NCBI RefSeq assembly: GCF_014695975.1
Contig: NZ_JACJPI010000083.1
Location: 124,001 to 188,000 of the forward strand
Direction of reading: 5' to 3'
Source of the DNA: Leptolyngbya sp. FACHB-321
Lineage (GTDB): Bacteria > Cyanobacteriota > Cyanobacteriia > Leptolyngbyales > Leptolyngbyaceae
Length of the DNA stretch: 64,000 nt
The notes below the pieces were generated by a model. That model was not told where the DNA came from, made no database searches, and saw nothing but the letters and a program-made list of their open reading frames with translations. A program made the position numbers and the translations under genes. How positions within the stretch are numbered: position 1 is the first letter of the stretch; the number at the start of each line of letters is the position of its first letter. This document shows, one piece after another, positions 1-64,000 of this stretch.

Positions 1-96
1 TTGTCCTGTGCTTGCAGTGAGCCAGCTTGCATACTGAAGAGCAGCGGCTTCAGCATTGGTGCCAATAGGTCCTAAGTGGGCGATCGATACTGCCAT
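1..96 (-). CDS. pheA: Prephenate dehydratase, N-terminal part (runs off left edge)
   Basis: Only the first 32 codons are inside the window. The ATG is at 96 and reading goes left past base 1. The peptide begins MAVSIAHLGPIGTNAEAAA, which matches the GPxGT...AA opening of prephenate dehydratase, the enzyme that turns prephenate into phenylpyruvate in phenylalanine synthesis. The usual aromatic residue after GT is Asn here. The regulatory ACT domain and catalytic TRF motif would lie outside. It is divergent from the DUF1997 gene. Confidence 0.85.
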   Translation of the reverse strand, partial: MAVSIAHLGPIGTNAEAAALQYASWLTASTGQ

Positions 97-702
97 AGCG
101 TTTCTTCTCTAGTTCTGCCTGCCATTACTTAGCTTGCCATTAAAATTACCCTGTTCAGCCGCAAGACAGGTAGCTATAACGCATTAGATCAGTGGTGGCT
201 AATCAGTTGCGCGATCGGGTTGGTAGGTAACCCAAGCAGCTTCACTTAGTTATATTTACTCATCAATTACTCTCTTAGCTTTAAGTAGCTGAACGTAATG
301 ATTGATAAGCTGACTTCCGACTTCGCTTTCGATCTGAGCGCCCTTCGGCTTGAGCGCTCAGATCGAAAGCTCAAGGCTCTCAGTCCTGTGGGTCAGCGGG
401 TTGAGCGCAGTCGAAACCAGTTTCTAAGTAGTGCTTAATTTAGTCCTCCGACTGAATTTGTTTTCTCTACTGATGAAAATCAACTTGCTATCAAAACTCA
501 CCCTAGCAATGATTCTTCTCATGTTTCTCATCGAAAAGGGCGTTGTGGCTCAGAATTCTGCAAGAATAGTCTGTGAAAGGAAAGCGCGTGAATCTACTGA
601 AGTAGATCTACTGAAAAAGGTGCAGTCACATTCCTTCATATCTACTTAAGATTAATAGTAACTACCTGATTTTTTCTACCACCTACTCGTGGCTTTTCAG
701 CT
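97..702. other. Divergent intergenic region with a long hairpin
   Basis: Spacer between divergent pheA and the DUF1997 gene. It holds a perfect 17-bp inverted repeat (separate entry) and, near 395-417, a segment of the TTGAGCGCAGTCGAAACC type that resembles dispersed repeats of cyanobacteria. A 72-codon frame at 431-649 has no family resemblance and is not called. Promoters for both genes must lie here but none is clear. Confidence 0.5.
325..370. repeat. Perfect 17-bp inverted repeat, 12-nt loop
   Basis: The left arm 325-341 (GCTTTCGATCTGAGCGC) is exactly complementary to the right arm 354-370. The flanks (TTCCGACTTCGCT on the left, GCGCAGTCGAAACC on the right near 404-417) are partly complementary too, so the whole 313-417 stretch looks like a small palindromic mobile or repetitive unit. 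It lies between divergent genes, so it is not an ordinary terminator. Confidence 0.75.
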
Positions 703-1290
703 ATGTATACACGCTTTACTGCCTCTCAAGCTGTTGAAATGGCAGTTCAAGAGCAGCCTGTTCCGATTCAACACTATTTGCGGCAGCCTCAGCGCGTTGT
801 GGCTGCTCTCGCTGCTTCAAGCCAAATTGAGCCGTTTGGTGACGAGCGTTTTCGCTTGAAGATGCGCCCGTTAAACTTCATGATGCTGACCATTCAGCCA
901 ATTGTAGATTTGCGCGTTTGGGCTGATTCAGACGGTACCGTGTACGTACAGTCAGTTGGTTGTGAGATTCGGGGTGTTGAGTACATTAACCAGCGCTTTA
1001 AGCTGAACCTGGTGGGCAAGCTACAGCCCCAGCAGGTGAACGGCAAAACTGTTTTGAAGGGTAGGGCAGATCTAGAAGTGCAGGTTGATGTGCCCCCACC
1101 GCTCGACTTTACGCCAAAACCGTTTTTAGAAGCAACCGGTAACGGGCTGCTTAAAAGCGTTTTGCTGACTGTAAAGCAGCGCCTCATACACCATCTTTTA
1201 GCAGATTACGGTGCGTGGGCAAGCTCAAACCTGGGTCAAATGTCAGCAGTGAAGCCGTCTGTTGCACCGACAAATAACCCGATCGCCTGA
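703..1290 (+). CDS. DUF1997 family protein
   Basis: A 195-residue protein of the DUF1997 family, which is found in cyanobacteria and plastid-bearing eukaryotes. No biochemical role is established that I can name. It is soluble, with no signal peptide or membrane segment. The central part (about 35-165) alternates predicted strands and carries a PxPLDFTP-type proline turn typical of the family. The final 30 residues are low complexity. It sits beside rnhB-rne, an arrangement I recall from other cyanobacteria, but on the opposite strand, so it is not in that operon. ATG start at 703 without a clear Shine-Dalgarno sequence. Confidence 0.8.
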   Translation: MYTRFTASQAVEMAVQEQPVPIQHYLRQPQRVVAALAASSQIEPFGDERFRLKMRPLNFMMLTIQPIVDLRVWADSDGTVYVQSVGCEIRGVEYINQRFKLNLVGKLQPQQVNGKTVLKGRADLEVQVDVPPPLDFTPKPFLEATGNGLLKSVLLTVKQRLIHHLLADYGAWASSNLGQMSAVKPSVAPTNNPIA

Positions 1291-1324
1291 CTTTTGCCTT
1301 ACTCTCACTTCCCATCGTTACCTT

Positions 1325-1957
1325 TTAGATGCGGCATGGGCTGAATGATCGCCGATGCAGGCGTGAAACTCCATACGTTTGTAAGGCTAGGCGATGGGCA
1401 GGCGTGCCGTACCCTTTATTAGCTGCCAGATTGTAGCCAGGGTATTTGGCATCCAGACGCGTAATCAATTCGTCACGCCACACCTTGGCGAGAATGCTGG
1501 CAGCAGCGATCGCTAGTGATCGGCGATCGCCTTGCACAACGGTCTGTTGTGGTAACGCTAGTCCTGGAATGCGTTTATTACCATCAATTAAGCAAAGTGC
1601 TGGTGTTACTTTTAGCTTAAGTACAGCGCGCTTCATCGCTAGCAGCGACGCTTGTAGAATATTGAGGCGATCGATTTCCCAGACCGAAGCGTAGCTTACC
1701 TGATACGCCAAGGCATGAACGCGAATGATCTCTGCCAGTAGCAGCCGACGCTCTGGTGATAGAAGCTTGCTGTCAGTTACACCAGCTTTAGTCAATATGG
1801 GCGCTGCCTCTACAGACAAAATCACAGCCGCTGCTACTACAGGACCAAACAGGGCACCCCGCCCCACCTCGTCTACACCAGCCACCAGTGCTGGCAGCGC
1901 TATGCCATCCAAAACGGGCAGAGTTAACTGATGCGTTGGAGGTTGTTGTTGCTCCAT
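1325..1957 (-). CDS. rnhB: Ribonuclease HII
   Basis: RNase HII cleaves the RNA strand of RNA/DNA hybrids and removes single ribonucleotides from DNA. The [20 protein letters not shown] segment carries the DEVGRG motif with the first catalytic Asp and Glu. The TDSKLL motif and the [10 protein letters not shown] motif with another acidic residue follow, and [12 protein letters not shown] with the conserved Ser/Lys is present. I chose ATG 1957 (MEQQQPP...); a TTG at 2011 would add 18 residues with no family similarity. It lies 140 bp downstream of rne on the same strand and may share its transcript. Confidence 0.92.
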
Positions 1958-2097
1958 AAAGGACACTCGAGGGCGATCAAAACTAGGCAAGAAACAACGC
2001 GTATGCGCCAAAAAATTTTGTCAGGTCAAGACTTTAAACTCAACCTGACTTAGCACCCGAAGTTTGGCATACGTGTCAGCTTTGATTTGGCTCATCA

Positions 2098-4416
2098 CTA
2101 ATCTGACGTTGTTGCCGAAGAACGGCGGCGGCGGCGACGGGTCACAGGTGCATCTTCAGCCTCGATCGACTCATCTAGCGGGGGTACTACTGCCTCCAGC
2201 TCTATGCTGTCAGTCTCGACACTGTCAAACTGAGGCTCCAGCACTGAAGCAACGTCTGCTACTTCTTTCGCTTCAAGCAAGTCTGTGTTCGCTTGCCTAC
2301 CTGTCGGCACAGTCTCAATCACACGCTGTTTCGGCTTCGGTGCCGCTACTACTGGCTCTAATACTACCGACTCTAGTTGGGATGTTAGCGTCATTTGCTC
2401 AGGTTCTGCTTCTAGAGGAGCCTGCCCTGGCAAAACTACCGAAATGACGGCTGCTTTCGGATTTTTTACTTCCTGATTAGCTAGTATCAATGGCGAAATG
2501 CCCATCCAGGCATAGATATCCTGTTCTGCTGGAGTCATTTCTACGGTGACTACTTCCGGCGGCTCTTGTGGTGCCCTTGACGACTCCCGCCGCGATCGAC
2601 CCCGACGCTCTTCCACATAGCTCAACTCTGGTGGTGCTTCTGGAACATAAGCAGCGTCTAGCGTTGGTTCCAATTCCTTGGCTGGAGTCAGCTCTCGATT
2701 AGTCAATAATTCGGGCACACCATCACGCCCACTCCGACCCCGACCACCCCGACCCCGAGCTGGACGTTCTGGACGCTCTGAGCGCCCGGTATCGGCGCGA
2801 TCGACTCGGCTGGTAAACGGTAACTCTGGGGCAGCCGTTGGTTCACCATCGTTTGCTGCATCAAGCTTCAAAGTAGGAGCGCTTTGATAAGACGGGCCCA
2901 CGCTGCGTCCTTCATCACCGGGACGACGACGACGGCGGCGGCGATTGTTACCACCTAGCTCTTGATAACTCGGATGATTCAGCCCAAGCTCTTGGACATC
3001 ATCACTATCATCCATATCTTCGCTACGGTCTTCCCACGTTGGCTCTGGGGCGCTTACAACATTAGGAAGCACCAGATCACGCCCACGCCCGCGCCCAGTA
3101 ATGTTGCGATCAACGGTTCGCGATTCTCTTAGCGCTACGGCTGCCGGACGCTCAACCATATCGCCCTCTGCAGTGTCATTCTCACCTGGCAAATGCACCA
3201 GATGACCTAACCCACCACAGGTGGGGCAGGCACGACCAAAGATTTCGTAAATATTCTTGCCCTGACGTTTGCGGGTTAACTCAACCAAGCCCAGTTCAGA
3301 AAGTTGAGCAATTTGCGGTCGCGACTTATCGGCTCGCAACGCTTTGTTGAAGTGTTCTAGCACCTGCAACTGATCGCGGCGCTGATCCATGTCAATGAAG
3401 TCAATGACAATCACCCCAGCAATGTTGCGGAGTCGAAGCTGGCGAGCAATTTCGGTGGCGGCTTCGCAGTTCGTCCAGAGCACTGTTTCACGCGCTGTTG
3501 CAGAGCGTGTAAATGAACCAGAGTTAACATCAACCACGGTTAACGCTTCCGTTCGCTCGATAATAATGTAGCCACCCGATGGCAAATCAACCCTGGGCTT
3601 CAGCGCTTCTCGGATCGCGGCATTGATGCGGAAGTATTCCATGATGGGGGCGCGATCGCGATGGTGATCAATCAACACCCCCCGCGGTAAATCACCACCA
3701 CCCCAATTCGTCAACTGCTGCCGAACGCGCTTCAGCCCCGTGTGTGAATCCACCACAATCCGATTGACATCCGCACTGTAAACATCCCGCAGCACCCGCT
3801 GAATAAAGTCATCATCCCGATTCAGCAGTGCTGGTGCACGAGTGGTGTTTGCCTCTTGCAATACCATCTCCCACTGCTTTTGCAGCGTTTCCAAATCTTC
3901 AATAATGGCATCTTCAGGCATATTTTCCGCTTCAGTACGGACGACGATGCCCATGCCTGCGGGTTTAACCAAAATTGCCAACGCCCGTAACCGATTCCGT
4001 TCGTTTTCATTGCGAATACGACGGGAAAGGTTTACCCCCTTACCGTGAGGCATCAACACCAGATAACGCCCTGGAAGTGACACATTACCTGTCAACCGGG
4101 GTCCCTTATTACCGGTTGGCTCCTTCATGATCTGCACCAGCACTTTTTGCTGAGGAGCCAACAGTTCGGTAATCGAGCCAGCCATCCGGCGCAACTTCAA
4201 CGGACCTAAATCGGTGACATGAATAAACCCGTTGCGTTCACTATCACCAATATTTACGAAGGCTGCATCAATGCCTGGTAAGACGTTCTCAACGATGCCA
4301 AGATAAACATCACTAACTTGATGGCTACCCGTTGCAACAATAAGTTCTTGAATCTGATCTTCTGAAAAAACGGCAGCAATGCGATGCTGCTCTGCGATAA
4401 CAATTTGTTTGGACAT
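2098..4416 (-). CDS. rne: Ribonuclease E/G
   Basis: Main endoribonuclease for mRNA decay and rRNA processing. The 772 residues contain an S1 RNA-binding domain (about 35-125), a 5' sensor region, and a DNase I-like catalytic core with VVDVNSG (Asp296) and VIDFIDMD (Asp339). The Zn-link CPTCGGLGH has Cys397 and Cys400 for tetramer formation. Residues 411-772 are a disordered Arg/Pro/Glu-rich tail, including RRRRRRRPGDEG. The protein ends with RRRRRRSSA plus four residues. This is the nonapeptide reported in cyanobacterial RNase E to bind polynucleotide phosphorylase, so a cyanobacterial degradosome is likely. ATG 4416 is preceded by GAGGAAA. It has a long 5' leader. Confidence 0.96.
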   Translation of the reverse strand: MSKQIVIAEQHRIAAVFSEDQIQELIVATGSHQVSDVYLGIVENVLPGIDAAFVNIGDSERNGFIHVTDLGPLKLRRMAGSITELLAPQQKVLVQIMKEPTGNKGPRLTGNVSLPGRYLVLMPHGKGVNLSRRIRNENERNRLRALAILVKPAGMGIVVRTEAENMPEDAIIEDLETLQKQWEMVLQEANTTRAPALLNRDDDFIQRVLRDVYSADVNRIVVDSHTGLKRVRQQLTNWGGGDLPRGVLIDHHRDRAPIMEYFRINAAIREALKPRVDLPSGGYIIIERTEALTVVDVNSGSFTRSATARETVLWTNCEAATEIARQLRLRNIAGVIVIDFIDMDQRRDQLQVLEHFNKALRADKSRPQIAQLSELGLVELTRKRQGKNIYEIFGRACPTCGGLGHLVHLPGENDTAEGDMVERPAAVALRESRTVDRNITGRGRGRDLVLPNVVSAPEPTWEDRSEDMDDSDDVQELGLNHPSYQELGGNNRRRRRRRPGDEGRSVGPSYQSAPTLKLDAANDGEPTAAPELPFTSRVDRADTGRSERPERPARGRGGRGRSGRDGVPELLTNRELTPAKELEPTLDAAYVPEAPPELSYVEERRGRSRRESSRAPQEPPEVVTVEMTPAEQDIYAWMGISPLILANQEVKNPKAAVISVVLPGQAPLEAEPEQMTLTSQLESVVLEPVVAAPKPKQRVIETVPTGRQANTDLLEAKEVADVASVLEPQFDSVETDSIELEAVVPPLDESIEAEDAPVTRRRRRRSSATTSD

Positions 4417-5097
4417 TCAATTTCCTCAAAGGTTGGCGGCAGCAGGAGGATCTAAGTCGGTAATCCTCTAACTCGTGCAAAGGTACCGCTGCATAACGTA
4501 CAAGCTCCGAAGCTATGCAACAGCTATAAAAAGATGCCAATCCTGAAATGAGGCGGTCTCTAACAGCCTCAGGACGGTTGACTATGGCAAAGACCACTGA
4601 ATGAATAATCAATAAAACCAGCCAATTACCTTCTCTTGCGAAAAGGTATCGAACTCTGTGAAAGATGGACTAGAAGTCTGACAAAGTAGGCTGCCTTCAG
4701 CATCAAATGCTGATTTACTTAGCGGTACCCCTAAGAGTCTTCAACCCGCAACAGCCTCTGTTGAGTTGCATTATAGCGTGTACAGATTTCTCTGCGACTA
4801 AAGTTCAAGAATTGATAAGCTGCAGTAGCAGGAAGGAGGTAGAAGACGAAGGCTTAAAGCGGTATAGCAAAAGCATGTAGCTTGCTTCCGCTCGGCGGTA
4901 GGAAGAGGGATGAAGAGAAGCCCTTGTTCAAAGGATACTTCAAAATTTATGTCTATCCTAATGTTCTCTTCGACTGCTATAGGCTTTCTTTTCTGAGCCT
5001 TTGATCGTTTGTACCCTGGACGATTCACCAAAACGAAAAACAGCTTTCAGAAACGCCTCAATCCCTCCGTTCTTTGACTCTTTTCGATGAAACAAGT
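4417..5097. other. Long leader/intergenic region upstream of rne
   Basis: There are 681 bases between the radical SAM stop and the rne start, both genes reading left. The 77-codon frame at 4798-5031 and the 95-codon frame at 4325-4612 show no family resemblance and are not called. A long rne leader is common in bacteria and can carry feedback control of RNase E. That role is inferred from position only. I see no clear terminator. Confidence 0.4.
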
Positions 5098-7854
5098 TCA
5101 AGTTGGCTGCAATTCTGAGTGTTCAGGTGTCGCTAAAAGCAGTCGCTCGCGGTGTATCTGCAACAGTTGTAGTTCTTGCTGTGAGACCTGCTCAAGCATA
5201 TAAAGGACGTGATCAGGGCGAAGTAGCGTACCGTCGTTACGATGACTGCCAAGGTAACGCAGCACGATCGACGTATCACTGACTAACGCTTCAATTCTCA
5301 AGTCAAACAGGCGATCGCGCAGATTGATGTCCTGAGTTTTGCCTCCTTTGGTCGTGTGCTGAAACCAAAGAGCATCGCTGGCTTGAATTGTGTTTACCCA
5401 TGCCTGCCATGCCGATAAAGTAAGCGACTGGATAGCAGCAGATGCGTCTGGTTGTACTATGCCAACTGTAATGAGATATTCTGCCTTCTCCAAAAGCTGA
5501 GTTGCTGCTGGTGAGCTGACCGGAACTGCTTCAACGTGGTAAATCGGGATTTCAGCCGGAAGCTGCGCCTCTAACTTTGACCGAAAGACCGCCAGATCCA
5601 TTACTTCAGTCAGCTCAAAATCGACAATTTCGCCTGCACTGGTGACACCAAGCGGAAGGGCACTTGCAGGAATAATGCGTGGTCCAGGATGAAAGCCACC
5701 TGTGAAAGTGATTGGTAGGGCGGCTCGTCGTACCACGCGATCGAACAAGCGAACCAAATCAAGATGACTGACTAATGCCATTTCACCGTGCTTGCCTAAC
5801 CATACCCGCACCCGTTGAGCGCGCTGCTGATTCGGTACAAAGTGACCTGCAAAGGATGGCAGAGCAGGTGGCGCTACCACTACGTTATGCCCAAAGTCAG
5901 TACTACAGACTCCGCAATGAGAGCAGCCGTCAAAAGAACAGTCTGGTACTGTTGCTGCTTGCAACGCTCGCTGTAAGTCTTCTTTAAGCCACTGCTTGTC
6001 AATCCCTGTATCGAGATGATCCCAGGGGAGCGGAGTCTCTAGCGAAGGATAAGGGCTGGAGGCTGAGGGTTGAATGCTGGCTTCAGTTGTGCCAAAGATA
6101 TTCCACTCGCCGCTTTCAACCTGACGGTATTTCCAGTCCAACCCTGATTCGGCGATCGCTTGTGTCCAGGCAGCATACGCGCGATCGAGGCTTTCCCACC
6201 AGGCATCCATCCCTGCACCTAGTTCCCAGGCGCGCTGAATAACTGAGGAGAGTCGGCGATCGCCCCTACCAACAAAATCTTCCATTGCCGAAAGGCGAAC
6301 ATCTGTAAAATTAACCTTTAAACCCCGAATGTGGCGAAACTCTTCTCTCAAAAGCCGTTGCTTCCGTGCAAATTCTGCTGTTGCAACGGAATGCCACTGA
6401 AAAGGTGTGTGTGGCTTGGGTGTGAAATTAGAAATCGTGATGTTAAAGTGCAGCCGCTTTCTGCCTTTGGCATTGCATTCCTGCTGGAGCCAGCGTACTG
6501 TGTCAGCAATGCCCACTACATCTACATCTGTCTCACCTGGCAGACCAATCATGAAATAAAGCTTGACCTTATCCCAACCTTGCTCCCAGGCAGTTTTAAC
6601 CCCGCGTAGGAGTTCCTCATTCGTTAAGCCTTTATTTACAATGTCTCGCAGTCGCTGTGTACCTGCTTCTGGAGCAAAGGTGAGTCCACCCTGACGGGTG
6701 CCACCGAGGATGTTGGCAATAGTTTCGTCAAAGCGGTCAACCCGTTGACTAGGCAACGACAGCGAAATGTTTTCGTCCTTCAAGCGATTCTTAATTTCCA
6801 TGCCAACCGCAGGCAGCGCCAGATAATCTGAGCAACTTAGCGACAGTAGCGAAAATTCGTTATAGCCGGTCGCTCGCATTCCTTGCTCGATCGCCTCAAC
6901 GACTGCGGCTGGTTCAACATCCCGCGCTGGGCGTGTCAGCATACCCGGCTGGCAAAAGCGGCAACCTCGTGTGCAGCCCCGCCGAATTTCTACTGTTAGG
7001 CGATCGTGTACGGTTTCGACATAGGGGACTAGACCAATTGAGTAAGCTGGCATGGGGTCAGCCACTCGCCGCAAAATGCGCGTTGGCACATCGGGGCGAT
7101 TTGGCTGCACTGAACCATCAGGAGTCATGTCATAAAACTGCGGTACATAGACTCCTGGCACCTGAGCCAGGTCTAGCAATAGTGCCTCCCGACTTAACCC
7201 GGCAACCTTCCCTTCTTCTAGTACCAACCCAATTTCTGGTAGCAACTCCTCGCCATCCCCTAGGGCAATGAAATCAAAGAAGTCAGCATAGGGTTCTGGG
7301 TTAGAGGTCGCTGTTTGCCCACCGGCAAAAATAAGCGGATATGTAACGGGTGCCGCTTGCCTATTATGTACAGAGGTCGCATCAGGATTTTGCCATACCT
7401 GTTGTTCATCCGCCTTAACCTGCTGACGTGCTTTCCAAGTTAGGGGAATGCCAGCTAGAGCCAGCATCTCAAGGATATTTGTTGCGCCTAGTTCGTAGCT
7501 GAGGCTGAAGCCTAAAATGTCAAAGTCAGCCAGCGATCGCCGTGATTCAACTGCAAACAGCGGAGTTTGACTACTTCGCAGCTTGATTGCTAGATCAGAA
7601 GCAGGCAGGTAAGCACGATCACACAATTGGCGTGGTTGAGCATTGAGAATACTATACAAAATCATGTGCCCGAGATTTGAAGCACCGACCTCGTAAATTT
7701 CGGGATAGGTCAGAACCCAGCGGACGGTTACTGCATCCCAGGGTTTATGAATAGCGCCTAGCTCATTACCAAGATACCGAGCTGGCTTCAAAATGTCTGG
7801 GGTAAGCAATGCTTCAACAGCAACTGTCATAACGAGGTTCCCTTTTGCGTCCAT
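5098..7854 (-). CDS. B12-binding-type radical SAM protein fused to DUF2344 (TIGR03960/TIGR03936 type)
   Basis: A 918-residue protein. After an N-terminal B12-binding-like region, the motif RRGCTRGCRFCQPG gives the CxxxCxxC cluster (Cys294, Cys298, Cys301) that binds a 4Fe-4S cluster and SAM. The radical SAM barrel runs to about 560. A second cysteine group (CSFDGCSHCGVC) is near 650, and the C-terminal quarter (about 690-880) is the DUF2344 domain. The substrate is not known to me. The family is often found next to rne/rng-type genes, as here, which suggests a link with RNA metabolism. An alternative ATG lies eight codons downstream (MTVAVEALL) and could be the true start. Confidence 0.85.
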   Translation of the reverse strand: MDAKGNLVMTVAVEALLTPDILKPARYLGNELGAIHKPWDAVTVRWVLTYPEIYEVGASNLGHMILYSILNAQPRQLCDRAYLPASDLAIKLRSSQTPLFAVESRRSLADFDILGFSLSYELGATNILEMLALAGIPLTWKARQQVKADEQQVWQNPDATSVHNRQAAPVTYPLIFAGGQTATSNPEPYADFFDFIALGDGEELLPEIGLVLEEGKVAGLSREALLLDLAQVPGVYVPQFYDMTPDGSVQPNRPDVPTRILRRVADPMPAYSIGLVPYVETVHDRLTVEIRRGCTRGCRFCQPGMLTRPARDVEPAAVVEAIEQGMRATGYNEFSLLSLSCSDYLALPAVGMEIKNRLKDENISLSLPSQRVDRFDETIANILGGTRQGGLTFAPEAGTQRLRDIVNKGLTNEELLRGVKTAWEQGWDKVKLYFMIGLPGETDVDVVGIADTVRWLQQECNAKGRKRLHFNITISNFTPKPHTPFQWHSVATAEFARKQRLLREEFRHIRGLKVNFTDVRLSAMEDFVGRGDRRLSSVIQRAWELGAGMDAWWESLDRAYAAWTQAIAESGLDWKYRQVESGEWNIFGTTEASIQPSASSPYPSLETPLPWDHLDTGIDKQWLKEDLQRALQAATVPDCSFDGCSHCGVCSTDFGHNVVVAPPALPSFAGHFVPNQQRAQRVRVWLGKHGEMALVSHLDLVRLFDRVVRRAALPITFTGGFHPGPRIIPASALPLGVTSAGEIVDFELTEVMDLAVFRSKLEAQLPAEIPIYHVEAVPVSSPAATQLLEKAEYLITVGIVQPDASAAIQSLTLSAWQAWVNTIQASDALWFQHTTKGGKTQDINLRDRLFDLRIEALVSDTSIVLRYLGSHRNDGTLLRPDHVLYMLEQVSQQELQLLQIHRERLLLATPEHSELQPT

Positions 7855-8004
7855 TGCCTGAACACGTTTTTGGCATTGCTTAGTATACCAATGTTATTCA
7901 GACCAGATTTGTCGCTAACCCTCCTTTAACTGAGAAAGCCAGCAGGCGCGCTCAGATTTACTCACTCTTGCTGGCTAATTAGTGAATGTACGTTCAAGTG
8001 TTGC

Positions 8005-8340
8005 TTACGCAGTCGCTTCGCTAAAGGCGTAACGTCCCTCCAAAATTTCAAAGGCACGGTCGAGTTGAGTCAATTCAAAGATAATCCGGACGGAATGCGA
8101 GATAGCACAAAGACTAAAGCGCTTGTTCAAGCGTTGTGCCGTGCTCAGTGCGGTTACCAGTGTCATCAGACCAGCACTATCGATCGATTCAACCTGAGCC
8201 ATGTCAATTAACAAACTTGAGTGATGCTCAGATTGAATCGCTGCATTCAGTTGTTGTTGAAAAACAGTTACATTACCGGCATTCAAAGAGCCTAAAGGTT
8301 GAAGAACCGCAGTTTGAGGACGAACAAGTACATTCTGCAT
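8005..8340 (-). CDS. STAS-domain anti-anti-sigma factor-like protein
   Basis: A 111-residue single STAS domain, similar to SpoIIAA/RsbV. The motif ESIDSAGLMTLVTAL places the likely phosphorylated Ser55 after Asp54. Such proteins bind and release an anti-sigma kinase or another partner depending on phosphorylation. No RsbW-like kinase or PP2C phosphatase gene is nearby, so the partner must be encoded elsewhere. It may instead act in a cyanobacterial PP2C/STAS cascade. ATG 8340 follows AAGG. Confidence 0.85.
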   Translation of the reverse strand: MQNVLVRPQTAVLQPLGSLNAGNVTVFQQQLNAAIQSEHHSSLLIDMAQVESIDSAGLMTLVTALSTAQRLNKRFSLCAISHSVRIIFELTQLDRAFEILEGRYAFSEATA

Positions 8341-8633
8341 ATAAAAACCTTAACTGGGAGTAGGAACTAAGAGACTTTCAGCTCATGCCCCAACCATAAC
8401 TGTGGGTTCTTAGTTCTGCCCAATGTTCATCGCTGGTTTCGCGGAAACTTTATGCACCACTCACAATTGTTTAAAGTTTTCACTAAGTAGATTCACCCAG
8501 AAGGTATACAAAACTACTGAACTCAGCTTACTTACTTCATTTGCAGCAAAATTGTTTTTGATACAACGATCTAGCGCCAATCTCACAATTAGCGCAGCAA
8601 TCACATCAGACTTGGATGCAACAAGCGCTGAGT

Positions 8634-9287
8634 CTATTGTAGTGAATCATCCAACGTGTCTTTCAACACAGTGCGGGCAGCAAGATGGTTACGAGTAGAG
8701 GTAAGGATCTCTGCCTCACGTTTCAGTCTTGCAGCCGTGTCCTGCATTTCTAGCAACGCCTGCTGTTCCTCTGCTACCCCGTACAGATTGCTAGCAATCC
8801 AATAAGACAACTCGATCGGTAATGTCGGCATCGTTTCCGGCAACTCGATTTCTTGCCCAGTTAACTTTGCTGAAAGGCGAACAACATCTTGAAGTAATTG
8901 TGAGACATTGCTTGCTGAGAGCTTCAGGTCATGCTCAGGAGGATTGTCCTCAATCCATTCCACTAGCCCCACTCTATAAGGCTTTTCACGCACATATTCC
9001 AGCACTCTAAAACGCTGTTGCCCTAGCGCCAACACTTTCATCCGATCATCAGGCAACCGCTGAAATTCAATAATTTCAGCGCAGCAACCAATTGCCGCTG
9101 GTTTACCTTGAGCTTGATCCCACATAACGACACCGAAACGTCGATCGCCCTCAAGAATCGTGTTCATCATGATTCGATAGCGAAACTCAAAAATATGTAA
9201 CGGAAGGGGTCGTCCTGGAAACAGAACCACTTCTGGCAGAGGAAAAAGAGGAAGCTCTCGAACCGCAATTGATGAAGAAGGTGCCAT
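8634..9287 (-). CDS. Lon N-terminal (substrate-binding) domain protein
   Basis: A 217-residue stand-alone LAN/PUA-like domain. LPLFPLPEVVLFPGRPLPLHIFEFRYR is the standard opening of the Lon substrate-binding domain (first 20 residues are diagnostic: LPLFPLPEVVLFPG). The C-terminal half is helical, with an Arg/Lys-rich end. There is no AAA+ or protease domain, so it is not a Lon protease. Such short proteins are widespread in cyanobacteria and of unclear function. It lies between the STAS gene and rpsJ, on the same strand as both. Confidence 0.87.
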   Translation of the reverse strand: MAPSSSIAVRELPLFPLPEVVLFPGRPLPLHIFEFRYRIMMNTILEGDRRFGVVMWDQAQGKPAAIGCCAEIIEFQRLPDDRMKVLALGQQRFRVLEYVREKPYRVGLVEWIEDNPPEHDLKLSASNVSQLLQDVVRLSAKLTGQEIELPETMPTLPIELSYWIASNLYGVAEEQQALLEMQDTAARLKREAEILTSTRNHLAARTVLKDTLDDSLQ

Positions 9288-9447
9288 TATTTATCAAATG
9301 AAGAGACAGTACTTCTTTACATACTGTACCGTATCTGAAATAAGAAGGGCAGTAGAAGGGCAGTTCTCGCCAATTTGTAAAAGTGTAAAATATAGCTGGA
9401 CTAAAATATAGATGCGTAAAAGCCCTTATATGTTTAGCGAACTTATT

Positions 9448-9475
9448 AAAGGGGTAGACTTTACCCACCCCATTT
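9448..9475 (-). terminator. Probable terminator of the str operon
   Basis: Directly after the rpsJ stop (reading left) the sequence forms GGGGT...ACCCC with a short loop, followed by TTTAATAAG. The stem is short but the position, six bases after the coding region, is right. Confidence 0.45.
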
Positions 9476-9480
9476 TGCGT

Positions 9481-9798
9481 CTAGAGCTTCACTTCAATAT
9501 CGACACCAGCAGGCAAATCAAGCTTCATCAAAGCGTCAATTGTCTTTGAGGAAGGCTGGTAAATATCAATAATACGTTGGTGCGTGCGAGTTTCGAAGTG
9601 CTCACGCGAGTCCTTGTCCACATGCGGAGAGCGAAGGACACAATAAATCCGTCGTCTGGTCGGAAGGGGAATTGGTCCAACCGCAGTAGCGTTTGTACGA
9701 TTTGCCGTATCGACAATCTTCTCACAGGATGTATCAAGAAGACGACGATCAAATGCCTTAAGTCGGATGCGAATCTTTTGTTGCTGAATAGTTGCCAT
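9481..9798 (-). CDS. rpsJ: 30S ribosomal protein S10
   Basis: A 105-residue S10 of normal length. It has the conserved segments [35 protein letters not shown] and [18 protein letters not shown]10 is a 30S head protein and also NusE, a partner of NusB in antitermination. It closes the str gene group, lying 179 bp after tuf. The gap contains a heptad-repeat hairpin. Association of rpsJ with tuf rather than with the S10 operon is common in cyanobacteria. Confidence 0.97.
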
Positions 9799-9831
9799 CG
9801 GGATACTAATAAATTTTCAAGGTTCTAATTA

Positions 9832-9868
9832 ACCGATAGCATTCAGCATTCAGCATTCAGCTATCGGT
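9832..9868. repeat. ATTCAGC heptad repeat in a hairpin
   Basis: ATTCAGC occurs three times in tandem from 9841 to about 9861. The block is enclosed by a perfect 9-bp inverted repeat, ACCGATAGC at 9832-9840 and GCTATCGGT at 9860-9868. This lies in the tuf-rpsJ spacer and would be transcribed. It is a short tandemly repeated repetitive (STRR) type of sequence, well known in some cyanobacteria. Confidence 0.8.
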
Positions 9869-9977
9869 CTTGTTTGATGAAACGGATTAATTCCTAATCC
9901 TTTCAATCGTCCAGAAGTTAAAGCTATTAGGAACCAAGCTTGAATTTGATCACTAATAGCTAACTCCTGAATTTCAA

Positions 9978-11207
9978 CTACTTAAGGATCTTCGCAACGA
10001 CTCCGGCTCCAACCGTACGCCCACCTTCACGAATAGCGAAACGCATTCCTTGCTCAATGGCAATTGGGTTGATGAGTTCAACAGTCATTTTGATGCGATC
10101 GCCTGGCATCACCATTTCTGCCTCGCCACCTTCATCTGTTGTGAAGTCGCTGATCGTACCGGTTACATCTGTCGTCCGCACATAAAATTGAGGACGGTAA
10201 CCAGGGAAGAATGGCGTGTGACGACCCCCTTCTTCCTTCTTCAGAATGTACACCTCAGACTCAAACTTGGTGTGAGGTGTAATCGATTTTGGCTTGGCGA
10301 TAACCATACCACGCTCAATATCATCCTTTTGCAGACCCCGCAGCAAGACACCTGCATTGTCGCCAGCCATACCTTTTTCAAGGCTCTTCTTGAACATTTC
10401 GATACCCGTTACTGTCGTAGAACGAGTGTCACGGATACCAACTAGTTCAACAGTGTCGCCGACCTTCACTTCTCCCCGTTCGATCCGACCAGTCGCAACA
10501 GTTCCCCGACCTGTGATCGAGAAAACATCTTCAACTGCCATCAAGAACGGCTTATCGATATCACGTTCTGGAGTGGGGATATATGAATCCACACTGTCCA
10601 TCAGCTCGTAAATCTTGTCAACCCACTCGTTTTCACCACGTTTCGTCTTAGGGCTAGCAGTCATTGCTTCGAGTGCTTGTAGTGCAGATCCGGCTACGAT
10701 CGGAATATCGTCACCAGGGAAGTCGTAGGAACTTAGCAGTTCACGAACTTCCAATTCAACAAGCTCTAAAAGCTCATCGTCATCCACCATGTCTTTCTTA
10801 TTTAGAAAAACAACTAGCCGTGGAACACCAACCTGTCTTGCCAAAAGAATGTGTTCACGCGTTTGAGGCATGGGACCATCAGCTGCTGACACAACAAGGA
10901 TGCCACCATCCATTTGTGCTGCCCCAGTGATCATATTCTTCACATAGTCAGCGTGCCCTGGGCAATCAACGTGAGCATAGTGCCGCTCAGCCGTTTCATA
11001 CTCAACGTGAGCCGTGTTGATCGTGATGCCCCGCGCTTTTTCTTCTGGTGCAGCATCGATTTCGTCGTACTTTTTAGCCGCAGCCTGACCCAATGCCGAT
11101 AGAGTCATTGTGATTGCAGCGGTTAGTGTTGTTTTACCGTGGTCAACGTGACCAATGGTACCGATGTTGACGTGGGGTTTATTCCGTTCAAACTTTGCAC
11201 GTGCCAT
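9978..11207 (-). CDS. tuf: Elongation factor Tu
   Basis: A 409-residue translation GTPase that delivers aminoacyl-tRNA to the ribosome. The G1 motif GHVDHGKTT, the switch region [15 protein letters not shown], the G3 [20 protein letters not shown] and the NKKD of G4 are all intact. Domains 2 and 3 follow, and the protein ends in [10 protein letters not shown]. It has the usual cyanobacterial length. The start lies 23 bp from the fusA stop, so the two are co-transcribed. Confidence 0.98.
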
Positions 11208-11230
11208 GACTTAGTTATTCCTCTTCCTGA

Positions 11231-13306
11231 TTATGCGTTCCCTTTACTCTTAGCGATGATTGTTTCAGCCACACTACGAGGAACCTCATCGTAATGGCTA
11301 AACTCCATCGTGAATATGCCTCGACCTTGGGTCATTGACCGTATATCTGTAGCATATCCAAACATCTCTGCCAATGGAACCTTTGTGGTTACTTTGGCAA
11401 GCCCCTGCTCGACTCCCTGAGCCTCGATTTGACCTCTACGGGAAATCAAGTTACCCATAACAGGACCCAGAAAGTCTTCAGGAACCTCAACTTCAACCTT
11501 CATCATAGGCTCTAGGAGAACAGGTGAAGCCTTCATTACAGCGCTCTTAATTGCCATTGAACCAGCAATCTTAAACGCCATTTCGGAAGAATCAACGTCG
11601 TGATAGGAACCATCTACTAACGTTGCTTTGAGGTCAATCACTGGATAGCCAGCAAGGATGCCTGACTCACAAGCTTCCTTCATGCCTTGCTCTGCTGGAC
11701 CAATGTACTCCTTAGGCACTGCACCGCCAACAATCTTCGAGATGAACTCGAGACCGCTACCAGGTTCCGTAGGCTCCAATTCAATCACTACATGACCGTA
11801 TTGACCTTTGCCACCGCTTTGACGAACAAACTTTCCTTCAGCCTTGACAGCTTTTCGGATCGTCTCTCTATAAGCGACCTGAGGCGCACCCACATTTGCC
11901 TCAACCTTAAACTCCCGCAGCATTCGGTCTACCAGGATTTCTAGGTGAAGTTCTCCCATCCCAGCAATCACTGTCTGGTTCGTTTCTGGGTCAACATTTA
12001 CCCTAAAAGTGGGGTCTTCTTCAGAGAGCGACTGGAGTGCCTTTGATAGCTTCTCCATGTCTTGTTTTGTCTTTGGCTCTACCGCAACCGAAATAACTGG
12101 CTCTGGTACAAAGAGTGATTCTAAGATTACAGGCGCATCTTCATCACAGATTGTATCGCCTGTAAATGTGTCCTTAAGCCCTAAAACAGCGCCTAGATCA
12201 CCCGCCCTCATTTCATCCACTTCAATGCGATCATCAGCCTTTAGAATGATCAGACGAGAAACTCTTTCCTTTTTGTCCTTAGTAGAGTTCAGAACGTAGC
12301 TACCCTTTTTTAGAACGCCAGAGTAGACCCGAATGAACGTTAACCGACCATAGGGATCAGCCATGATTTTGAAGGCTAACGCTGACATTGGCTCTGTGTC
12401 GTCTGCGTGCCGCTCAACTGGTCCACCGTCAGCCAAATGACCTTGAATCGGTGGCACGTCAATTGGAGCTGGCAGGTAGTCAATCACAGCATCCAACATT
12501 AACTGAATGCCTTTGTTCTTAAAGGCAGAGCCACAAAGCATTGGCACGATCGTGCCATCGATCGTACCCTTTCGCAACGCTGCTTTAATTTCAGTTTCTG
12601 TAAACTCTTCGCCATCCAAGTATTTAGCAGTCAGCGCATCATCAGTTTCTGCAACAGACTCAATCAACTTGAGGCGATATTCACTAGCCAAAGCCTGGAC
12701 ATCCTCAGGAATGTCTGTTTCTTCAATGTCAGTCCCTAAATCATTGTTGTAGATAAAGGCACGCATTCGTACTAAATCTACAATGCCTCTTAAGTTACTT
12801 TCACTGCCAATTGGTAGCTGAATCGGTACAGCATTCGCTCGCAGTCGCTCACGGATCTGCCCGTAAACCTTGTAAAAGTTTGCTCCAGTGCGGTCCATCT
12901 TATTAACAAAGACAAACCGAGGCACTTTGTAGCGATCAGCTTGCCGCCAGACCGTTTCAGACTGCGGTTGTACGCCGCCGACCGAACAAAAGACTGCAAT
13001 GACACCGTCAAGAACTCGCATGGAGCGCTCAACCTCGATCGTGAAATCGACGTGCCCAGGCGTATCAATGATGTTAATTTGATGGTCTTTCCAATTTGTG
13101 CTGATCGCAGCAGCTGTAATAGTGATGCCCCGCTCACGCTCCTGAGCCATCCAGTCAGTGGTAGCTGTACCTTCGTGAACTTCGCCAATTTTATGAACCA
13201 CTCCCGAGTAGAACAAGATGCGCTCGGTGGTTGTGGTTTTGCCAGCATCAATATGGGCTGCGATCCCAATGTTTCGGACCCGTTCAATTGGGATGGTACG
13301 TGACAC
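11231..13306 (-). CDS. fusA: Elongation factor G
   Basis: A 691-residue translocation GTPase. The N-terminal G domain has [14 protein letters not shown] (P-loop), [21 protein letters not shown] and [13 protein letters not shown]. Domains II-V follow, including the domain IV segment [13 protein letters not shown]. Length and motifs are standard. It is the third gene of the str operon, 106 bp after rpsG and 23 bp before tuf. No duplicate or degenerate features were seen. Confidence 0.98.
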
Positions 13307-13412
13307 AACTGCCTCCTTTGCCTCTTCCGCAGCTATGACCGTGCTGCTACTTCCATAACTAATTTTAGACGTTCTGTACGGAACTCAGGGGAGTAGTTTC
13401 CACACCAATGCC

Positions 13413-13883
13413 CTAATAACGGTAGTGTGCAAATGCCTTGTTTGCCTCTGCCATCCGATGAGTCTCTTCACGCTTGCGAATCGCGCTACCTGTTTCGTTA
13501 GCAGCGTCCATCAACTCGTTTGCAAGCTTACCTGCCATCGTACGACCGGGTCGCTGACGTGAATATTGGATTAACCAGCGAAGTGCCAGTGCTGTACCAC
13601 GTTCGGAACGAACCTCCATAGGCACCTGATAAGTAGCACCACCAACGCGGCGTGCTTTAACTTCAACTAGAGGAGTTGCATTTTTAACCGCTCGTTCAAA
13701 TACCTCGATCGGGTCAGCGCCAGTACGCTGTGCGATCGCCTCAAACGCGTCATAGATGATGTGCGATGCCACGGACTTTTTCCCGTGATGCATAATACGT
13801 CGAACCATCATGCTAACCAAGCGAGAATTGTGAACTGGATCTGGTGGAACAGGACGTTTCTGTATAGCAGTACGACGAGACAT
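13413..13883 (-). CDS. rpsG: 30S ribosomal protein S7
   Basis: A 156-residue primary 16S-rRNA-binding protein of the 30S head. [20 protein letters not shown], then [20 protein letters not shown] and [15 protein letters not shown] are typical. In enterobacteria S7 is the autogenous regulator of the str operon. Whether that holds here cannot be read from the sequence. It is 234 bp downstream of rpsL, a wider gap than in E. coli, and no gene was seen in that gap. Confidence 0.97.
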
Positions 13884-14117
13884 AATGAGCCTTGAAAAAA
13901 GTAGAACGTGTTAGAGCCAGAATAGATTTCGCTGCCGCTAGAAGCAAGGGCAAGCGATAAAAAGAATGATTAGCTGCCAGACTGCAACAGCATTAACCTC
14001 AGTTTCACAGCGGCAGGCAATTGCGCCAAGCCACAAAAACATTACATTAACCAGGCTACCAAAAACTAAGTGCTACCAAAAAATACTGAGGTTTGATAGC
14101 CTTCGCCGAATAAAAGC

Positions 14118-14492
14118 CTATTTTTTCGGGCGCTTAGCACCATATTTAGAACGAGCTTGCTTACGGTCTTTGACTCCTGCAGTGTCTAGCGTGCCACGAA
14201 TAATGTGGTAGCGCACGCCTGGAAGGTCTTTTACCCGACCACCCCGAATCATGACAACAGAGTGTTCCTGTAAGTTGTGACCGATCCCCGGAATATAAGC
14301 TGTAACTTCGTATCCAGAAGTCAGACGCACTCTGGCGACTTTACGAAGCGCTGAGTTGGGCTTTTTGGGTGTTGTTGTATAAACCCGCGTGCAGACACCA
14401 CGACGCTGAGGGCAACTCTTTAAAGCAGGCGACTTGGTTTTCTTCTGCGTCTTTTGACGCTCAGTGCGTATGAGTTGCTGAATAGTGGGCAT
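14118..14492 (-). CDS. rpsL: 30S ribosomal protein S12
   Basis: A 124-residue decoding-centre protein. [13 protein letters not shown] is the family N-terminus and fixes the start at ATG 14492. An upstream in-frame ATG would add 14 unlike residues. [19 protein letters not shown] and [20 protein letters not shown] carry the Lys/Pro residues linked to streptomycin response in other species. It is the first gene of the str operon (S12-S7-EF-G-EF-Tu-S10), so the operon promoter should lie in 14493-14658. Confidence 0.97.
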
Positions 14493-14658
14493 GGTACAAG
14501 ACGTATGCGATTCTGTTGGACTAGACTTTTGCAAACTCTAATGGTACTAACAACACCGAGCTTATGTCAACAGAATCTTTTGAGCCGCTTGTTCTAGTCT
14601 GCTTGCCACTAAACAAAGAAGAACTAAGTAATTTAGAGCGCTGTTGGGTTACGACACC

Positions 14659-14985
14659 TTAATTAAGCGAAAAGGAGTTGCCGCAACCGCAGCTCTGGTT
14701 TGCATTTGGATTATGAAACCGGAAACCACCTCCCATCAAGTCTTCAGAGTAATCAATGGTAAGACCATTAACAACTGTAAGACTTTCGGGATCAACGATA
14801 ACCTGAATGCCGCTACAATCGTACAACTGGTCATCTGGGTAAGTAACTGCATCAAAGGTCATCGTGTAAGCTAGTGCCAAACAGCAACTTGGCTGGACAC
14901 TAAGACGAAACTTAAGATCTGGCTCATGACGTTTTGCCTTCAGCCTGGCAATTTCGCTGATGGCTGCATGACTGAGACGTATCAT
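14659..14985 (-). CDS. A-type iron-sulfur cluster carrier (HesB/IscA-like)
   Basis: A 108-residue HesB/IscA-like protein. A-type carriers pass Fe-S clusters to target enzymes. They use one Cys in a GGC(S/A)G segment and two in a C-terminal CGCG. Here the C-terminal pair is intact (Cys99 and Cys101 in SCGCGNSF). The first segment is PSCCLALAYTM (Cys34 and Cys35), without the usual glycines. The fold-defining LTVVNGLTIDYSEDLMGGGFRF is typical. It lies 166 bp upstream of rpsL on the same strand and could be read through into the str operon. Confidence 0.85.
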   Translation of the reverse strand: MIRLSHAAISEIARLKAKRHEPDLKFRLSVQPSCCLALAYTMTFDAVTYPDDQLYDCSGIQVIVDPESLTVVNGLTIDYSEDLMGGGFRFHNPNANQSCGCGNSFSLN

Positions 14986-15097
14986 CGAAATTATTAAAAG
15001 TGACTACTCTACCAATACCTTACAGCAGCGCGAAGCAACAAAACGGTTATGGAAGGCGCTGTTAGATAAAGTAGTTTGCACAAATATTTAACTAACT

Positions 15098-15145
15098 CCC
15101 CTTTACCCTCAGCCTCCTAACAGAAGCAGTCTAAGGGTAAGGGGG
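15098..15145 (-). terminator. Hairpin downstream of the cupin gene
   Basis: CCCCTTTACCCT at 15098-15109 pairs with AGGGTAAGGGG at 15134-15144, with one bulged base. It lies about 85 bp after the cupin stop in the leftward direction. The T tract is weak, so it is a possible terminator or a repeat relic. Confidence 0.4.
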
Positions 15146-15229
15146 TTTACGGACGTTCTACAAAATCGCACAATGCGTTGGTTCGTAGTATAAGGCTGTT
15201 GAACAAGTTAATTACTAGTGGTCGGCAGT

Positions 15230-15646
15230 TTATTGGGCACGAGCGTAATCGTCTTGAAAGCGAACAATATCATCCTCTCCTAAATATTCTCCATTCTGCA
15301 CTTCGATCAAGACGAGTGGAATAACACCAGGGTTTTCCAGGCGATGGGGAGTACATTGTGGAACATAGGTTGATTGATTGCTGCTCAGGACGTGTTCTTG
15401 ATCGCCACAAACAACTTTTGCTGTTCCTGACACTACAATCCAGTGCTCGCTCCGATGGTGGTGCATCTGAAGGCTTAAGCGATGACCGGACTTCACCTCA
15501 ATGCGCTTAATTTTGTAGCCTCGTCCTTCTTCCAAAATTGTAAAAGAACCCCAGGGTCTTAACTCCGTAGCTGCAACTGTATTTTGGCTGCCATTCAGAG
15601 GCAATGTAAGAGAAGGGCTGTGATGGGTTTCTTGGGATTGAAGCAT
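15230..15646 (-). CDS. Cupin, mannose-6-phosphate isomerase type II C-terminal-like
   Basis: A 138-residue single cupin domain like the C-terminal part of bifunctional mannose-1-phosphate guanylyltransferase/mannose-6-phosphate isomerase (type II PMI). LRPWGSFTILEEGRGYKIKR is the family opening. LQMHHHRSEHWIVVSGTAKV supplies the metal-binding His and Glu residues, and VPQCTPHRLENPG the second cupin motif. The nucleotidyltransferase half is absent. A role in mannose or GDP-mannose metabolism is likely. ATG 15646 is chosen over a TTG at 15664. Confidence 0.85.
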   Translation of the reverse strand: MLQSQETHHSPSLTLPLNGSQNTVAATELRPWGSFTILEEGRGYKIKRIEVKSGHRLSLQMHHHRSEHWIVVSGTAKVVCGDQEHVLSSNQSTYVPQCTPHRLENPGVIPLVLIEVQNGEYLGEDDIVRFQDDYARAQ

Positions 15647-15664
15647 ATTGGCTATCTCTTTCAA

Positions 15665-16084
15665 AAGTTTTCTACTAGGGACATGACTGGCTTCCGAATG
15701 GTGAAACCTTGATCCTATGTTGCTGAGTACCTGAGTAAGCGCTGTCGGCAGAACGAAATAGGTGTAGACAAGCTGATTATGCCGAGAATCAACCTAACAA
15801 ATTCTTCGCGATGGTTCTATCTGTACAGGTTTAATTGACTAAATTCACACGTAATCTTCATGTAGTAGTGACGCGCTCCAAACTTAGCTTAGCGAAGAGG
15901 CTTTAACAAAAAGACTTAAGAGGAGACTCAACTATCCTGTTTGATGCGTGAGTCATAAGCTTGTATTAACTTACTCTCTGCAAAGCTAGCTAAAGCGCTA
16001 AAGCCTCACTAACTGCTGAAGCTTCAAGTGACTGAGTATTGTTCATGCTCGATCGCGTACTACAGTGAGGCTTAAACATCAGGC
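15665..16084. other. Intergenic, no gene seen
   Basis: About 420 bases between two leftward genes, A/T-richer than the coding DNA. I see no small conserved gene, RNA gene or repeat here. Confidence 0.4.
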
Positions 16085-17998
16085 TTAACGACTGGGTTGC
16101 ACAAAGACACCAATGCCATTGTGGACGCGGGCGGCAGTACGAGGCAGTCGATCGAGCAGTTGTCCACCCAGATACAGTGTGGTCGAGCTACCGCCGTCAA
16201 GGTTAAGCGCATTGACGGCACCTAACTGCTGCATGATTTGGGCAATGTTAGTCAGCGTGGCACCACTACCATCTAGATCGGTATGGACAGCGGCAATGAG
16301 CAACTTACCATCAGCAGTCTGCCCGATCGCGCTGCGACTTGCCTTCTCAATCACAAACGCATTGCTGAATTGTTCGGCTTTGGCATCCAGCACAATTTGA
16401 CGGTTTTGGAGGAGGAGTGGTCCACCGCCGATGATTTGCTCATAACGGTTGAAGTCACCTGGTGTAATGGCAGTCTCCAACTGCAATGATGTGCCAACGG
16501 CTAGTGTGGCGGCAGCATTACGATTCGAGCGCACCGCTAACACATACCCAGTAGCAGGAATCGGAACAGTAGTGCTGCCAGCGGCACCAAGGGGTTGTTG
16601 GCTCACGACCTGGTTGTTTTGCACGGTCACGAGAATTTCGTTGTCTGTGAAAGGGCTGTAGCTGGTGCCCCAACCGCTGGTATAGCGAGCAATACCAGCT
16701 TGAACGTAGGCGCTATTAAGATGAGTGAGCGGTAACAGTTGTCCCTTTGAAGTCACAAGGGCTTCTTGGAGGGTGAGGCGAGCAATTTTGGTTTCACCCG
16801 TGGCGTTCCAGGCAATTGCGCCCCGTCCTAGAATGGGACCAGAGAGCCAGCGTCCATCTAGCCGAACAGCACCCAGCGGCAACTGATTATTGCGATTGAA
16901 AAACCCGCTATTGATTGCTGCTGCAACCTGAGCCTGTTGTGCGGTACGAAGCAGGGGAGCCGTGCCTGCTAGCGTGCCAGGGTTAGGCAGAATCGGCTTC
17001 AGGCTAATTCCGGGTTGACGGGGATCAACTTCCAGCCAGACTACTGGAAAGCGTGCGGCATCTACAGTAAGCGTTTGGGTACGCCAGCGAAGTCCTGGTG
17101 CCCAGAGGATATCGTGATCGACGATTGAATCAGGACGAATATCCACAATCAGGCGATTGGTATTAGGGAGGCTCCATACGCGAGGGCGTAAGGCACTAGA
17201 AAGACTCAGCCGAATCCGTGTCTGATTCGTTCCAGGTTCAATCTTGATGGCTTTAAGCCGATTGCCAATGCCAGGTTTGAAGCTTTGAAGGGTGGTGGCA
17301 GGGATCTGTGCATCCAGCGTTAAAACAACTTCCTGTTTCTGGTGGTCGACTTGCCAGGGTGCTGAACGATCGAGTTCAATGACAAGACGATCGCCCCAGG
17401 GCTGCTTCCCCTGCCGTATCGCTTTCACCGTGGCAGGTGGTGAGTTGATTTGCAAAACGGCACCATTGACCTGTAGCTGCCAACCCGATCGCTGTGCTAA
17501 TTCAGTAATATCAAGATAGCGAAGTGCTCCAGTGAGTCGTGTTGGCAGCTTCAATGGTGCGGTAGTGGGGTCAGAAAACCACTGCACAGGTTGTCTCGTA
17601 GCATCGGCGGTGTCGAGCAGTTCGACTCCGATCGCTTGCGAGAGTCCTGCCTCAGTGATGCCAAGGCGTTGTCCGCCAGCAGACCATTGCGCCCAGGCAG
17701 CAGGCAACATACGACCGTTTAACAGAATCTGATTCCCCTGTTGGCTTTGTGCAGGCAAGGATGGGGCTTGGCTCACAAGATTGGGTTGACTCGGTAAGGA
17801 TTGGTTCTGTGTCGGTTGGTTCTGTAAAGCTTGATTATGAGGGGTCGTAGCAACAGCACTTAGCTGTGGCACTAGACAGCTTAAGGTAAGCAATCCTGCG
17901 ATGAAAAGGAGGCTTTGGGCATAACGCGATCGGTAGCATCGATCGCCTGCTGAACTGACTGATTGCTTGAACCGCTGATTGACATCACGTCTGATCAC
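16085..17998 (-). CDS. Secreted phosphodiester glycosidase-family protein (NAGPA/DUF2233) with AMIN-like domain
   Basis: A 637-residue exported protein. A signal peptide covers about 20-52 ([20 protein letters not shown] core) and is followed by a Gln/Pro/Ser linker. Residues 90-285 hold a copper-amine-oxidase-N-like and AMIN-like segment probably for cell wall binding. The C-terminal domain (about 310-635) is of the NAGPA/phosphodiester glycosidase (DUF2233) type, with AAINSGFFNRNNQLPLGAV, GRGAIAWNATGE and the terminal NALNLDGGSSTTLYLGG. Known relatives cleave phosphodiester-linked sugars or are annotated as exopolysaccharide proteins. The start is GTG 17998, preceded by GAGGAAAATT. Confidence 0.82.
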   Translation of the reverse strand: MIRRDVNQRFKQSVSSAGDRCYRSRYAQSLLFIAGLLTLSCLVPQLSAVATTPHNQALQNQPTQNQSLPSQPNLVSQAPSLPAQSQQGNQILLNGRMLPAAWAQWSAGGQRLGITEAGLSQAIGVELLDTADATRQPVQWFSDPTTAPLKLPTRLTGALRYLDITELAQRSGWQLQVNGAVLQINSPPATVKAIRQGKQPWGDRLVIELDRSAPWQVDHQKQEVVLTLDAQIPATTLQSFKPGIGNRLKAIKIEPGTNQTRIRLSLSSALRPRVWSLPNTNRLIVDIRPDSIVDHDILWAPGLRWRTQTLTVDAARFPVVWLEVDPRQPGISLKPILPNPGTLAGTAPLLRTAQQAQVAAAINSGFFNRNNQLPLGAVRLDGRWLSGPILGRGAIAWNATGETKIARLTLQEALVTSKGQLLPLTHLNSAYVQAGIARYTSGWGTSYSPFTDNEILVTVQNNQVVSQQPLGAAGSTTVPIPATGYVLAVRSNRNAAATLAVGTSLQLETAITPGDFNRYEQIIGGGPLLLQNRQIVLDAKAEQFSNAFVIEKASRSAIGQTADGKLLIAAVHTDLDGSGATLTNIAQIMQQLGAVNALNLDGGSSTTLYLGGQLLDRLPRTAARVHNGIGVFVQPSR

Positions 17999-18782
17999 AA
18001 TTTTCCTCTGGCAACAGGAGATATAAGGAAAGGCAAGTTAATTTTATGAACGTAGCAGAAACCGGGCAACGGTTTGAGCAGCTTATTGCTTTTTAGTGAA
18101 TCACTCACCCAACCTAGCTGCCCCAACTGTCAGAGAATTATGACTAAGCTCATGGTGTCAATGTTGCCAGCCCAAACTAGGGGCTAATCGACTAACCTGC
18201 TTTTTACTTCTGTAGTTGTCAGCATAGTGTGTCGAAGCGTAACCGCAGCTACAGAAACAACTCCTACGTAAGCAACTTAAGGCAAGATTTTTTGAGCCTA
18301 TAGCAACAGATTTAAAGGCGTTGCTATCGGTGAGGGATTGCAAGAGCAAGGTATTTTTTATAGAATGCTCGTCCTACGGAATGTGTACCCAACGCTTGAT
18401 CGCGTAGTTGCCGTTATCTGGAAGGTCGCGATCGTAGTCAAGGTTGTAACAAATGCTGTTGGCGCTTGCAGCTAGCATGAAGTGTTGGAAAGGGACATAG
18501 CTGCTAACAGGCTAGTAGCCGGGTTGTAGTGCCGACTGAACGAAAGGCGATTGGCTAGCCTTCGTAAAGCACATATTCTATGTAGAATCGGATTGACGCT
18601 ACTGATTGATATTTTCTTGTTGAGTTGGAGCGATCGCCCGTTCTGCTCAATTTTGAAGTTTTATCCTTAAGATCTTTTGACATTGCTCCTACAACTATCA
18701 AGTGCGAGATCAGCGATACGTACCAGATCAGCGCTGCTGAATACCACCACACCTTTTATCAACAAACGAACCGGGCCATCTC
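17999..18782. other. Intergenic region upstream of glutamate synthase
   Basis: A 784-base divergent spacer. Two short leftward frames (18158-18349, 18555-18752) have no recognisable features and are not called. The glutamate synthase promoter should lie here. I looked for an NtcA site (GTA-N8-TAC) and did not find one. A small palindrome, ATTCTA-TG-TAGAAT, is at 18575-18588. Confidence 0.4.
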
Positions 18783-21700
18783 ATGGATAGAACAACTGTG
18801 AATCACGATCAGAATCAGGGAACGGGTGTGTACGCTGGTCAGCCTTGGTTGGTAGAAGAGCGCGATGCCTGCGGTGTAGGGTTTATTGCCGATCAGCAGG
18901 GGCGTGTCAGTCACGCATTGATCGAAAAAGCGCTGGCAGCACTCACCTGCCTGGAGCATCGAGGGGGCTGTAGCGCTGATCAGGACTCTGGGGACGGTGC
19001 TGGTTTGATGACGGCTCTTCCTTGGGATTTGTTGCAGCAATGGCTCGCGGATGAAGGCATTCAAGCTGCTACACCTGCCCAGATTGGAGTGGGAATGGTC
19101 TTTTTGCCAGCGAAGGTAGAGGCAGCCGCGAGTGCCCGCCAGGTTATGGAGCGGATTGCCGTTGAAGAAGGCTTAACCGTTTTGGGGTGGCGAGTTGTGC
19201 CAACGCTGCCTGAGCTTTTGGGTAAGCAAGCGCGTGAGAACTTGCCTCAAATTGAGCAGGTTTTGGTGCAGTCTGAGCAGCAAGGTGAGGCACTGGAGCG
19301 GCAGCTTTATCTCACCCGTAAACGTGTTAATAATGCCATTCGGGCAGAAATAACTGTTTCTGCGCTGCAAACTACGTTTGATGACTTCTATTTCTGTTCG
19401 TTTTCAAGCCGCACAATCGTCTACAAAGGCATGGTGCGATCGGCAGTGTTGGGTGATTTTTACACTGATCTGAAGAACCCAGCGTACAAGAGTACTTTTG
19501 CGGTCTACCATCGTCGCTTCAGTACAAACACGCTACCGCGCTGGCCTCTCGCACAACCGATGCGGTTACTGGGTCACAATGGCGAAATCAATACGCTGCT
19601 GGGTAACGTTAACTGGATGGTAGCGCGGGATGCAGATCTGGCTCACTCCTGCTGGGGCGATCGGATTGCCGACCTGAAGCCTACCGTGAATCTTGACAAC
19701 AGCGATTCTGCTAACCTAGACAACGTTTTTGAGCTCCTGGTGTGGTCGGGTCGCAGTCCGCAAGAGGCACTAATGATCATGGTGCCAGAGGCATATAAAA
19801 ACCAGCCAGATCTAGTCAACTATCCTGAAATTACGGACTTCTACGAATACTACAGCGGTATTCAGGAACCCTGGGATGGTCCTGCGTTGCTGGTGTTTAG
19901 TGACGGTAAGGTCGTAGGTGCGACGCTCGATCGCAATGGCTTACGTCCTGCTCGCTACAGCATCACACGCGACGGCTATATTGTGGTTGCCTCTGAAGCA
20001 GGAGTCGTGGATCTGCCCGAGGCGGACATTATTGAGAAAGGTCGTCTAGGTCCGGGCCAGATGATCGCGGTCGATCTGGAGACGCACGAGATTCAAAAAA
20101 ACTGGGAAATCAAGCAACGGGTTGCCAGCGCAAAGCCTTACGGTGAGTGGCTCAAGCAAAACCGCTACGACCTTAAGCATGAGCCATTTGCCGAGAATGT
20201 GCCTTACATTCCTACTGGAAACCTGCTGCGCTATCAGACTGCCTTTGGCTACACGGCAGAAGACGTAGAGATGATCATCCAGGAAATGGGCGCACAGGGC
20301 AAAGAGCCAACCTTCTGCATGGGTGACGATGTACCACTGGCAGTGCTATCTGCCAAACCACGCTTGCTGTACGACTACTTTAAGCAGCGCTTTGCTCAGG
20401 TAACGAATCCGCCGATCGACCCTCTGCGTGAAAAGCTGGTCATGTCGCTGGCAATTCAACTAGGCGAACGAGGCAATCTGCTTGAAGCGGGTGCGAAGTA
20501 CGCCCATTTGCTCAAGCTAGAGTCCCCTGTCCTAAGTGATGCAGAGCTGGATCAGATTCGCCAATCTGGATTTGAAACTGCCGAGCTTTCGACGCTGTTT
20601 GAACTTTCGCAAGGACCCGATGGCCTACAGCGTGCGGTGACAGCACTTTGCCAGAAAGCCGCAGAAGCCGTTCGCACAGGTAAGAAAATCTTGATCTTGA
20701 GCGATCGCGCCGTTCAACCTGGTAGCCCCAGCCTGAGCGAGGATTACACCTATATTCCGCCACTACTGGCGATCGGGGCAGTACATCATCACCTGATTCG
20801 TCAGGGCTTGCGGATGAAAGCCTCGCTGATTGCGGATACTGCTCAGTGCTGGAGTACGCACCATTTTGCGTGCCTGATTGGCTATGGCGCGAGCGGCGTT
20901 TGTCCCTACTTGGCGCTAGAAACGGTTCGCCAGTGGTGGACTGACCCTAAAACCCAGAGCTTTATGGAACGGGGCAAGCTGAAGGCGATTACTCTGTCTG
21001 CGGCTCAAGGCAATTACCGCAAGGCGATCGAAGAGGGGCTACTCAAAATCCTGTCAAAGATGGGTATTTCGCTACTGTCGAGCTACCACGGTGCCCAAAT
21101 TTTTGAGGCGATCGGCATTGGTGGTGACTTGTTGCATCTAGGCTTTGCGGGTACAGCTTCACGGTTGGGCGGCTTGAGCATAGCTGATCTGGCGCAGGAA
21201 GTGGTTTCGTTTCATCAGCGTGCGTTTCCAGAGCTGCATATTAAGAAGCTGGAAAACTATGGCTTCGTCAACTATCGTCCTGGCGGTGAATATCACATGA
21301 ACAGCCCGGAAATGGCGAAGCATCTGCACAAAGCTGTGGCAGACAAGAGCTATGACCACTACACGCTGTACAAAAAATACCTGGACGATCGTCCTCTGAC
21401 GGCGTTGCGCGATTTGCTAGATGTGAAAAGCGATCGCCCCTCCATTCCTTTAGACGAGGTGGAACCTGCCAGTGCGATCGTCCAGCGCTTCTGCACGGGC
21501 GGTATGTCGTTAGGAGCCTTGTCACGCGAGGCACACGAAACGCTGGCGATCGCTATGAACCGTATTGGCGGCAAATCTAACTCTGGTGAAGGGGGCGAAG
21601 ATCCGACTCGGTTCCTGGCTCTCGACGATGTGGATGAGAAGGGGCTTTCGCCGCAGTTTCCTCACCTGAAAGGATTGCGGAATGGTGATACCGCTAATTC

Positions 21701-23441
21701 TGCTATTAAGCAGGTCGCTTCCGGTCGCTTTGGGGTGACGCCAGAGTATCTCATGAGCGCCAAACAGCTTGAAATCAAAATGGCGCAAGGCGCGAAGCCA
21801 GGAGAAGGGGGGCAGCTCCCTGGACCTAAGGTGAGTCCATATATTGCGATGTTGCGTCGATCGAAACCGGGTGTCACGTTGATTTCCCCACCTCCGCATC
21901 ACGACATTTACTCGATTGAAGATCTGGCTCAGTTGATCTTTGACCTGCATCAAATTAATCCTGAAGCGCAGGTTTCAGTCAAGCTGGTCGCAGAAGTCGG
22001 CATCGGCACGATTGCGGCAGGCGTGGCAAAGGCAAATGCCGACATCATCCAGGTTTCGGGTCACGATGGCGGTACGGGTGCCTCGCCGTTAAGTTCCATC
22101 AAACATGCGGGTAGTCCGTGGGAACTGGGATTAACAGAGGTGCATCGGGTGTTAATGCAAAACCAACTGCGCGATCGCGTTGTGCTACGGGTTGATGGTG
22201 GCATCAAAACAGGCTGGGATGTGCTGATGGCAGCGCTGATGGGTGGTGAAGAGTTTGGCTTTGGCTCCATTGCGATGATTGCGGAAGGCTGCATTATGGC
22301 GCGGATCTGCCACACCAACGCCTGCCCGGTGGGGGTTGCCAGCCAGCGTGAAGATCTACGCAAGCGATTCCCTGGGATGCCGGAACAGGTGGTCAATTTC
22401 TTCCTCTTTATTGCCGAAGAAGCCCGATCGCTGCTAGCAAAGCTGGGTTATCGCTCCCTGCATGACATTATTGGTCGCGCTGACTTGCTGAAGGTGCGAG
22501 AGGGTGTAACAATCCCCAAAACCCACAGACTCAATCTCGATTGCCTGACGCAACTGCCTGATACTCGGGACGACCGCACCTGGCTAACTCACGAAACTGT
22601 CCACAGCAATGGTTCTGTTCTGGATGACCAACTGTTGAGTGAGCCAGACATTCAAGCTGCGATCGCCAACCAGACCAGCGTGACTAAAGACCTGGAAGTA
22701 GTGAATACGGATCGGACGATCGGCGCACGCATTGCAGGGGCGATCGCACGTCAATACGGCAACAGCGGTTTTGGCGGACATCTTACGCTCAACTTCAAAG
22801 GCAGCGTGGGTCAAAGCTTTGGAGCTTTCAACCTTCCTGGTATCACGCTCAATTTAGAAGGCGAAGCAAACGACTATGTGGGCAAAGGCTTGCATGGTGG
22901 CGACATAGTGATCGTGCCACCTGCGGCTGCAACCTATAACCCCTCCGACAACGTCATTATCGGCAATACCTGTCTATATGGTGCAACGGGCGGAACGCTT
23001 CTAGCGTATGGTCAGGCAGGTGAGCGCTTTGCTGTGCGTAACTCTAAGGCGCAGGCGGTCGTTGAAGGTGCTGGGGATCACTGCTGCGAATACATGACGG
23101 GCGGCGTAATTGTCGTACTGGGCAACACTGGGCGCAATGTGGGTGCAGGGATGACAGGCGGCTTGGCGTACTTCCTGGATGAAGACGGCAGCTTCCCCAC
23201 CAAAGTCAATCCAGAAATTGTGAAAGTCCAGCGGGTGATCACGCCTGCCGGAGAGCAACAGTTGAGAGAGTTGATTGGGTTGTATGCCGATCGCACCGGC
23301 AGCCAAAAAGCTAAAACTATCTTGGCGAACTGGTCTGAGTACTTGCCTAAGTTCTGGCAGCTTGTGCCACCGTCTGAAAAAGACTCACCCGAAGCTAACC
23401 CCGAAGCTGCAACTGAAAAAGTGCTAACCCCCGTCCAGTAA
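18783..23441 (+). CDS. gltS: Ferredoxin-dependent glutamate synthase
   Basis: Fd-GOGAT makes two glutamates from glutamine and 2-oxoglutarate with electrons from reduced ferredoxin. It is the second step of ammonium assimilation. The 1552 residues comprise a class II amidotransferase domain, a central domain, an FMN-binding synthase barrel ([20 protein letters not shown]) and a C-terminal beta-helix. The catalytic Cys30 (RDACGVGF) would be exposed by removing a 29-residue propeptide. The 3Fe-4S ligands are Cys1170, Cys1176 and Cys1181 ([12 protein letters not shown]). The insertion [20 protein letters not shown] (about 942-970 region) matches the 'Fd loop' that separates the ferredoxin type from NADPH enzymes. 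It is monocistronic, with its own terminator. Confidence 0.97.
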
Positions 23442-23466
23442 CACAGTCAATCATTTCTAGACTGAA

Positions 23467-23516
23467 AATCACCAGTAGAGTCGGTTATGCTTCGCAAGCT
23501 TACTCTACTGGTGATT
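23467..23516 (+). terminator. Terminator of the glutamate synthase gene
   Basis: A perfect 15-bp stem, AATCACCAGTAGAGT (23467-23481) with ACTCTACTGGTGATT (23502-23516), has a 20-nt loop that can itself fold. It starts 26 bp after the stop codon. The following ATTGTATTT is T-rich but not a clean run. Confidence 0.75.
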
Positions 23517-23525
23517 ATTGTATTT

Positions 23526-23731
23526 AACGTGAGTTCGGGATAAGGAATCGCTAGAAGCTCTGATTTTCTGCGGCTTGCCACCACGCTCTCGGTCAAGTTC
23601 TTGTCAATAAGTCTCACAGTTGCAAATACTTGCAGTAGCAGGTCTTATTGAGAAAGGGTGACTGGCTGGCTACTTAACTCAAGCTATTCATAGTAGGGGT
23701 TTTAGCCTTCGGCTTAACCCGAACTCACGTT
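23526..23731. mobile_element. MITE-like element with terminal inverted repeats
   Basis: A 206-bp stretch bounded by perfect 14-bp inverted repeats, AACGTGAGTTCGGG at 23526-23539 and CCCGAACTCACGTT at 23718-23731. With one mismatch they extend to about 19 bp (…TAAG). It contains no coding frame but has an inner inverted repeat (TCAATAAG…CTTATTGA). No clear target-site duplication was seen. It is probably a non-autonomous relative of an IS present elsewhere in the genome. Confidence 0.65.
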
Positions 23732-23747
23732 ATTTATGGAGAAGCTC

Positions 23748-23942
23748 ATGGCTCTGACATAGAGCTTGAACAAGATTATGGATGCTGGATTGCAGAAGTA
23801 ACTGACTCGTCAGGCGTTCTTGCTCATGGATCAAGCGGTGAAGACTCACTAATACGAGTCAAAGCTTTAGCGCTTCGGTTTTAGCTAACCGTCTTAAACA
23901 TGGTGAAAGCGCAGCAGAGTTTAGTCATGTAGTGGCTCTGAC
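23748..23942 (+). pseudogene. HicB-family antitoxin-like gene, frameshifted
   Basis: Translation from 23759 reads IELEQDYGCWIAEVTDSSGV and then LAHGSSGEDSLIRVKALALR, which matches the small HicB/UPF0150-like family (D-G-x-W-I-A-E-V, G-V-x-A-x-G, A-L-x-x-V-x-A-L-A-L-R). The frame stops at TAG 23882-23884. Shifting by one base restores LANRLKHGESAAEF from 23881. The ATG at 23748 (MALT) is out of frame by one further base. Two single-base deletions therefore broke it. No hicA toxin gene follows. It lies just beyond the MITE-like element. Confidence 0.7.
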
Positions 23943-24029
23943 CACTCGCCCCTCACTACGAACTACTGTTTTCAAAGGTGCGATCGATTCAAAAAGATCG
24001 ATCGACCGCGCCTCATTCTGGGCTGGAAT

Positions 24030-25787
24030 TTATGCGTTGATAATTGCTCGTTCCTGGTAAAGCTGCACAATGCGATCGACCACTTCGGCAATACTAAGAT
24101 TGTCCGTTTGGATCTCGATCGCATCCTCTGCTTGACGTAGGGGAGCCAGCGCACGGGTGCTGTCTTTAAGATCGCGATCGTAAATTGCCTGCTCTAGTTC
24201 ATCCAGGCTAATGATGTCCTTGCCCTGATTTTTCAAATCTTGCTGCCGTCGGCGCGCCCGTTCTTGCACTGAAGCCGTCAAGAAAAGCTTGAGTTCTGCG
24301 TCAGGAAAGACATACGTGCCAATATCGCGACCATCGATGACAATGCCGCCGTTTTTGCCATAGCGACGCTGTTGACGCACCAATTCGTTGCGGACAATTG
24401 GCTGCGCGGCGATCGCAGAGACCTTTGATGTAACCTCCAGGCTCCGAATCGCCTGCGTCACATCCTGACCATTAACCGAGACGTTGATGGCTCTAGATTG
24501 CTTCTCTATGGGCGTTAGCTGAGCATCAAGCTCAATCTCACACTGGCTAGCCAATTCTGCAATGCTGGGCTCATCGTCAATAGCAACCCCAGACTCTAAC
24601 ACCAGCCAGGTCAACGCACGATACATTGCCCCTGTGTCCAAATACAGCAGATCGAGCCTTTGGGCGACCTGGCGAGAAACAGTCGATTTGCCAGCACCAG
24701 CGGGACCATCGATCGCCACAATCGGCTTACGGCTTGACAAAAGCATATTGTCAATCAGGCGAGTCGAACCAAGGCGACCCGCGATTGCCAGTAAGCCACT
24801 TTCCTCAATCATCTCTAAAGGCTCCAACGTTGATGGATGAACTAATTCGATATACTCTGGCACGATCGCCGTTACAGGTTCCAGTATTGCTTGCACTGTC
24901 TTAAGCAATGCCTCGACAGATCGTTCGCCTGCCCGAAACGCTTGTTCAGCCTGACTCAGCCCACGGTAAAGCGCTGCCGCCTGTGCTTTCTGCTCTGGGG
25001 TCAAATACTGATTCCGCGAACTGTACGCTAGCCCACTCGGTTCACGCACAATGGGGCAGCCGACGATCGCCACGGGCAAATTCAAGTCCTCAACGAGCCG
25101 CCGAATAATTGTCAACTGTTGCGCGTCTTTCTGCCCAAAATACGCTCGCTGTGGTTGCACAATATTAAGCAGTTTCGTCACGATCGTTGCTACGCCTTGA
25201 AAGTGCCCTACCCGCGATCGACCACATAGAACAGACAGCATTGCTTCAGGCGGCACCACTTGAGTGGGTGAGGAGTAAGGAGTGAGGAGTAAGGGGGAAG
25301 CGTTTTGAGCGTTAAGTTGTGGGTGTTGTGTAGTCTTCGGTATTTCAGAAGCGCGAGACGTTCCCGAAGGGAATCTTTTGTGTTCTAGCTCCCGACTCTC
25401 AACTCCCGACTCCCGACTCCCGACTCCCATCTCCCCTGCACTTGGCGCAAAAATCACATCTACCCCAGCTTGCTCACACAATGCCTGATCTTGTTCCAGC
25501 GTCCGAGGATACTGCTGAAAATCTTCAGTCGGTCCGAACTGAAGTGGATTGACAAAAATACTTACTACAACCAGTTGATTCTCTTGCCGTGCCTTCTGGA
25601 TCAAGCTCAAATGTCCTACATGAAGTGATCCCATTGTCGGTACTAACCCGATCGAAACACCTGCTGCGGAAATTGGTTCACCGATGACCGAGGGGTCGAC
25701 ATTTGTGCGATCGGAGGAGAGATGTTGACCGGAGCGATAGCGGTTGAGATAGCAACGCAAGCCAGCAACGGTTTTAAACAAACGCAC
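24030..25787 (-). CDS. panC/cmk: Bifunctional pantoate--beta-alanine ligase / cytidylate kinase, with an inserted repeat
   Basis: This is a fusion typical of cyanobacteria. The N-terminal half, pantothenate synthetase, has GLVPTMGSLHVGHLSLI, VSIFVNPLQFGPTEDFQQYP and AYFGQKDAQQL. The C-terminal half, CMP kinase, has IDGPAGAGKSTVSRQVA (P-loop), LDTGAMYRALTW and VIDGRDIGTYVFPDA. I place the start at GTG 25787 (VRLFKTVAGLRCYL), which matches relatives and follows GGGGG; ATG 25844 would add 19 unlike residues. DNA 25266-25427 encodes about 54 extra residues rich in Ser/Glu/Pro (GSRESGVESRELE... and PLLLTPYSSPT) between GEM and QVVPPEAM. They come from heptad-repeat DNA. Another short insertion lies before GLVPTMG. 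The frame stays open. Confidence 0.93.
   Translation of the reverse strand: MRLFKTVAGLRCYLNRYRSGQHLSSDRTNVDPSVIGEPISAAGVSIGLVPTMGSLHVGHLSLIQKARQENQLVVVSIFVNPLQFGPTEDFQQYPRTLEQDQALCEQAGVDVIFAPSAGEMGVGSRESGVESRELEHKRFPSGTSRASEIPKTTQHPQLNAQNASPLLLTPYSSPTQVVPPEAMLSVLCGRSRVGHFQGVATIVTKLLNIVQPQRAYFGQKDAQQLTIIRRLVEDLNLPVAIVGCPIVREPSGLAYSSRNQYLTPEQKAQAAALYRGLSQAEQAFRAGERSVEALLKTVQAILEPVTAIVPEYIELVHPSTLEPLEMIEESGLLAIAGRLGSTRLIDNMLLSSRKPIVAIDGPAGAGKSTVSRQVAQRLDLLYLDTGAMYRALTWLVLESGVAIDDEPSIAELASQCEIELDAQLTPIEKQSRAINVSVNGQDVTQAIRSLEVTSKVSAIAAQPIVRNELVRQQRRYGKNGGIVIDGRDIGTYVFPDAELKLFLTASVQERARRRQQDLKNQGKDIISLDELEQAIYDRDLKDSTRALAPLRQAEDAIEIQTDNLSIAEVVDRIVQLYQERAIINA
25261..25440. repeat. Heptad (STRR-type) repeats inside panC
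   Basis: At 25268-25296 the plus strand reads a GTGAGGA/GTAAGGA heptad four times. At 25390-25433 it reads CTCCCGA-type heptads (ACTCCCG) about six times. The two blocks flank a unique stretch of about 90 bp. Such units are usually intergenic in cyanobacteria. Here both are translated in frame in panC. Confidence 0.8.
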
Positions 25788-25969
25788 CGTAACCCCCAAA
25801 AATGACTGATATTTGGTTGAGAAAGCAAACGCCTCACACCCCAAAGCTGACCACTGTTAAGCCTATCAACAAGACTGCTGCGGCTGCTACTCAAAATAGT
25901 AGTTAACGCCCCTGTCTCTTTTGATGAAGAACGTTAGGATGTCGTCTGTAAGCACGTTCTCACACAGTT

Positions 25970-26722
25970 ATGAACTTTCTCACCCAAGTGTTACATCTGG
26001 TTGGTTCTGGTGCTGCCGCGTTTATCACTGCCCGTAATATGCGCGACCCGCTAACCCGTCCAAATACGCTGGCAAGCTTGCAACTAGCAGAATCCGGCTC
26101 TGTACCGTTTTTGGAAACCTTGCGCGATCGTGCGGCTACTGAAGGCGATCTTTGGCTGGCAGAGAAGCTAACCCGTCATGCTAACGATGAGCGTCGTCAT
26201 GGTCAAATCTTTGCCCATGCCCTGAAGCAACTCAATAAGCAGGTGATTGACTTTAAGAATACGCCTAAACCAGTAGAAAAAGCTGGTGAGCCAAAGCGCA
26301 ACCCGTTCTTTGATGCCTATTTTGAGGGCTATACCTCCACAGAGCTAAAACCAGAGGCGATCGACTGGATTGCCTTTCTGGCAAGCACATACATTCTAGA
26401 ACTGGATGCCAGTAAAGACTTTGTGCGTATGGCAAATGTGCTGCCAGAGGATGAGCCTGTTAGCGCCAACCTCAAAAAGGGCATTTTGAGCGTTGCCAGT
26501 GACGAAACGGGACACGCTGCCTACCTGCGAGAAGGGCTTGAGCGACGTTTGACTGCGGCTGAAGTCGATGCTGTCATCGACTCTTGGCGTACGCGCAAAG
26601 TGAACGCTATGCTCGCGATGGTTGGCAATTTCATTCAAAAGAGCGGCAAATCCCCCTCCCTTGTTCAGGATGGGGTGCCAACCGAGATGTCAGAAGCCCC
26701 AGAAGCAGCACTTGCAGCTTAA
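25970..26722 (+). CDS. Ferritin-like di-iron domain protein
   Basis: A 250-residue helical protein with a ferritin-like pattern of metal ligands: Glu in LAESGSVPFLETLRD, ExxRH in HANDERRHGQIF, Glu in STYILELDASKD and ExxH in VASDETGHAAYL. Two ExxH pairs plus two single Glu residues are what a di-iron four-helix bundle needs. It resembles cyanobacterial ferritin-like/MiaE-like proteins. The substrate is unknown. It is about 2.2 kb from ado, another di-iron enzyme, but not in its operon. The last 30 residues are low complexity. ATG 25970 has only a weak ribosome site. Confidence 0.7.
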   Translation: MNFLTQVLHLVGSGAAAFITARNMRDPLTRPNTLASLQLAESGSVPFLETLRDRAATEGDLWLAEKLTRHANDERRHGQIFAHALKQLNKQVIDFKNTPKPVEKAGEPKRNPFFDAYFEGYTSTELKPEAIDWIAFLASTYILELDASKDFVRMANVLPEDEPVSANLKKGILSVASDETGHAAYLREGLERRLTAAEVDAVIDSWRTRKVNAMLAMVGNFIQKSGKSPSLVQDGVPTEMSEAPEAALAA

Positions 26723-26738
26723 AGAAGCAGGCAAGAGA

Positions 26739-26808
26739 CTATCGCTAGGGAGGTTACATATAACCTCCCTACAGACAAAAGCTAGCTTCTGAAAGCCTTT
26801 AGCGATAG
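26739..26808. terminator. Nested inverted repeats after the ferritin-like gene
   Basis: A perfect 11-bp stem with a 4-nt loop, TAGGGAGGTTA-CATA-TAACCTCCCTA (26746-26771), sits inside a second 8-bp pair, CTATCGCT (26739-26746) and AGCGATAG (26801-26808). It starts 17 bp after the stop. There is no long T run, so it may be a terminator or a small palindromic repeat. Confidence 0.55.
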
Positions 26809-26852
26809 GCATCACGCTAAAATGTTGAAGGTGATTCTGATTTCCCTAAATA

Positions 26853-27743
26853 ATGCAAGCTCCTCCACTTTCGCCACCAAAGCCTGGTCAATATTGGCAG
26901 TGGCAACAGCAGCCGATTTACTATGTCAAAGCTGGCACCCGTCAGGCAGAACGTCCGCCCCTGCTGCTGATTCATGGTTTCGGTGCGTCTACAGACCACT
27001 GGCGCAAGTCGATCGCAGGTTTGAGTGAAGACTTTGAAGTCTGGGCGATCGATCTTTTGGGCTTTGGGCGATCAGCAAAGCCCGATCGATCTTACAGTGG
27101 CAATCTATGGCGCGATCAGCTCCACGACTTTATTACGCAAGTGATTGGTCAACCCGTTGTCCTTGTAGGCAACTCTTTGGGCGGCTATGCTGCTCTTTGC
27201 GTCGCTGCTCAACGTCCTGAATCCGCAGCCGGGTTAGTGCTCATCAACAGCGCTGGACCGTTCACAGACATTCAGGGCACGACTAAACCTGACCCTATAC
27301 GCGAGGTTATGGGTAAAGTTGCCCAAACGTTGTTTCGTCAGGATTGGGCAAGTTTTCTCTTGTTCCAGTATGTGCGCCAAAAAACACTGATCCGCAAGAC
27401 GTTAGAGAACGTTTACTTAGATCAAACGGCTGTAACAGACCAGCTCGTCGAGGAAATCTATCAGCCCTCCTGTGATCCGGGTGCGCCCAAGGTGTTTGCC
27501 TCGGTCTTCCGCACGCCTCAAGGTGAAAAGGTTGATGTGTTACTGGGTCAGCTTACTTGTCCCTTGCTGATGTTATGGGGTGAAGCTGATCCTTGGATCA
27601 ACGCTAGAGAGCGGGGCGAAAAGTTTCGCCAGTATCATCCGCAATTGACTGAGTACTATTTACGTGCGGGTCACTGTCCCCATGATGAGATACCTGATCA
27701 AGTGAATGAACTGCTGCGATCGTGGGTCAACACTAGCCTCTAA
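26853..27743 (+). CDS. Alpha/beta-fold hydrolase
   Basis: A 296-residue enzyme with a complete alpha/beta hydrolase triad. The oxyanion motif is LLLIHGFGAST, the nucleophile Ser108 is in VLVGNSLGGYAAL, the acid is in LLMLWGEADPWINA and the His is in LRAGHCPHDEIPDQVNE. The GNSLGG elbow and overall pattern resemble the large cyanobacterial/chloroplast group that includes pheophytinase-like enzymes. The substrate cannot be assigned. Its stop codon lies in a 22-bp tandem duplication, and a strong terminator follows. Confidence 0.85.
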   Translation: MQAPPLSPPKPGQYWQWQQQPIYYVKAGTRQAERPPLLLIHGFGASTDHWRKSIAGLSEDFEVWAIDLLGFGRSAKPDRSYSGNLWRDQLHDFITQVIGQPVVLVGNSLGGYAALCVAAQRPESAAGLVLINSAGPFTDIQGTTKPDPIREVMGKVAQTLFRQDWASFLLFQYVRQKTLIRKTLENVYLDQTAVTDQLVEEIYQPSCDPGAPKVFASVFRTPQGEKVDVLLGQLTCPLLMLWGEADPWINARERGEKFRQYHPQLTEYYLRAGHCPHDEIPDQVNELLRSWVNTSL

Positions 27744-27778
27744 ACAGTTGTACCTAAGCCTCTAAACAGTTGTACCTA
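27735..27778. repeat. Perfect 22-bp tandem duplication across a stop codon
   Basis: Bases 27735-27756 are repeated exactly at 27757-27778 (unit begins AGCCTCTAAACAGTTG). The first copy contains the last codons and the TAA stop of the alpha/beta hydrolase, so the duplication does not change the protein. Confidence 0.9.
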
Positions 27779-27785
27779 TACAGTT

Positions 27786-27829
27786 ATGCCTCTAAGAACA
27801 TTACACGTAACGTCCTTAGAGGCATTTTT
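27786..27829 (+). terminator. Rho-independent terminator of the hydrolase gene
   Basis: An 11-bp perfect stem, ATGCCTCTAAG (27786-27796) with CTTAGAGGCAT (27815-27825), is followed by TTTT. It serves the rightward gene. The convergent ABC permease ends at 27829. Confidence 0.85.
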
Positions 27830-28707
27830 CAATTCTTGATGCCCGTGGTCGCAATGCCTCGAATGAACTGGCGCTGACCCAGCAAAAAAAGCAGTACGAT
27901 CGGCAACGTAGCAATTACAACTGCTGCCATAAGCAACGACCAATCATTAGTAAATTGCTCTTGAAACTCTGCCAGAGCTAGTTGCACCGTTTTTAGCTCT
28001 GGACGTGTGGTAAACACTAACGGTTTAAACAGATCATTCCACTCGCCAATAAAGGTAAAAAGAAAAAGTGTGGTCAAAGCCGGTCGGGCAAGCGGCAGCA
28101 TAATGCGCCACAAGATTTGCAGCCGACTTGCACCATCAAGCGCTGCTGCTTCCTCTAGCTCGATCGGAATGGTCTGAAAATACTGTCTTAGTAAAAAAAT
28201 GCCGAAGCCGTTGGCGATCGTTGGCAAAACCAGCGCACCGTAAGTATTGATCAAATGCCCCCACTTTAAGACTAGAAAAATGGGGATCACCAACATCTGA
28301 AACGGAATTACCAATGTTGCCAGCATGATGAGTAAAAGCGCCTGCCTGCCGCGAAACTGCAAGCGTGCCAGCGCATAGCCTGCCAACGCAGAAGTGACAA
28401 TTTGCCCACCTGTAACTACTAGTCCTACAACAGTAGAATTTACAAACGCCAGCAGAAAGCTCCCTTGAAGCCATGCCTGACGATACGATTGCCAAGACCA
28501 ACCAGAGACTTTGCCAGCCGTTGCAGGCGGCAAAAAAGAAGTCGCTGCCACAATGCCTAACGGCAACAACACAAGCCCAGCACCTAATACCAGCAAAAGG
28601 AAGCTGATCAAGGCAAATATGCTGGAACCATTTGCTGGTATTGAACGGACGGTTTCTGGTGGCATAACGTGAGAGAAGAACGCACTGGCACTATGTAGGC
28701 ACACCAT
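27829..28707 (-). CDS. Carbohydrate ABC transporter permease (MalG/UgpE type)
   Basis: A 292-residue inner-membrane permease with six predicted membrane segments. EEAAALDGASRLQILWRIML is the EAA loop that contacts the ATPase, and the C-terminal part reads FLFTFIGEWNDLFKPLVF, as in sugar permeases of the MalG/UgpE/AraQ group. The partner permease, binding protein and ATPase genes are not nearby. The transporter is therefore split over the genome, as is frequent in cyanobacteria. The true start may be the internal Met at residue 15 (MPPETVRS). Confidence 0.88.
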   Translation of the reverse strand: MVCLHSASAFFSHVMPPETVRSIPANGSSIFALISFLLLVLGAGLVLLPLGIVAATSFLPPATAGKVSGWSWQSYRQAWLQGSFLLAFVNSTVVGLVVTGGQIVTSALAGYALARLQFRGRQALLLIMLATLVIPFQMLVIPIFLVLKWGHLINTYGALVLPTIANGFGIFLLRQYFQTIPIELEEAAALDGASRLQILWRIMLPLARPALTTLFLFTFIGEWNDLFKPLVFTTRPELKTVQLALAEFQEQFTNDWSLLMAAVVIATLPIVLLFLLGQRQFIRGIATTGIKN

Positions 28708-28974
28708 TCGATCAGCGTAATCTACGGATTCTCAGCTCTAAATGTGCTCTTTTTTACTGAATCTAATGTAAATAGACGCTGATAACGACTCTGAATTGCG
28801 ATTTCCCCACATGGGAACTGAATCTTCCGTTAATTAGTCAATTCCCTTACAGGAAAGAGCTAAAGTGAGATAGGCACGAATTTTACACTTTCGTTGCATT
28901 GCGCCAAATTTCTTACCATAATCGTCCCAACGCCGAATCAGTATCGGCTGCATTCCTAAGGAGACAATAGACTT

Positions 28975-29670
28975 ATGCCGCAGCTTGAGGCAAGTGCAGC
29001 AATCGATTTTTACAGTGAAGTCTACAAAGATGCCTACAGCCGCATTAACGCGATTGTGATTGAGGGTGAACAGGAGGCAAACGAAAACTACATTAGGCTG
29101 GCTGAATTAATCCCTGATCAGAGCGAACAGTTATTCAGTCTAGCGAAAATGGAGAATCGCCACAAGAAAGGCTTTGAAGCATGTGGACGCAACCTCAAGG
29201 TCACACCTGATCTAGACTTTGCTCGCCAGTTCTTCTCCAAACTACACGAAAATTTTCAGGCTGCTGCTGCCCAGGGCAACATTGTGACCTGCTTACTGAT
29301 TCAATCATTGATCATTGAGTGCTTTGCGATCGCCGCCTACAACATCTACATTCCAGTAGCCGACGATTTTGCCCGCAAAATTACTGAAGGTGTGGTTAAA
29401 GACGAATACAGCCACCTCAATTTTGGCGAAGAATGGCTAAAAGCCAACTTTGAAACCGCTAAAGCAGAACTGGAAACGGCAAACCGCCAAAATCTTCCTC
29501 TAGTTTGGCAAATGCTTAATCAAGTGGAAAAGGATGCTCATGTACTGGGCATGGAAAAAGAATCGCTTGTAGAAGACTTTATGATTCAGTACGGTGAAGC
29601 ACTGGAAAATATTGGCTTTACCACTCGCGAAATCATGCGGATGTCTGCTCTTGGTCTTTCTGCTGCCTAA
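28975..29670 (+). CDS. ado: Aldehyde deformylating oxygenase (alkane synthesis)
   Basis: Converts fatty aldehydes to alkanes plus formate, using oxygen and reduced ferredoxin. It is a 231-residue ferritin-like di-iron protein. All six ligands are where the family has them: Glu32, Glu60, His63 (KMENRH), Glu115 (SLIIECFAI), Glu144 and His147 ([15 protein letters not shown]). GGAG lies 11 bp upstream of ATG 28975. The next gene encodes the acyl-ACP reductase that supplies the substrate, the standard ado-aar order, with a 320-bp gap. Confidence 0.98.
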
Positions 29671-29990
29671 CGTTGTAGCCAGTGTGGGCTGAACACTTTG
29701 ATCCTACTCATGTATCTATAAAGTGTTTTTGCTGCAATCCATCTGCTACTTAATAGCAATGGCAGCCAGCCCTCAATGATATTGCTTGCTCTAAGCAGCA
29801 GTAATTTACGGGAGTTAGTGGCGATCGCTACTAACTCCTCTCAGCATAAGTGATTGATTCCATTACTCTTTCAAATCGGTACTGGCTTATCTGCTAATAG
29901 ATGAGTCATTCTAGGCAGTATCTTCTAACACGCGTTAAAAGATGCTCATCAAGCTACTTCCATCAAATTCTTAAGTTTGCAGAGTCGTTC
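29671..29990. other. ado-aar spacer
   Basis: A 320-base gap. A short inverted repeat (AGTGT…ACACT near 29691) follows ado but is too weak to call. In-frame TTG/ATG codons 5' of the aar start lack family similarity. The length leaves room for a separate aar promoter. Confidence 0.4.
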
Positions 29991-31010
29991 ATGTTTGGTT
30001 TAATTGGTCATCTCACAAGCCTAGAGCACGCTCAATCAGTTGCCGAAGAATTAGGGTACCCCGAATACGCTAACCAAGGTCTTGATTTTTGGTGCAGTGC
30101 CCCGCCCCAGATCGTCGATACTATCAAGGTTACAAGCATTACGGGTCAGACTATTGAAGGTCGATACGTCGAATCTTGCTTTCTACCAGAGATGTTAGCT
30201 GCTCGTCGTATCAAGGCTGCTACTCGCAAGATTATTAATGCAATGGCGCATGCCCAGAAGCATGGGATCAACATCACTGCACTGGGTGGATTTTCCTCCA
30301 TCATCTTTGAAAACTTTAACTTACAGCAGGTTCGGCAAGTGCGGAATGTGATGCTGGAGTTTGAGCGCTTCACAACCGGAAATACCCACACTGCATATAT
30401 TATCTGCCGCCAGGTTGAGCAGGCATCAAAGGCATTGGGTATTAATCTTTCTACTGCTACTGTTGCTGTGTGTGGCGCAACCGGAGACATTGGTAGTGCG
30501 GTCTGTCGCTGGCTTAACACTCGCACAGATGTGGCTGAACTCTTACTGATTGCTCGTAACCAGGAACGCCTCCAAGCGTTACAGGACGAACTGGGTCGCG
30601 GCAAGATTATGGGTTTGCAAGAAGCCTTGCCTCAAGCAGATATTGTTGTCTGGGTCGCCAGTATGCCGAAAGGTGTGGAGATTGACCCGGCGACCTTAAA
30701 ACAGCCTTGTTTGCTGATTGATGGTGGCTATCCAAAAAATTTAGCAACCAAAGTTCAGGGGCCAGGTCTTTGTGTCTTGAATGGAGGCATTGTCGAGCAT
30801 TCTCTGGATATTGATTGGCGCATTATGAACATCGTCAATATGGATGTTCCCGCTCGCCAGCTTTTTGCTTGTTTCGCCGAGTCCATGCTGCTTGAATTTG
30901 AGAAATGGCACACTAACTTCTCCTGGGGGCGCAACCATATCACGGTTGAAAAAATGGAGCAGATCGGGCAGGTCTCTGTGAAACACGGGTTCAGGCCGTT
31001 ACTTGTCTAG
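29991..31010 (+). CDS. aar: Long-chain acyl-[acyl-carrier-protein] reductase
   Basis: Reduces acyl-ACP to fatty aldehyde with NADPH, feeding Ado. I start at ATG 29991 ([20 protein letters not shown]), which gives 339 residues, the family's normal size. The longer frame from 29901 adds 30 unlike residues. The Rossmann motif [19 protein letters not shown] is central, and [20 protein letters not shown] is a conserved family block upstream of it. The protein ends FRPLLV. Confidence 0.97.
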
Positions 31011-31189
31011 CACGATCGTACCTTCCACCATTGAACCGTATCGCTTATAGACATGCCAAGCCTGGTCAAAAATGAGTTAACACGGCTCGTTTTTCCAGGC
31101 TATTGTCTGTTGTTTTAGTTTTAATGGTGCTACTTAACTAAGGTTGAGAAAAGAGCAAGCGTGAGTGTTGCAAAACGTTCGATCGTTGG

Positions 31190-31855
31190 TCACTGCAAGA
31201 TAGCATCCGCCGTTTGAGAAAAAGGTGCCGCCAAACGCTTTTGTAAAAGTAATCTTCGCGGCTGCTGAAAAAGCCAACCGCGCCAAAAAGGATCAGCTTG
31301 CATCACCCGATAGCCTGCCTTCTCGTACAATCGCCTTGCCTGATGGTTGTCTTCTAGCACATGCAGGTAGAGGTCTTGAAAGCCGCCCTCTAGAGCGATC
31401 GACTCACATGCCCCTAAGAGCTTTTGTGCCACACCTCGCCTGCGCACGTCCGAGTATACAGCCAAATTTGAAACATACGGGTAAGGCAGACTGCGGAACT
31501 GAAAGGGGCTAGTTGAACGAAAGGTAATTTCCACCGTTCCTACCAGATCGCGTCTCGCAGTCGCCTCACCCGTAGATGGCAAGATCACAGCCACAAGACA
31601 CACATAATCTGATGCCGAAGACGAGCGTAAACGATAGCGCAGATCTTCGTACACGCCTACTCGCAAAAGCGGAAGAAACCAGCGCATGAAGCCAACATTC
31701 GGATAAAAGCTATCTGAAAGAAGCTCAACGAGAGCGGCCAAATCCTTCAGTTGGGCAGCGCGGATCGAGAGGCTCAGCGGGTTAGAAGACAATCCGTACG
31801 TTGGTGGCTGACTACAGTTCAAAAGCAAATATAGAACGAAAAACTTAGCGATCAC
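31190..31855 (-). CDS. GNAT-family N-acetyltransferase
   Basis: A 221-residue acetyltransferase. The acetyl-CoA-binding motif A is VYSDVRRRGVAQKLLGACE, preceded by the strand YVSNLAVYS and followed by LHVLEDNHQARRLYEKAGY (motif B). The acceptor cannot be told. It resembles the cyanobacterial/plastid GNAT group annotated in chloroplasts as protein acetyltransferases. The start may be the GTG at 31855 or further in, because the first 25 residues look unlike the family. It converges on aar. Confidence 0.83.
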   Translation of the reverse strand: MIAKFFVLYLLLNCSQPPTYGLSSNPLSLSIRAAQLKDLAALVELLSDSFYPNVGFMRWFLPLLRVGVYEDLRYRLRSSSASDYVCLVAVILPSTGEATARRDLVGTVEITFRSTSPFQFRSLPYPYVSNLAVYSDVRRRGVAQKLLGACESIALEGGFQDLYLHVLEDNHQARRLYEKAGYRVMQADPFWRGWLFQQPRRLLLQKRLAAPFSQTADAILQ

Positions 31856-31982
31856 TACTTTACAGCTAAAAGAACAGTCACTTCTTTGTTCTAAACGCTA
31901 GAAACTAGGAGTAGTCCGTACTTTTTCTGAATCTTGAGCTAAAAATAACTGAATTATCAAACTAATATAGGCACCACTTACA

Positions 31983-32015
31983 TAGCTATTGCAACTAAAG
32001 TCATTGCAATAGCTA
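31983..32015 (-). terminator. Hairpin ending the psbB-psbT unit
   Basis: A perfect 12-bp stem, TAGCTATTGCAA (31983-31994) with TTGCAATAGCTA (32004-32015), has a 9-nt loop. It begins 19 bp after the psbT stop in the direction of transcription. No T run follows, so it may act as a 3' stabiliser as well as a terminator. Confidence 0.65.
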
Positions 32016-32033
32016 CGCAAGGAAGATTTCAAA

Positions 32034-32129
32034 CTATTTGCCAATGCGGGGGGGTTCACGAAAGGCGATCGCAAAAAAGAGCACGCCTAACGCCAACGTA
32101 ATGATCAAAATGTAAGCAACGCTTTCCAT
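32034..32129 (-). CDS. psbT: Photosystem II protein T
   Basis: A 31-codon gene, [20 protein letters not shown] then [11 protein letters not shown]. It is a single membrane helix with a short lumenal/stromal tail ending in PPRIGK, matching PsbT throughout. PsbT lies at the PSII dimer interface beside CP47. The gene lies 134 bp downstream of psbB on the same strand, the usual psbB-psbT arrangement. Confidence 0.97.
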
Positions 32130-32263
32130 ACCAAAAAATCCCAACCTTTTTGCAAAACCAGTCTATCGACCTAACTATAAAAGGGGCTAACAGTCTCTAC
32201 ATGACGATCGATAATGGTCAATCTTCAGCAGATTCAGTTGTAGCCCCTTAATTCTACGAACGC

Positions 32264-33796
32264 CTAAACGGCTTCTTTGCGGCGAGTACTCTTATCACCG
32301 AGCTTCTGATAGAAGCCCCACTCTACTTGCTCTTCGGAGAGGTCTGGATCAACACCTGCAAACACATCCCGGAAGATGGTACGAGTGCCATGCCAGATAT
32401 GACCAAAGAAGAATAGCAGCGCGAATACTGCATGACCAAAGGTAAACCAACCACGAGGGCTAGTACGGAATACACCATCAGAATTCAGCGTCTCACGATC
32501 GAACTCAAATGGTTCACCCAGTTGGCTCGCACGTGCATAGCGCTTAACAGTAGCAGGATCTTTAAACGTTTGACCGTTCAATACCCCTCCGTAGAAGCTT
32601 GCTGTCACACCGTTTTGTTCAAAGCTGTACTTAGACTCTGCTTTGCGGAACGGAATATCAGCACGCACAATGCCATCTTTATCAGTCAGGACAACTGGAA
32701 AGTTCTCAAAGAAGTTAGGCAGGCGGCGCACTGATAGCTCTCGCCCTTCGCTGTCTTTAAAGACTGGATGACCCAACCAAGCCTGAGCAATGCCATCACC
32801 TTTGTTCATTTGACCCGTGCGGAACAAACCACCCTTCGCAGGGCTATTGCCAACATAGTCGTAGAAAGCAAGTTTCTCAGGAATCGCTGCATAGGCATCT
32901 ACTAAGCTGCTTCCATCAGCAACACTTGTCTGCACGCGACGATCGATTTCTTGCTTAAAGAAACCGCTATCCCACTGATAGCGCGTTGGACCAAACAATT
33001 CGATCGGTGTTGTTGCGCTACCAAACCACATTGTGCCAGCAACGACGAACGCTGCAAAAAACACTGCTGCAATACTGCTAGAAAGCACTGTTTCAATGTT
33101 CCCCATCCGCAGCGCTTTGTACAAACGCTCTGGGGGACGAACACTCAGGTGAAAAAGACCAGCAATGATGCCAACAATGCCTGCGGCGATGTGATGCGCC
33201 ACAACCCCGCCTGGGTTGAAAGGATTAAACCCAGCTGGGCCCCATTCAGGCGCTACAGGTTGAACGCTACCAGTTAGGCCGTAGGGATCAGATACCCACA
33301 TACCAGGACCAAACAGTCCTGTCAGATGGAAGGCACCAAAGCCAAAGCAGAGCAAACCAGACAAAAACAAATGAATGCCAAACATCTTTGGCAAATCAAG
33401 TGCTGGCTCACCAGTACGAGGATCTCTAAAAAGCTCCAGATCCCAGTAAACCCAGTGCCAGCAGGCTGCTAGAAACAACAGACCAGACAGGACAATGTGA
33501 GCAGCCGCAACACCCTCAAACGACCAAAAGCCAGGATTAACTCCTGTCTCGCCAGTGATGCTCCAGCCACTCCAAGAGCCTGTGACACCCAACCGTGCCA
33601 TAAACGGCATAACAAACATCCCTTGACGCCAGATCGGATTGAGAACTGGGTCACTCGGATCGAAGATCGCAAGCTCATAGAGAGCCATGGAACCTGCCCA
33701 CCCTGCCACAAGTGCAGTGTGCATCAGGTGCGTTGCGATTAGCCGACCTGGATCATTGATAAGAACAGTATGTACTCGGTACCAGGGTAGTCCCAT
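32264..33796 (-). CDS. psbB: Photosystem II CP47 chlorophyll apoprotein
   Basis: A 510-residue core antenna protein of PSII. It starts [20 protein letters not shown], has six transmembrane helices with paired His ligands (for example [17 protein letters not shown] and [13 protein letters not shown]), and a large lumenal loop between helices V and VI. The length is standard. The SD sequence AAGGAGG lies upstream of ATG 33796. It is followed by psbT and is divergent from a ferredoxin gene across a 528-bp regulatory spacer. Confidence 0.98.
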
Positions 33797-34324
33797 TGAC
33801 TACGCTCCTCCTTGTGAATAGCTCTAGTTCGACGTATTCCTAAACATTTTTTAAAGCGCCAGACATTTAGTATCTCTACCAAGTCTGAGGCTCATTCAAC
33901 CTCACGCTTCTCAATCTGGCTCTTAATTCGGCAGTCTGACAAGAGCTAGATTGCAGCCCACCAGAGATGTTTGTGAAAATGAAGACGTACAAAGAAGTGT
34001 AACCAGTGTGAGAACCGATTGCAAGCAAAAGAGAGTTATGCCAAAGTTTTGAGCAAGCCAGGCATAGTCTTGTAAACTTACGTAACAGCAAGGCGTTGAA
34101 GCTATCAAATGTTACCAAAGTTTTAGGGACGTAGATGAGGTTTAAGGAACGGTGTTAACGTCCCCAAACTTTTGGCTCTAGCGTACACAGCGTACGGTCT
34201 CTATCTTCTTAATAATGTTCTGCTTCTAGCTGAATGCAGGCACCAAGCCCAATTGGTATCTTCTGCTCACAACCATATCTCCCTGTAATCACCACAGCTA
34301 CTTTTTGTAAACGGAATCTAAGGC
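33797..34324. other. Divergent psbB / ferredoxin regulatory spacer
   Basis: A 528-base region. It contains an HLR1-like site (34069-34086) and an imperfect inverted repeat of about 18-nt arms (34115-34132, CCAAAGTTTTAGGGACGT, with 34158-34175). No small gene was seen; a leftward 80-codon frame at 33876-34118 is not convincing. Confidence 0.5.
34069..34086 (-). promoter_or_regulatory. HLR1-like RpaB-binding site upstream of psbB
   Basis: Read leftward the site is GTTACGTA-AG-TTTACAAG. The HLR1 consensus for the response regulator RpaB is two (G/T)TTACA(T/A)(T/A) repeats with two bases between, and 14 of 16 positions agree. It lies 273 bp upstream of psbB and 239 bp from the divergent ferredoxin gene. 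RpaB controls photosystem genes by light; the assignment here is inference. Confidence 0.45.
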
Positions 34325-34630
34325 ATGACAACCATTAAGTTTTTGAAAGAAGATCGTGAAGTCGTTGTGGCAGATGGTGCAAACCTTAGACTAAAGGCGA
34401 TCGAGAACCGCATTGACATTTATACCTTTGTGGGAAAAATGACCAACTGTGGTGGCTACGGTCAATGTGGCACGTGCCTTGTCGAAGTTGTTGAAGGCAT
34501 GGAGCATCTTTCGCCCCTCACCGACACGGAAAAGAACAAACTGAAGAAGAAACCTCCTACCTACCGGCTAGCGTGTCAGGCTCTGGTGAATGGTGACGTA
34601 ACTATTAAAACTAAGCCTTCTACAAAATGA
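34325..34630 (+). CDS. [2Fe-2S] ferredoxin, CX5CX2C type
   Basis: A 101-residue ferredoxin. The cluster ligands are Cys42, Cys48, Cys51 ([11 protein letters not shown]) and Cys84 (YRLACQAL). The spacing C-x5-C-x2-C-x32-C differs from plant-type photosynthetic ferredoxin PetF (C-x4-C-x2-C), so this is not the main PSI acceptor. It is one of the minor cyanobacterial ferredoxins. It is rich in Lys near the C-terminus. Its partner is unknown. It is divergent from psbB, a neighbourhood seen in other cyanobacteria. AAGG precedes ATG 34325. Confidence 0.88.
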
Positions 34631-34706
34631 AGGCTTTTGAACTTGGAGTGTGATCGCCCTGAATCCAAACGCCTTTCTGCCTCAGAAACCGTAGTGTGCG
34701 CTTCTT

Positions 34707-34744
34707 ACAGAATGACTACTTAAACAGACAGAATGACTACTTAA
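34707..34744. repeat. Two 17-bp direct repeats, 21-bp period, upstream of psbM
   Basis: ACAGAATGACTACTTAA occurs at 34707-34723 and exactly again at 34728-34744. The 21-bp period is two helical turns, which would place both copies on the same DNA face. The second copy ends 113 bp before psbM. It could be a paired protein-binding site or a simple local duplication. Confidence 0.8.
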
Positions 34745-34857
34745 GTAGAGCGTTTCTACCAGATCAACGTGTAGTTCGTTCACAACCCTATTTTCAGTCA
34801 GGAAGATCGCACAGTGGTATCCTGTTAGTGTCGATGCAGCGCTAGTCGGGTAATTTT

Positions 34858-34974
34858 ATGCAAGTCAATGAGTTAGGGTTTATTGCAAGCATCCTATTCG
34901 TGCTGGTTCCAGCAGTTTTTCTACTCATCCTCTACATTCAGACGGCAAGCAGAGAAACCAATAAAGACTCTTAA
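34858..34974 (+). CDS. psbM: Photosystem II protein M
   Basis: A 38-codon gene, [20 protein letters not shown] then [18 protein letters not shown]. One transmembrane helix and the MQVNxLGFIA opening identify PsbM, a dimer-interface subunit of PSII. It is on the plus strand between the ferredoxin and psbO. A terminator follows, so it is probably monocistronic. Confidence 0.96.
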
Positions 34975-35007
34975 GAGTGCCATCTGGCAGTCTTTGAATT
35001 CATTCGC

Positions 35008-35045
35008 AAAGTGCTAGGAGCGACAGTTCCTGGCACTTTGTGTTT
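35008..35045 (+). terminator. psbM terminator
   Basis: A 12-bp stem, AAAGTGCTAGGA (35008-35019) with TCCTGGCACTTT (35028-35039), has one G·T pair and an 8-nt loop. GTGTTTT follows. It lies 34 bp after the psbM stop. Confidence 0.75.
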
Positions 35046-35193
35046 TGATTGCTGTTGCGACTGGTGTTACGAATGCAGCGTCGGTTGAGATTAGTTTGAT
35101 CGTTTGTGCAATCGACTGAGCCTACTGCCTTCTGTTTATCTTTGGGTGTGGTTGCACTGGCATCACAAGCAACTGTTGCATGAACACGGGTGC

Positions 35194-35559
35194 TTAAAGG
35201 AGCGTTTCATCAGCGCCTGCAAGAGGAATAAAGCTGGCAAAACTTGATGCTGGGTCTTTAACCGCTGTGTCCTGAAAATTGCTGAGTAATGACTGTAATT
35301 TCATGCGGTGGATATAGGGCCAGCCACCAGACGCTTCAATATCCTTTAGTAAGCTGTAGAGTGCCTGACGATTATCAGGTAGAGAATCCTGAAATAGGCT
35401 ATCACGGATCTCTTGATGCAAGCCTTCTAGCAGCCTCAGTAAAGACAACAGGGCTAAATTATCACCTTGACGGTCACGGGCTACCTGCCGAATAGTCTCA
35501 GCAATGGACTGGAGACTAGCTTCAAGATGCTGTGCCTTGACACAATCGCGATCGCTCAT
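35194..35559 (-). CDS. Conserved-looking hypothetical protein
   Basis: I do not recognise this family. It is a 121-residue soluble, mainly helical protein (start MSDRDCVKAQHLEASLQSIA at ATG 35559; a farther in-frame Met at 35580 adds 7 residues). Leucine-rich heptads in 10-60 (LALLSLLRLLEGLHQEIRDS) suggest a coiled coil. Codon use resembles the neighbours. It is leftward, between psbM and psbO, with no operon partner. Confidence 0.6.
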   Translation of the reverse strand: MSDRDCVKAQHLEASLQSIAETIRQVARDRQGDNLALLSLLRLLEGLHQEIRDSLFQDSLPDNRQALYSLLKDIEASGGWPYIHRMKLQSLLSNFQDTAVKDPASSFASFIPLAGADETLL

Positions 35560-35990
35560 CAAAGTAAAATCCCTAAACACTACCTAATCATCTAGCTAGT
35601 ATCTGACATTAGTCCGTCAAGTGCATCACCTGCCATCCTGCCCTTTAATGCTAGTAGCTGCAACTGCTGGTATTAAGTGCAACTGTCAGCGCTAACTTTA
35701 TTGTGTAGATCAAGTAAAAGCTACATTGCCGTGTAAAATTCAGAATGAAGTCTTAGTTCGATCGTGTCTAGGAATTAAGCCTTCAGTAAGGCAGAGATAT
35801 ACTTCATCCTGTCTCACTGAAGACTTGGGGCATGCTCCCAGAGATTTAGGTACTGGGTTCTAGTAGAGTCTTCTTGCCTGTTGTCACAGTTGTCGCTAAG
35901 GCAAGGCTCCCGTCTTAATGGGTGAAGCTCGTTAAGATTCAGCTTTTGGTTTCATTGTCAAAAAATATTTACGTTGATATTGAGGTTTTC
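35560..35990. other. Upstream region of psbO
   Basis: About 430 bases. It contains a possible leader hairpin, CTTCAGT (35781-35787) with ACTGAAG (35816-35822). In-frame codons from 35922 to psbO's ATG do not look like a signal peptide and are not included in psbO. No separate gene was seen. Confidence 0.4.
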
Positions 35991-36821
35991 ATGAAGTACC
36001 GCGCTTTAACCGTTGCACTTCTGGCATTATGCGTCAGTCTAATGACTGTTTTTTCTACACCCCCCGCTTTTGCTAGAGAAGCCCTAACGTACGATCAAAT
36101 TCGAGGCACGGGCTTGGCTAACAGTTGTCCAGTGCTAGAAGCAACATCTCGTGGTTCAATACCGATCGAAGCTGATAAGTCCTACACACTTACCTCTCTT
36201 TGTTTGCAGCCAACGAGCTTTCTCATCAAAGAGGAATCTACAAACAAACGGCAAAAAGCAGAATTTGTTTCCGCTAAACTAATGACCCGCTACACATCTA
36301 CTATTGAGTCGGTTGAAGGCAAACTAAACCTAAACCCTGATGGTAGTCTTACGTTCGTTGAACAAGATGGTATTGACTTTCAAGCCATTACTGTGCAGCT
36401 TCCTGGTGGTGAGCGCGTTCCGTTTTTGTTTACCATTAAGAGCTTAGTCGCCACTACTCAGCCTGGGTTAGGTAGTATCAGTACGGCTACTGACTTCGAA
36501 GGCTCGTTTAAGGTACCCTCTTACCGCACGGCAAACTTCCTTGACCCAAAAGGTCGTGGTTTGACTGCTGGTTATGGCAATGCGGTCGGTCTTCCTGCTC
36601 AGGGAGATGCTGAAGAATTAGCAAAGGAAAACACAAAGCAGTTTCAGCTTGATAAAGGTCGAATTTCGCTCCAGGTTGCCAAGATTGACAATGTAACAGG
36701 CGAAATTGCCGGCACTTTTGAGAGTGAACAGCCATCCGAGACAGACATGGGTTCTAAAAAACCCAGCGACGTCAGGATCAGTGGTCTTTTCTATGCTCGT
36801 GTTGAACCAGCGGCGGTCTAA
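35991..36821 (+). CDS. psbO: Photosystem II manganese-stabilizing protein PsbO
   Basis: The 33-kDa extrinsic protein on the lumenal side that stabilises the Mn4CaO5 cluster. ATG 35991, preceded by TTGAGG, gives 276 residues. The signal peptide MKYRALTVALLALCVSLMTV ends at AFA before REALTYDQIRGTGLANSCP. The two disulfide cysteines are in NSCPVLE and TSLCLQP, and the KGRGLTAGYGNAVGLPA and FYARVEP motifs are present. The terminator follows and sigF lies downstream. Confidence 0.97.
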   Translation: MKYRALTVALLALCVSLMTVFSTPPAFAREALTYDQIRGTGLANSCPVLEATSRGSIPIEADKSYTLTSLCLQPTSFLIKEESTNKRQKAEFVSAKLMTRYTSTIESVEGKLNLNPDGSLTFVEQDGIDFQAITVQLPGGERVPFLFTIKSLVATTQPGLGSISTATDFEGSFKVPSYRTANFLDPKGRGLTAGYGNAVGLPAQGDAEELAKENTKQFQLDKGRISLQVAKIDNVTGEIAGTFESEQPSETDMGSKKPSDVRISGLFYARVEPAAV

Positions 36822-36893
36822 GCTTTGAAAGCTTGTTCCTGAGTCTTAGATGAAGCGGGTTTTCACTTCATGTTGCTAATTGATCTACTTTTT

Positions 36894-36917
36894 AGGGGGC
36901 ATAGAGCCCCTTTTTTT
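36894..36917 (+). terminator. psbO terminator
   Basis: GGGGC-ATAGA-GCCCC (36896-36910), followed by seven Ts, about 75 bp after the psbO stop. Confidence 0.8.
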
Positions 36918-37430
36918 GAGCTTTTACATTACACTTTTTTACTTGAAATTCTGCTTAACGGTAAATAAGGGATCTGTATCTATAACCAAAAAAAACAATG
37001 AAAAGTGCTGCTGCTTTGCCTTTCCGTAGAATCAACGTTGTCGTCGTATAATTTCAGGAAGTCGATTCTTTGCCGAAACTCCAACTTGTAACAATATTGC
37101 AACCGCTAGTGAACAACCAGTGATGAGCCGCTTTGACTTTATTATCAGATCCGTAAAAATGCCGTTGCTGTGAATCTGTGTGAACGAATAGTGTTAATCA
37201 ACAGCAGTAGAACGTCAGCACACCAACTTGGTTTCTCAGAAAAAACTCTGAAGGCTCTGGTCGCTGGAGTGCAGTTCAACTGAAGTCATTGAGTTCTTTA
37301 GTCGAATGGTTAGTTGTTTGCAAGACCCATTCCTAGAGTGATTTTTCCGCCCAGTGTGCCCTGCTGAACATTAACTAAGACGGCGTTTGATTCTTCCTGA
37401 TATCACTTGCTCTACCGACTGAAATTCGTC
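36918..37430. other. Upstream region of the sigma factor gene
   Basis: About 510 bases with no recognisable gene. A TTG at 37407 is in frame with the sigma factor, but I prefer ATG 37431. The long spacer suggests separate regulation of the sigma factor from psbO. Confidence 0.4.
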
Positions 37431-38207
37431 ATGCTAACGACAGTAAACTGTGAATTGAAAAGCGAGAGTTTACAACTTTTGCGGGTCTATCAACAATCGC
37501 CCTGTCCTCAGGTGCGAAATCAACTGGTTGAACTTAACATTGGTTTAGTTAGAAAGGAAGCGCATCACTGGATTCACCAGTGTACTGAGGGTTACGAGGA
37601 TTTGCTACAGGTTGGCTCGATCGGCTTGATTCGGGCAATCGAACGTTTCGACATCTCAAAAGGGCACGCTTTTAGTTCCTTTGCCATTCCCTATATACGG
37701 GGTGAGATTCAACACTATCTGCGCGATAAAAGTCCTTCTGTTCGCATTCCCCGACGTTGGCAAGCGCTTGAACGGCAAGCAGCCCTAGCAGTACGTGATT
37801 TGCAGGTCAAGCTGAAGCGTCAACCCATCGACTCGGAAATTGCAGTAGCGATCGATATCACATTGGCTGAGTGGCAAGAGATTAAACTGGCTTGCCGTAA
37901 CCGTGCCATTCTTAGTCTAGATGCACCCGTCCGGGATGAAGACGAAGGAGCATCGTCACTAGGGGAATTAGTACCGGATACACAATATCGCAGCTTCCAA
38001 CTAGCGCAAGAAGACCAGTTGCGCCTACAGCAGTCGTTAGTGCAACTAGAAAACCGAACACGTGAAATCCTAGAGTTCGTCTTTCTCCACGACTTGACCC
38101 AAAAAGAAACTGCCGAGCGTCTTGGTATTAGTGCTGTTACGGTTTCTCGTCGGGTTAAAAAGGGACTAGAGTCGCTCCAAAAACTGATGGTCGGGTCAGA
38201 AGACTAA
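37431..38207 (+). CDS. sigF: RNA polymerase sigma factor, SigF-like (group 3)
   Basis: A 258-residue alternative sigma factor with regions 2, 3 and 4 and no region 1. Region 2 reads YEDLLQVGSIGLIRAIERFD then SFAIPYIRGEIQHYLRDKS. Region 4 has TREILEFVFLHDLTQKETAERL with the helix-turn-helix LGISAVTVSRRVKKGLESL. This pattern fits the SigF/SigB-FliA-related group 3, in cyanobacteria tied to pili, motility and stress. Its position next to psbO supports SigF: I recall the same neighbours in Nostoc. TTG 37407 is an alternative start. Confidence 0.85.
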   Translation: MLTTVNCELKSESLQLLRVYQQSPCPQVRNQLVELNIGLVRKEAHHWIHQCTEGYEDLLQVGSIGLIRAIERFDISKGHAFSSFAIPYIRGEIQHYLRDKSPSVRIPRRWQALERQAALAVRDLQVKLKRQPIDSEIAVAIDITLAEWQEIKLACRNRAILSLDAPVRDEDEGASSLGELVPDTQYRSFQLAQEDQLRLQQSLVQLENRTREILEFVFLHDLTQKETAERLGISAVTVSRRVKKGLESLQKLMVGSED

Positions 38208-38315
38208 CGTCATTGTTTGATCAACATACTTTTGTCTTCAGCTGGCGTTTAGAACGCAACCTTTCATAACAGAACATAACTCGGTTCAACAGCGTATCGC
38301 TGCGCTTTTACTGGT

Positions 38316-39536
<1,221 letters not shown>

Positions 39537-39582
39537 GAAAGGCTCAAGTAAATAACAAGGTTAGAAGTCTTAGCCATGCTGC

Positions 39583-42500
39583 TTAAGCTGCTAGCGGTAG
39601 GGTAAACCAAAAGGTTGCACCCTGCCCAGGCGCACTAATTGCGCCAATCTGCCCACCATGAGCTGTAATGATTTGCCGACAAAGATAAAGACCTAAGCCG
39701 ATACCAGTTGAACGACGGGCGCGTGTGCCACGAGTGTAACGGTCGAAGAGGGAATCACATTCGTCTGGGGTCATACCAACTCCATTGTCTTGCACACTAC
39801 AGCGGATCATGTCACTGGCGATCGTTGCCTCTAGCGTTAAATGTAGTCCGGGTGGATTATGCTTCAACGCATTGGTAAGGAGATTCTCAAACACGCGCCG
39901 CAGCATAGTGGAATCAGCAGTAACCAAAGGGAAGGCAGCGGAAATTTGATTGTTCAGCGTTGCCTGGTTCTCAAGCAACAGCGGCTCTAGATCATCGACG
40001 ATTGCGCGTACTAGATTGCTTAAGTTGAGCTGTTCGCAGTGCAGATTAATGCCCCAAGTTTCGCTGGAGTGTGCTTCTAGTAAGGAGTTGATCATACTAA
40101 GCTGACGATCGCTGCTTTGCACCATCCGCTCCAAAATCGAGCGTTTAAGCACAACCGTATCGCCTGGTTTCTGCTGTAGGTTTTTGAGTACCATCATCGT
40201 GCCCATGATGGGTGTCCGCAGATCATGAGAAACAGCATTCAAAAAGTCGTCTTTGGTTTGACTAAGTTCCTGAAGTGCCAGCATGTTTTGTTGGAGTTGA
40301 GCTGTACGTTCCTGCACCTGTTGTTCCAGGCTGCTAGCAAGGGTTTGCACTTGATGGTACAGCTCTGCCTGCTGAATCGCGATCGCCACTTGCACTGCCA
40401 ATTGCTCTAAAAGCTGAGTCTCGAAAGCTGTCCAGTGACGGGGGCGGTCACACTGATTGGCAACCAGTACACCAAAGAACTCCTCGCCGAGGATAATGGG
40501 CACTCCCAGGCTGGCTTGAATGTGGCAGCGCTTGTAATAATCTGCCAATAGGGGTGATACGGTTGCGGTTGCAGTATCGTCGATCGCTTGCACTTGCCCT
40601 TGAGCAAACAGCGCTCGAATTTCGCGCAGGTAGATGTCATCGGCAATCCAGGTAAGAATTGACCCCCATTCGGCTGCGGCAGATTCTGCAACAACTTTGC
40701 CATGCCATGCTGCATCAATTTGACCGATGAAGACGCGATCGACGGTCAGAAATTGACGAACTTCGGCTACGGTGGTCGTAAGAATTTGATCGAGATTGAG
40801 CGATCGCCGAATGCGGAGAGCGATTAACCCTAGCAGACGATCGCGGTCAGCATTTGCCTGTAGCTGGGCGATCGCGCGTTTGCGCTGCGTAATGTCGCGC
40901 ACAATTGCCAGTACCTCATCTTTACCACTCACAACCAAGCGGGCTTCGTAGTCACGCAATTCGCCTTGGTTACGTAGTTGATACTCAAAAATCTGGATTT
41001 CGCCCGTTGTTAGCGTGCGTGTAATGTATGCCATCCGCTGCTCCGCCGTTTCTGGAGGTAGCACTTCGTAGATGGTTTTGCCGATCATGTCACTGGCTGG
41101 AGTGACAAAGTCATTCTCTTGCTCGGCTTTGCAGTCTAGATACATACCGTCCCGACGGATGCGGAACATCATGTCGGGGATTGCATTTAAAAACGCCAGG
41201 TTGCGTGCTTCACTGACTTGGAGGGCTTCTTCCGTGCGTTTGCGATCAGTGATATCGAATGAAACCGTGAGCAGGCAGGAAACGCCTTTAAGGCGAATGA
41301 TTTCTGCAGAGAGGAGTGCTACGCCAATTTCACCCGATTTGCGACGGAATTTTATTTCTAAGTTACGAACTGAGCCACACTCTTGAAGCATTTGCAGCAT
41401 GGTGGCACGTGCTCCTAAATCGACCCAAATGTTTAAGGCGGGGATTGTAAGCCCAATGATCTCTTCCCGCTGGTAGCCTGTAATCTGTAAGAAGCTGTCG
41501 TTAACGTCGATGACGCGCGATAGGGGAGCGGCTTGTAAGGTTGTGAGGGTCATTGCAGTGGGGCTACGCTGAAAGACGATCGAAAATTTTTCCTCGGATT
41601 CGCGTAGTGCTTGTTCCGATCGCTTCCGTTCGGTGATGTCTAGAATGTAGCCTTCGTAATGGGTTACGTCTCCCGCTTCGTTGTAAATCAAGCTACAAAA
41701 GTCATAGACCCAGCGAACGTCTCCATCCGCCTGTACGATTCGGTAATCTTGTTCAATAGCGGTTGCTTTGGCAGCGACGCTTGCCGCCACTTCAGTCTCA
41801 ACTCGAGTCGCATCATCCGGGTAGATAATATCGCCATAAAGGAGTTTGCCAGACGTGAATGTCTCTGGCTCGTAGCCAAACTGATGCACATTGGCAGACA
41901 CATACTCAACTGGGAAGCCCGTTTCTGCTCGCCAGCGAAAGACAACCACTGAACCTGACGCAAAGAGGCGACGTTCACGATCGCTGGCTTGCTCTGCCCG
42001 TCTACGCTCCGTTACATCCGTTAAAACTGACAGGGAGCGTAGGGTTGCCCCGTCTGAGTCTCGCTCAGCGATCGCAGACAGCAACACGTCCATGATTTCG
42101 CCGTTTTTCTTCACAAATTGATAGGGTACGTCAGTACACAGACCGGTGCTGAAGTAGGCTGGCAGTACAACTGTTTCAGCATAATGACGTGAGGCTGGAG
42201 TCATAAACTCTACGGCTTTGCGCCCCAATACCTCACTGCGTGTGTAGCCGAGTGACGAGAGCCAGTGCTCGCTGACGCTGATTAAACAATCGCGGCGATC
42301 GGTCGATTGGAGCATTGCGGGTGTGTTGTTGTAGAGCGAGCGATAGCGATGCTCCCGCTCGCGCAGTGCTGCTTCTGCACGTTTGCGATCAGTAACGTCA
42401 CGCTCAATACCAAGTACTTCTCCTGCGCCACTCACAACCAAGCGCACTTCGTAATCCCGCTGTTCTCCAATCTGTGAACCGCGGTCGTGGGTAAGCTGAT

Positions 42501-42858
42501 ACTCCAGCGTTTGCAGTGTGCCAGAGTCAAGGGTACGGGCGATCGCGTCTAAACAGCGCTGGGCGATCGCGTCAGGGAGAAATTCGCGCAGATTGCTACC
42601 GACAACGGTTTCGCGGCTAAACCCGTACTCGGCATCCTCTGCTGTGCCCTTGAAGTCTAGGCTATCGCCTTGTCGATTGACCAAAAACACGCGATCGGGC
42701 AGTGCCTGCAAAATGGCTTTGTACCAAATATGAGGTGGCTCTGGTTCTGGTTCTGGAGACTTCAAATATTTCGCCAGAATGTTTTGAAGTCGCTCAAATG
42801 CCGCCTCATCCCGGCAGCAGTCCCGCATTGCCTGTAAGTCCACCGTGTCAAGAATCAT
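39583..42858 (-). CDS. Multi-PAS/GAF sensor histidine kinase
   Basis: A 1091-residue cytoplasmic kinase without membrane segments. Five PAS/PAC units run in tandem to about residue 665 (repeated DITDRKR/DVTERRR ends). Then come one GAF domain (about 675-830, ASLGVPIILGEEFFGVLVAN), a coiled coil, HisKA with AVSHDLRTPIMG and HATPase_c with NLLTNALKHNPPG, QDNGVGMTP and GIGLGLYLCRQI. No chromophore Cys is apparent in the GAF domain, so a phytochrome-like role is not supported. No response regulator is adjacent. ATG 42858 (MILDTV) follows AGGA and is preferred to TTG 42873. Confidence 0.9.
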   Translation of the reverse strand: MILDTVDLQAMRDCCRDEAAFERLQNILAKYLKSPEPEPEPPHIWYKAILQALPDRVFLVNRQGDSLDFKGTAEDAEYGFSRETVVGSNLREFLPDAIAQRCLDAIARTLDSGTLQTLEYQLTHDRGSQIGEQRDYEVRLVVSGAGEVLGIERDVTDRKRAEAALREREHRYRSLYNNTPAMLQSTDRRDCLISVSEHWLSSLGYTRSEVLGRKAVEFMTPASRHYAETVVLPAYFSTGLCTDVPYQFVKKNGEIMDVLLSAIAERDSDGATLRSLSVLTDVTERRRAEQASDRERRLFASGSVVVFRWRAETGFPVEYVSANVHQFGYEPETFTSGKLLYGDIIYPDDATRVETEVAASVAAKATAIEQDYRIVQADGDVRWVYDFCSLIYNEAGDVTHYEGYILDITERKRSEQALRESEEKFSIVFQRSPTAMTLTTLQAAPLSRVIDVNDSFLQITGYQREEIIGLTIPALNIWVDLGARATMLQMLQECGSVRNLEIKFRRKSGEIGVALLSAEIIRLKGVSCLLTVSFDITDRKRTEEALQVSEARNLAFLNAIPDMMFRIRRDGMYLDCKAEQENDFVTPASDMIGKTIYEVLPPETAEQRMAYITRTLTTGEIQIFEYQLRNQGELRDYEARLVVSGKDEVLAIVRDITQRKRAIAQLQANADRDRLLGLIALRIRRSLNLDQILTTTVAEVRQFLTVDRVFIGQIDAAWHGKVVAESAAAEWGSILTWIADDIYLREIRALFAQGQVQAIDDTATATVSPLLADYYKRCHIQASLGVPIILGEEFFGVLVANQCDRPRHWTAFETQLLEQLAVQVAIAIQQAELYHQVQTLASSLEQQVQERTAQLQQNMLALQELSQTKDDFLNAVSHDLRTPIMGTMMVLKNLQQKPGDTVVLKRSILERMVQSSDRQLSMINSLLEAHSSETWGINLHCEQLNLSNLVRAIVDDLEPLLLENQATLNNQISAAFPLVTADSTMLRRVFENLLTNALKHNPPGLHLTLEATIASDMIRCSVQDNGVGMTPDECDSLFDRYTRGTRARRSTGIGLGLYLCRQIITAHGGQIGAISAPGQGATFWFTLPLAA

Positions 42859-43393
42859 CGCCAATTCCTGCAAGTAATGCTACGTTCTATCCCTATCGTT
42901 GAAGCACTTGGAGCCTGGAAGAGAAGGATGTGTGGGAGTTGTTCCTACTCACTAGTTCTCCTGCCCTAACCTAAATGACTGTTGCTATGTCGCTTCAGTT
43001 ACATCTTCCTGGTAAAACAGGAAGTGCGATCGTTTTCAAAGGAAGAATTTAAGCCTCTTGAATCGTGCTGGGCTAATTTCAAGCGCTTGCTCGTTGCCTA
43101 CGCTAACCATATGAGGAAAATAATCGTGCGTTTAGGCGCTGAACAGGTATCATCACGGCTACTTAGGGCAAAATGCTTTGCTGATTGTCTGTGACTTTAA
43201 AGGCAACTAATGGCATATCTATGCGTCTCTAAGTGTAGAAGAAGGGAAATAAATCCCGATCGTGATAGCCGCAATCACGGTCTTTTTGCTGAAAATCGGC
43301 ATATTTCGCTGTCTTTTTCTTTCTGGAACCTTCAAACTCGCTGAAGGTCTATAAAACTAACGAATCGTCAATGTATCTTTGGAGAACTTTCTT
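42859..43393. other. Divergent spacer between kinase and SLH gene
   Basis: About 535 bases. A 70-codon frame at 42982-43194 shows no features of a real protein. A small hairpin, ACCTTCA-AACTCGC-TGAAGGT (about 43328-43348), lies in the probable leader of the SLH gene. Confidence 0.4.
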
Positions 43394-44620
43394 ATGTCTT
43401 ATGTCAATGCGTGGAAATCTGGGACAGCCATTTTAGTTGCTCTCGGTATGACTACGGGCGCGGTTGCACCGATCGTGATCACTGCTCCTGCCTCTGCCCA
43501 AACCGCCTTTCCAGACGTGCCTTCGAGCTACTGGGCAAGCGGGTTTATTCAAGCACTCGTTAACCGCGGCGTTATTGCTGGGTTTCCTGATGGCTCGTTT
43601 CGTCCTGAAGAACCCGTAACTCGTGCTCAATTTGCCGCCATTGTTAGCAAAGCCTTTAACAGACAGCCTGTCCGCCAACCTGTGCAATTTACCGATATCC
43701 CGGCTGGCTTCTGGGCAACAAATGCTATTCAGGCAGCATATACAACTGGCTTTTTGGCAGGCTATCCCGGTAACGCCTTTAGACCAGACGAAAATATTCC
43801 CCGTGCTCAAGTGCTGGTGTCGCTGGCGAACGGGTTGAACTATGCTGCCACTGCTCCTGTCGATAGCGTTCTAGTAGCATATAGCGATGTAGCCAACATT
43901 CCTGAGTACGCTCGTCCCAGCATTGCTGCCGCTACTCAACGGCAGATCGTCGTCAACTACCCTGACGTCAAAACCCTAAACCCAAATCAAGCAGCCACAC
44001 GTGCCGAAGTTGCAGCGTTTGTCTATCAAGCACTAGTGAGTGCTGGGCAAGTGTCAGCTATTAATTCGCCCTATATTGTTGGCGCAGTACCACAAGGTGT
44101 ACGCATTCCGGCTGGAGCATCGATTCCTGTGCGCTATGAAAGAGCTGACAGGATTTTGCTGGCTCGAAATGAACCGAATCCTGTTCCTGTAACCCTTAAG
44201 GTGTCGCAGAATATTGTGGATGCTCAAGGCGCAGTGCTGATTCCGGTCAATAGCGCCGTGGTTGGGCAACTGCAAATAGCTCAGGGAGGCGCTCAATTCG
44301 TTGCTAGCCAGATTATCTTGCCAAATGGTACTGAGCTTCCTGTGAGTGCTAATTCTGAAGTTATCACCCGGACTGAGAGTGTAAGCAGAGGGACGAATGT
44401 TGGCAGATTGATTGGAGGTACTGTTGTAGGGGCAGGTGCTGCGGCTGGTATTTCTGCTGTCACGGGCGATCGCGTCATTAAGGCTGAGGAGGTGCTTCCT
44501 GGTGCCGCTGTTGGTGCACTGGCTGGCTTCTTTCTTGGTAGGGATAAGGTGGATCTGATTGCCATTAACCCCAATACGGATCTGAACTTGACGCTTGCGT
44601 CAGACCTTGTGATTCGTTAA
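43394..44620 (+). CDS. S-layer homology (SLH) domain protein
   Basis: A 408-residue exported protein. The signal peptide (SYVNAWKSGTAILVALGMTT ... PASA) is followed by three SLH modules (about 40-215): FPDVPSSYWASGFIQALVNR with GFPDGSFRPEEPVTRAQFA, then FTDIPAGFWATNAI, then YSDVANIPEYARPSI. SLH modules bind pyruvylated wall polymer. The C-terminal half (220-408) is a beta-rich domain with a Gly/Ala-rich hydrophobic stretch GGTVVGAGAAAGISA, perhaps membrane associated. It is shorter than SLH porins and lacks their beta-barrel. ATG 43394 follows GGAG; a TTG at 43379 is in frame. Confidence 0.85.
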   Translation: MSYVNAWKSGTAILVALGMTTGAVAPIVITAPASAQTAFPDVPSSYWASGFIQALVNRGVIAGFPDGSFRPEEPVTRAQFAAIVSKAFNRQPVRQPVQFTDIPAGFWATNAIQAAYTTGFLAGYPGNAFRPDENIPRAQVLVSLANGLNYAATAPVDSVLVAYSDVANIPEYARPSIAAATQRQIVVNYPDVKTLNPNQAATRAEVAAFVYQALVSAGQVSAINSPYIVGAVPQGVRIPAGASIPVRYERADRILLARNEPNPVPVTLKVSQNIVDAQGAVLIPVNSAVVGQLQIAQGGAQFVASQIILPNGTELPVSANSEVITRTESVSRGTNVGRLIGGTVVGAGAAAGISAVTGDRVIKAEEVLPGAAVGALAGFFLGRDKVDLIAINPNTDLNLTLASDLVIR

Positions 44621-44679
44621 GAGTAAGACTACGGGTTGAAGCTCCACGGATTGAAGCTCCATTGATTGAGGCGATTCTG

Positions 44680-44706
44680 TTGGGGTACAGCCATGCTGTG
44701 CCCCAA
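44680..44706. terminator. Hairpin between convergent genes
   Basis: An 11-bp stem, TTGGGGTACAG-CCATG-CTGTGCCCCAA, with one G·T pair. It lies between the SLH gene and the convergent histidine kinase, about 60 bp after the SLH stop. No T run follows, so bidirectional action is inferred from position. Confidence 0.6.
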
Positions 44707-44858
44707 CTTAATGTTGGCAGTTGTTAGGGTTGGCGGCTGGTTGAAACAGCTTAAACAAAGCTCTGTGTGCAGTCAGTTTTTGGGTTTTGTGAAAGGCTTC
44801 CGTCACATCCAGGGCTAAAATCCTTATTGCCAGAAGCAGCTTTCATCCTTCACTGCCC

Positions 44859-46457
44859 TCAAGGTGCTTGTTGTTCTGATAGCGTCAGCTTGGAGGCTTC
44901 AGCGATCGCCAACCGCACCATCACCGTTGTGCCTTGTCCATGGGCTGTCAGAGCTGCAACAATGTTCTGATCCACACTATTGACCTGGGCAGGGCTAAAC
45001 ACGTAAATTTCACCCTGCATTTGTGTGACTAAGGCACGCGCAATCGCTAAACCTAGACCACTTCCAGGTATCGCTGTTTGAGCCTGCACGCCCCGGTAGC
45101 GACGCTCAAAAATATGCGGCAGATCTTTGGGTGGAATGCCGGGTCCAGTATCCGAGATCGCAATTTCTACCGTTCGCTTTTTGCCTTTTCTCACACCTGC
45201 CTCTACTAAAACCAGCCCTCCAGCAGGCGTGTACTTCAGGGCATTGTCGATCGCGTTACTTAATACTTCTTGCAGTAGCTGCCTACTAGCAAACACAGAC
45301 GGCAGATCGTTGGGAATGTCAGCCAGGAGAGTGAGCGATCGTTCTTGGGCGATTGCCCTAGCAGATGCCAGTAGTGGTTCGAGTGCCATTGCTAGCGGGC
45401 AAGGCTCCAGCACGAAGGCTGTTCTTGAAAGAAAGTCGGCGGCTGGTAAGAGTGGCAACGTTTGCGACTCCTGCTGCCGAGAGCCTGTTAGGTGTTGGTC
45501 TGTCGCTACATCTTGCTGTTGCTCCTGCAATCTCCCGCCAAAGGCAGGAGGTAATGTCAACGGCTGCGGTTTCAGCGCATCTGTCTCAGCAACTGCCCAT
45601 TCAAGCTGCTGGGCTAAGTCGCGTAAGCGAGATGTTTCATGTACAAGGCTAGCGGCAACGTCTCGGTTCGCATCTTCTGGCAACAGTCGCTTAAGAATTA
45701 ACTTGCCAAAAGTCTGGAGCGTAGTCAATGAGTTGCGGAACTGATGCAACAGATTATCTAACAGGTCGTGCTGCTGGGCTTGCAACCGCTGTCGCTGCTC
45801 GTGCTCAAGCCACTGGTCACGCTGATCGAGGACACGTGCGATCGCTAAAGTCTCAGCAATCTGGTGAATTTGTGCCTGCTCCGATTCTGTCCACAGGCGA
45901 TCGTTGCGCTCTGTCACTAATAAACCCAGCACTGCCGTTTCATGCATAAGTGGCATGACAATACGGCGCTCAGGCACCAGCGCTGCGTGGTCTGACTGCG
46001 AATGTTCTGGCTGTGGCTGTTTGGGCTGTGGCTCAGTATCGCTGCTAGCACGTGGCGCACGATCGCTCTTAGTAAAAGGCTCTGTCCCTGCTACTTGTAC
46101 TGACGCTTGATCCAGAGTCGCAGGGAGTGGTGCTGCTTGCGACAAATCAGAATACGGTTCTGCCAGTAGCCATAGAGGCGATTTAGCTGTGTCGATTGTA
46201 GACGGGAGTGATCGTACTCCCCCTTGCGTCTGCCAATCGACAGCCGTCTCTGGATAAGCAACTACAGGTATAAGCTGCGTTTCTGCACCCTCTACTAATT
46301 CCTGCGTTAGATACACTACGCTTAAAGATGCCCCTAACGCCTGTGTCAGGAGTATTACCTGCGCTCGACAAAGGGCGACGAATTCAGCACTAGTCAGCAT
46401 CAGCATGAAGCGTTTTCTAAAAGCAAGCGGTAACGCAGCAAGTTTACTCTCAAGCAT
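44859..46457 (-). CDS. GAF-domain sensor histidine kinase
   Basis: A 532-residue soluble kinase. The N-terminal 210 residues form a GAF-like sensor region interrupted by a low-complexity Gln/Pro/Ser segment (EPQPKQPQPEHSQ). The dimerization helix has the phospho-acceptor His in LLHQFRNSLTTLQTFGKLIL, a motif typical of a cyanobacterial kinase group rather than the canonical SHELRTP. The ATPase domain has SNAIDNALKYTPAGG, ISDTGPGIPPKDL and PGSGLGLAIARALV. A second low-complexity loop (300-350) sits before the ATPase. The partner regulator is not adjacent. Confidence 0.87.
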   Translation of the reverse strand: MLESKLAALPLAFRKRFMLMLTSAEFVALCRAQVILLTQALGASLSVVYLTQELVEGAETQLIPVVAYPETAVDWQTQGGVRSLPSTIDTAKSPLWLLAEPYSDLSQAAPLPATLDQASVQVAGTEPFTKSDRAPRASSDTEPQPKQPQPEHSQSDHAALVPERRIVMPLMHETAVLGLLVTERNDRLWTESEQAQIHQIAETLAIARVLDQRDQWLEHEQRQRLQAQQHDLLDNLLHQFRNSLTTLQTFGKLILKRLLPEDANRDVAASLVHETSRLRDLAQQLEWAVAETDALKPQPLTLPPAFGGRLQEQQQDVATDQHLTGSRQQESQTLPLLPAADFLSRTAFVLEPCPLAMALEPLLASARAIAQERSLTLLADIPNDLPSVFASRQLLQEVLSNAIDNALKYTPAGGLVLVEAGVRKGKKRTVEIAISDTGPGIPPKDLPHIFERRYRGVQAQTAIPGSGLGLAIARALVTQMQGEIYVFSPAQVNSVDQNIVAALTAHGQGTTVMVRLAIAEASKLTLSEQQAP

Positions 46458-47037
46458 AACTCTGTTATCTAGGTCTCAAGCACTGCATTTAATAAGGAAG
46501 TTTTCTCTTAAAGACTTTTACTCGATTGATGCCGTAGTGCAAGCAAGCGTCTTGCTTACAACGTAGTCGCGATACCCGCCTTAAGTTCGTTAATCTCTTG
46601 TGTGGAGCTGAAGACTGAGCAAGCCCTTCACGACGCAATTCTACAATCCTGCTTGTTTAGCGGCTCTAGGTACACTGAAATCTAGACACTAAAATCTACA
46701 ATCGCAATTTCTTCAGGTGAAACCTTGCTCCTTCTCTTCGCTACAATGCTGGATAATTTGCTGAAGCAGAAGATGCTTGCTTGAGATGCCTTGCTAAGTT
46801 GTACAAAAGGTTGCAGTTTAATGAAGTAGGGTTTACTTACGTGAAAAGACCTGTAGCGACGGCTTTTCACCGTTATTCAGTAACTACCGACTACCAAACA
46901 TGAATGCATTTCTGAGAAGATTTAAATCTTTGTATCAATGGGTTAAAAGAAGTTGAAATTCTAGCCCCGAATCGCTATACTTGCGTCGTCTTTGTAACTA
47001 TCACTACACTTGATCGACAACAAAGGGGGTAACGGGA
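46458..47037. other. Intergenic, no gene seen
   Basis: A 580-base divergent spacer. A leftward 62-codon frame at 46682-46870 has no recognisable features. No RNA gene or repeat was identified. Confidence 0.4.
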
Positions 47038-47355
47038 TTGGCAAGGAGACGTAAGCGGAAAAGCCGTAGACGGCAGGAGGGGCGGAGAATTCTGGAGAAT
47101 GTGCCTCAATTTAGCATTGAATGCGGAGAGGACAAACCAGTAACAGCCGCTCGCAAATTTATTCACTCAGAAGGTATTGCGCCACCGGCTTTACTGCTTG
47201 TGAAACGTAATGAGCATACTACAGATCGGTACTTCTGGGCTGAAAAAGGGTTGTTTGGGGCGCAGTATGTTGAAGAAAACCATTTTCTGTTCCCCAGCCT
47301 AAAAGTGTCGGATGAAGAATCTGATGAGCTTCCGGTCGTCGCTCAGACTCGTTGA
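47038..47355 (+). CDS. DUF3155 family protein
   Basis: A 105-residue protein of a cyanobacterial family with no known function. It opens with a very basic stretch, MARRRKRKSRRRQEGRR, which suggests nucleic acid or ribosome contact. A well conserved core follows: EDKPVTAARKFI, LLLVKRNEHTTDRYFWAEKG and LFGAQYVEENHFLFPSL. The start is TTG 47038, preceded by GGGGG. The family N-terminus MARRRKRKSRRRQEGRR supports it, and no in-frame ATG exists early enough. Confidence 0.85.
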   Translation: MARRRKRKSRRRQEGRRILENVPQFSIECGEDKPVTAARKFIHSEGIAPPALLLVKRNEHTTDRYFWAEKGLFGAQYVEENHFLFPSLKVSDEESDELPVVAQTR

Positions 47356-47438
47356 GTTTCAGGTGATAGTTCTGAGCGCGATCGGGCAGCTTCTGCTCGC
47401 TACATTCAAAACCTCCAATACTCAAGCGATTACATCAG

Positions 47439-47470
47439 AAGCCCCGGCTGAATGCATTCAGCCGGGGCTT
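47439..47470. terminator. Perfect 32-bp palindrome between convergent genes
   Basis: AAGCCCCGGCTGAATG at 47439-47454 is followed directly by its exact complement at 47455-47470. It lies between the convergent DUF3155 and CCB2/4-like genes and probably terminates both, although it has only two terminal T residues. Confidence 0.7.
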
Positions 47471-47540
47471 AATCTATATGGTTTACTTGTACAAAGACAG
47501 TGGAAACGTTCGCTCCACCAGATTATCGAGCGTAGTCCGG

Positions 47541-48083
47541 CTACATCTCAGACTCAACGCGCTTCAACGACATACGCTTCTGAAGTTCTGCTAGTTCATC
47601 ACGATGAGCTGTTACAGTAATCACGCTAGTTGTCTCTGCATTCAGGGCATCATTGCTTTCTACTTGCAGCAAAACCCTCTCAGGGCGTGCGGACTTGCGC
47701 CAATAAAAAACGCCAGCGAGTGGTGACAGCAGCGGTAACGCCAACAATCCAGTAGAGAACTCTGAGAAAAGATAAGACAGCATTAGCGAAAGGCAAAGTA
47801 AACCGATCGCTGCTAACAGCGTTAGAAAAATAGCTAGTACCACACTGGGTCGAACGAAGCCTTCAAACGTAACCTGAAGCCTTGCTGCGTCTGTTGCCAC
47901 AATCTGGTAGGCACGCTGCGTAAAGTAAGCTTGTAATTGGTTTAAGAGCGATAGCTCTGACTGCTCTGAGGTCAGCCTCACTACCTCAATACGATCCTTT
48001 ACCGAAGCCCTGATAAAGAACAGCAAGCCAATCAACATTAATAAAGCCAACACAAAGGTTGACGGCAGTACAGAGGCACTCAT
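47541..48083 (-). CDS. Cofactor assembly of complex C subunit B (CCB2/CCB4-like)
   Basis: A 180-residue membrane protein with an N-terminal helix (TFVLALLMLIGLLFFIRASV) and two further helices around 80-128. It has a soluble C-terminal strand region with Arg/Glu. It resembles the family related to chloroplast CCB2/CCB4, which attaches the covalent c' haem to cytochrome b6. I recognise it from general pattern and length, so the assignment is moderate. It is convergent with DUF3155. Confidence 0.68.
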   Translation of the reverse strand: MSASVLPSTFVLALLMLIGLLFFIRASVKDRIEVVRLTSEQSELSLLNQLQAYFTQRAYQIVATDAARLQVTFEGFVRPSVVLAIFLTLLAAIGLLCLSLMLSYLFSEFSTGLLALPLLSPLAGVFYWRKSARPERVLLQVESNDALNAETTSVITVTAHRDELAELQKRMSLKRVESEM

Positions 48084-48278
48084 TGTTGCAAACTTGTTTA
48101 GAACAGTTCACCTAACAGTCTATGCCTAAGTTCTGCAACTAAGCCAATCGAGCAAATGCTCATGCACTTCTACCTCATTAGGACTCGACTGGCTTACAAC
48201 AGTGAATGAACACAAACTGAAGCGTCAAAGAGGCGATCGCAACATCAACTGCGCTAGCAACCCTATTGGTTAACTGCT

Positions 48279-48671
48279 CTAATTAGTAGTAGCAGCTAAC
48301 CCTTTTGAGTGAGCCATCGTGCTGTGGTCTTTGACATACTCGTACCAAAGACGAGTCAAATCTTGAGCCTGTTGCTGTACCTCTGAACGGATTTGGTACA
48401 TCCGGCGAGGGCGACCCCGACCTTCAACCTTTTTCCAATAACCTTCAATAATTTGCTCGTCCTCTAAGAACTTCAGCGCACTGTATAAAACTGTGTCAGA
48501 AAGACGATAGCTCGGGTACTCGGTCTCTAGTAGTTGAATCAACTCGGTGCCATAGGAGTCACCACGCGATAGAACGGCGAGTACGTAACATACTGCTAGC
48601 TCTTTGTTGAGATAGAACGGCGGCGGCGCTTGAAAAAATTGATAGATATCGTCGAACTTCATCTTTCCCAT
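48279..48671 (-). CDS. PadR-family transcriptional regulator
   Basis: A 130-residue winged helix protein. KELAVCYVLAVLSRGDSYGT is the PadR opening, LSDTVLYSALKFLEDEQIIE the recognition helix and hinge, and KKVEGRGRPRRMYQI the wing. A short C-terminal helix for dimerization follows. No target gene is adjacent. The upstream 690-bp gap may hold its own operator. An internal ATG three codons in (MKFDDIYQFF) is the likelier start, as relatives begin there. Confidence 0.87.
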   Translation of the reverse strand: MGKMKFDDIYQFFQAPPPFYLNKELAVCYVLAVLSRGDSYGTELIQLLETEYPSYRLSDTVLYSALKFLEDEQIIEGYWKKVEGRGRPRRMYQIRSEVQQQAQDLTRLWYEYVKDHSTMAHSKGLAATTN

Positions 48672-49362
48672 CCAAAATAATCACAACTTTGTTCACATTG
48701 GCTGCAAAGCGCCGCAAATGAACCGCAGACAACATAACCACACTATCGACCACCCCCCCTTACTCAACATCATCCAAAAGCATTAAATTCGTGCTCAACG
48801 TAAAAAAAAGTATGCCTTTGGATGTGTAAGTCAGGCTCTTGCCTTTCTTAACCTAGTTGCCGGGTAAAGCAAATGCCGAGTAAGCGACAAAGGCAACCTG
48901 TGGCAGGCTCAAAAAGCAACTATAGAAAGTAGAAACCTCGATTGCAAGAACAACATCAGCAGCCTTATTCGCTTTCGATTTCCCTTGTTGCTGACCAAAA
49001 AATGCCCGAATTAAGAAGTTGAGCCTTCAAGCAGACTTTCGTTCAGAGGTCAAAAACAAAAGCAGGACAGTGGTCAATTTAGTCTCTGACGATTAGGAAC
49101 TACAAACTTGCACACCCTGATTCTAGATCCTAATCTGAATATTGTTCACTGAAAAAGTATCAAGCTTACGCTCTTAACAGTAGGTCGATTTCGTACCTAA
49201 GGTGGCTGAGAGGGTGACAGCCAGAAAAGTGTCCCGTTGTAGAAAAAGGTGATTAGCTAGTCGATTAAACTTTTTTAACATGCAGTGGCATCACTTTTTT
49301 GCCCTTAGCCGCTGCTTGACTGATGTTTCAGCTACAAGTAAGGTGGGTCTGACCTGTCAGGG
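48672..49362. other. Intergenic, no gene seen
   Basis: About 690 bases between two leftward genes. I find no conserved small frame and no RNA gene. Short inverted repeats (GGCTG…CAGCC near 49206; CTGAC-CT-GTCAG near 49350) are too weak to assign. A terminator for the response regulator is expected but not clear. Confidence 0.35.
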
Positions 49363-50037
49363 TTACTTGACTAAACCAGAGCGTAAGGCGACAACGGCTG
49401 CCTGAACACGATCGTCAACCGCAAGCTTATTCATAATGCCGCGAATATGGGTTTTCACCGTATTGGGGCTAAGGTAAAGTACAGCGGCAATTTCAGGGTT
49501 ACTTTGACCTTGAACCATTAGCTCAAGTACCTGTTGCTCTCGCTGTGATAGCTGACCAATGTTGCTGTTGACCGTCGGCGGCTGGAGATGTTCGATGACG
49601 CGACGGGCAATCTGTGGGTCAAGATAGGTTGCACCCTCTTGGGCAGCCGCGATCGCAGCAATCAGCCGTTCAACATTTGTACCTTTAATACAGTAAGCGT
49701 CTGCACCACTTGACAGTGCTGCAATGACTTCGGTTTCGGTTGTATGGGAGGTCAGCATCACAACGCGCACATCAGGCAGTGCTGCTTTAATCTGCTGTGT
49801 TGCTGCAATGCCATCCAGTCGCGGTAAGCCAATATCCATTACAACGACATCAGGTTTGAGCTTCAGTGCAGCTTCAACGCCCAAGTAGCCATCGCTTGCT
49901 TGCCCAACCACTGTAAGTTGAGGGTAGTCTTCCAGGCATTGCTCCAACCCTAGTTGCATCATCGGGTCGTCTTCGACAATAAGAATCCGCAGTGGTGGAA
50001 GTGCGTGTGAATGAGGCAATGAAGATACTTCCGACAT
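49363..50037 (-). CDS. NarL/FixJ-family response regulator
   Basis: A 224-residue two-domain regulator. The receiver domain has the acidic pair in ILIVEDDPMM, the phospho-acceptor Asp68 in VVVMDIGLPRLDG, Thr/Ser in VVMLTSHT and Lys in AYCIKGT. The LuxR-type helix-turn-helix is LSQREQQVLELMVQGQSNPE with YLSPNTVKTHIRGIMNKL. No kinase is adjacent. The two histidine kinases in this window (39.6-42.9 and 44.9-46.5 kb) are candidate partners by proximity only. Confidence 0.92.
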   Translation of the reverse strand: MSEVSSLPHSHALPPLRILIVEDDPMMQLGLEQCLEDYPQLTVVGQASDGYLGVEAALKLKPDVVVMDIGLPRLDGIAATQQIKAALPDVRVVMLTSHTTETEVIAALSSGADAYCIKGTNVERLIAAIAAAQEGATYLDPQIARRVIEHLQPPTVNSNIGQLSQREQQVLELMVQGQSNPEIAAVLYLSPNTVKTHIRGIMNKLAVDDRVQAAVVALRSGLVK

Positions 50038-50189
50038 AGTGTCACCGCAAGATTAAGAAGATGCAGCTAGCGTATCAGGGTTGCACTAGGAGATGCCGCA
50101 ACTATAGCTTGACTTAATCCTTTTTTGAACTGGGTCAGCGCTGGCGTGAGAGACTGGTAGAATGACGCTCTTAAGCATTTTGAACGATT

Positions 50190-50768
50190 ATGGTTAACCG
50201 GTCAGGCTCCTCAGCAACAAACCTGCAACAGATTGGCAAAGGTTTCCGTCTTACTGGTTGGGTTTGCTTATGGATTCAGGTTGTGCTGACTGTTGTCTCT
50301 AGCGTTGTCCTGATCTTTGCTACCTTGTTCAGTCCCAGCCGTTTTGCCAACCCAAATAATCCAAGTTCTAGTAGCTTCAGTACTTTTGCAGGCGTAGCGC
50401 TAACCACTTTTAGCATTTTCACCCTTTGCTTTAGTATCTATTGGGCGTTTCGCTACGTGCTGGTTGGTAGGCAGTTAGTTAACAAAACAACGCGTCCAAA
50501 GAAAGCTGAAGTAATTCAGATTCTACGCACTGGCTTGTATGTCAGTTTGGGAGGAATGCTAGTAGCAATTTTTGGGGCAGAGGCAATTACAGGTGTGTTA
50601 GTAGGCAAAGCTTCTGTAAGCCAGGGTTCTGGCTTTGCAATTAACCCATCTCAGGTCGTGCAATCGCTCGATATGTTTACTATCTTGGCGAGTCTTCAAG
50701 TCATCTTGGCTCACTTTGTTGGTATAGCTGGCGCACTTTTGCTCTTAAACAAGATGAGCCGACAGTAA
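50190..50768 (+). CDS. DUF3611 family membrane protein
   Basis: A 192-residue integral membrane protein with four predicted helices (about 25-47, 66-92, 110-134, 160-187). Conserved-looking blocks are GKGFRLTGWVCLWIQVVLTV and FSIYWAFRYVLVGRQL. The family is found in cyanobacteria and plastids, and its function is not known to me. It is divergent from the response regulator and appears to be a single-gene unit. Confidence 0.82.
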   Translation: MVNRSGSSATNLQQIGKGFRLTGWVCLWIQVVLTVVSSVVLIFATLFSPSRFANPNNPSSSSFSTFAGVALTTFSIFTLCFSIYWAFRYVLVGRQLVNKTTRPKKAEVIQILRTGLYVSLGGMLVAIFGAEAITGVLVGKASVSQGSGFAINPSQVVQSLDMFTILASLQVILAHFVGIAGALLLLNKMSRQ

Positions 50769-50953
50769 GAGTGATTTCTTGAGACTAATTTCAGCAGAAT
50801 ACAGTAGTTAGTAGGGAAATAGATTGAAGCTAAGTCGCTCAGACTCGATCGATTCCTTCCTTTACCTGAAACCGTGTAAGAGCGCTGCGGCTTGAGTAGG
50901 GACTTTTTTGTCTGAAATCATTCAATGCTCAATCTTAAGCACTCAAAACTCTG

Positions 50954-51187
50954 TCACCCTTCCAACCAGTCGAAAATCTGCTCTAGCTGCTCTAGCGAAA
51001 CCAAGCCATATTGCCAGAGGATCATTGGTAACGGACCTGGATCTTGCTCACGGTAGCGCAGCGCCATGGCGATCGCTGCTGCCGAAAGAGCTAGTTCCTT
51101 CTGCAAAAAATTAATGAGTTGAGTAGTGCTACGGTCAGATTCCACGGCTGGACTTTTTACCCCTGAATGTGAGTCTATTTGGTGCAT
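50954..51187 (-). CDS. DUF2949 family protein
   Basis: A 77-residue protein. The conserved C-terminal half, INFLQKELALSAAAIAMALR with PGPLPMILWQYGLVSLEQLE, is characteristic of the cyanobacterial DUF2949 family. It has no membrane segment or cysteine and ends in a helical FDWLEG. Function unknown. It is convergent with the DUF3611 gene and 185 bp from it. Confidence 0.82.
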   Translation of the reverse strand: MHQIDSHSGVKSPAVESDRSTTQLINFLQKELALSAAAIAMALRYREQDPGPLPMILWQYGLVSLEQLEQIFDWLEG

Positions 51188-51711
51188 TAGCTAGGCGATC
51201 GACTGTTAGCTTTCAAGGCTCGCTATGACTCAGATGCTTTAAGGGCAAGGGAGGCGCAAGCGAAACAGGGCTACGTGTGGCACTATGCTACTGAAAGCAA
51301 GTCGGTAAGGCGCTAACCGAATGACTCACCTGATTGGGTGGTTTTTGGCTGCTTACCCTCGTGATTTTACGTACTTGCTACTTACTTAAACCACAATCTT
51401 CAGCAAATGAACGTAGAGTTTTGTTGTTAAGGCGCGGTTGAGCGCGATCGCCCTCTAGATTTAGGGTCAGAAGCAACGAGCTTCTCCCTCGGATGCTACA
51501 TCTAGAGTATTAATTGATTATGAAGATTTAGCGGTGGCAAGGCTTGTTTGCCATCAATGCAATGGCACTATGACGGCAGCACTTTAGCAACAGCCTTTTG
51601 CTACCTTCGGCAATACGCCTTCAAAAGGAGTGAACACCGACCCTTGCGATCTTGCTTACGTCCTTACAATAACCATATGCCATTAAACTGAAACACTATA
51701 GTGAGGGGACT
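51188..51711. other. Upstream region of clpB
   Basis: A 524-base divergent spacer. I looked for a CIRCE element (TTAGCACTC-N9-GAGTGCTAA) and did not find it. A small palindrome CACTATAGTG lies just before the GAGGGG ribosome site of clpB. No small gene was recognised. Confidence 0.4.
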
Positions 51712-54333
51712 ATGCAGCCAACCAACCCCAATCAATTTACCGAAAAAGCCTGGGAGGCAATCGCGCGCACTCAAGAGCTTGTAAAGCAGGCACAGCATCA
51801 GCAGATTGAGTCAGAGCATCTTATGAAGGCACTGCTGGAGCAGGACGGACTTGCCAGCAGTGTCTTCAATAAATTGAACTTGAATGTGCAACAGGTGCGA
51901 GAGCGAACGGACGAGTTTATTCGCAAGCAGCCGAAGGTTTCTGGTAGCAGCACGTCCATGTATCTGGGGCGTAGTCTAGATGCTTTGCTTGATCGTGCTG
52001 ACGGCTATCGCAAGCAGTTCAGTGATGAGTTCATTTCAGTAGAGCATTTGCTGCTTGGCTATGCCAAAGACGATCGCTTTGGCAGAAGCTTATTTACAGA
52101 ATTTAGACTGGATGAGGCAAAGCTAAGAACGGCGATCGACCAGATTCGAGGGAGTCAAAAGGTGACAGACCAAAACCCGGAAGGTAAGTACGAGTCTTTA
52201 GAAAAGTACGGACGCGACTTGACGCAGTTCGCACGGGATGGCAAGCTCGACCCTGTGATTGGTCGCGATGATGAGATTCGCCGTACGATTCAAATCTTGT
52301 CGCGCCGTACCAAAAACAACCCTGTGCTTATTGGCGAACCGGGTGTGGGCAAAACGGCGATCGCTGAAGGTCTTGCTCAACGAATTGTTAGTGGTGACGT
52401 GCCAGAATCGTTGCGCGATCGCAAACTCATTGCGTTGGATATGGGCGCGCTGATTGCGGGTGCAAAATACCGGGGCGAATTTGAGGAGCGGTTGAAAGCA
52501 GTCCTTAAAGAAGTCACGGAGTCGAGAGGGCAACTAGTGCTCTTTATTGACGAAATTCACACTGTGGTTGGCGCTGGTGCCACACAAGGTGCAATGGATG
52601 CAGGCAACCTGCTGAAGCCTATGCTGGCTCGTGGTGAACTTCGCTGTATCGGTGCGACGACGCTGGACGAGTATCGCAAGTACATTGAAAAAGATGCTGC
52701 GCTAGAGCGACGCTTTCAGCAAGTGTATGTCGATCAACCCAGTGTCGAAGATTCGATCTCGATTCTACGCGGCTTGCGTGAACGCTATGAACTGCACCAC
52801 GGGGTTAATATTTCTGATAATGCGCTGATTGCAGCAGCCACATTGTCTGCACGCTATATCGCCGATCGCTTCTTGCCAGATAAGGCGATCGACCTGATCG
52901 ACGAAGCCGCTGCCAAGCTCAAGATGGAAAAAACGTCCAAGCCAGAAGAACTGGATGAGGTCGATCGCAAAATTTTGCAGCTTGAGATGGAGCGCCTGTC
53001 GCTACAAAAGGAAACAGATGCCGCTTCCCGCGATCGTCTCGAACGACTCGATCGTGAGTTAGCTGATTTGAAAGAGACACAGAGCGCTTTGAATGCCCAA
53101 TGGCAGGCGGAAAAGGGTGTTATGGATCACATCCAGACGCTCAAAGAAGAGATGGATCACCTCAACATTCAGATCCAACAGGCAGAACGCGACTATGACT
53201 TAAACCGTGCTGCTGAACTGAAGTACGGCAAACTGGCGGATTTGAATCGCCAACTGCAAGAGGCTGAAGGTAAACTTTCTTCGACCCAATCTAGCGGCAA
53301 GTCTCTTTTGCAGAAAGAAGTCACTGAGGCAGATATTGCCGAAATTATCTCCAAGTGGACGGGCATTCCTATCAGCAAACTGGTGGAATCAGAAATGCAA
53401 AAGTTGCTGCACTTAGAAGACGAACTACACGAGCGTGTGATTGGTCAGCAAGAGGCAGTGACAGCGGTTGCCGATGCTATCCAGCGATCGCGGGCAGGCT
53501 TGGCAGATCCCAACCGACCGACTGCTAGCTTCATCTTCCTGGGACCTACAGGCGTTGGTAAAACCGAACTTGCCAAAGCGCTTGCAGCGTACCTCTTTGA
53601 TACCGAAGACGCGCTGGTTCGCATTGATATGTCTGAATACATGGAGAAGCAATCAGTATCACGTTTGATTGGTGCGCCTCCAGGTTATGTAGGCTATGAC
53701 GAAGGTGGACAGTTGACCGAAGCGATTCGTCGTCGTCCCTATGCTGTCATTCTGTTTGACGAAATTGAGAAAGCGCATCCCGATGTCTTCAACGTGATGC
53801 TGCAAATTCTAGATGACGGGCGCGTGACGGATGCTCAGGGGCATACGGTGGACTTCAAAAACACTGTGATCATTATGACGAGCAACATCGGTTCGCAATA
53901 CATCCTGGATCTTGCAGGGGATGATAATCGGTATGACGAGATGCGATCGCGGGTGATGGATGCGATGCGTACCAGCTTCCGCCCCGAATTTCTCAATCGC
54001 ATTGACGAAATCATTATCTTTCACACCTTGCAGCGATCGGAACTGCGGCAAATCGTTAAGCTCCAAACCTTGCGGCTGGGTACTCGTCTTGCCGATCGCA
54101 AAATGTCGCTCAAGCTTTCTGACAGTGCGCTAGATTTCCTGGCAGAAGTCGGCTACGACCCTGTTTTTGGTGCCCGTCCTCTCAAACGCGCCATCCAGCG
54201 TGAACTCGAAACACAGATTGCTAAAGCTATTCTGCGGGGCGAGTTTACTAGTGGTGATACTATCTTTGTCGATGTGGAAAATGAGCGACTAGCATTCAAA
54301 CGCTTGCCGTCAGAAGTGCTAACAATACAGTAA
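51712..54333 (+). CDS. clpB: ATP-dependent chaperone ClpB
   Basis: A protein disaggregase that works with DnaK. The 873 residues form an N-domain with two Clp_N repeats (1-145) and NBD1 with Walker A GEPGVGKT near 208 and [14 protein letters not shown]. The long middle coiled coil at about 410-525 distinguishes ClpB from ClpC/ClpA. NBD2 has GPTGVGKT near 611 and [13 protein letters not shown]. The C-terminus holds the arginine/sensor motif [10 protein letters not shown]. There is no ClpP loop (IGF/L), as expected for ClpB. GAGGGG lies 5' of ATG 51712. It is monocistronic. Confidence 0.97.
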
Positions 54334-54339
54334 GCGATC

Positions 54340-54369
54340 AAGGGGTGGACAACAGTTCACCCCTTTTTA
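54340..54369 (+). terminator. clpB terminator
   Basis: AAGGGGTG (54340-54347) pairs with CACCCCTT (54358-54365), followed by TTT. It lies six bases after the clpB stop. Confidence 0.8.
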
Positions 54370-54557
54370 GTTTCAGGCGATTGCCCTCTCTTGCAAAGTT
54401 CTCCACCCGCCTTTCCATAGCCGTTGAAGAGAGAGTTAAGACAGATTGAGGTTCCCAGTTCGGCTTCTGGTAAGGGTTTTACTTAATCCCTTAGCCTTAA
54501 TCCTTTAGCCTTTTGCTATACCTGAGATAATAAAAGTACCCTTCTGCACTGATAGCC

Positions 54558-55202
54558 ATGTTTGCGCTCGTCTCCCGTGAGAACATTCAACTGCGTCCTG
54601 GTACAGTGCTGCGGCTTCCTGCCACCTGGGATGAGTATGAGAGTCTGAGCCAGCAGCGGGGCGACGGTTCGCTACCTCGACTCAAGTATCGACATGGAGA
54701 AGTGCTTTTAATGTCTCCTTTGCCGCACCATGGGAAAGATGCTCATATCATTGCCAATATGATTACAACGTTGCTGGATCACTTTGAGCGTGAATATGAT
54801 GCTTTTACTCCGGTAACGATGAAACTGCCGGAGGAAAGCGGAATTGAGCCAGATTACTGCTTTTACATCAATAACTGGGAAGCGGTTTTAGGTAAGAAGC
54901 GCATTGATTGGCGTGTCGATCCGCCACCCGATTTGGTGCTTGAAATTGATGTCACCAGCTATTCTGATGTTGATGATTATTTGCCTTATCGAGTGCCAGA
55001 AGTGTGGCTTTATAGGCGGCATCAGCTTTGCATCCACCAGCTTCAGGACAATGCCTATTGCCTGGTAGCTCAAAGCCGTTACTTTTCGATGATCGACCTT
55101 CAGCTCATTGTCGATCGCTGCCTGCAACTTGCCTACGATCGCAATACTAGCGCTGCGATCCGTGACCTGAGACAACGGTTACAAAACAGCACCACGTCCT
55201 AG
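54558..55202 (+). CDS. Uma2-family (DUF820) putative restriction endonuclease
   Basis: A 214-residue protein of the Uma2 family, highly expanded in cyanobacteria and with a PD-(D/E)XK nuclease-like fold. TWDEYESLSQQRGDGSLPRL and YRHGEVLLMSPLPHHGKDAH are the conserved opening, EPDYCFYI carries the catalytic Asp, and PPDLVLEIDVTS the Glu-x-Asp. The third position is Asp rather than Lys, as is common in this family. The biological role is unclear; it is often linked to mobile DNA. No methylase gene is nearby. Confidence 0.88.
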   Translation: MFALVSRENIQLRPGTVLRLPATWDEYESLSQQRGDGSLPRLKYRHGEVLLMSPLPHHGKDAHIIANMITTLLDHFEREYDAFTPVTMKLPEESGIEPDYCFYINNWEAVLGKKRIDWRVDPPPDLVLEIDVTSYSDVDDYLPYRVPEVWLYRRHQLCIHQLQDNAYCLVAQSRYFSMIDLQLIVDRCLQLAYDRNTSAAIRDLRQRLQNSTTS

Positions 55203-55364
55203 CTGTTGTCGGCGATCACACCACAGCCCGATTCCATCTACAAATTCACCTTGTAACTGTGCAGTCATGTGGAGTCTTCAACCGATCGCTACAGAGTGAA
55301 GGTAAAGGAGCGGCAGCAACAAACGTAACAGAGGCTGCCAGTGCTGCGCTTGAAAAGTAGCCCA

Positions 55365-55658
55365 TCATTCCCAGGTTGCAATTGGCTTCAACACGGCTGG
55401 AATTTCAGCGTCAGCCGGAAACTCTAGTTGGGTTTCTCGCAAGCCCAGGTAGCCCGATTCGGTAAAAGACAGTAGCATCCGCTGGAGCGCTAACCAAACT
55501 TCCGCTTCATACTCCCAATCACGTTGCCGATATGCCTGAGCCGCGATCGATCGCAATGCCCAAAAATAGCTGTTCCGTACAACCGAACCCCCTTTCTTGT
55601 ATTCCGGCACATCTTCGCGGTGCAAAAACACAATTTCATCCTCGATTCTGGCTCTCAT
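55365..55658 (-). CDS. Hypothetical protein
   Basis: I do not recognise the family. ATG 55658 (MRARIEDEIVFLHREDVPEY) follows GGGGG and gives 97 residues; a TTG at 55718 would add 20 basic residues. It is soluble, with Trp/Tyr/Arg-rich helices (YFWALRSIAAQAYRQRDWEY) and an acidic, Leu-rich end. Codon use is like the neighbours. It is convergent with Uma2. Confidence 0.55.
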   Translation of the reverse strand: MRARIEDEIVFLHREDVPEYKKGGSVVRNSYFWALRSIAAQAYRQRDWEYEAEVWLALQRMLLSFTESGYLGLRETQLEFPADAEIPAVLKPIATWE

Positions 55659-56269
55659 CAGTTGTAGCCCCCATGATTTAGTAAAAAGTCGTTTGGGAGC
55701 CTTTCCCCCTTTCCTCAAAAAGCATTTTTAATTTAATTACGTCCAGTTACCTAGGGACACAGATCACATACTTAGGGACACAAATTACATACCGTCAAAT
55801 CTTCATGTCAGGGTATATCTTGCCTTCGCCTAACCATGCAGAAGCTTACTTTCCTTACAAATTACTAAGTTGACAGGTGCTTCAATGCTCACTTGTTGAC
55901 GTTTGAGTAAATGGCAGAACGGCCTCTACAGACCGCTCTACCCAGATTTAAGGCATCTTAAATATATGTACGTAGCGGCCTTTTATAAAGAGCCTTAGAA
56001 GCTAGGAAGCCAATTTATGTTGCCTCTATGAAATTAGTTTAAGTTGTAGTGGCAGATACAGGCATCTCTAGGCAGGTATAACCACAATAGTTGTGTCAGT
56101 TTCCTGGGTGATTGAGAAAGTGTGGTCTAGCAATGTCCTAACAAGCAAAAGAGTCTGTTGTGGACAAGTTATCTCTTCGGATGGTCACTAAACGATCACA
56201 GCTTTGAGATACTAAGAGCGCAGCCTTGACAGTATTGATTTAAATCACAAAGATTCAACTGGTAACAAA
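55659..56269. other. Intergenic with a tandem 21-mer
   Basis: About 610 bases. Two adjacent 21-bp imperfect repeats lie at 55752-55793. The rest is A/T-rich and holds no gene that I recognise. Confidence 0.45.
55752..55793. repeat. Two tandem 21-bp repeats
   Basis: Units 55752-55772 and 55773-55793 share 18 of 21 bases (common core TAGGGACACA, then …A(C/T)TACATAC-like end). Only two copies exist, with no spacers, so it is not CRISPR. Confidence 0.75.
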
Positions 56270-56503
56270 ATGGCGCACTGCCCTTTATGCTCTGATATTT
56301 TACTGCGGCACATTCGTTCTAGTCAGCCATATTGGCTGTGTCGCCGCTGTCGCTTTGAAATCTTAGGGGAAAGCTACCCAATTCACGATCGCAGCAGCGT
56401 AGCACTACCGCTTATCCCTGTTAAACAATTGCTAGCATCTCAAGTCAATGTATCGCTCGATTGCCTTGAGCCGCCGCTGCCTTCCGTGCCAACTAAAGTT
56501 TAG
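56270..56503 (+). CDS. Small zinc-ribbon-like protein
   Basis: A 77-residue protein. MAHCPLCSDILLRHIRSSQP is followed by YWLCRRCRFEI, giving CPLC and CRRC pairs 19 residues apart, as in a zinc ribbon. Similar short proteins starting with CPxCSxxLLRHxR and YWxCxxC are common in cyanobacteria, often with unknown function and near signalling genes. Here the HD-GYP response regulator follows 265 bp downstream. The C-terminal half is uncharged and probably unstructured. Confidence 0.7.
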   Translation: MAHCPLCSDILLRHIRSSQPYWLCRRCRFEILGESYPIHDRSSVALPLIPVKQLLASQVNVSLDCLEPPLPSVPTKV

Positions 56504-56768
56504 TAACAGGTACATACTGCTTTATGGAACGTAACTGAGCGGTATAAAGCCCGTTAAATAAAGCTGTTGCCTTGCTAAATGGCTCTGCCGTTGAGTAAAT
56601 TTGAGCTAAACCTTAGTGAACTCACCAGCACCTCACGGGTCTAATCTCCGTAGAAAGCCTGATTTACCACCCTAGACAATGGATCATACTGTAACTGCAA
56701 TGCCCTAAGAAGCCAATGCAGCATCTGTCTGACTGCGATGAATGAGGCAGATGTAGTCCATCGTCACC

Positions 56769-57818
56769 ATGAGGTTTGCCCAAGTGAATCGCTTTTATAC
56801 AGAGCTGCCCAGAGTTTTAGTTGTAGATGACAACCCCTCCAGTCGGCTCACGGCGGTTGCACTGCTGTCGGTCGAAGGTTACGACGTTGTAGAGGCTGAT
56901 AGTGGTCCCGTAGCCTTAGACTCTGTTGTTGCAACTAATCCTGACCTGATTTTACTGGATGTTATGATGCCCGGTATGGACGGGTTTGAAGTGTGCCGTC
57001 GTCTTAAGCAGGATGAGCAGACCCGCCTGACCCCTGTTGTTTTTGTGACAGCGCTGGATGATCGTCGCGCTCGGCTGAAAGGCATTGAAGCAGGCGGCGA
57101 TGACTTTTTAACTAAACCGTTTGACCAACTGGAACTGTCTGCCCGCGTCAAATCGCTCGTTCACCAAAAACGCCTCAACGAGGACCTTGACCACGCTGAA
57201 CGAGTCCTCTTTTCGATCGCACAAACTGTAGAAAGCCGTGACCCTAATACAGGTGACCATTGCGAACGGCTCGTCGCGCATGGCAAAGCCTTTGGTGAGT
57301 TTTTGGGACTGTCGCGCATCGAAATCCGCGATTTGATGTGGGGCGGTTACCTGCATGACATCGGCAAAGTTGGTGTTCCTGATGCTATTTTGCTGAAGCC
57401 AGGTAAATTTACCCCAGAGGAGTGGGTGCTAATGCAGCAGCACGTACTCATTGGTGTAAAAATCTGCCAACCGTTACGAACCATGCGCGGCGTATTGCCA
57501 ATTATTCGCTACCATCATGAGCGCTGGGATGGCACAGGCTACCCTGACGGTCTTAAAGGCGACCAGATTCCTCATCTAGCGCAAATTTTTCAAGTCATCG
57601 ATATCTTCGATGCACTTACGAGCGAACGCCCTTATAAGAAGGCTTTCACTCCGATCGAAGCAGTTGGCATCTTGGAGGAAGAAACGGCAAAGGGCTGGCG
57701 CAATCCTGCATTGATCGAGCAGTTTAAAGAGTTCATCAATACAGTCTCTTTAGAAGCAAGCGAATCATTGTCTGGCGCAGCGTTGCTTGAGCTAGCCTCG
57801 CTGCCTCACACAGCCTAG
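56769..57818 (+). CDS. Response regulator with HD-GYP domain (putative c-di-GMP phosphodiesterase)
   Basis: A 349-residue RpfG-like protein. The receiver domain (1-135) has VLVVDDNPSS, phospho-acceptor Asp64 (LILLDVMMPGMDGFEV) and Lys in DDFLTKPFD. The HD-GYP domain (about 145-335) has GDHCERLVAH, YLHDIGKVGVPD (His196-Asp197), HHERWDGTGYPDGL (GYP 257-259) and VIDIFDALTSERPYK. All metal-binding motifs are present, so hydrolysis of cyclic di-GMP is likely. No kinase is adjacent. Confidence 0.92.
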   Translation: MRFAQVNRFYTELPRVLVVDDNPSSRLTAVALLSVEGYDVVEADSGPVALDSVVATNPDLILLDVMMPGMDGFEVCRRLKQDEQTRLTPVVFVTALDDRRARLKGIEAGGDDFLTKPFDQLELSARVKSLVHQKRLNEDLDHAERVLFSIAQTVESRDPNTGDHCERLVAHGKAFGEFLGLSRIEIRDLMWGGYLHDIGKVGVPDAILLKPGKFTPEEWVLMQQHVLIGVKICQPLRTMRGVLPIIRYHHERWDGTGYPDGLKGDQIPHLAQIFQVIDIFDALTSERPYKKAFTPIEAVGILEEETAKGWRNPALIEQFKEFINTVSLEASESLSGAALLELASLPHTA

Positions 57819-58048
57819 CAACAGCGCTTGAATCGTTATCCAACTTAGAATATCCAACATCAAGACCGCTGACTTCTTTCAGAAAGTGATGGTCATATCA
57901 GTGGTGACGTTTTTCATGTCAGTAGAGTGAATGGTATTCTGTAGAGCGTTAAGGGGCAGAGTGGTAGCGGGATCGATGCATCAGGTTTCACGGCAAACGG
58001 TTCCACTGCAAACGACGTTCTACAGCAAACTAACTGGCGCAAACAACA

Positions 58049-59425
58049 ATGGTAGCGGTGGCAATTTTGGCGGCTGGGCGTGGCACTCGGATGAAATCGG
58101 ACTTGCCCAAAGTGCTGCATCGGTTGGGGGGTAAAACGCTAGTCGAATGGGTACTGGGTAGTGCCTCAGCAGTGGATGTCGATCGACGACTGGTAATTGT
58201 AGGCTATCGGAGTGAACTGATCAAACAGGCATTTGCTCAGAGAGACGATGGCAACACCCTTGAATTCGTAGAACAACGTGAACAACTGGGCACCGGACAC
58301 GCAGTACAGCAGCTTTTATCGCCATTGCATGGGTTTGAGGGCGATCTGCTGATCCTTAATGGGGATGTACCGTTGTTGCGTCCCCTAACCCTCAAGCACC
58401 TGTTGCAGACCCATCGAGAGCACCAGAATGCAGCAACCATCCTGACTGCTCAACTGCCCAACCCCAAGGGCTACGGACGAGTATTTTGTGACGATCGAAA
58501 TGTAGTGCAGCAGATTGTGGAAGACCGTGATTGCACAGCGCCACAACGACAGAATTGCCGCATTAATGCTGGGGTTTATTGCTTTCGCTGGGCTGACTTG
58601 GCAGCGGTGTTGCCAAAGTTGACGGCTGATAATGATCAGAAAGAATATTATTTGACAGATGTTGTGAACTATCTGTCTCCGGTCATGGCAGTGGATGTGG
58701 AGGATGAACAAGAGATTCTTGGCATTAATGATCGCAAACAGCTTGCTGCTGCGTATGACATCCTGCAAAGGCGTATTAAGGATGACTGGATGGCGGCTGG
58801 AGTTACGTTAATCGACCCAAACAGCATTACGATCGACGACACAGTAGTACTAGAGGCGGATGTAGTGGTGGAGCCACAAACCCATCTACGTGGCACGACA
58901 ACGATTCAGGCTGGTAGCCGCATTGGTCCGGGTAGCCTAATTGAAAACAGCCGCATTGGTAAAAATGTGACGGCGCTCTATTCGGTGATTAGCGATAGCA
59001 CGGTAGCAGCAGACACGCGCGTTGGTCCCTATGCTCATCTGCGGGGACACGTAGAAACGGGCACTGGCTGCCGCATCGGTAATTTTGTGGAGTTAAAAAA
59101 TACGACGCTGGGCGATCGCACGAACATTGCTCACCTCTCGTATCTGGGCGATACGACTGCTGGCAATCAGGTGAATGTGGGTGCAGGCACAATTACGGCG
59201 AACTATGACGGTGTGAAGAAGCACCGCACTCAGATTGGCGATCGCACAAAAACGGGCGCAAATAGTGTGCTGGTAGCACCTATTACAATCGGCGAGGGCG
59301 TAAACATTGCGGCAGGTTCGACCATTACTGAGGATGTGCCGAATGATTGCCTGGTGATTGCCCGCGCTCGCCAGGTTGTGAAACCCGGCTGGCAGCTGAA
59401 AACTCAAACGAATGAGCCGACTTAA
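58049..59425 (+). CDS. glmU: Bifunctional UDP-N-acetylglucosamine pyrophosphorylase / GlcN-1-P acetyltransferase
   Basis: Makes UDP-GlcNAc, the precursor for peptidoglycan and LPS. The N-terminal uridyltransferase (1-230) has [20 protein letters not shown] and [12 protein letters not shown]. The C-terminal left-handed beta-helix acetyltransferase (250-450) has hexapeptide repeats and [20 protein letters not shown]. The 458-residue length is normal. ATG 58049 follows ACAACA and has no strong ribosome site. Confidence 0.97.
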
Positions 59426-59513
59426 TGCTTATTTAATAGCAATGCAAAACGCAATCGCTCAAGCCATTGATTAGTCAGCAGTGAAGGCGATCGTTCTAAA
59501 GTAAAGCCTCAGC

Positions 59514-59546
59514 GCATTCTAACGGTATGCGTAACCATTAGAATGC
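59514..59546. terminator. Bidirectional hairpin between glmU and the lysine-rich gene
   Basis: GCATTCTAA-C-GGT (59514-59526) pairs with ACC-A-TTAGAATGC (59534-59546), one mismatch, 7-nt loop. It lies between convergent genes. No long T run is present on either side. Confidence 0.65.
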
Positions 59547-59563
59547 CGTTTGAGAGCGGTACT

Positions 59564-60022
59564 TTAGGCTTTGTGCTTTTTGCCTGGTTTGATGGAGGAC
59601 TTTGCACCACTGATGACATCTTTTAGCGTGTCAACGGCGACCTCAACTGCTTTTTCAGCCGATGCTTGAGTACCTTCAGCGGTATCTTTCGCTTTGTCTG
59701 TCAAGGATGTAGCGGCATCAACTACGCCTGTATCAGCATCGTCAAGCGCATTGTGTACGGCGCTCGCTACGTTTTTGATAGCACCTGCCGCATCTTTAAG
59801 GGTGTGCCGAACCGTGTCTAGTCGATCGCTAGCTGCTCCTTGTTCAACCATTTTGGTAAGCGTGGCTTGTGCGCCCTCGGCAGCAACGGCTCCAACCAGT
59901 GCTGTGCCTAGAGTAGCAGCGTTCTTGCCAGCTTTACTTAAGGGGCTGTTACCTGTTTTGTGCTTCTTCTGCTTGCTTTTCTTATCTTTTTTATCTTTCT
60001 TGTCTTTCTTTTTCTTACTCAT
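59564..60022 (-). CDS. Lysine-rich, LEA/histone-H1-like hypothetical protein
   Basis: A 152-residue protein of unusual composition. Residues 1-22 are a tract of Lys and Asp (MSKKKKDKKDKKDKKSKQKK). Then comes an Ala-rich region predicted to be amphipathic helix with repeated K/A/D/T patterns (TLKDAAGAIKNVASAVHNAL, TDKAKDTAEGTQASAEKAV). The C-terminus is basic (KPGKKHKA). There are no Cys, Trp or Tyr residues. This resembles LEA-type or H1-like proteins, which may bind DNA or protect during drying, but homology is not certain. It is divergent from the HPF/cold-shock gene. Confidence 0.7.
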   Translation of the reverse strand: MSKKKKDKKDKKDKKSKQKKHKTGNSPLSKAGKNAATLGTALVGAVAAEGAQATLTKMVEQGAASDRLDTVRHTLKDAAGAIKNVASAVHNALDDADTGVVDAATSLTDKAKDTAEGTQASAEKAVEVAVDTLKDVISGAKSSIKPGKKHKA

Positions 60023-60028
60023 TAGTCA

Positions 60029-60063
60029 AAGAATGGATGACACCATTTCAAACGTCCATTCTT
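60029..60063 (-). promoter_or_regulatory. Inverted repeat in the leader of the lysine-rich gene
   Basis: AAGAATGGA (60029-60037) and TCCATTCTT (60055-60063) form a perfect 9-bp stem with a 17-nt loop. It starts seven bases before the ATG, so it could affect translation start or be an operator in the divergent promoter region. Confidence 0.45.
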
Positions 60064-60290
60064 AAGCTTGCCTTAACCAATGCATAGTTACCTCTGCTTT
60101 GAGTAGGAGAACTAGATTAAGGGTGTGATCGCCAATCAGACAGAAAGCTTGCGCTGGTCCCGTTCAAGTACTGGACGATGCTTAAAAGCGGTTCTTTTTA
60201 CTCTTTTAAGAAAGCTATTACTATTCATGCGATTGTTTGCTGCGGTAAACCTCACTCTCCAAGTAGAAGAGATCTTGAAAAGGGATAGCG

Positions 60291-60965
60291 ATGATTAATT
60301 TAATTCGATCTACAGCTTTGGCGAAAGGAAAATTGATCATGAAAATTTCACCGGAAATTACCTACCGAGGTATTGATAAGAGCGAAGCGATCGATAACTT
60401 GATTCATGAAAAAATCGCTAAGCTCGAAAAGGTTTGTGATCACATCAGCAGTTGTCATATTGCAGTTGAAAAAGACCAGGATCGTCCGCGCAACAAATCG
60501 CCTTATCGGGTGCGCCTTGATATTACGGTTCCTCCTAACCACGAAGTTGTGGCACAAAGCAATCTTGCGATTGCTAAACAATATGTGGGTCTGGATACGG
60601 TGGTTCGAGATGCTTTTGATAAGGCATGGCGGCAGCTTAGAGACCTGAGCAGACAGCAACGTGAACACGACACTGCCCTAACAAATGACGGAGCGGAGGA
60701 TACAGCAGCACTCGTTACGAAGCTCTTTCCTGAACAAGGCTATGGCTTTCTCAAAACGTTGGGCGGTGAAGATATTTACTTCCATCGCAACAGTGTGATT
60801 CACGGAGATTTTGATCGGCTGAGCTTAGGTACAGGTGTGCATTTTGAAGCGGTTGAAGGTGAGCAAGGCTTGCAAGCAACAACTGTAAAGATCGTTGATA
60901 AGCCAGGTGTGCGTGCTGGCAAGGCTGATGAAGCGTTGATTGAACCACCTTTAGGCTGGCAATAA
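60291..60965 (+). CDS. Ribosome hibernation factor (HPF/RaiA) fused to a cold-shock domain
   Basis: A 224-residue two-domain protein. The S30AE-like HPF domain (about 17-125) contains MKISPEITYRGIDKSEAIDN, HEKIAKLEKVCDHISSCHIA and PYRVRLDITVPPNHEVV. The cold-shock domain (about 146-212) has ALVTKLFPEQGYGFLKTLGG (RNP1-like YGFL) and EDIYFHRNSVI (RNP2-like). Normal cyanobacterial LrtA has an HPF dimerization domain at its C-terminus instead. The fusion is known in other bacteria and would link ribosome silencing to RNA binding. An alternative ATG is at 60339 (MKISPEI). Confidence 0.85.
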   Translation: MINLIRSTALAKGKLIMKISPEITYRGIDKSEAIDNLIHEKIAKLEKVCDHISSCHIAVEKDQDRPRNKSPYRVRLDITVPPNHEVVAQSNLAIAKQYVGLDTVVRDAFDKAWRQLRDLSRQQREHDTALTNDGAEDTAALVTKLFPEQGYGFLKTLGGEDIYFHRNSVIHGDFDRLSLGTGVHFEAVEGEQGLQATTVKIVDKPGVRAGKADEALIEPPLGWQ

Positions 60966-61075
60966 AAACCTACATACACGCACTGGCTTGAAAGCATTGC
61001 CTAATATGTAACCACGATCGCCTGATAACGCACTTACGGTTACTAGGGATTGTGAATTTAATCAATCCGCAAACT

Positions 61076-61141
61076 GTACGGGCGGGTTTAGCAGACCCAA
61101 CTACATCCTGCAATGGATTTCACAGTAAAACCCGCCCCTAC
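61076..61141. repeat. Palindromic GGGCGGGTTT element
   Basis: GTACGGGCGGGTTT (61076-61089) and AAACCCGCCCCTAC (61128-61141) are inverted repeats with 13 of 14 positions complementary. The 66-bp unit lies between convergent genes. I recognise this as a type of dispersed repeat common in cyanobacterial genomes with many copies. Confidence 0.7.
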
Positions 61142-61218
61142 CAAAGATCGAACTTATTTCATTCCCATTCCCAAGGGCGATCGCGCGTGCAATGCAATTG
61201 CCAGTTGTGCAAAGCGGA

Positions 61219-62403
61219 CTAGGACTCTTTTTTGACGATTTCATCAAACCATTGCTTGAAAACCATGATGTGTTTTGGGCGGTACTGTGGGTCAAGGGTT
61301 GCCAACTGCCAGCGTTCCTTCACACTGTCATGGATTCTGTCTTTAAAGAAGTGCTGGTCAAGCTGTGTCGATCGGTCTTCTTTGTCAATCAAACTGCGAT
61401 CGATTCTGCCTGCCAGTGCAAAAATTCCTTTAACATTGTCGGCAAATTGGATCGATGGATCGACCTCGATACCTTCTTCGACGACATAGGTTTGTTGCTG
61501 CTCTCCGTTTCTTCCATACGTGGTTAAATGTTCATTCGGATTGCCAACAAATTCCAAACCCAACCCTAATGCTTTGATCTGATCCATCATCCACTCGAGG
61601 GTAATGTCAGACAGCCCCCGGTTCTCTTTTGTACCGCCACCGACACAACCGTGGGTGCCTGTAAACCAGATTTCAGAGACTTGCTTTTTGTGGGTTAAAG
61701 CGTCTTTGCTCACGCTGTTCGGTAACATGTGAGTCACCTCGAAGGCACTACGATGTTCATCAATGGCAACCGCATGGAGTGCCTGTTGAATTTTGGGGTT
61801 CAGTTTGGAATCGTGAAATTGATATTTCTCGTTGACCCGACCGCTTATGAGGGGAATGGTTTTGGGAACGCCTAACTTGCCGACGGTATCCCAACAGCCA
61901 AGCAGTGTAATGGGGATCTGTGTTCCGGGCGCTGAACCTTGTGGGTAAACTGCATACCGCATGCGAAAGTCTTCTGCCTCTGGCTTTGAAGGCGAAAGAT
62001 CTCGGTTACGGTAAAGTGCGTAGGCATCTTTGGTTTTACGAATGTAGGGACGTGCGAGCAACCCGCATTTATAGATAAATCCGGCGAGGCTTCTAGCGGT
62101 GTAAGCCCCCCGACTGAAGCCAAAGAGATAAATTTCATCGCCTGCTTCATAGTTGAAACAGAGGAAGCGATAGGCGTTTTGAATCCGTCGATCGATGCCC
62201 CAGCCAAAAGCACCTCCTAGCCAGCGATCGAATTTTTCTGGTCCTGTGCCAATGCCCTCGCTGTAATGCACGATTTGAGGAACGCCATCACTAGCGACTG
62301 CTTTAACGGCTTGGGCGATTTTGACCACGTTCGTTGGGTATTTGCAGTCTAGGTCTTGCCAAGTGCCATCGCAGCACACAACCAAACGCTTGTTCGGCTT
62401 CAT
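61219..62403 (-). CDS. DUF2235 alpha/beta-hydrolase-like protein
   Basis: A 394-residue protein with the DUF2235 signature. RLVVCCDGTWQDLD opens it, IYLFGFSRGAYTARSLAGFI holds the nucleophile Ser97, and FTGTHGCVGGGTKENRGLSD the later catalytic region. In Gram-negative bacteria some DUF2235 proteins are type VI secretion phospholipase effectors, but no T6SS genes are seen here and the gene is single. The role is unknown. It lies 278 bp downstream of the nuclease-like gene on the same strand and could be cotranscribed. Confidence 0.82.
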   Translation of the reverse strand: MKPNKRLVVCCDGTWQDLDCKYPTNVVKIAQAVKAVASDGVPQIVHYSEGIGTGPEKFDRWLGGAFGWGIDRRIQNAYRFLCFNYEAGDEIYLFGFSRGAYTARSLAGFIYKCGLLARPYIRKTKDAYALYRNRDLSPSKPEAEDFRMRYAVYPQGSAPGTQIPITLLGCWDTVGKLGVPKTIPLISGRVNEKYQFHDSKLNPKIQQALHAVAIDEHRSAFEVTHMLPNSVSKDALTHKKQVSEIWFTGTHGCVGGGTKENRGLSDITLEWMMDQIKALGLGLEFVGNPNEHLTTYGRNGEQQQTYVVEEGIEVDPSIQFADNVKGIFALAGRIDRSLIDKEDRSTQLDQHFFKDRIHDSVKERWQLATLDPQYRPKHIMVFKQWFDEIVKKES

Positions 62404-62680
62404 CGTTCTACCTCTTAGATCTGTAGCTAGGGCTGGAAAAAGGAATTTTAGCGGTTAAGTGACATCAGAATTTATACCAATGCGGTAGCCTGAGAGCACT
62501 TCTAGCTTGGTGCTTGGTTAGGCGATGATGCTAAGGATGATGGCGAAAGTTACATTCGCTAGCAGAATCGAGAATAATCACTCTATATAGAAGTTTGCCC
62601 AGTAAAGCTCTCAGAATCGGGGTCTTTACCAACCTTTACGTTAATACCACGACGGTTCAAGATGATCGCTCGTTGCTTAC
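62404..62680. other. Spacer between the nuclease-like gene and DUF2235
   Basis: A 277-base gap between two leftward genes. No repeat or terminator was clear. GTTCTACCTCTTAG reads in the leader of the DUF2235 gene. Confidence 0.35.
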
Positions 62681-64000
62681 TTAATCCACTATCAAATCAC
62701 GCAGAAAGTAAAAGCGATCGGTCTGCCAATCTAATCCTTTACTTCGCCCTAAATGACCTATTAAAGGTGAAGAAAGCTCAATCAAAATTTCATGCATCTC
62801 TTTAGGTTGTAAAGGCAAAGGTGGAGTTGCGCTAAAGTATAATCCCATGAGCGTCTCTACTCCAATTGAATCAGAACTTGTGTCCTCCAAGTATTTCTTT
62901 GTCAATTGAACTAGAAGCGATCTAACACTAATTTCCCTAAGCACTTTGTCAATGTATTTTTCGACCTCATCATTAGATTGACCTGGTTTTAAGTAATCTT
63001 TGAGTTTAAATAGATCAACCGAACCGTAATGGTTGTTCTGTAATTTGACAAGTTTTTCAAGTGTTTCAGGATTGATGATTGTCATACTGTGTACTCTTGC
63101 AGCATCTTTAAGTTGCTCAGTCAATTCACCAGGACCAATAATCAATTTAGTTGCCCTGCGGAATTGCACTTCATCTTTTAAACGTAACGTTCCTAAGTTT
63201 AATAGTTGAACTGCTGTATCGTTAGGAATTTTCTTGCCCGATTTACACTCTCCAACTAACGGATATGGCTTCGAGCAGAATAAATCTAAACCTCCTGCTC
63301 CTCCTTTGTGCGAGTAGTCGATTGTAAACCCCAAAAACTGAAGACTAGTCCGCACTATATTTTCAAAATCTGTTCCAGCTTGATAGTTGGTTTTACCTTG
63401 GTCACTTTCTTTGCTACGCTTACCCAAGTCTGAAATATTCTCAATCCAAGTTGAATCTGAGTTTTTAGCTTTTGACGATATAAATGTTTTCCAGCCTAAA
63501 AATAAGCTTATTTCTTCGCTAAGTCTTTTGGCTGTAGGCTCAACAAAAACTAGTTGAGAAACTATATTGTGAAGTTCTTCCAGTTCAGGATGTAATGGTG
63601 ATTCCAGATTTTCTAACTGCTGCTTGCGTCGGGCGAAGATACGATCATTGAAAACTGGAGTGTATTCATTAATGCTAAGGGAAGTTAAAAGTTTAACAAA
63701 CTGCCCTTTAGCACTGACAGAACCTTCAACTGGCTCAACTAATGAATATACTCTAAGATAAATTAAGAAGACGTACTGCTTTTCTTGAAAAAGTTCCTGT
63801 AATTCTTTTATAGGTATTGCTACTAGACGTGATAACGCGCCTAAGGAGTCAGATCTACTGATGGGCTGGCAAGCCGAGCACTTAGCCCAAGCCCTAATCG
63901 ATACCTTCTTCGGATCCAACTCATCATCAGGTGAACAAAGACCGAAGTTCTGTCCAGGGTAAATGTACGCTTTAGATATAGCCCCAATAGAGCGTCCTTG
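62681..64000 (-). CDS. PD-(D/E)XK nuclease-like protein (Mrr-type), 5' end outside the window
   Basis: The frame is open from the stop at 62681 to the right edge, so at least 440 residues are visible. TTG 63919 is not needed as a start, because upstream codons (QGRSIGAISKAYIYPG...) continue without a stop. A cysteine group (Cys22, Cys41, Cys44 of the visible part; AWAKCSACQP) could bind zinc. The middle has a nuclease core: FENIVRTSLQFLGF, GGAGGLDLFCSKPYPLVGEC and KSG, giving Asp239, Glu251 and Lys253 with D-x11-ExK spacing, as in Mrr-like restriction endonucleases. The A/T content is higher than in the neighbouring genes. The family is uncertain and no methylase is visible. Confidence 0.65.
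   Translation of the reverse strand, partial: QGRSIGAISKAYIYPGQNFGLCSPDDELDPKKVSIRAWAKCSACQPISRSDSLGALSRLVAIPIKELQELFQEKQYVFLIYLRVYSLVEPVEGSVSAKGQFVKLLTSLSINEYTPVFNDRIFARRKQQLENLESPLHPELEELHNIVSQLVFVEPTAKRLSEEISLFLGWKTFISSKAKNSDSTWIENISDLGKRSKESDQGKTNYQAGTDFENIVRTSLQFLGFTIDYSHKGGAGGLDLFCSKPYPLVGECKSGKKIPNDTAVQLLNLGTLRLKDEVQFRRATKLIIGPGELTEQLKDAARVHSMTIINPETLEKLVKLQNNHYGSVDLFKLKDYLKPGQSNDEVEKYIDKVLREISVRSLLVQLTKKYLEDTSSDSIGVETLMGLYFSATPPLPLQPKEMHEILIELSSPLIGHLGRSKGLDWQTDRFYFLRDLIVD

Follow-up and report, generated by a model that had tools for sequence, protein, structure and literature searches.

A 204-bp non-autonomous MITE, mobilised by an IS982-family transposase, very probably lies here beside a relic of a hicB gene whose decay most likely preceded the insertion. 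The DNA analysed (the window) is a 64 kb stretch of contig C82, from a genome of 6.7 Mb in 91 contigs. We propose that the element would have been moved in trans by a resident IS982-family transposase recognising the ends common to both, and that it would have inserted at TATTTA between the terminator of a glutamate synthase gene (gltB) and hicB; the locus would formerly have held hicB-hicA, from which hicA would have been lost, with hicB degenerating as well, most likely ahead of the MITE insertion. The mobilisation by the IS982 transposase and the order of events are the parts of this explanation that we infer. The case represents an ordinary kind of event, in that a MITE of the known IS982-type class came to lie beside an ordinary toxin-antitoxin relic. 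What it offers is a cyanobacterial MITE family that was active recently and has a clear IS982 partner of matched target type, together with a reminder that a toxin-antitoxin gene found dead next to a MITE was not necessarily killed by it.

Genomic Context

The upstream neighbour of the element (18783-23441, + strand; ORF of 1552 aa) is a glutamate synthase gene which we take to be gltB and whose 3' end was matched in all six other genomes of the genus. It is followed by a hairpin (23467-23516, + strand) with a perfect 15-bp stem and a 20-nt loop, a probable gltB terminator that was not called by the terminator scan because the latter permits loops of 3-8 nt only. The initial annotation had placed a repeat element directly behind the glutamate synthase terminator, and the hairpin was indeed found there, with the element beginning at 23527. 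On the downstream side lies a convergent gene (24030-25844, - strand), presumably a panC-cmk fusion, which was delineated by its ORF and by matches in relatives. Among named records, its protein comes closest to one from the cyanobacterium Tildeniella nuda (best segment 77 % identical); this comparison may omit entries from the genome itself or from very close ones.

A Recently Active MITE Family

The perfect 14-bp terminal inverted repeats AACGTGAGTTCGGG that had been reported to bound a segment of 206 bp (23526-23731) are present as described, and their arms reach 20 nt at 95 % identity. The end pattern (up to three mismatches) occurs twice in the window, as compared to 0.24 occurrences expected by chance. 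According to the target duplications and to aligned copies and their flanks, the element proper is slightly shorter and spans 23527-23730 (204 bp, + strand, non-coding), with a left terminal inverted repeat at 23527-23544 (+ strand) and a right one at 23713-23730 (- strand) that resemble the IS982-type left end ACCTGAGTTCGGGATAAG and right end ACGTCAGTTCGGGTTAAG, respectively. It is framed by target duplications of TATTTA at 23521-23526 and 23731-23736 (both + strand), identified from the sequence and from aligned flanks. With its 204 bp the element is too short for a transposase gene; only one listed ORF (of at least 40 aa) touches it, which has 56 aa and extends into the flank. A promoter search within the MITE returned one weak sigma-70-like match (0.9 expected).

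The proposed search of the same genome for further copies proved productive: a full or nearly full MITE was found at 13 places, i. e., the window copy and 12 others, which divide into eight young and five old copies, and eight additional short matches concern the ends. Seven of the young copies are mutually identical, while the window copy differs from them at a single one of 204 sites; the insertion at the window locus is recent. All six young copies for which both flanks are available (the other two lie at contig ends) show perfect target duplications of 6-7 bp, namely TATTTA, TAATTA, TATTGTA, TACGTA, TAAACCA, and TAAGTG. The four old copies with recognisable ends retain 170-180 identical sites, and none of them has a perfect target duplication, with the copy on C22 agreeing by eye at six of seven positions; the fifth old copy (C48) has degenerate ends and was excluded from this count.

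Matches to the MITE were obtained in 10 of 39 genomes searched, its own genome included. In six of these ten the match was confined to an end (22-28 bases) and in another (G013) to two short pieces, while a whole or nearly whole MITE was present in G022 (85 %) and G007 (75 %), both from other genera of the family. A search of 72,556 plasmid records gave no match to the MITE at E 1e-5. One of the young copies (C61; L007 1501-1707) lies between two ORFs that, judged by eye, resemble the halves of a phage-type integrase, a gene that it may have interrupted.

The IS982-Family Partner

With at most one mismatch, the end pattern was found at 59 places in the genome, as compared to one for a reversed control. 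The left end ACCTGAGTTCGGGATAAG occurs at 16 contig ends and once inside contig C6, the right end ACGTCAGTTCGGGTTAAG at 14 contig ends, and a few further end matches outside the MITE are located on C64 and C73. No differences were seen among the 16 left ends of this insertion sequence (IS) over 100 bases, nor among the 14 right ends over 108. Encoded in the right end is the C-terminus (33 residues) of an IS982-type transposase, which shows 88 % identity to a G020 protein that passes the NCBIfam cut-off for IS982 (NF033520, 1.5e-73). The suggested search of the same genome for an autonomous IS with the ends of the MITE thus yielded IS982-type ends at 16 + 14 contig ends, where the transposase seen comprises only the C-terminal 33 residues. 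An interior of an IS with MITE-like ends was not found in the assembly, whose contigs end inside it. Assembly breaks within this IS account for 30 contig ends, the start of C82 included, and, as expected, such breaks would fit a repeat of about 15 copies. In practice, the present results are of use for annotation as well as for explaining contig breaks.

Left and right IS flanks can be paired by identical stretches of 6-8 bp, which gave a partner for 13 of the 16 left and 11 of the 14 right ends. One-to-one pairs number 11 at most, some pairings being ambiguous as several sites share TAGCTA or TATCTA, and four control offsets, which were not matched for the TA that starts most target sites, gave 0, 0, 1, and 1. 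The target duplications of the IS (6-8 bp) and of the MITE (6-7 bp) are alike in type: TA...TA was observed in nine of ten distinct IS sequences and in four of six for the MITE, the two others being TAAACCA and TAAGTG. Beyond this, MITE and IS match at their ends alone (18 bp at the left end, about 27 bp at the right), with one differing position on either side. As the ends are the same and the target type is similar, mobilisation by this IS would offer the best explanation, and a transposase of this family probably moved the MITE.

Three longer IS982 relatives reside in the same genome. Two of them look broken: that on C6 has one matching end and an internal stop, and that on C31 likewise has an internal stop. 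The third (C33; L140 326-1204) preserves an IS982-type transposase frame without a stop across the 294 residues aligned. Matching ends beside the C31 or C33 relatives were not found at up to one mismatch. A derivation of the MITE interior from the IS was considered and rejected, since a blastn comparison of the MITE with the IS on C6 and with two contig-end pieces, one of either side, matched the ends only (interior E of at least 1.5).

An Empty Insertion Site

For one MITE copy, that on C37, there is a clear empty site in relatives. This copy is nested in a second dispersed repeat (about 180 bp), which occurs frequently in related genomes and of which five copies were fetched from there (L276, L277, L278, L279, and L280). 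In three of the five (L276, L278, and L280), the left and right flanks meet at a single TACGCA, whereas the MITE on C37 is framed there by two copies of TACGTA. With a right-hand match that begins further on, L277 and L279 are uninformative at the insertion point. No empty site was obtained for the copy on C69, the two sides of which lie at different places in relatives, nor for the window locus, where G003 aligns within hicB only. Taken together, the further copies, the target duplications, the IS982 partner, and the empty site of one copy bear out the initial description of the repeat as a MITE-like element.

The hicB Remnant

Immediately behind the MITE follows a possible ribosome-binding site, GGAG (23738-23741, + strand), and a hicB pseudogene with two frameshifts (23748-23942, + strand; 3' limit approximate), which was recognised by its match to the intact HicB of G003. 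From the ATG at 23748 the frame runs into a stop at 23760 and homology resumes at 23759 in another frame; the second frameshift is near 23876-23882. Against the G003 protein, the pieces in the two frames reach 71 % identity (41 residues) and 46 % (24 residues), which confirms the reported HicB-like gene with two frame breaks. In a genome-wide comparison at E 0.001 the remnant was the only match (E 2.8e-10), and no other copy of the same hicB was detected. None of its fragments reached a cut-off in Pfam or NCBIfam. A motif that reads LPGVL(A/V)YG in four intact relatives has become SSGVLAHG. Near both ends of the remnant (23749-23758 and 23933-23942) there is a 10-bp direct repeat, TGGCTCTGAC, which could be due to chance.

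That no hicA follows was likewise upheld: no match to hicA was found in the window at E 0.01, and the best low-stringency match within 23601-24400 (E 0.60, 32 % identity) lies inside the cmk ORF. The comparison with the syntenic locus of relatives, which had been suggested as a check, showed that G003 retains an intact hicB together with hicA (PF07927, 7.1e-12). The pair is flanked by gltB and panC-cmk, gene order and orientation agree with those of the window, and further ORFs separate gltB from hicB. As the G003 HicB itself stays below the Pfam cut-offs (HicB_lk_antitox 18.5 vs 27), the family name rests on its position beside hicA. The window remnant thus occupies the position of the intact G003 hicB, but with its two frameshifts it has no intact hicB ORF, nor is there an adjacent hicA, and it does not constitute a working HicBA module. 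The proposed reading as a dead hicBA remnant is supported by the intact hicBA at the same place in G003.

The arrangement of gltB and panC-cmk around this locus was seen in two of seven genomes of the genus; in the other five, which are drafts, the two genes are on different contigs and may yet be adjacent. Among named relatives, no hicBA was found beside panC-cmk at E 0.01 in 24 cyanobacterial loci (L146-L169) of 80 fetched. One of the ORFs between gltB and hicBA in G003 (L145 2989-3528) weakly resembles a nucleoside deoxyribosyltransferase (3.5e-6, short of the Pfam cut-off by a small margin); the corresponding gap in the window holds the hairpin and the MITE only, with no deoxyribosyltransferase-like counterpart.

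Order of Events

The dating rests on a comparison of divergence. Over 40 codons, the hicB remnant shows 15.8 nonsynonymous differences to G003 and 16.5 to G001 (per 90-95 sites), as compared to 6.5 between G003 and G001. To G006 and G005 the values are 21.2 and 19.8, and those between either of these two and G003 or G001 range from 8.5 to 13.5 on the same scale. By hand calculation, the excess in the remnant thus amounts to about 9-10 per 90 sites in both comparisons, versus one in 204 for the MITE. Given only 40 codons, synonymous sites near saturation, and mixed dN/dS values, this comparison yields a probability and not a proof: of the four dN/dS comparisons with the window hicB, one is not finite, one is 0.31, and two (0.14-0.15) are close to the 0.04-0.11 of those three intact pairs for which the value is finite. 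Since hicB has decayed far and the MITE has hardly changed, the decay of hicB is most likely older than the insertion.

The converse order, in which the MITE inactivated hicBA and both the frameshifts and the loss of hicA came later, would be in keeping with the position of the element directly upstream of the hicB ribosome-binding site, where it would part the gene from any upstream promoter. We regard this order as very unlikely, as a single private change in the 204 bp of the MITE contrasts with two frameshifts and many residue changes in hicB and with the loss of hicA. Furthermore, before the insertion only 10 bases (four plus the target TATTTA) separated the gltB hairpin from the insertion point, so that the insertion would have detached only a small part of a hicB promoter. 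The suggestion that the gene was possibly cut off by the element is not supported: both GGAG and ATG lie downstream of the MITE, no hicB codon is interrupted, and the missing hicA would belong on the far side of hicB. Alternatively, hicB might be intact and its frameshifts mere sequencing errors, one of the two adjoining a run of four T; however, single-base errors can explain neither the absence of hicA nor the altered residues at conserved positions, which makes this reading extremely improbable. Prior decay of hicB, followed by insertion of the MITE, is the preferred sequence of events.

Structure and Possible Function of the MITE Interior

The whole MITE folds as a long hairpin and does so better than shuffled sequences (z -4.3 and -4.0 on the two strands), which might suggest a functional RNA or regulatory hairpin in place of a plain transposable element. 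The fold is due to the terminal repeats, however, as z is only -1.1 after their removal. In an alignment of nine copies (seven of the 13 in this genome plus two from relatives) the covariation term is unfavourable (+0.48, with five of 55 pairs changed on both sides), and Rfam gave no match up to E 1. A conserved RNA structure, which was considered as a candidate, is hence unsupported by the alignment, by Rfam, and by the fold without terminal repeats, and a functional RNA appears very improbable as compared to the plain mobile element that we favour. Unrelated to the IS982 partner, the interior can also be recognised in members of two further genera of this family. It seems quite improbable, though slightly less so, that it is kept for some use to the element or host, for example, shaping transcription beside terminators, as opposed to neutral filler.

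Comparison with Known Elements

A published precedent for an IS982-type MITE is MITECca01 of Cardinium cOegib (PMC9769881). It is described as an element of about 240 bp without a transposase that is mostly intergenic and whose ends are very like those of the resident IS982-family ISCca4, its parent IS, intact copies of which are held responsible for its mobility (PMC9769881). The two differ in host, in copy number, with 169 copies of MITECca01 in Cardinium versus 13 of the MITE described here, and in that MITECca01 retains a short parent stretch beside its left end, whereas the window MITE matches the IS only at the terminal 18-27 bp (PMC9769881). Nezha of Anabaena, one of several cyanobacterial MITEs, is reportedly likewise a short non-autonomous element (PMC10969869), the likeness considered here being one of size, lack of autonomy, and host group. 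No IS982 MITE besides MITECca01 was recognised among the matches listed from open-licence literature (mostly titles, abstracts, and text).

Further Repeats

The second dispersed repeat, in which the C37 copy is nested (L005 1366-1503 and 1707-1745), is partly palindromic (TAGGATGTGT...ACACATCCTAC); judged by an 11-base motif, the window contains no clear copy of it. On C64 (L132, 40464-40651), two right-type ends that are 170 bp apart point the same way. On C73 (L133, 30582-30703), a shorter element (about 122 bp) combines similar ends with a different interior and is perhaps another MITE.
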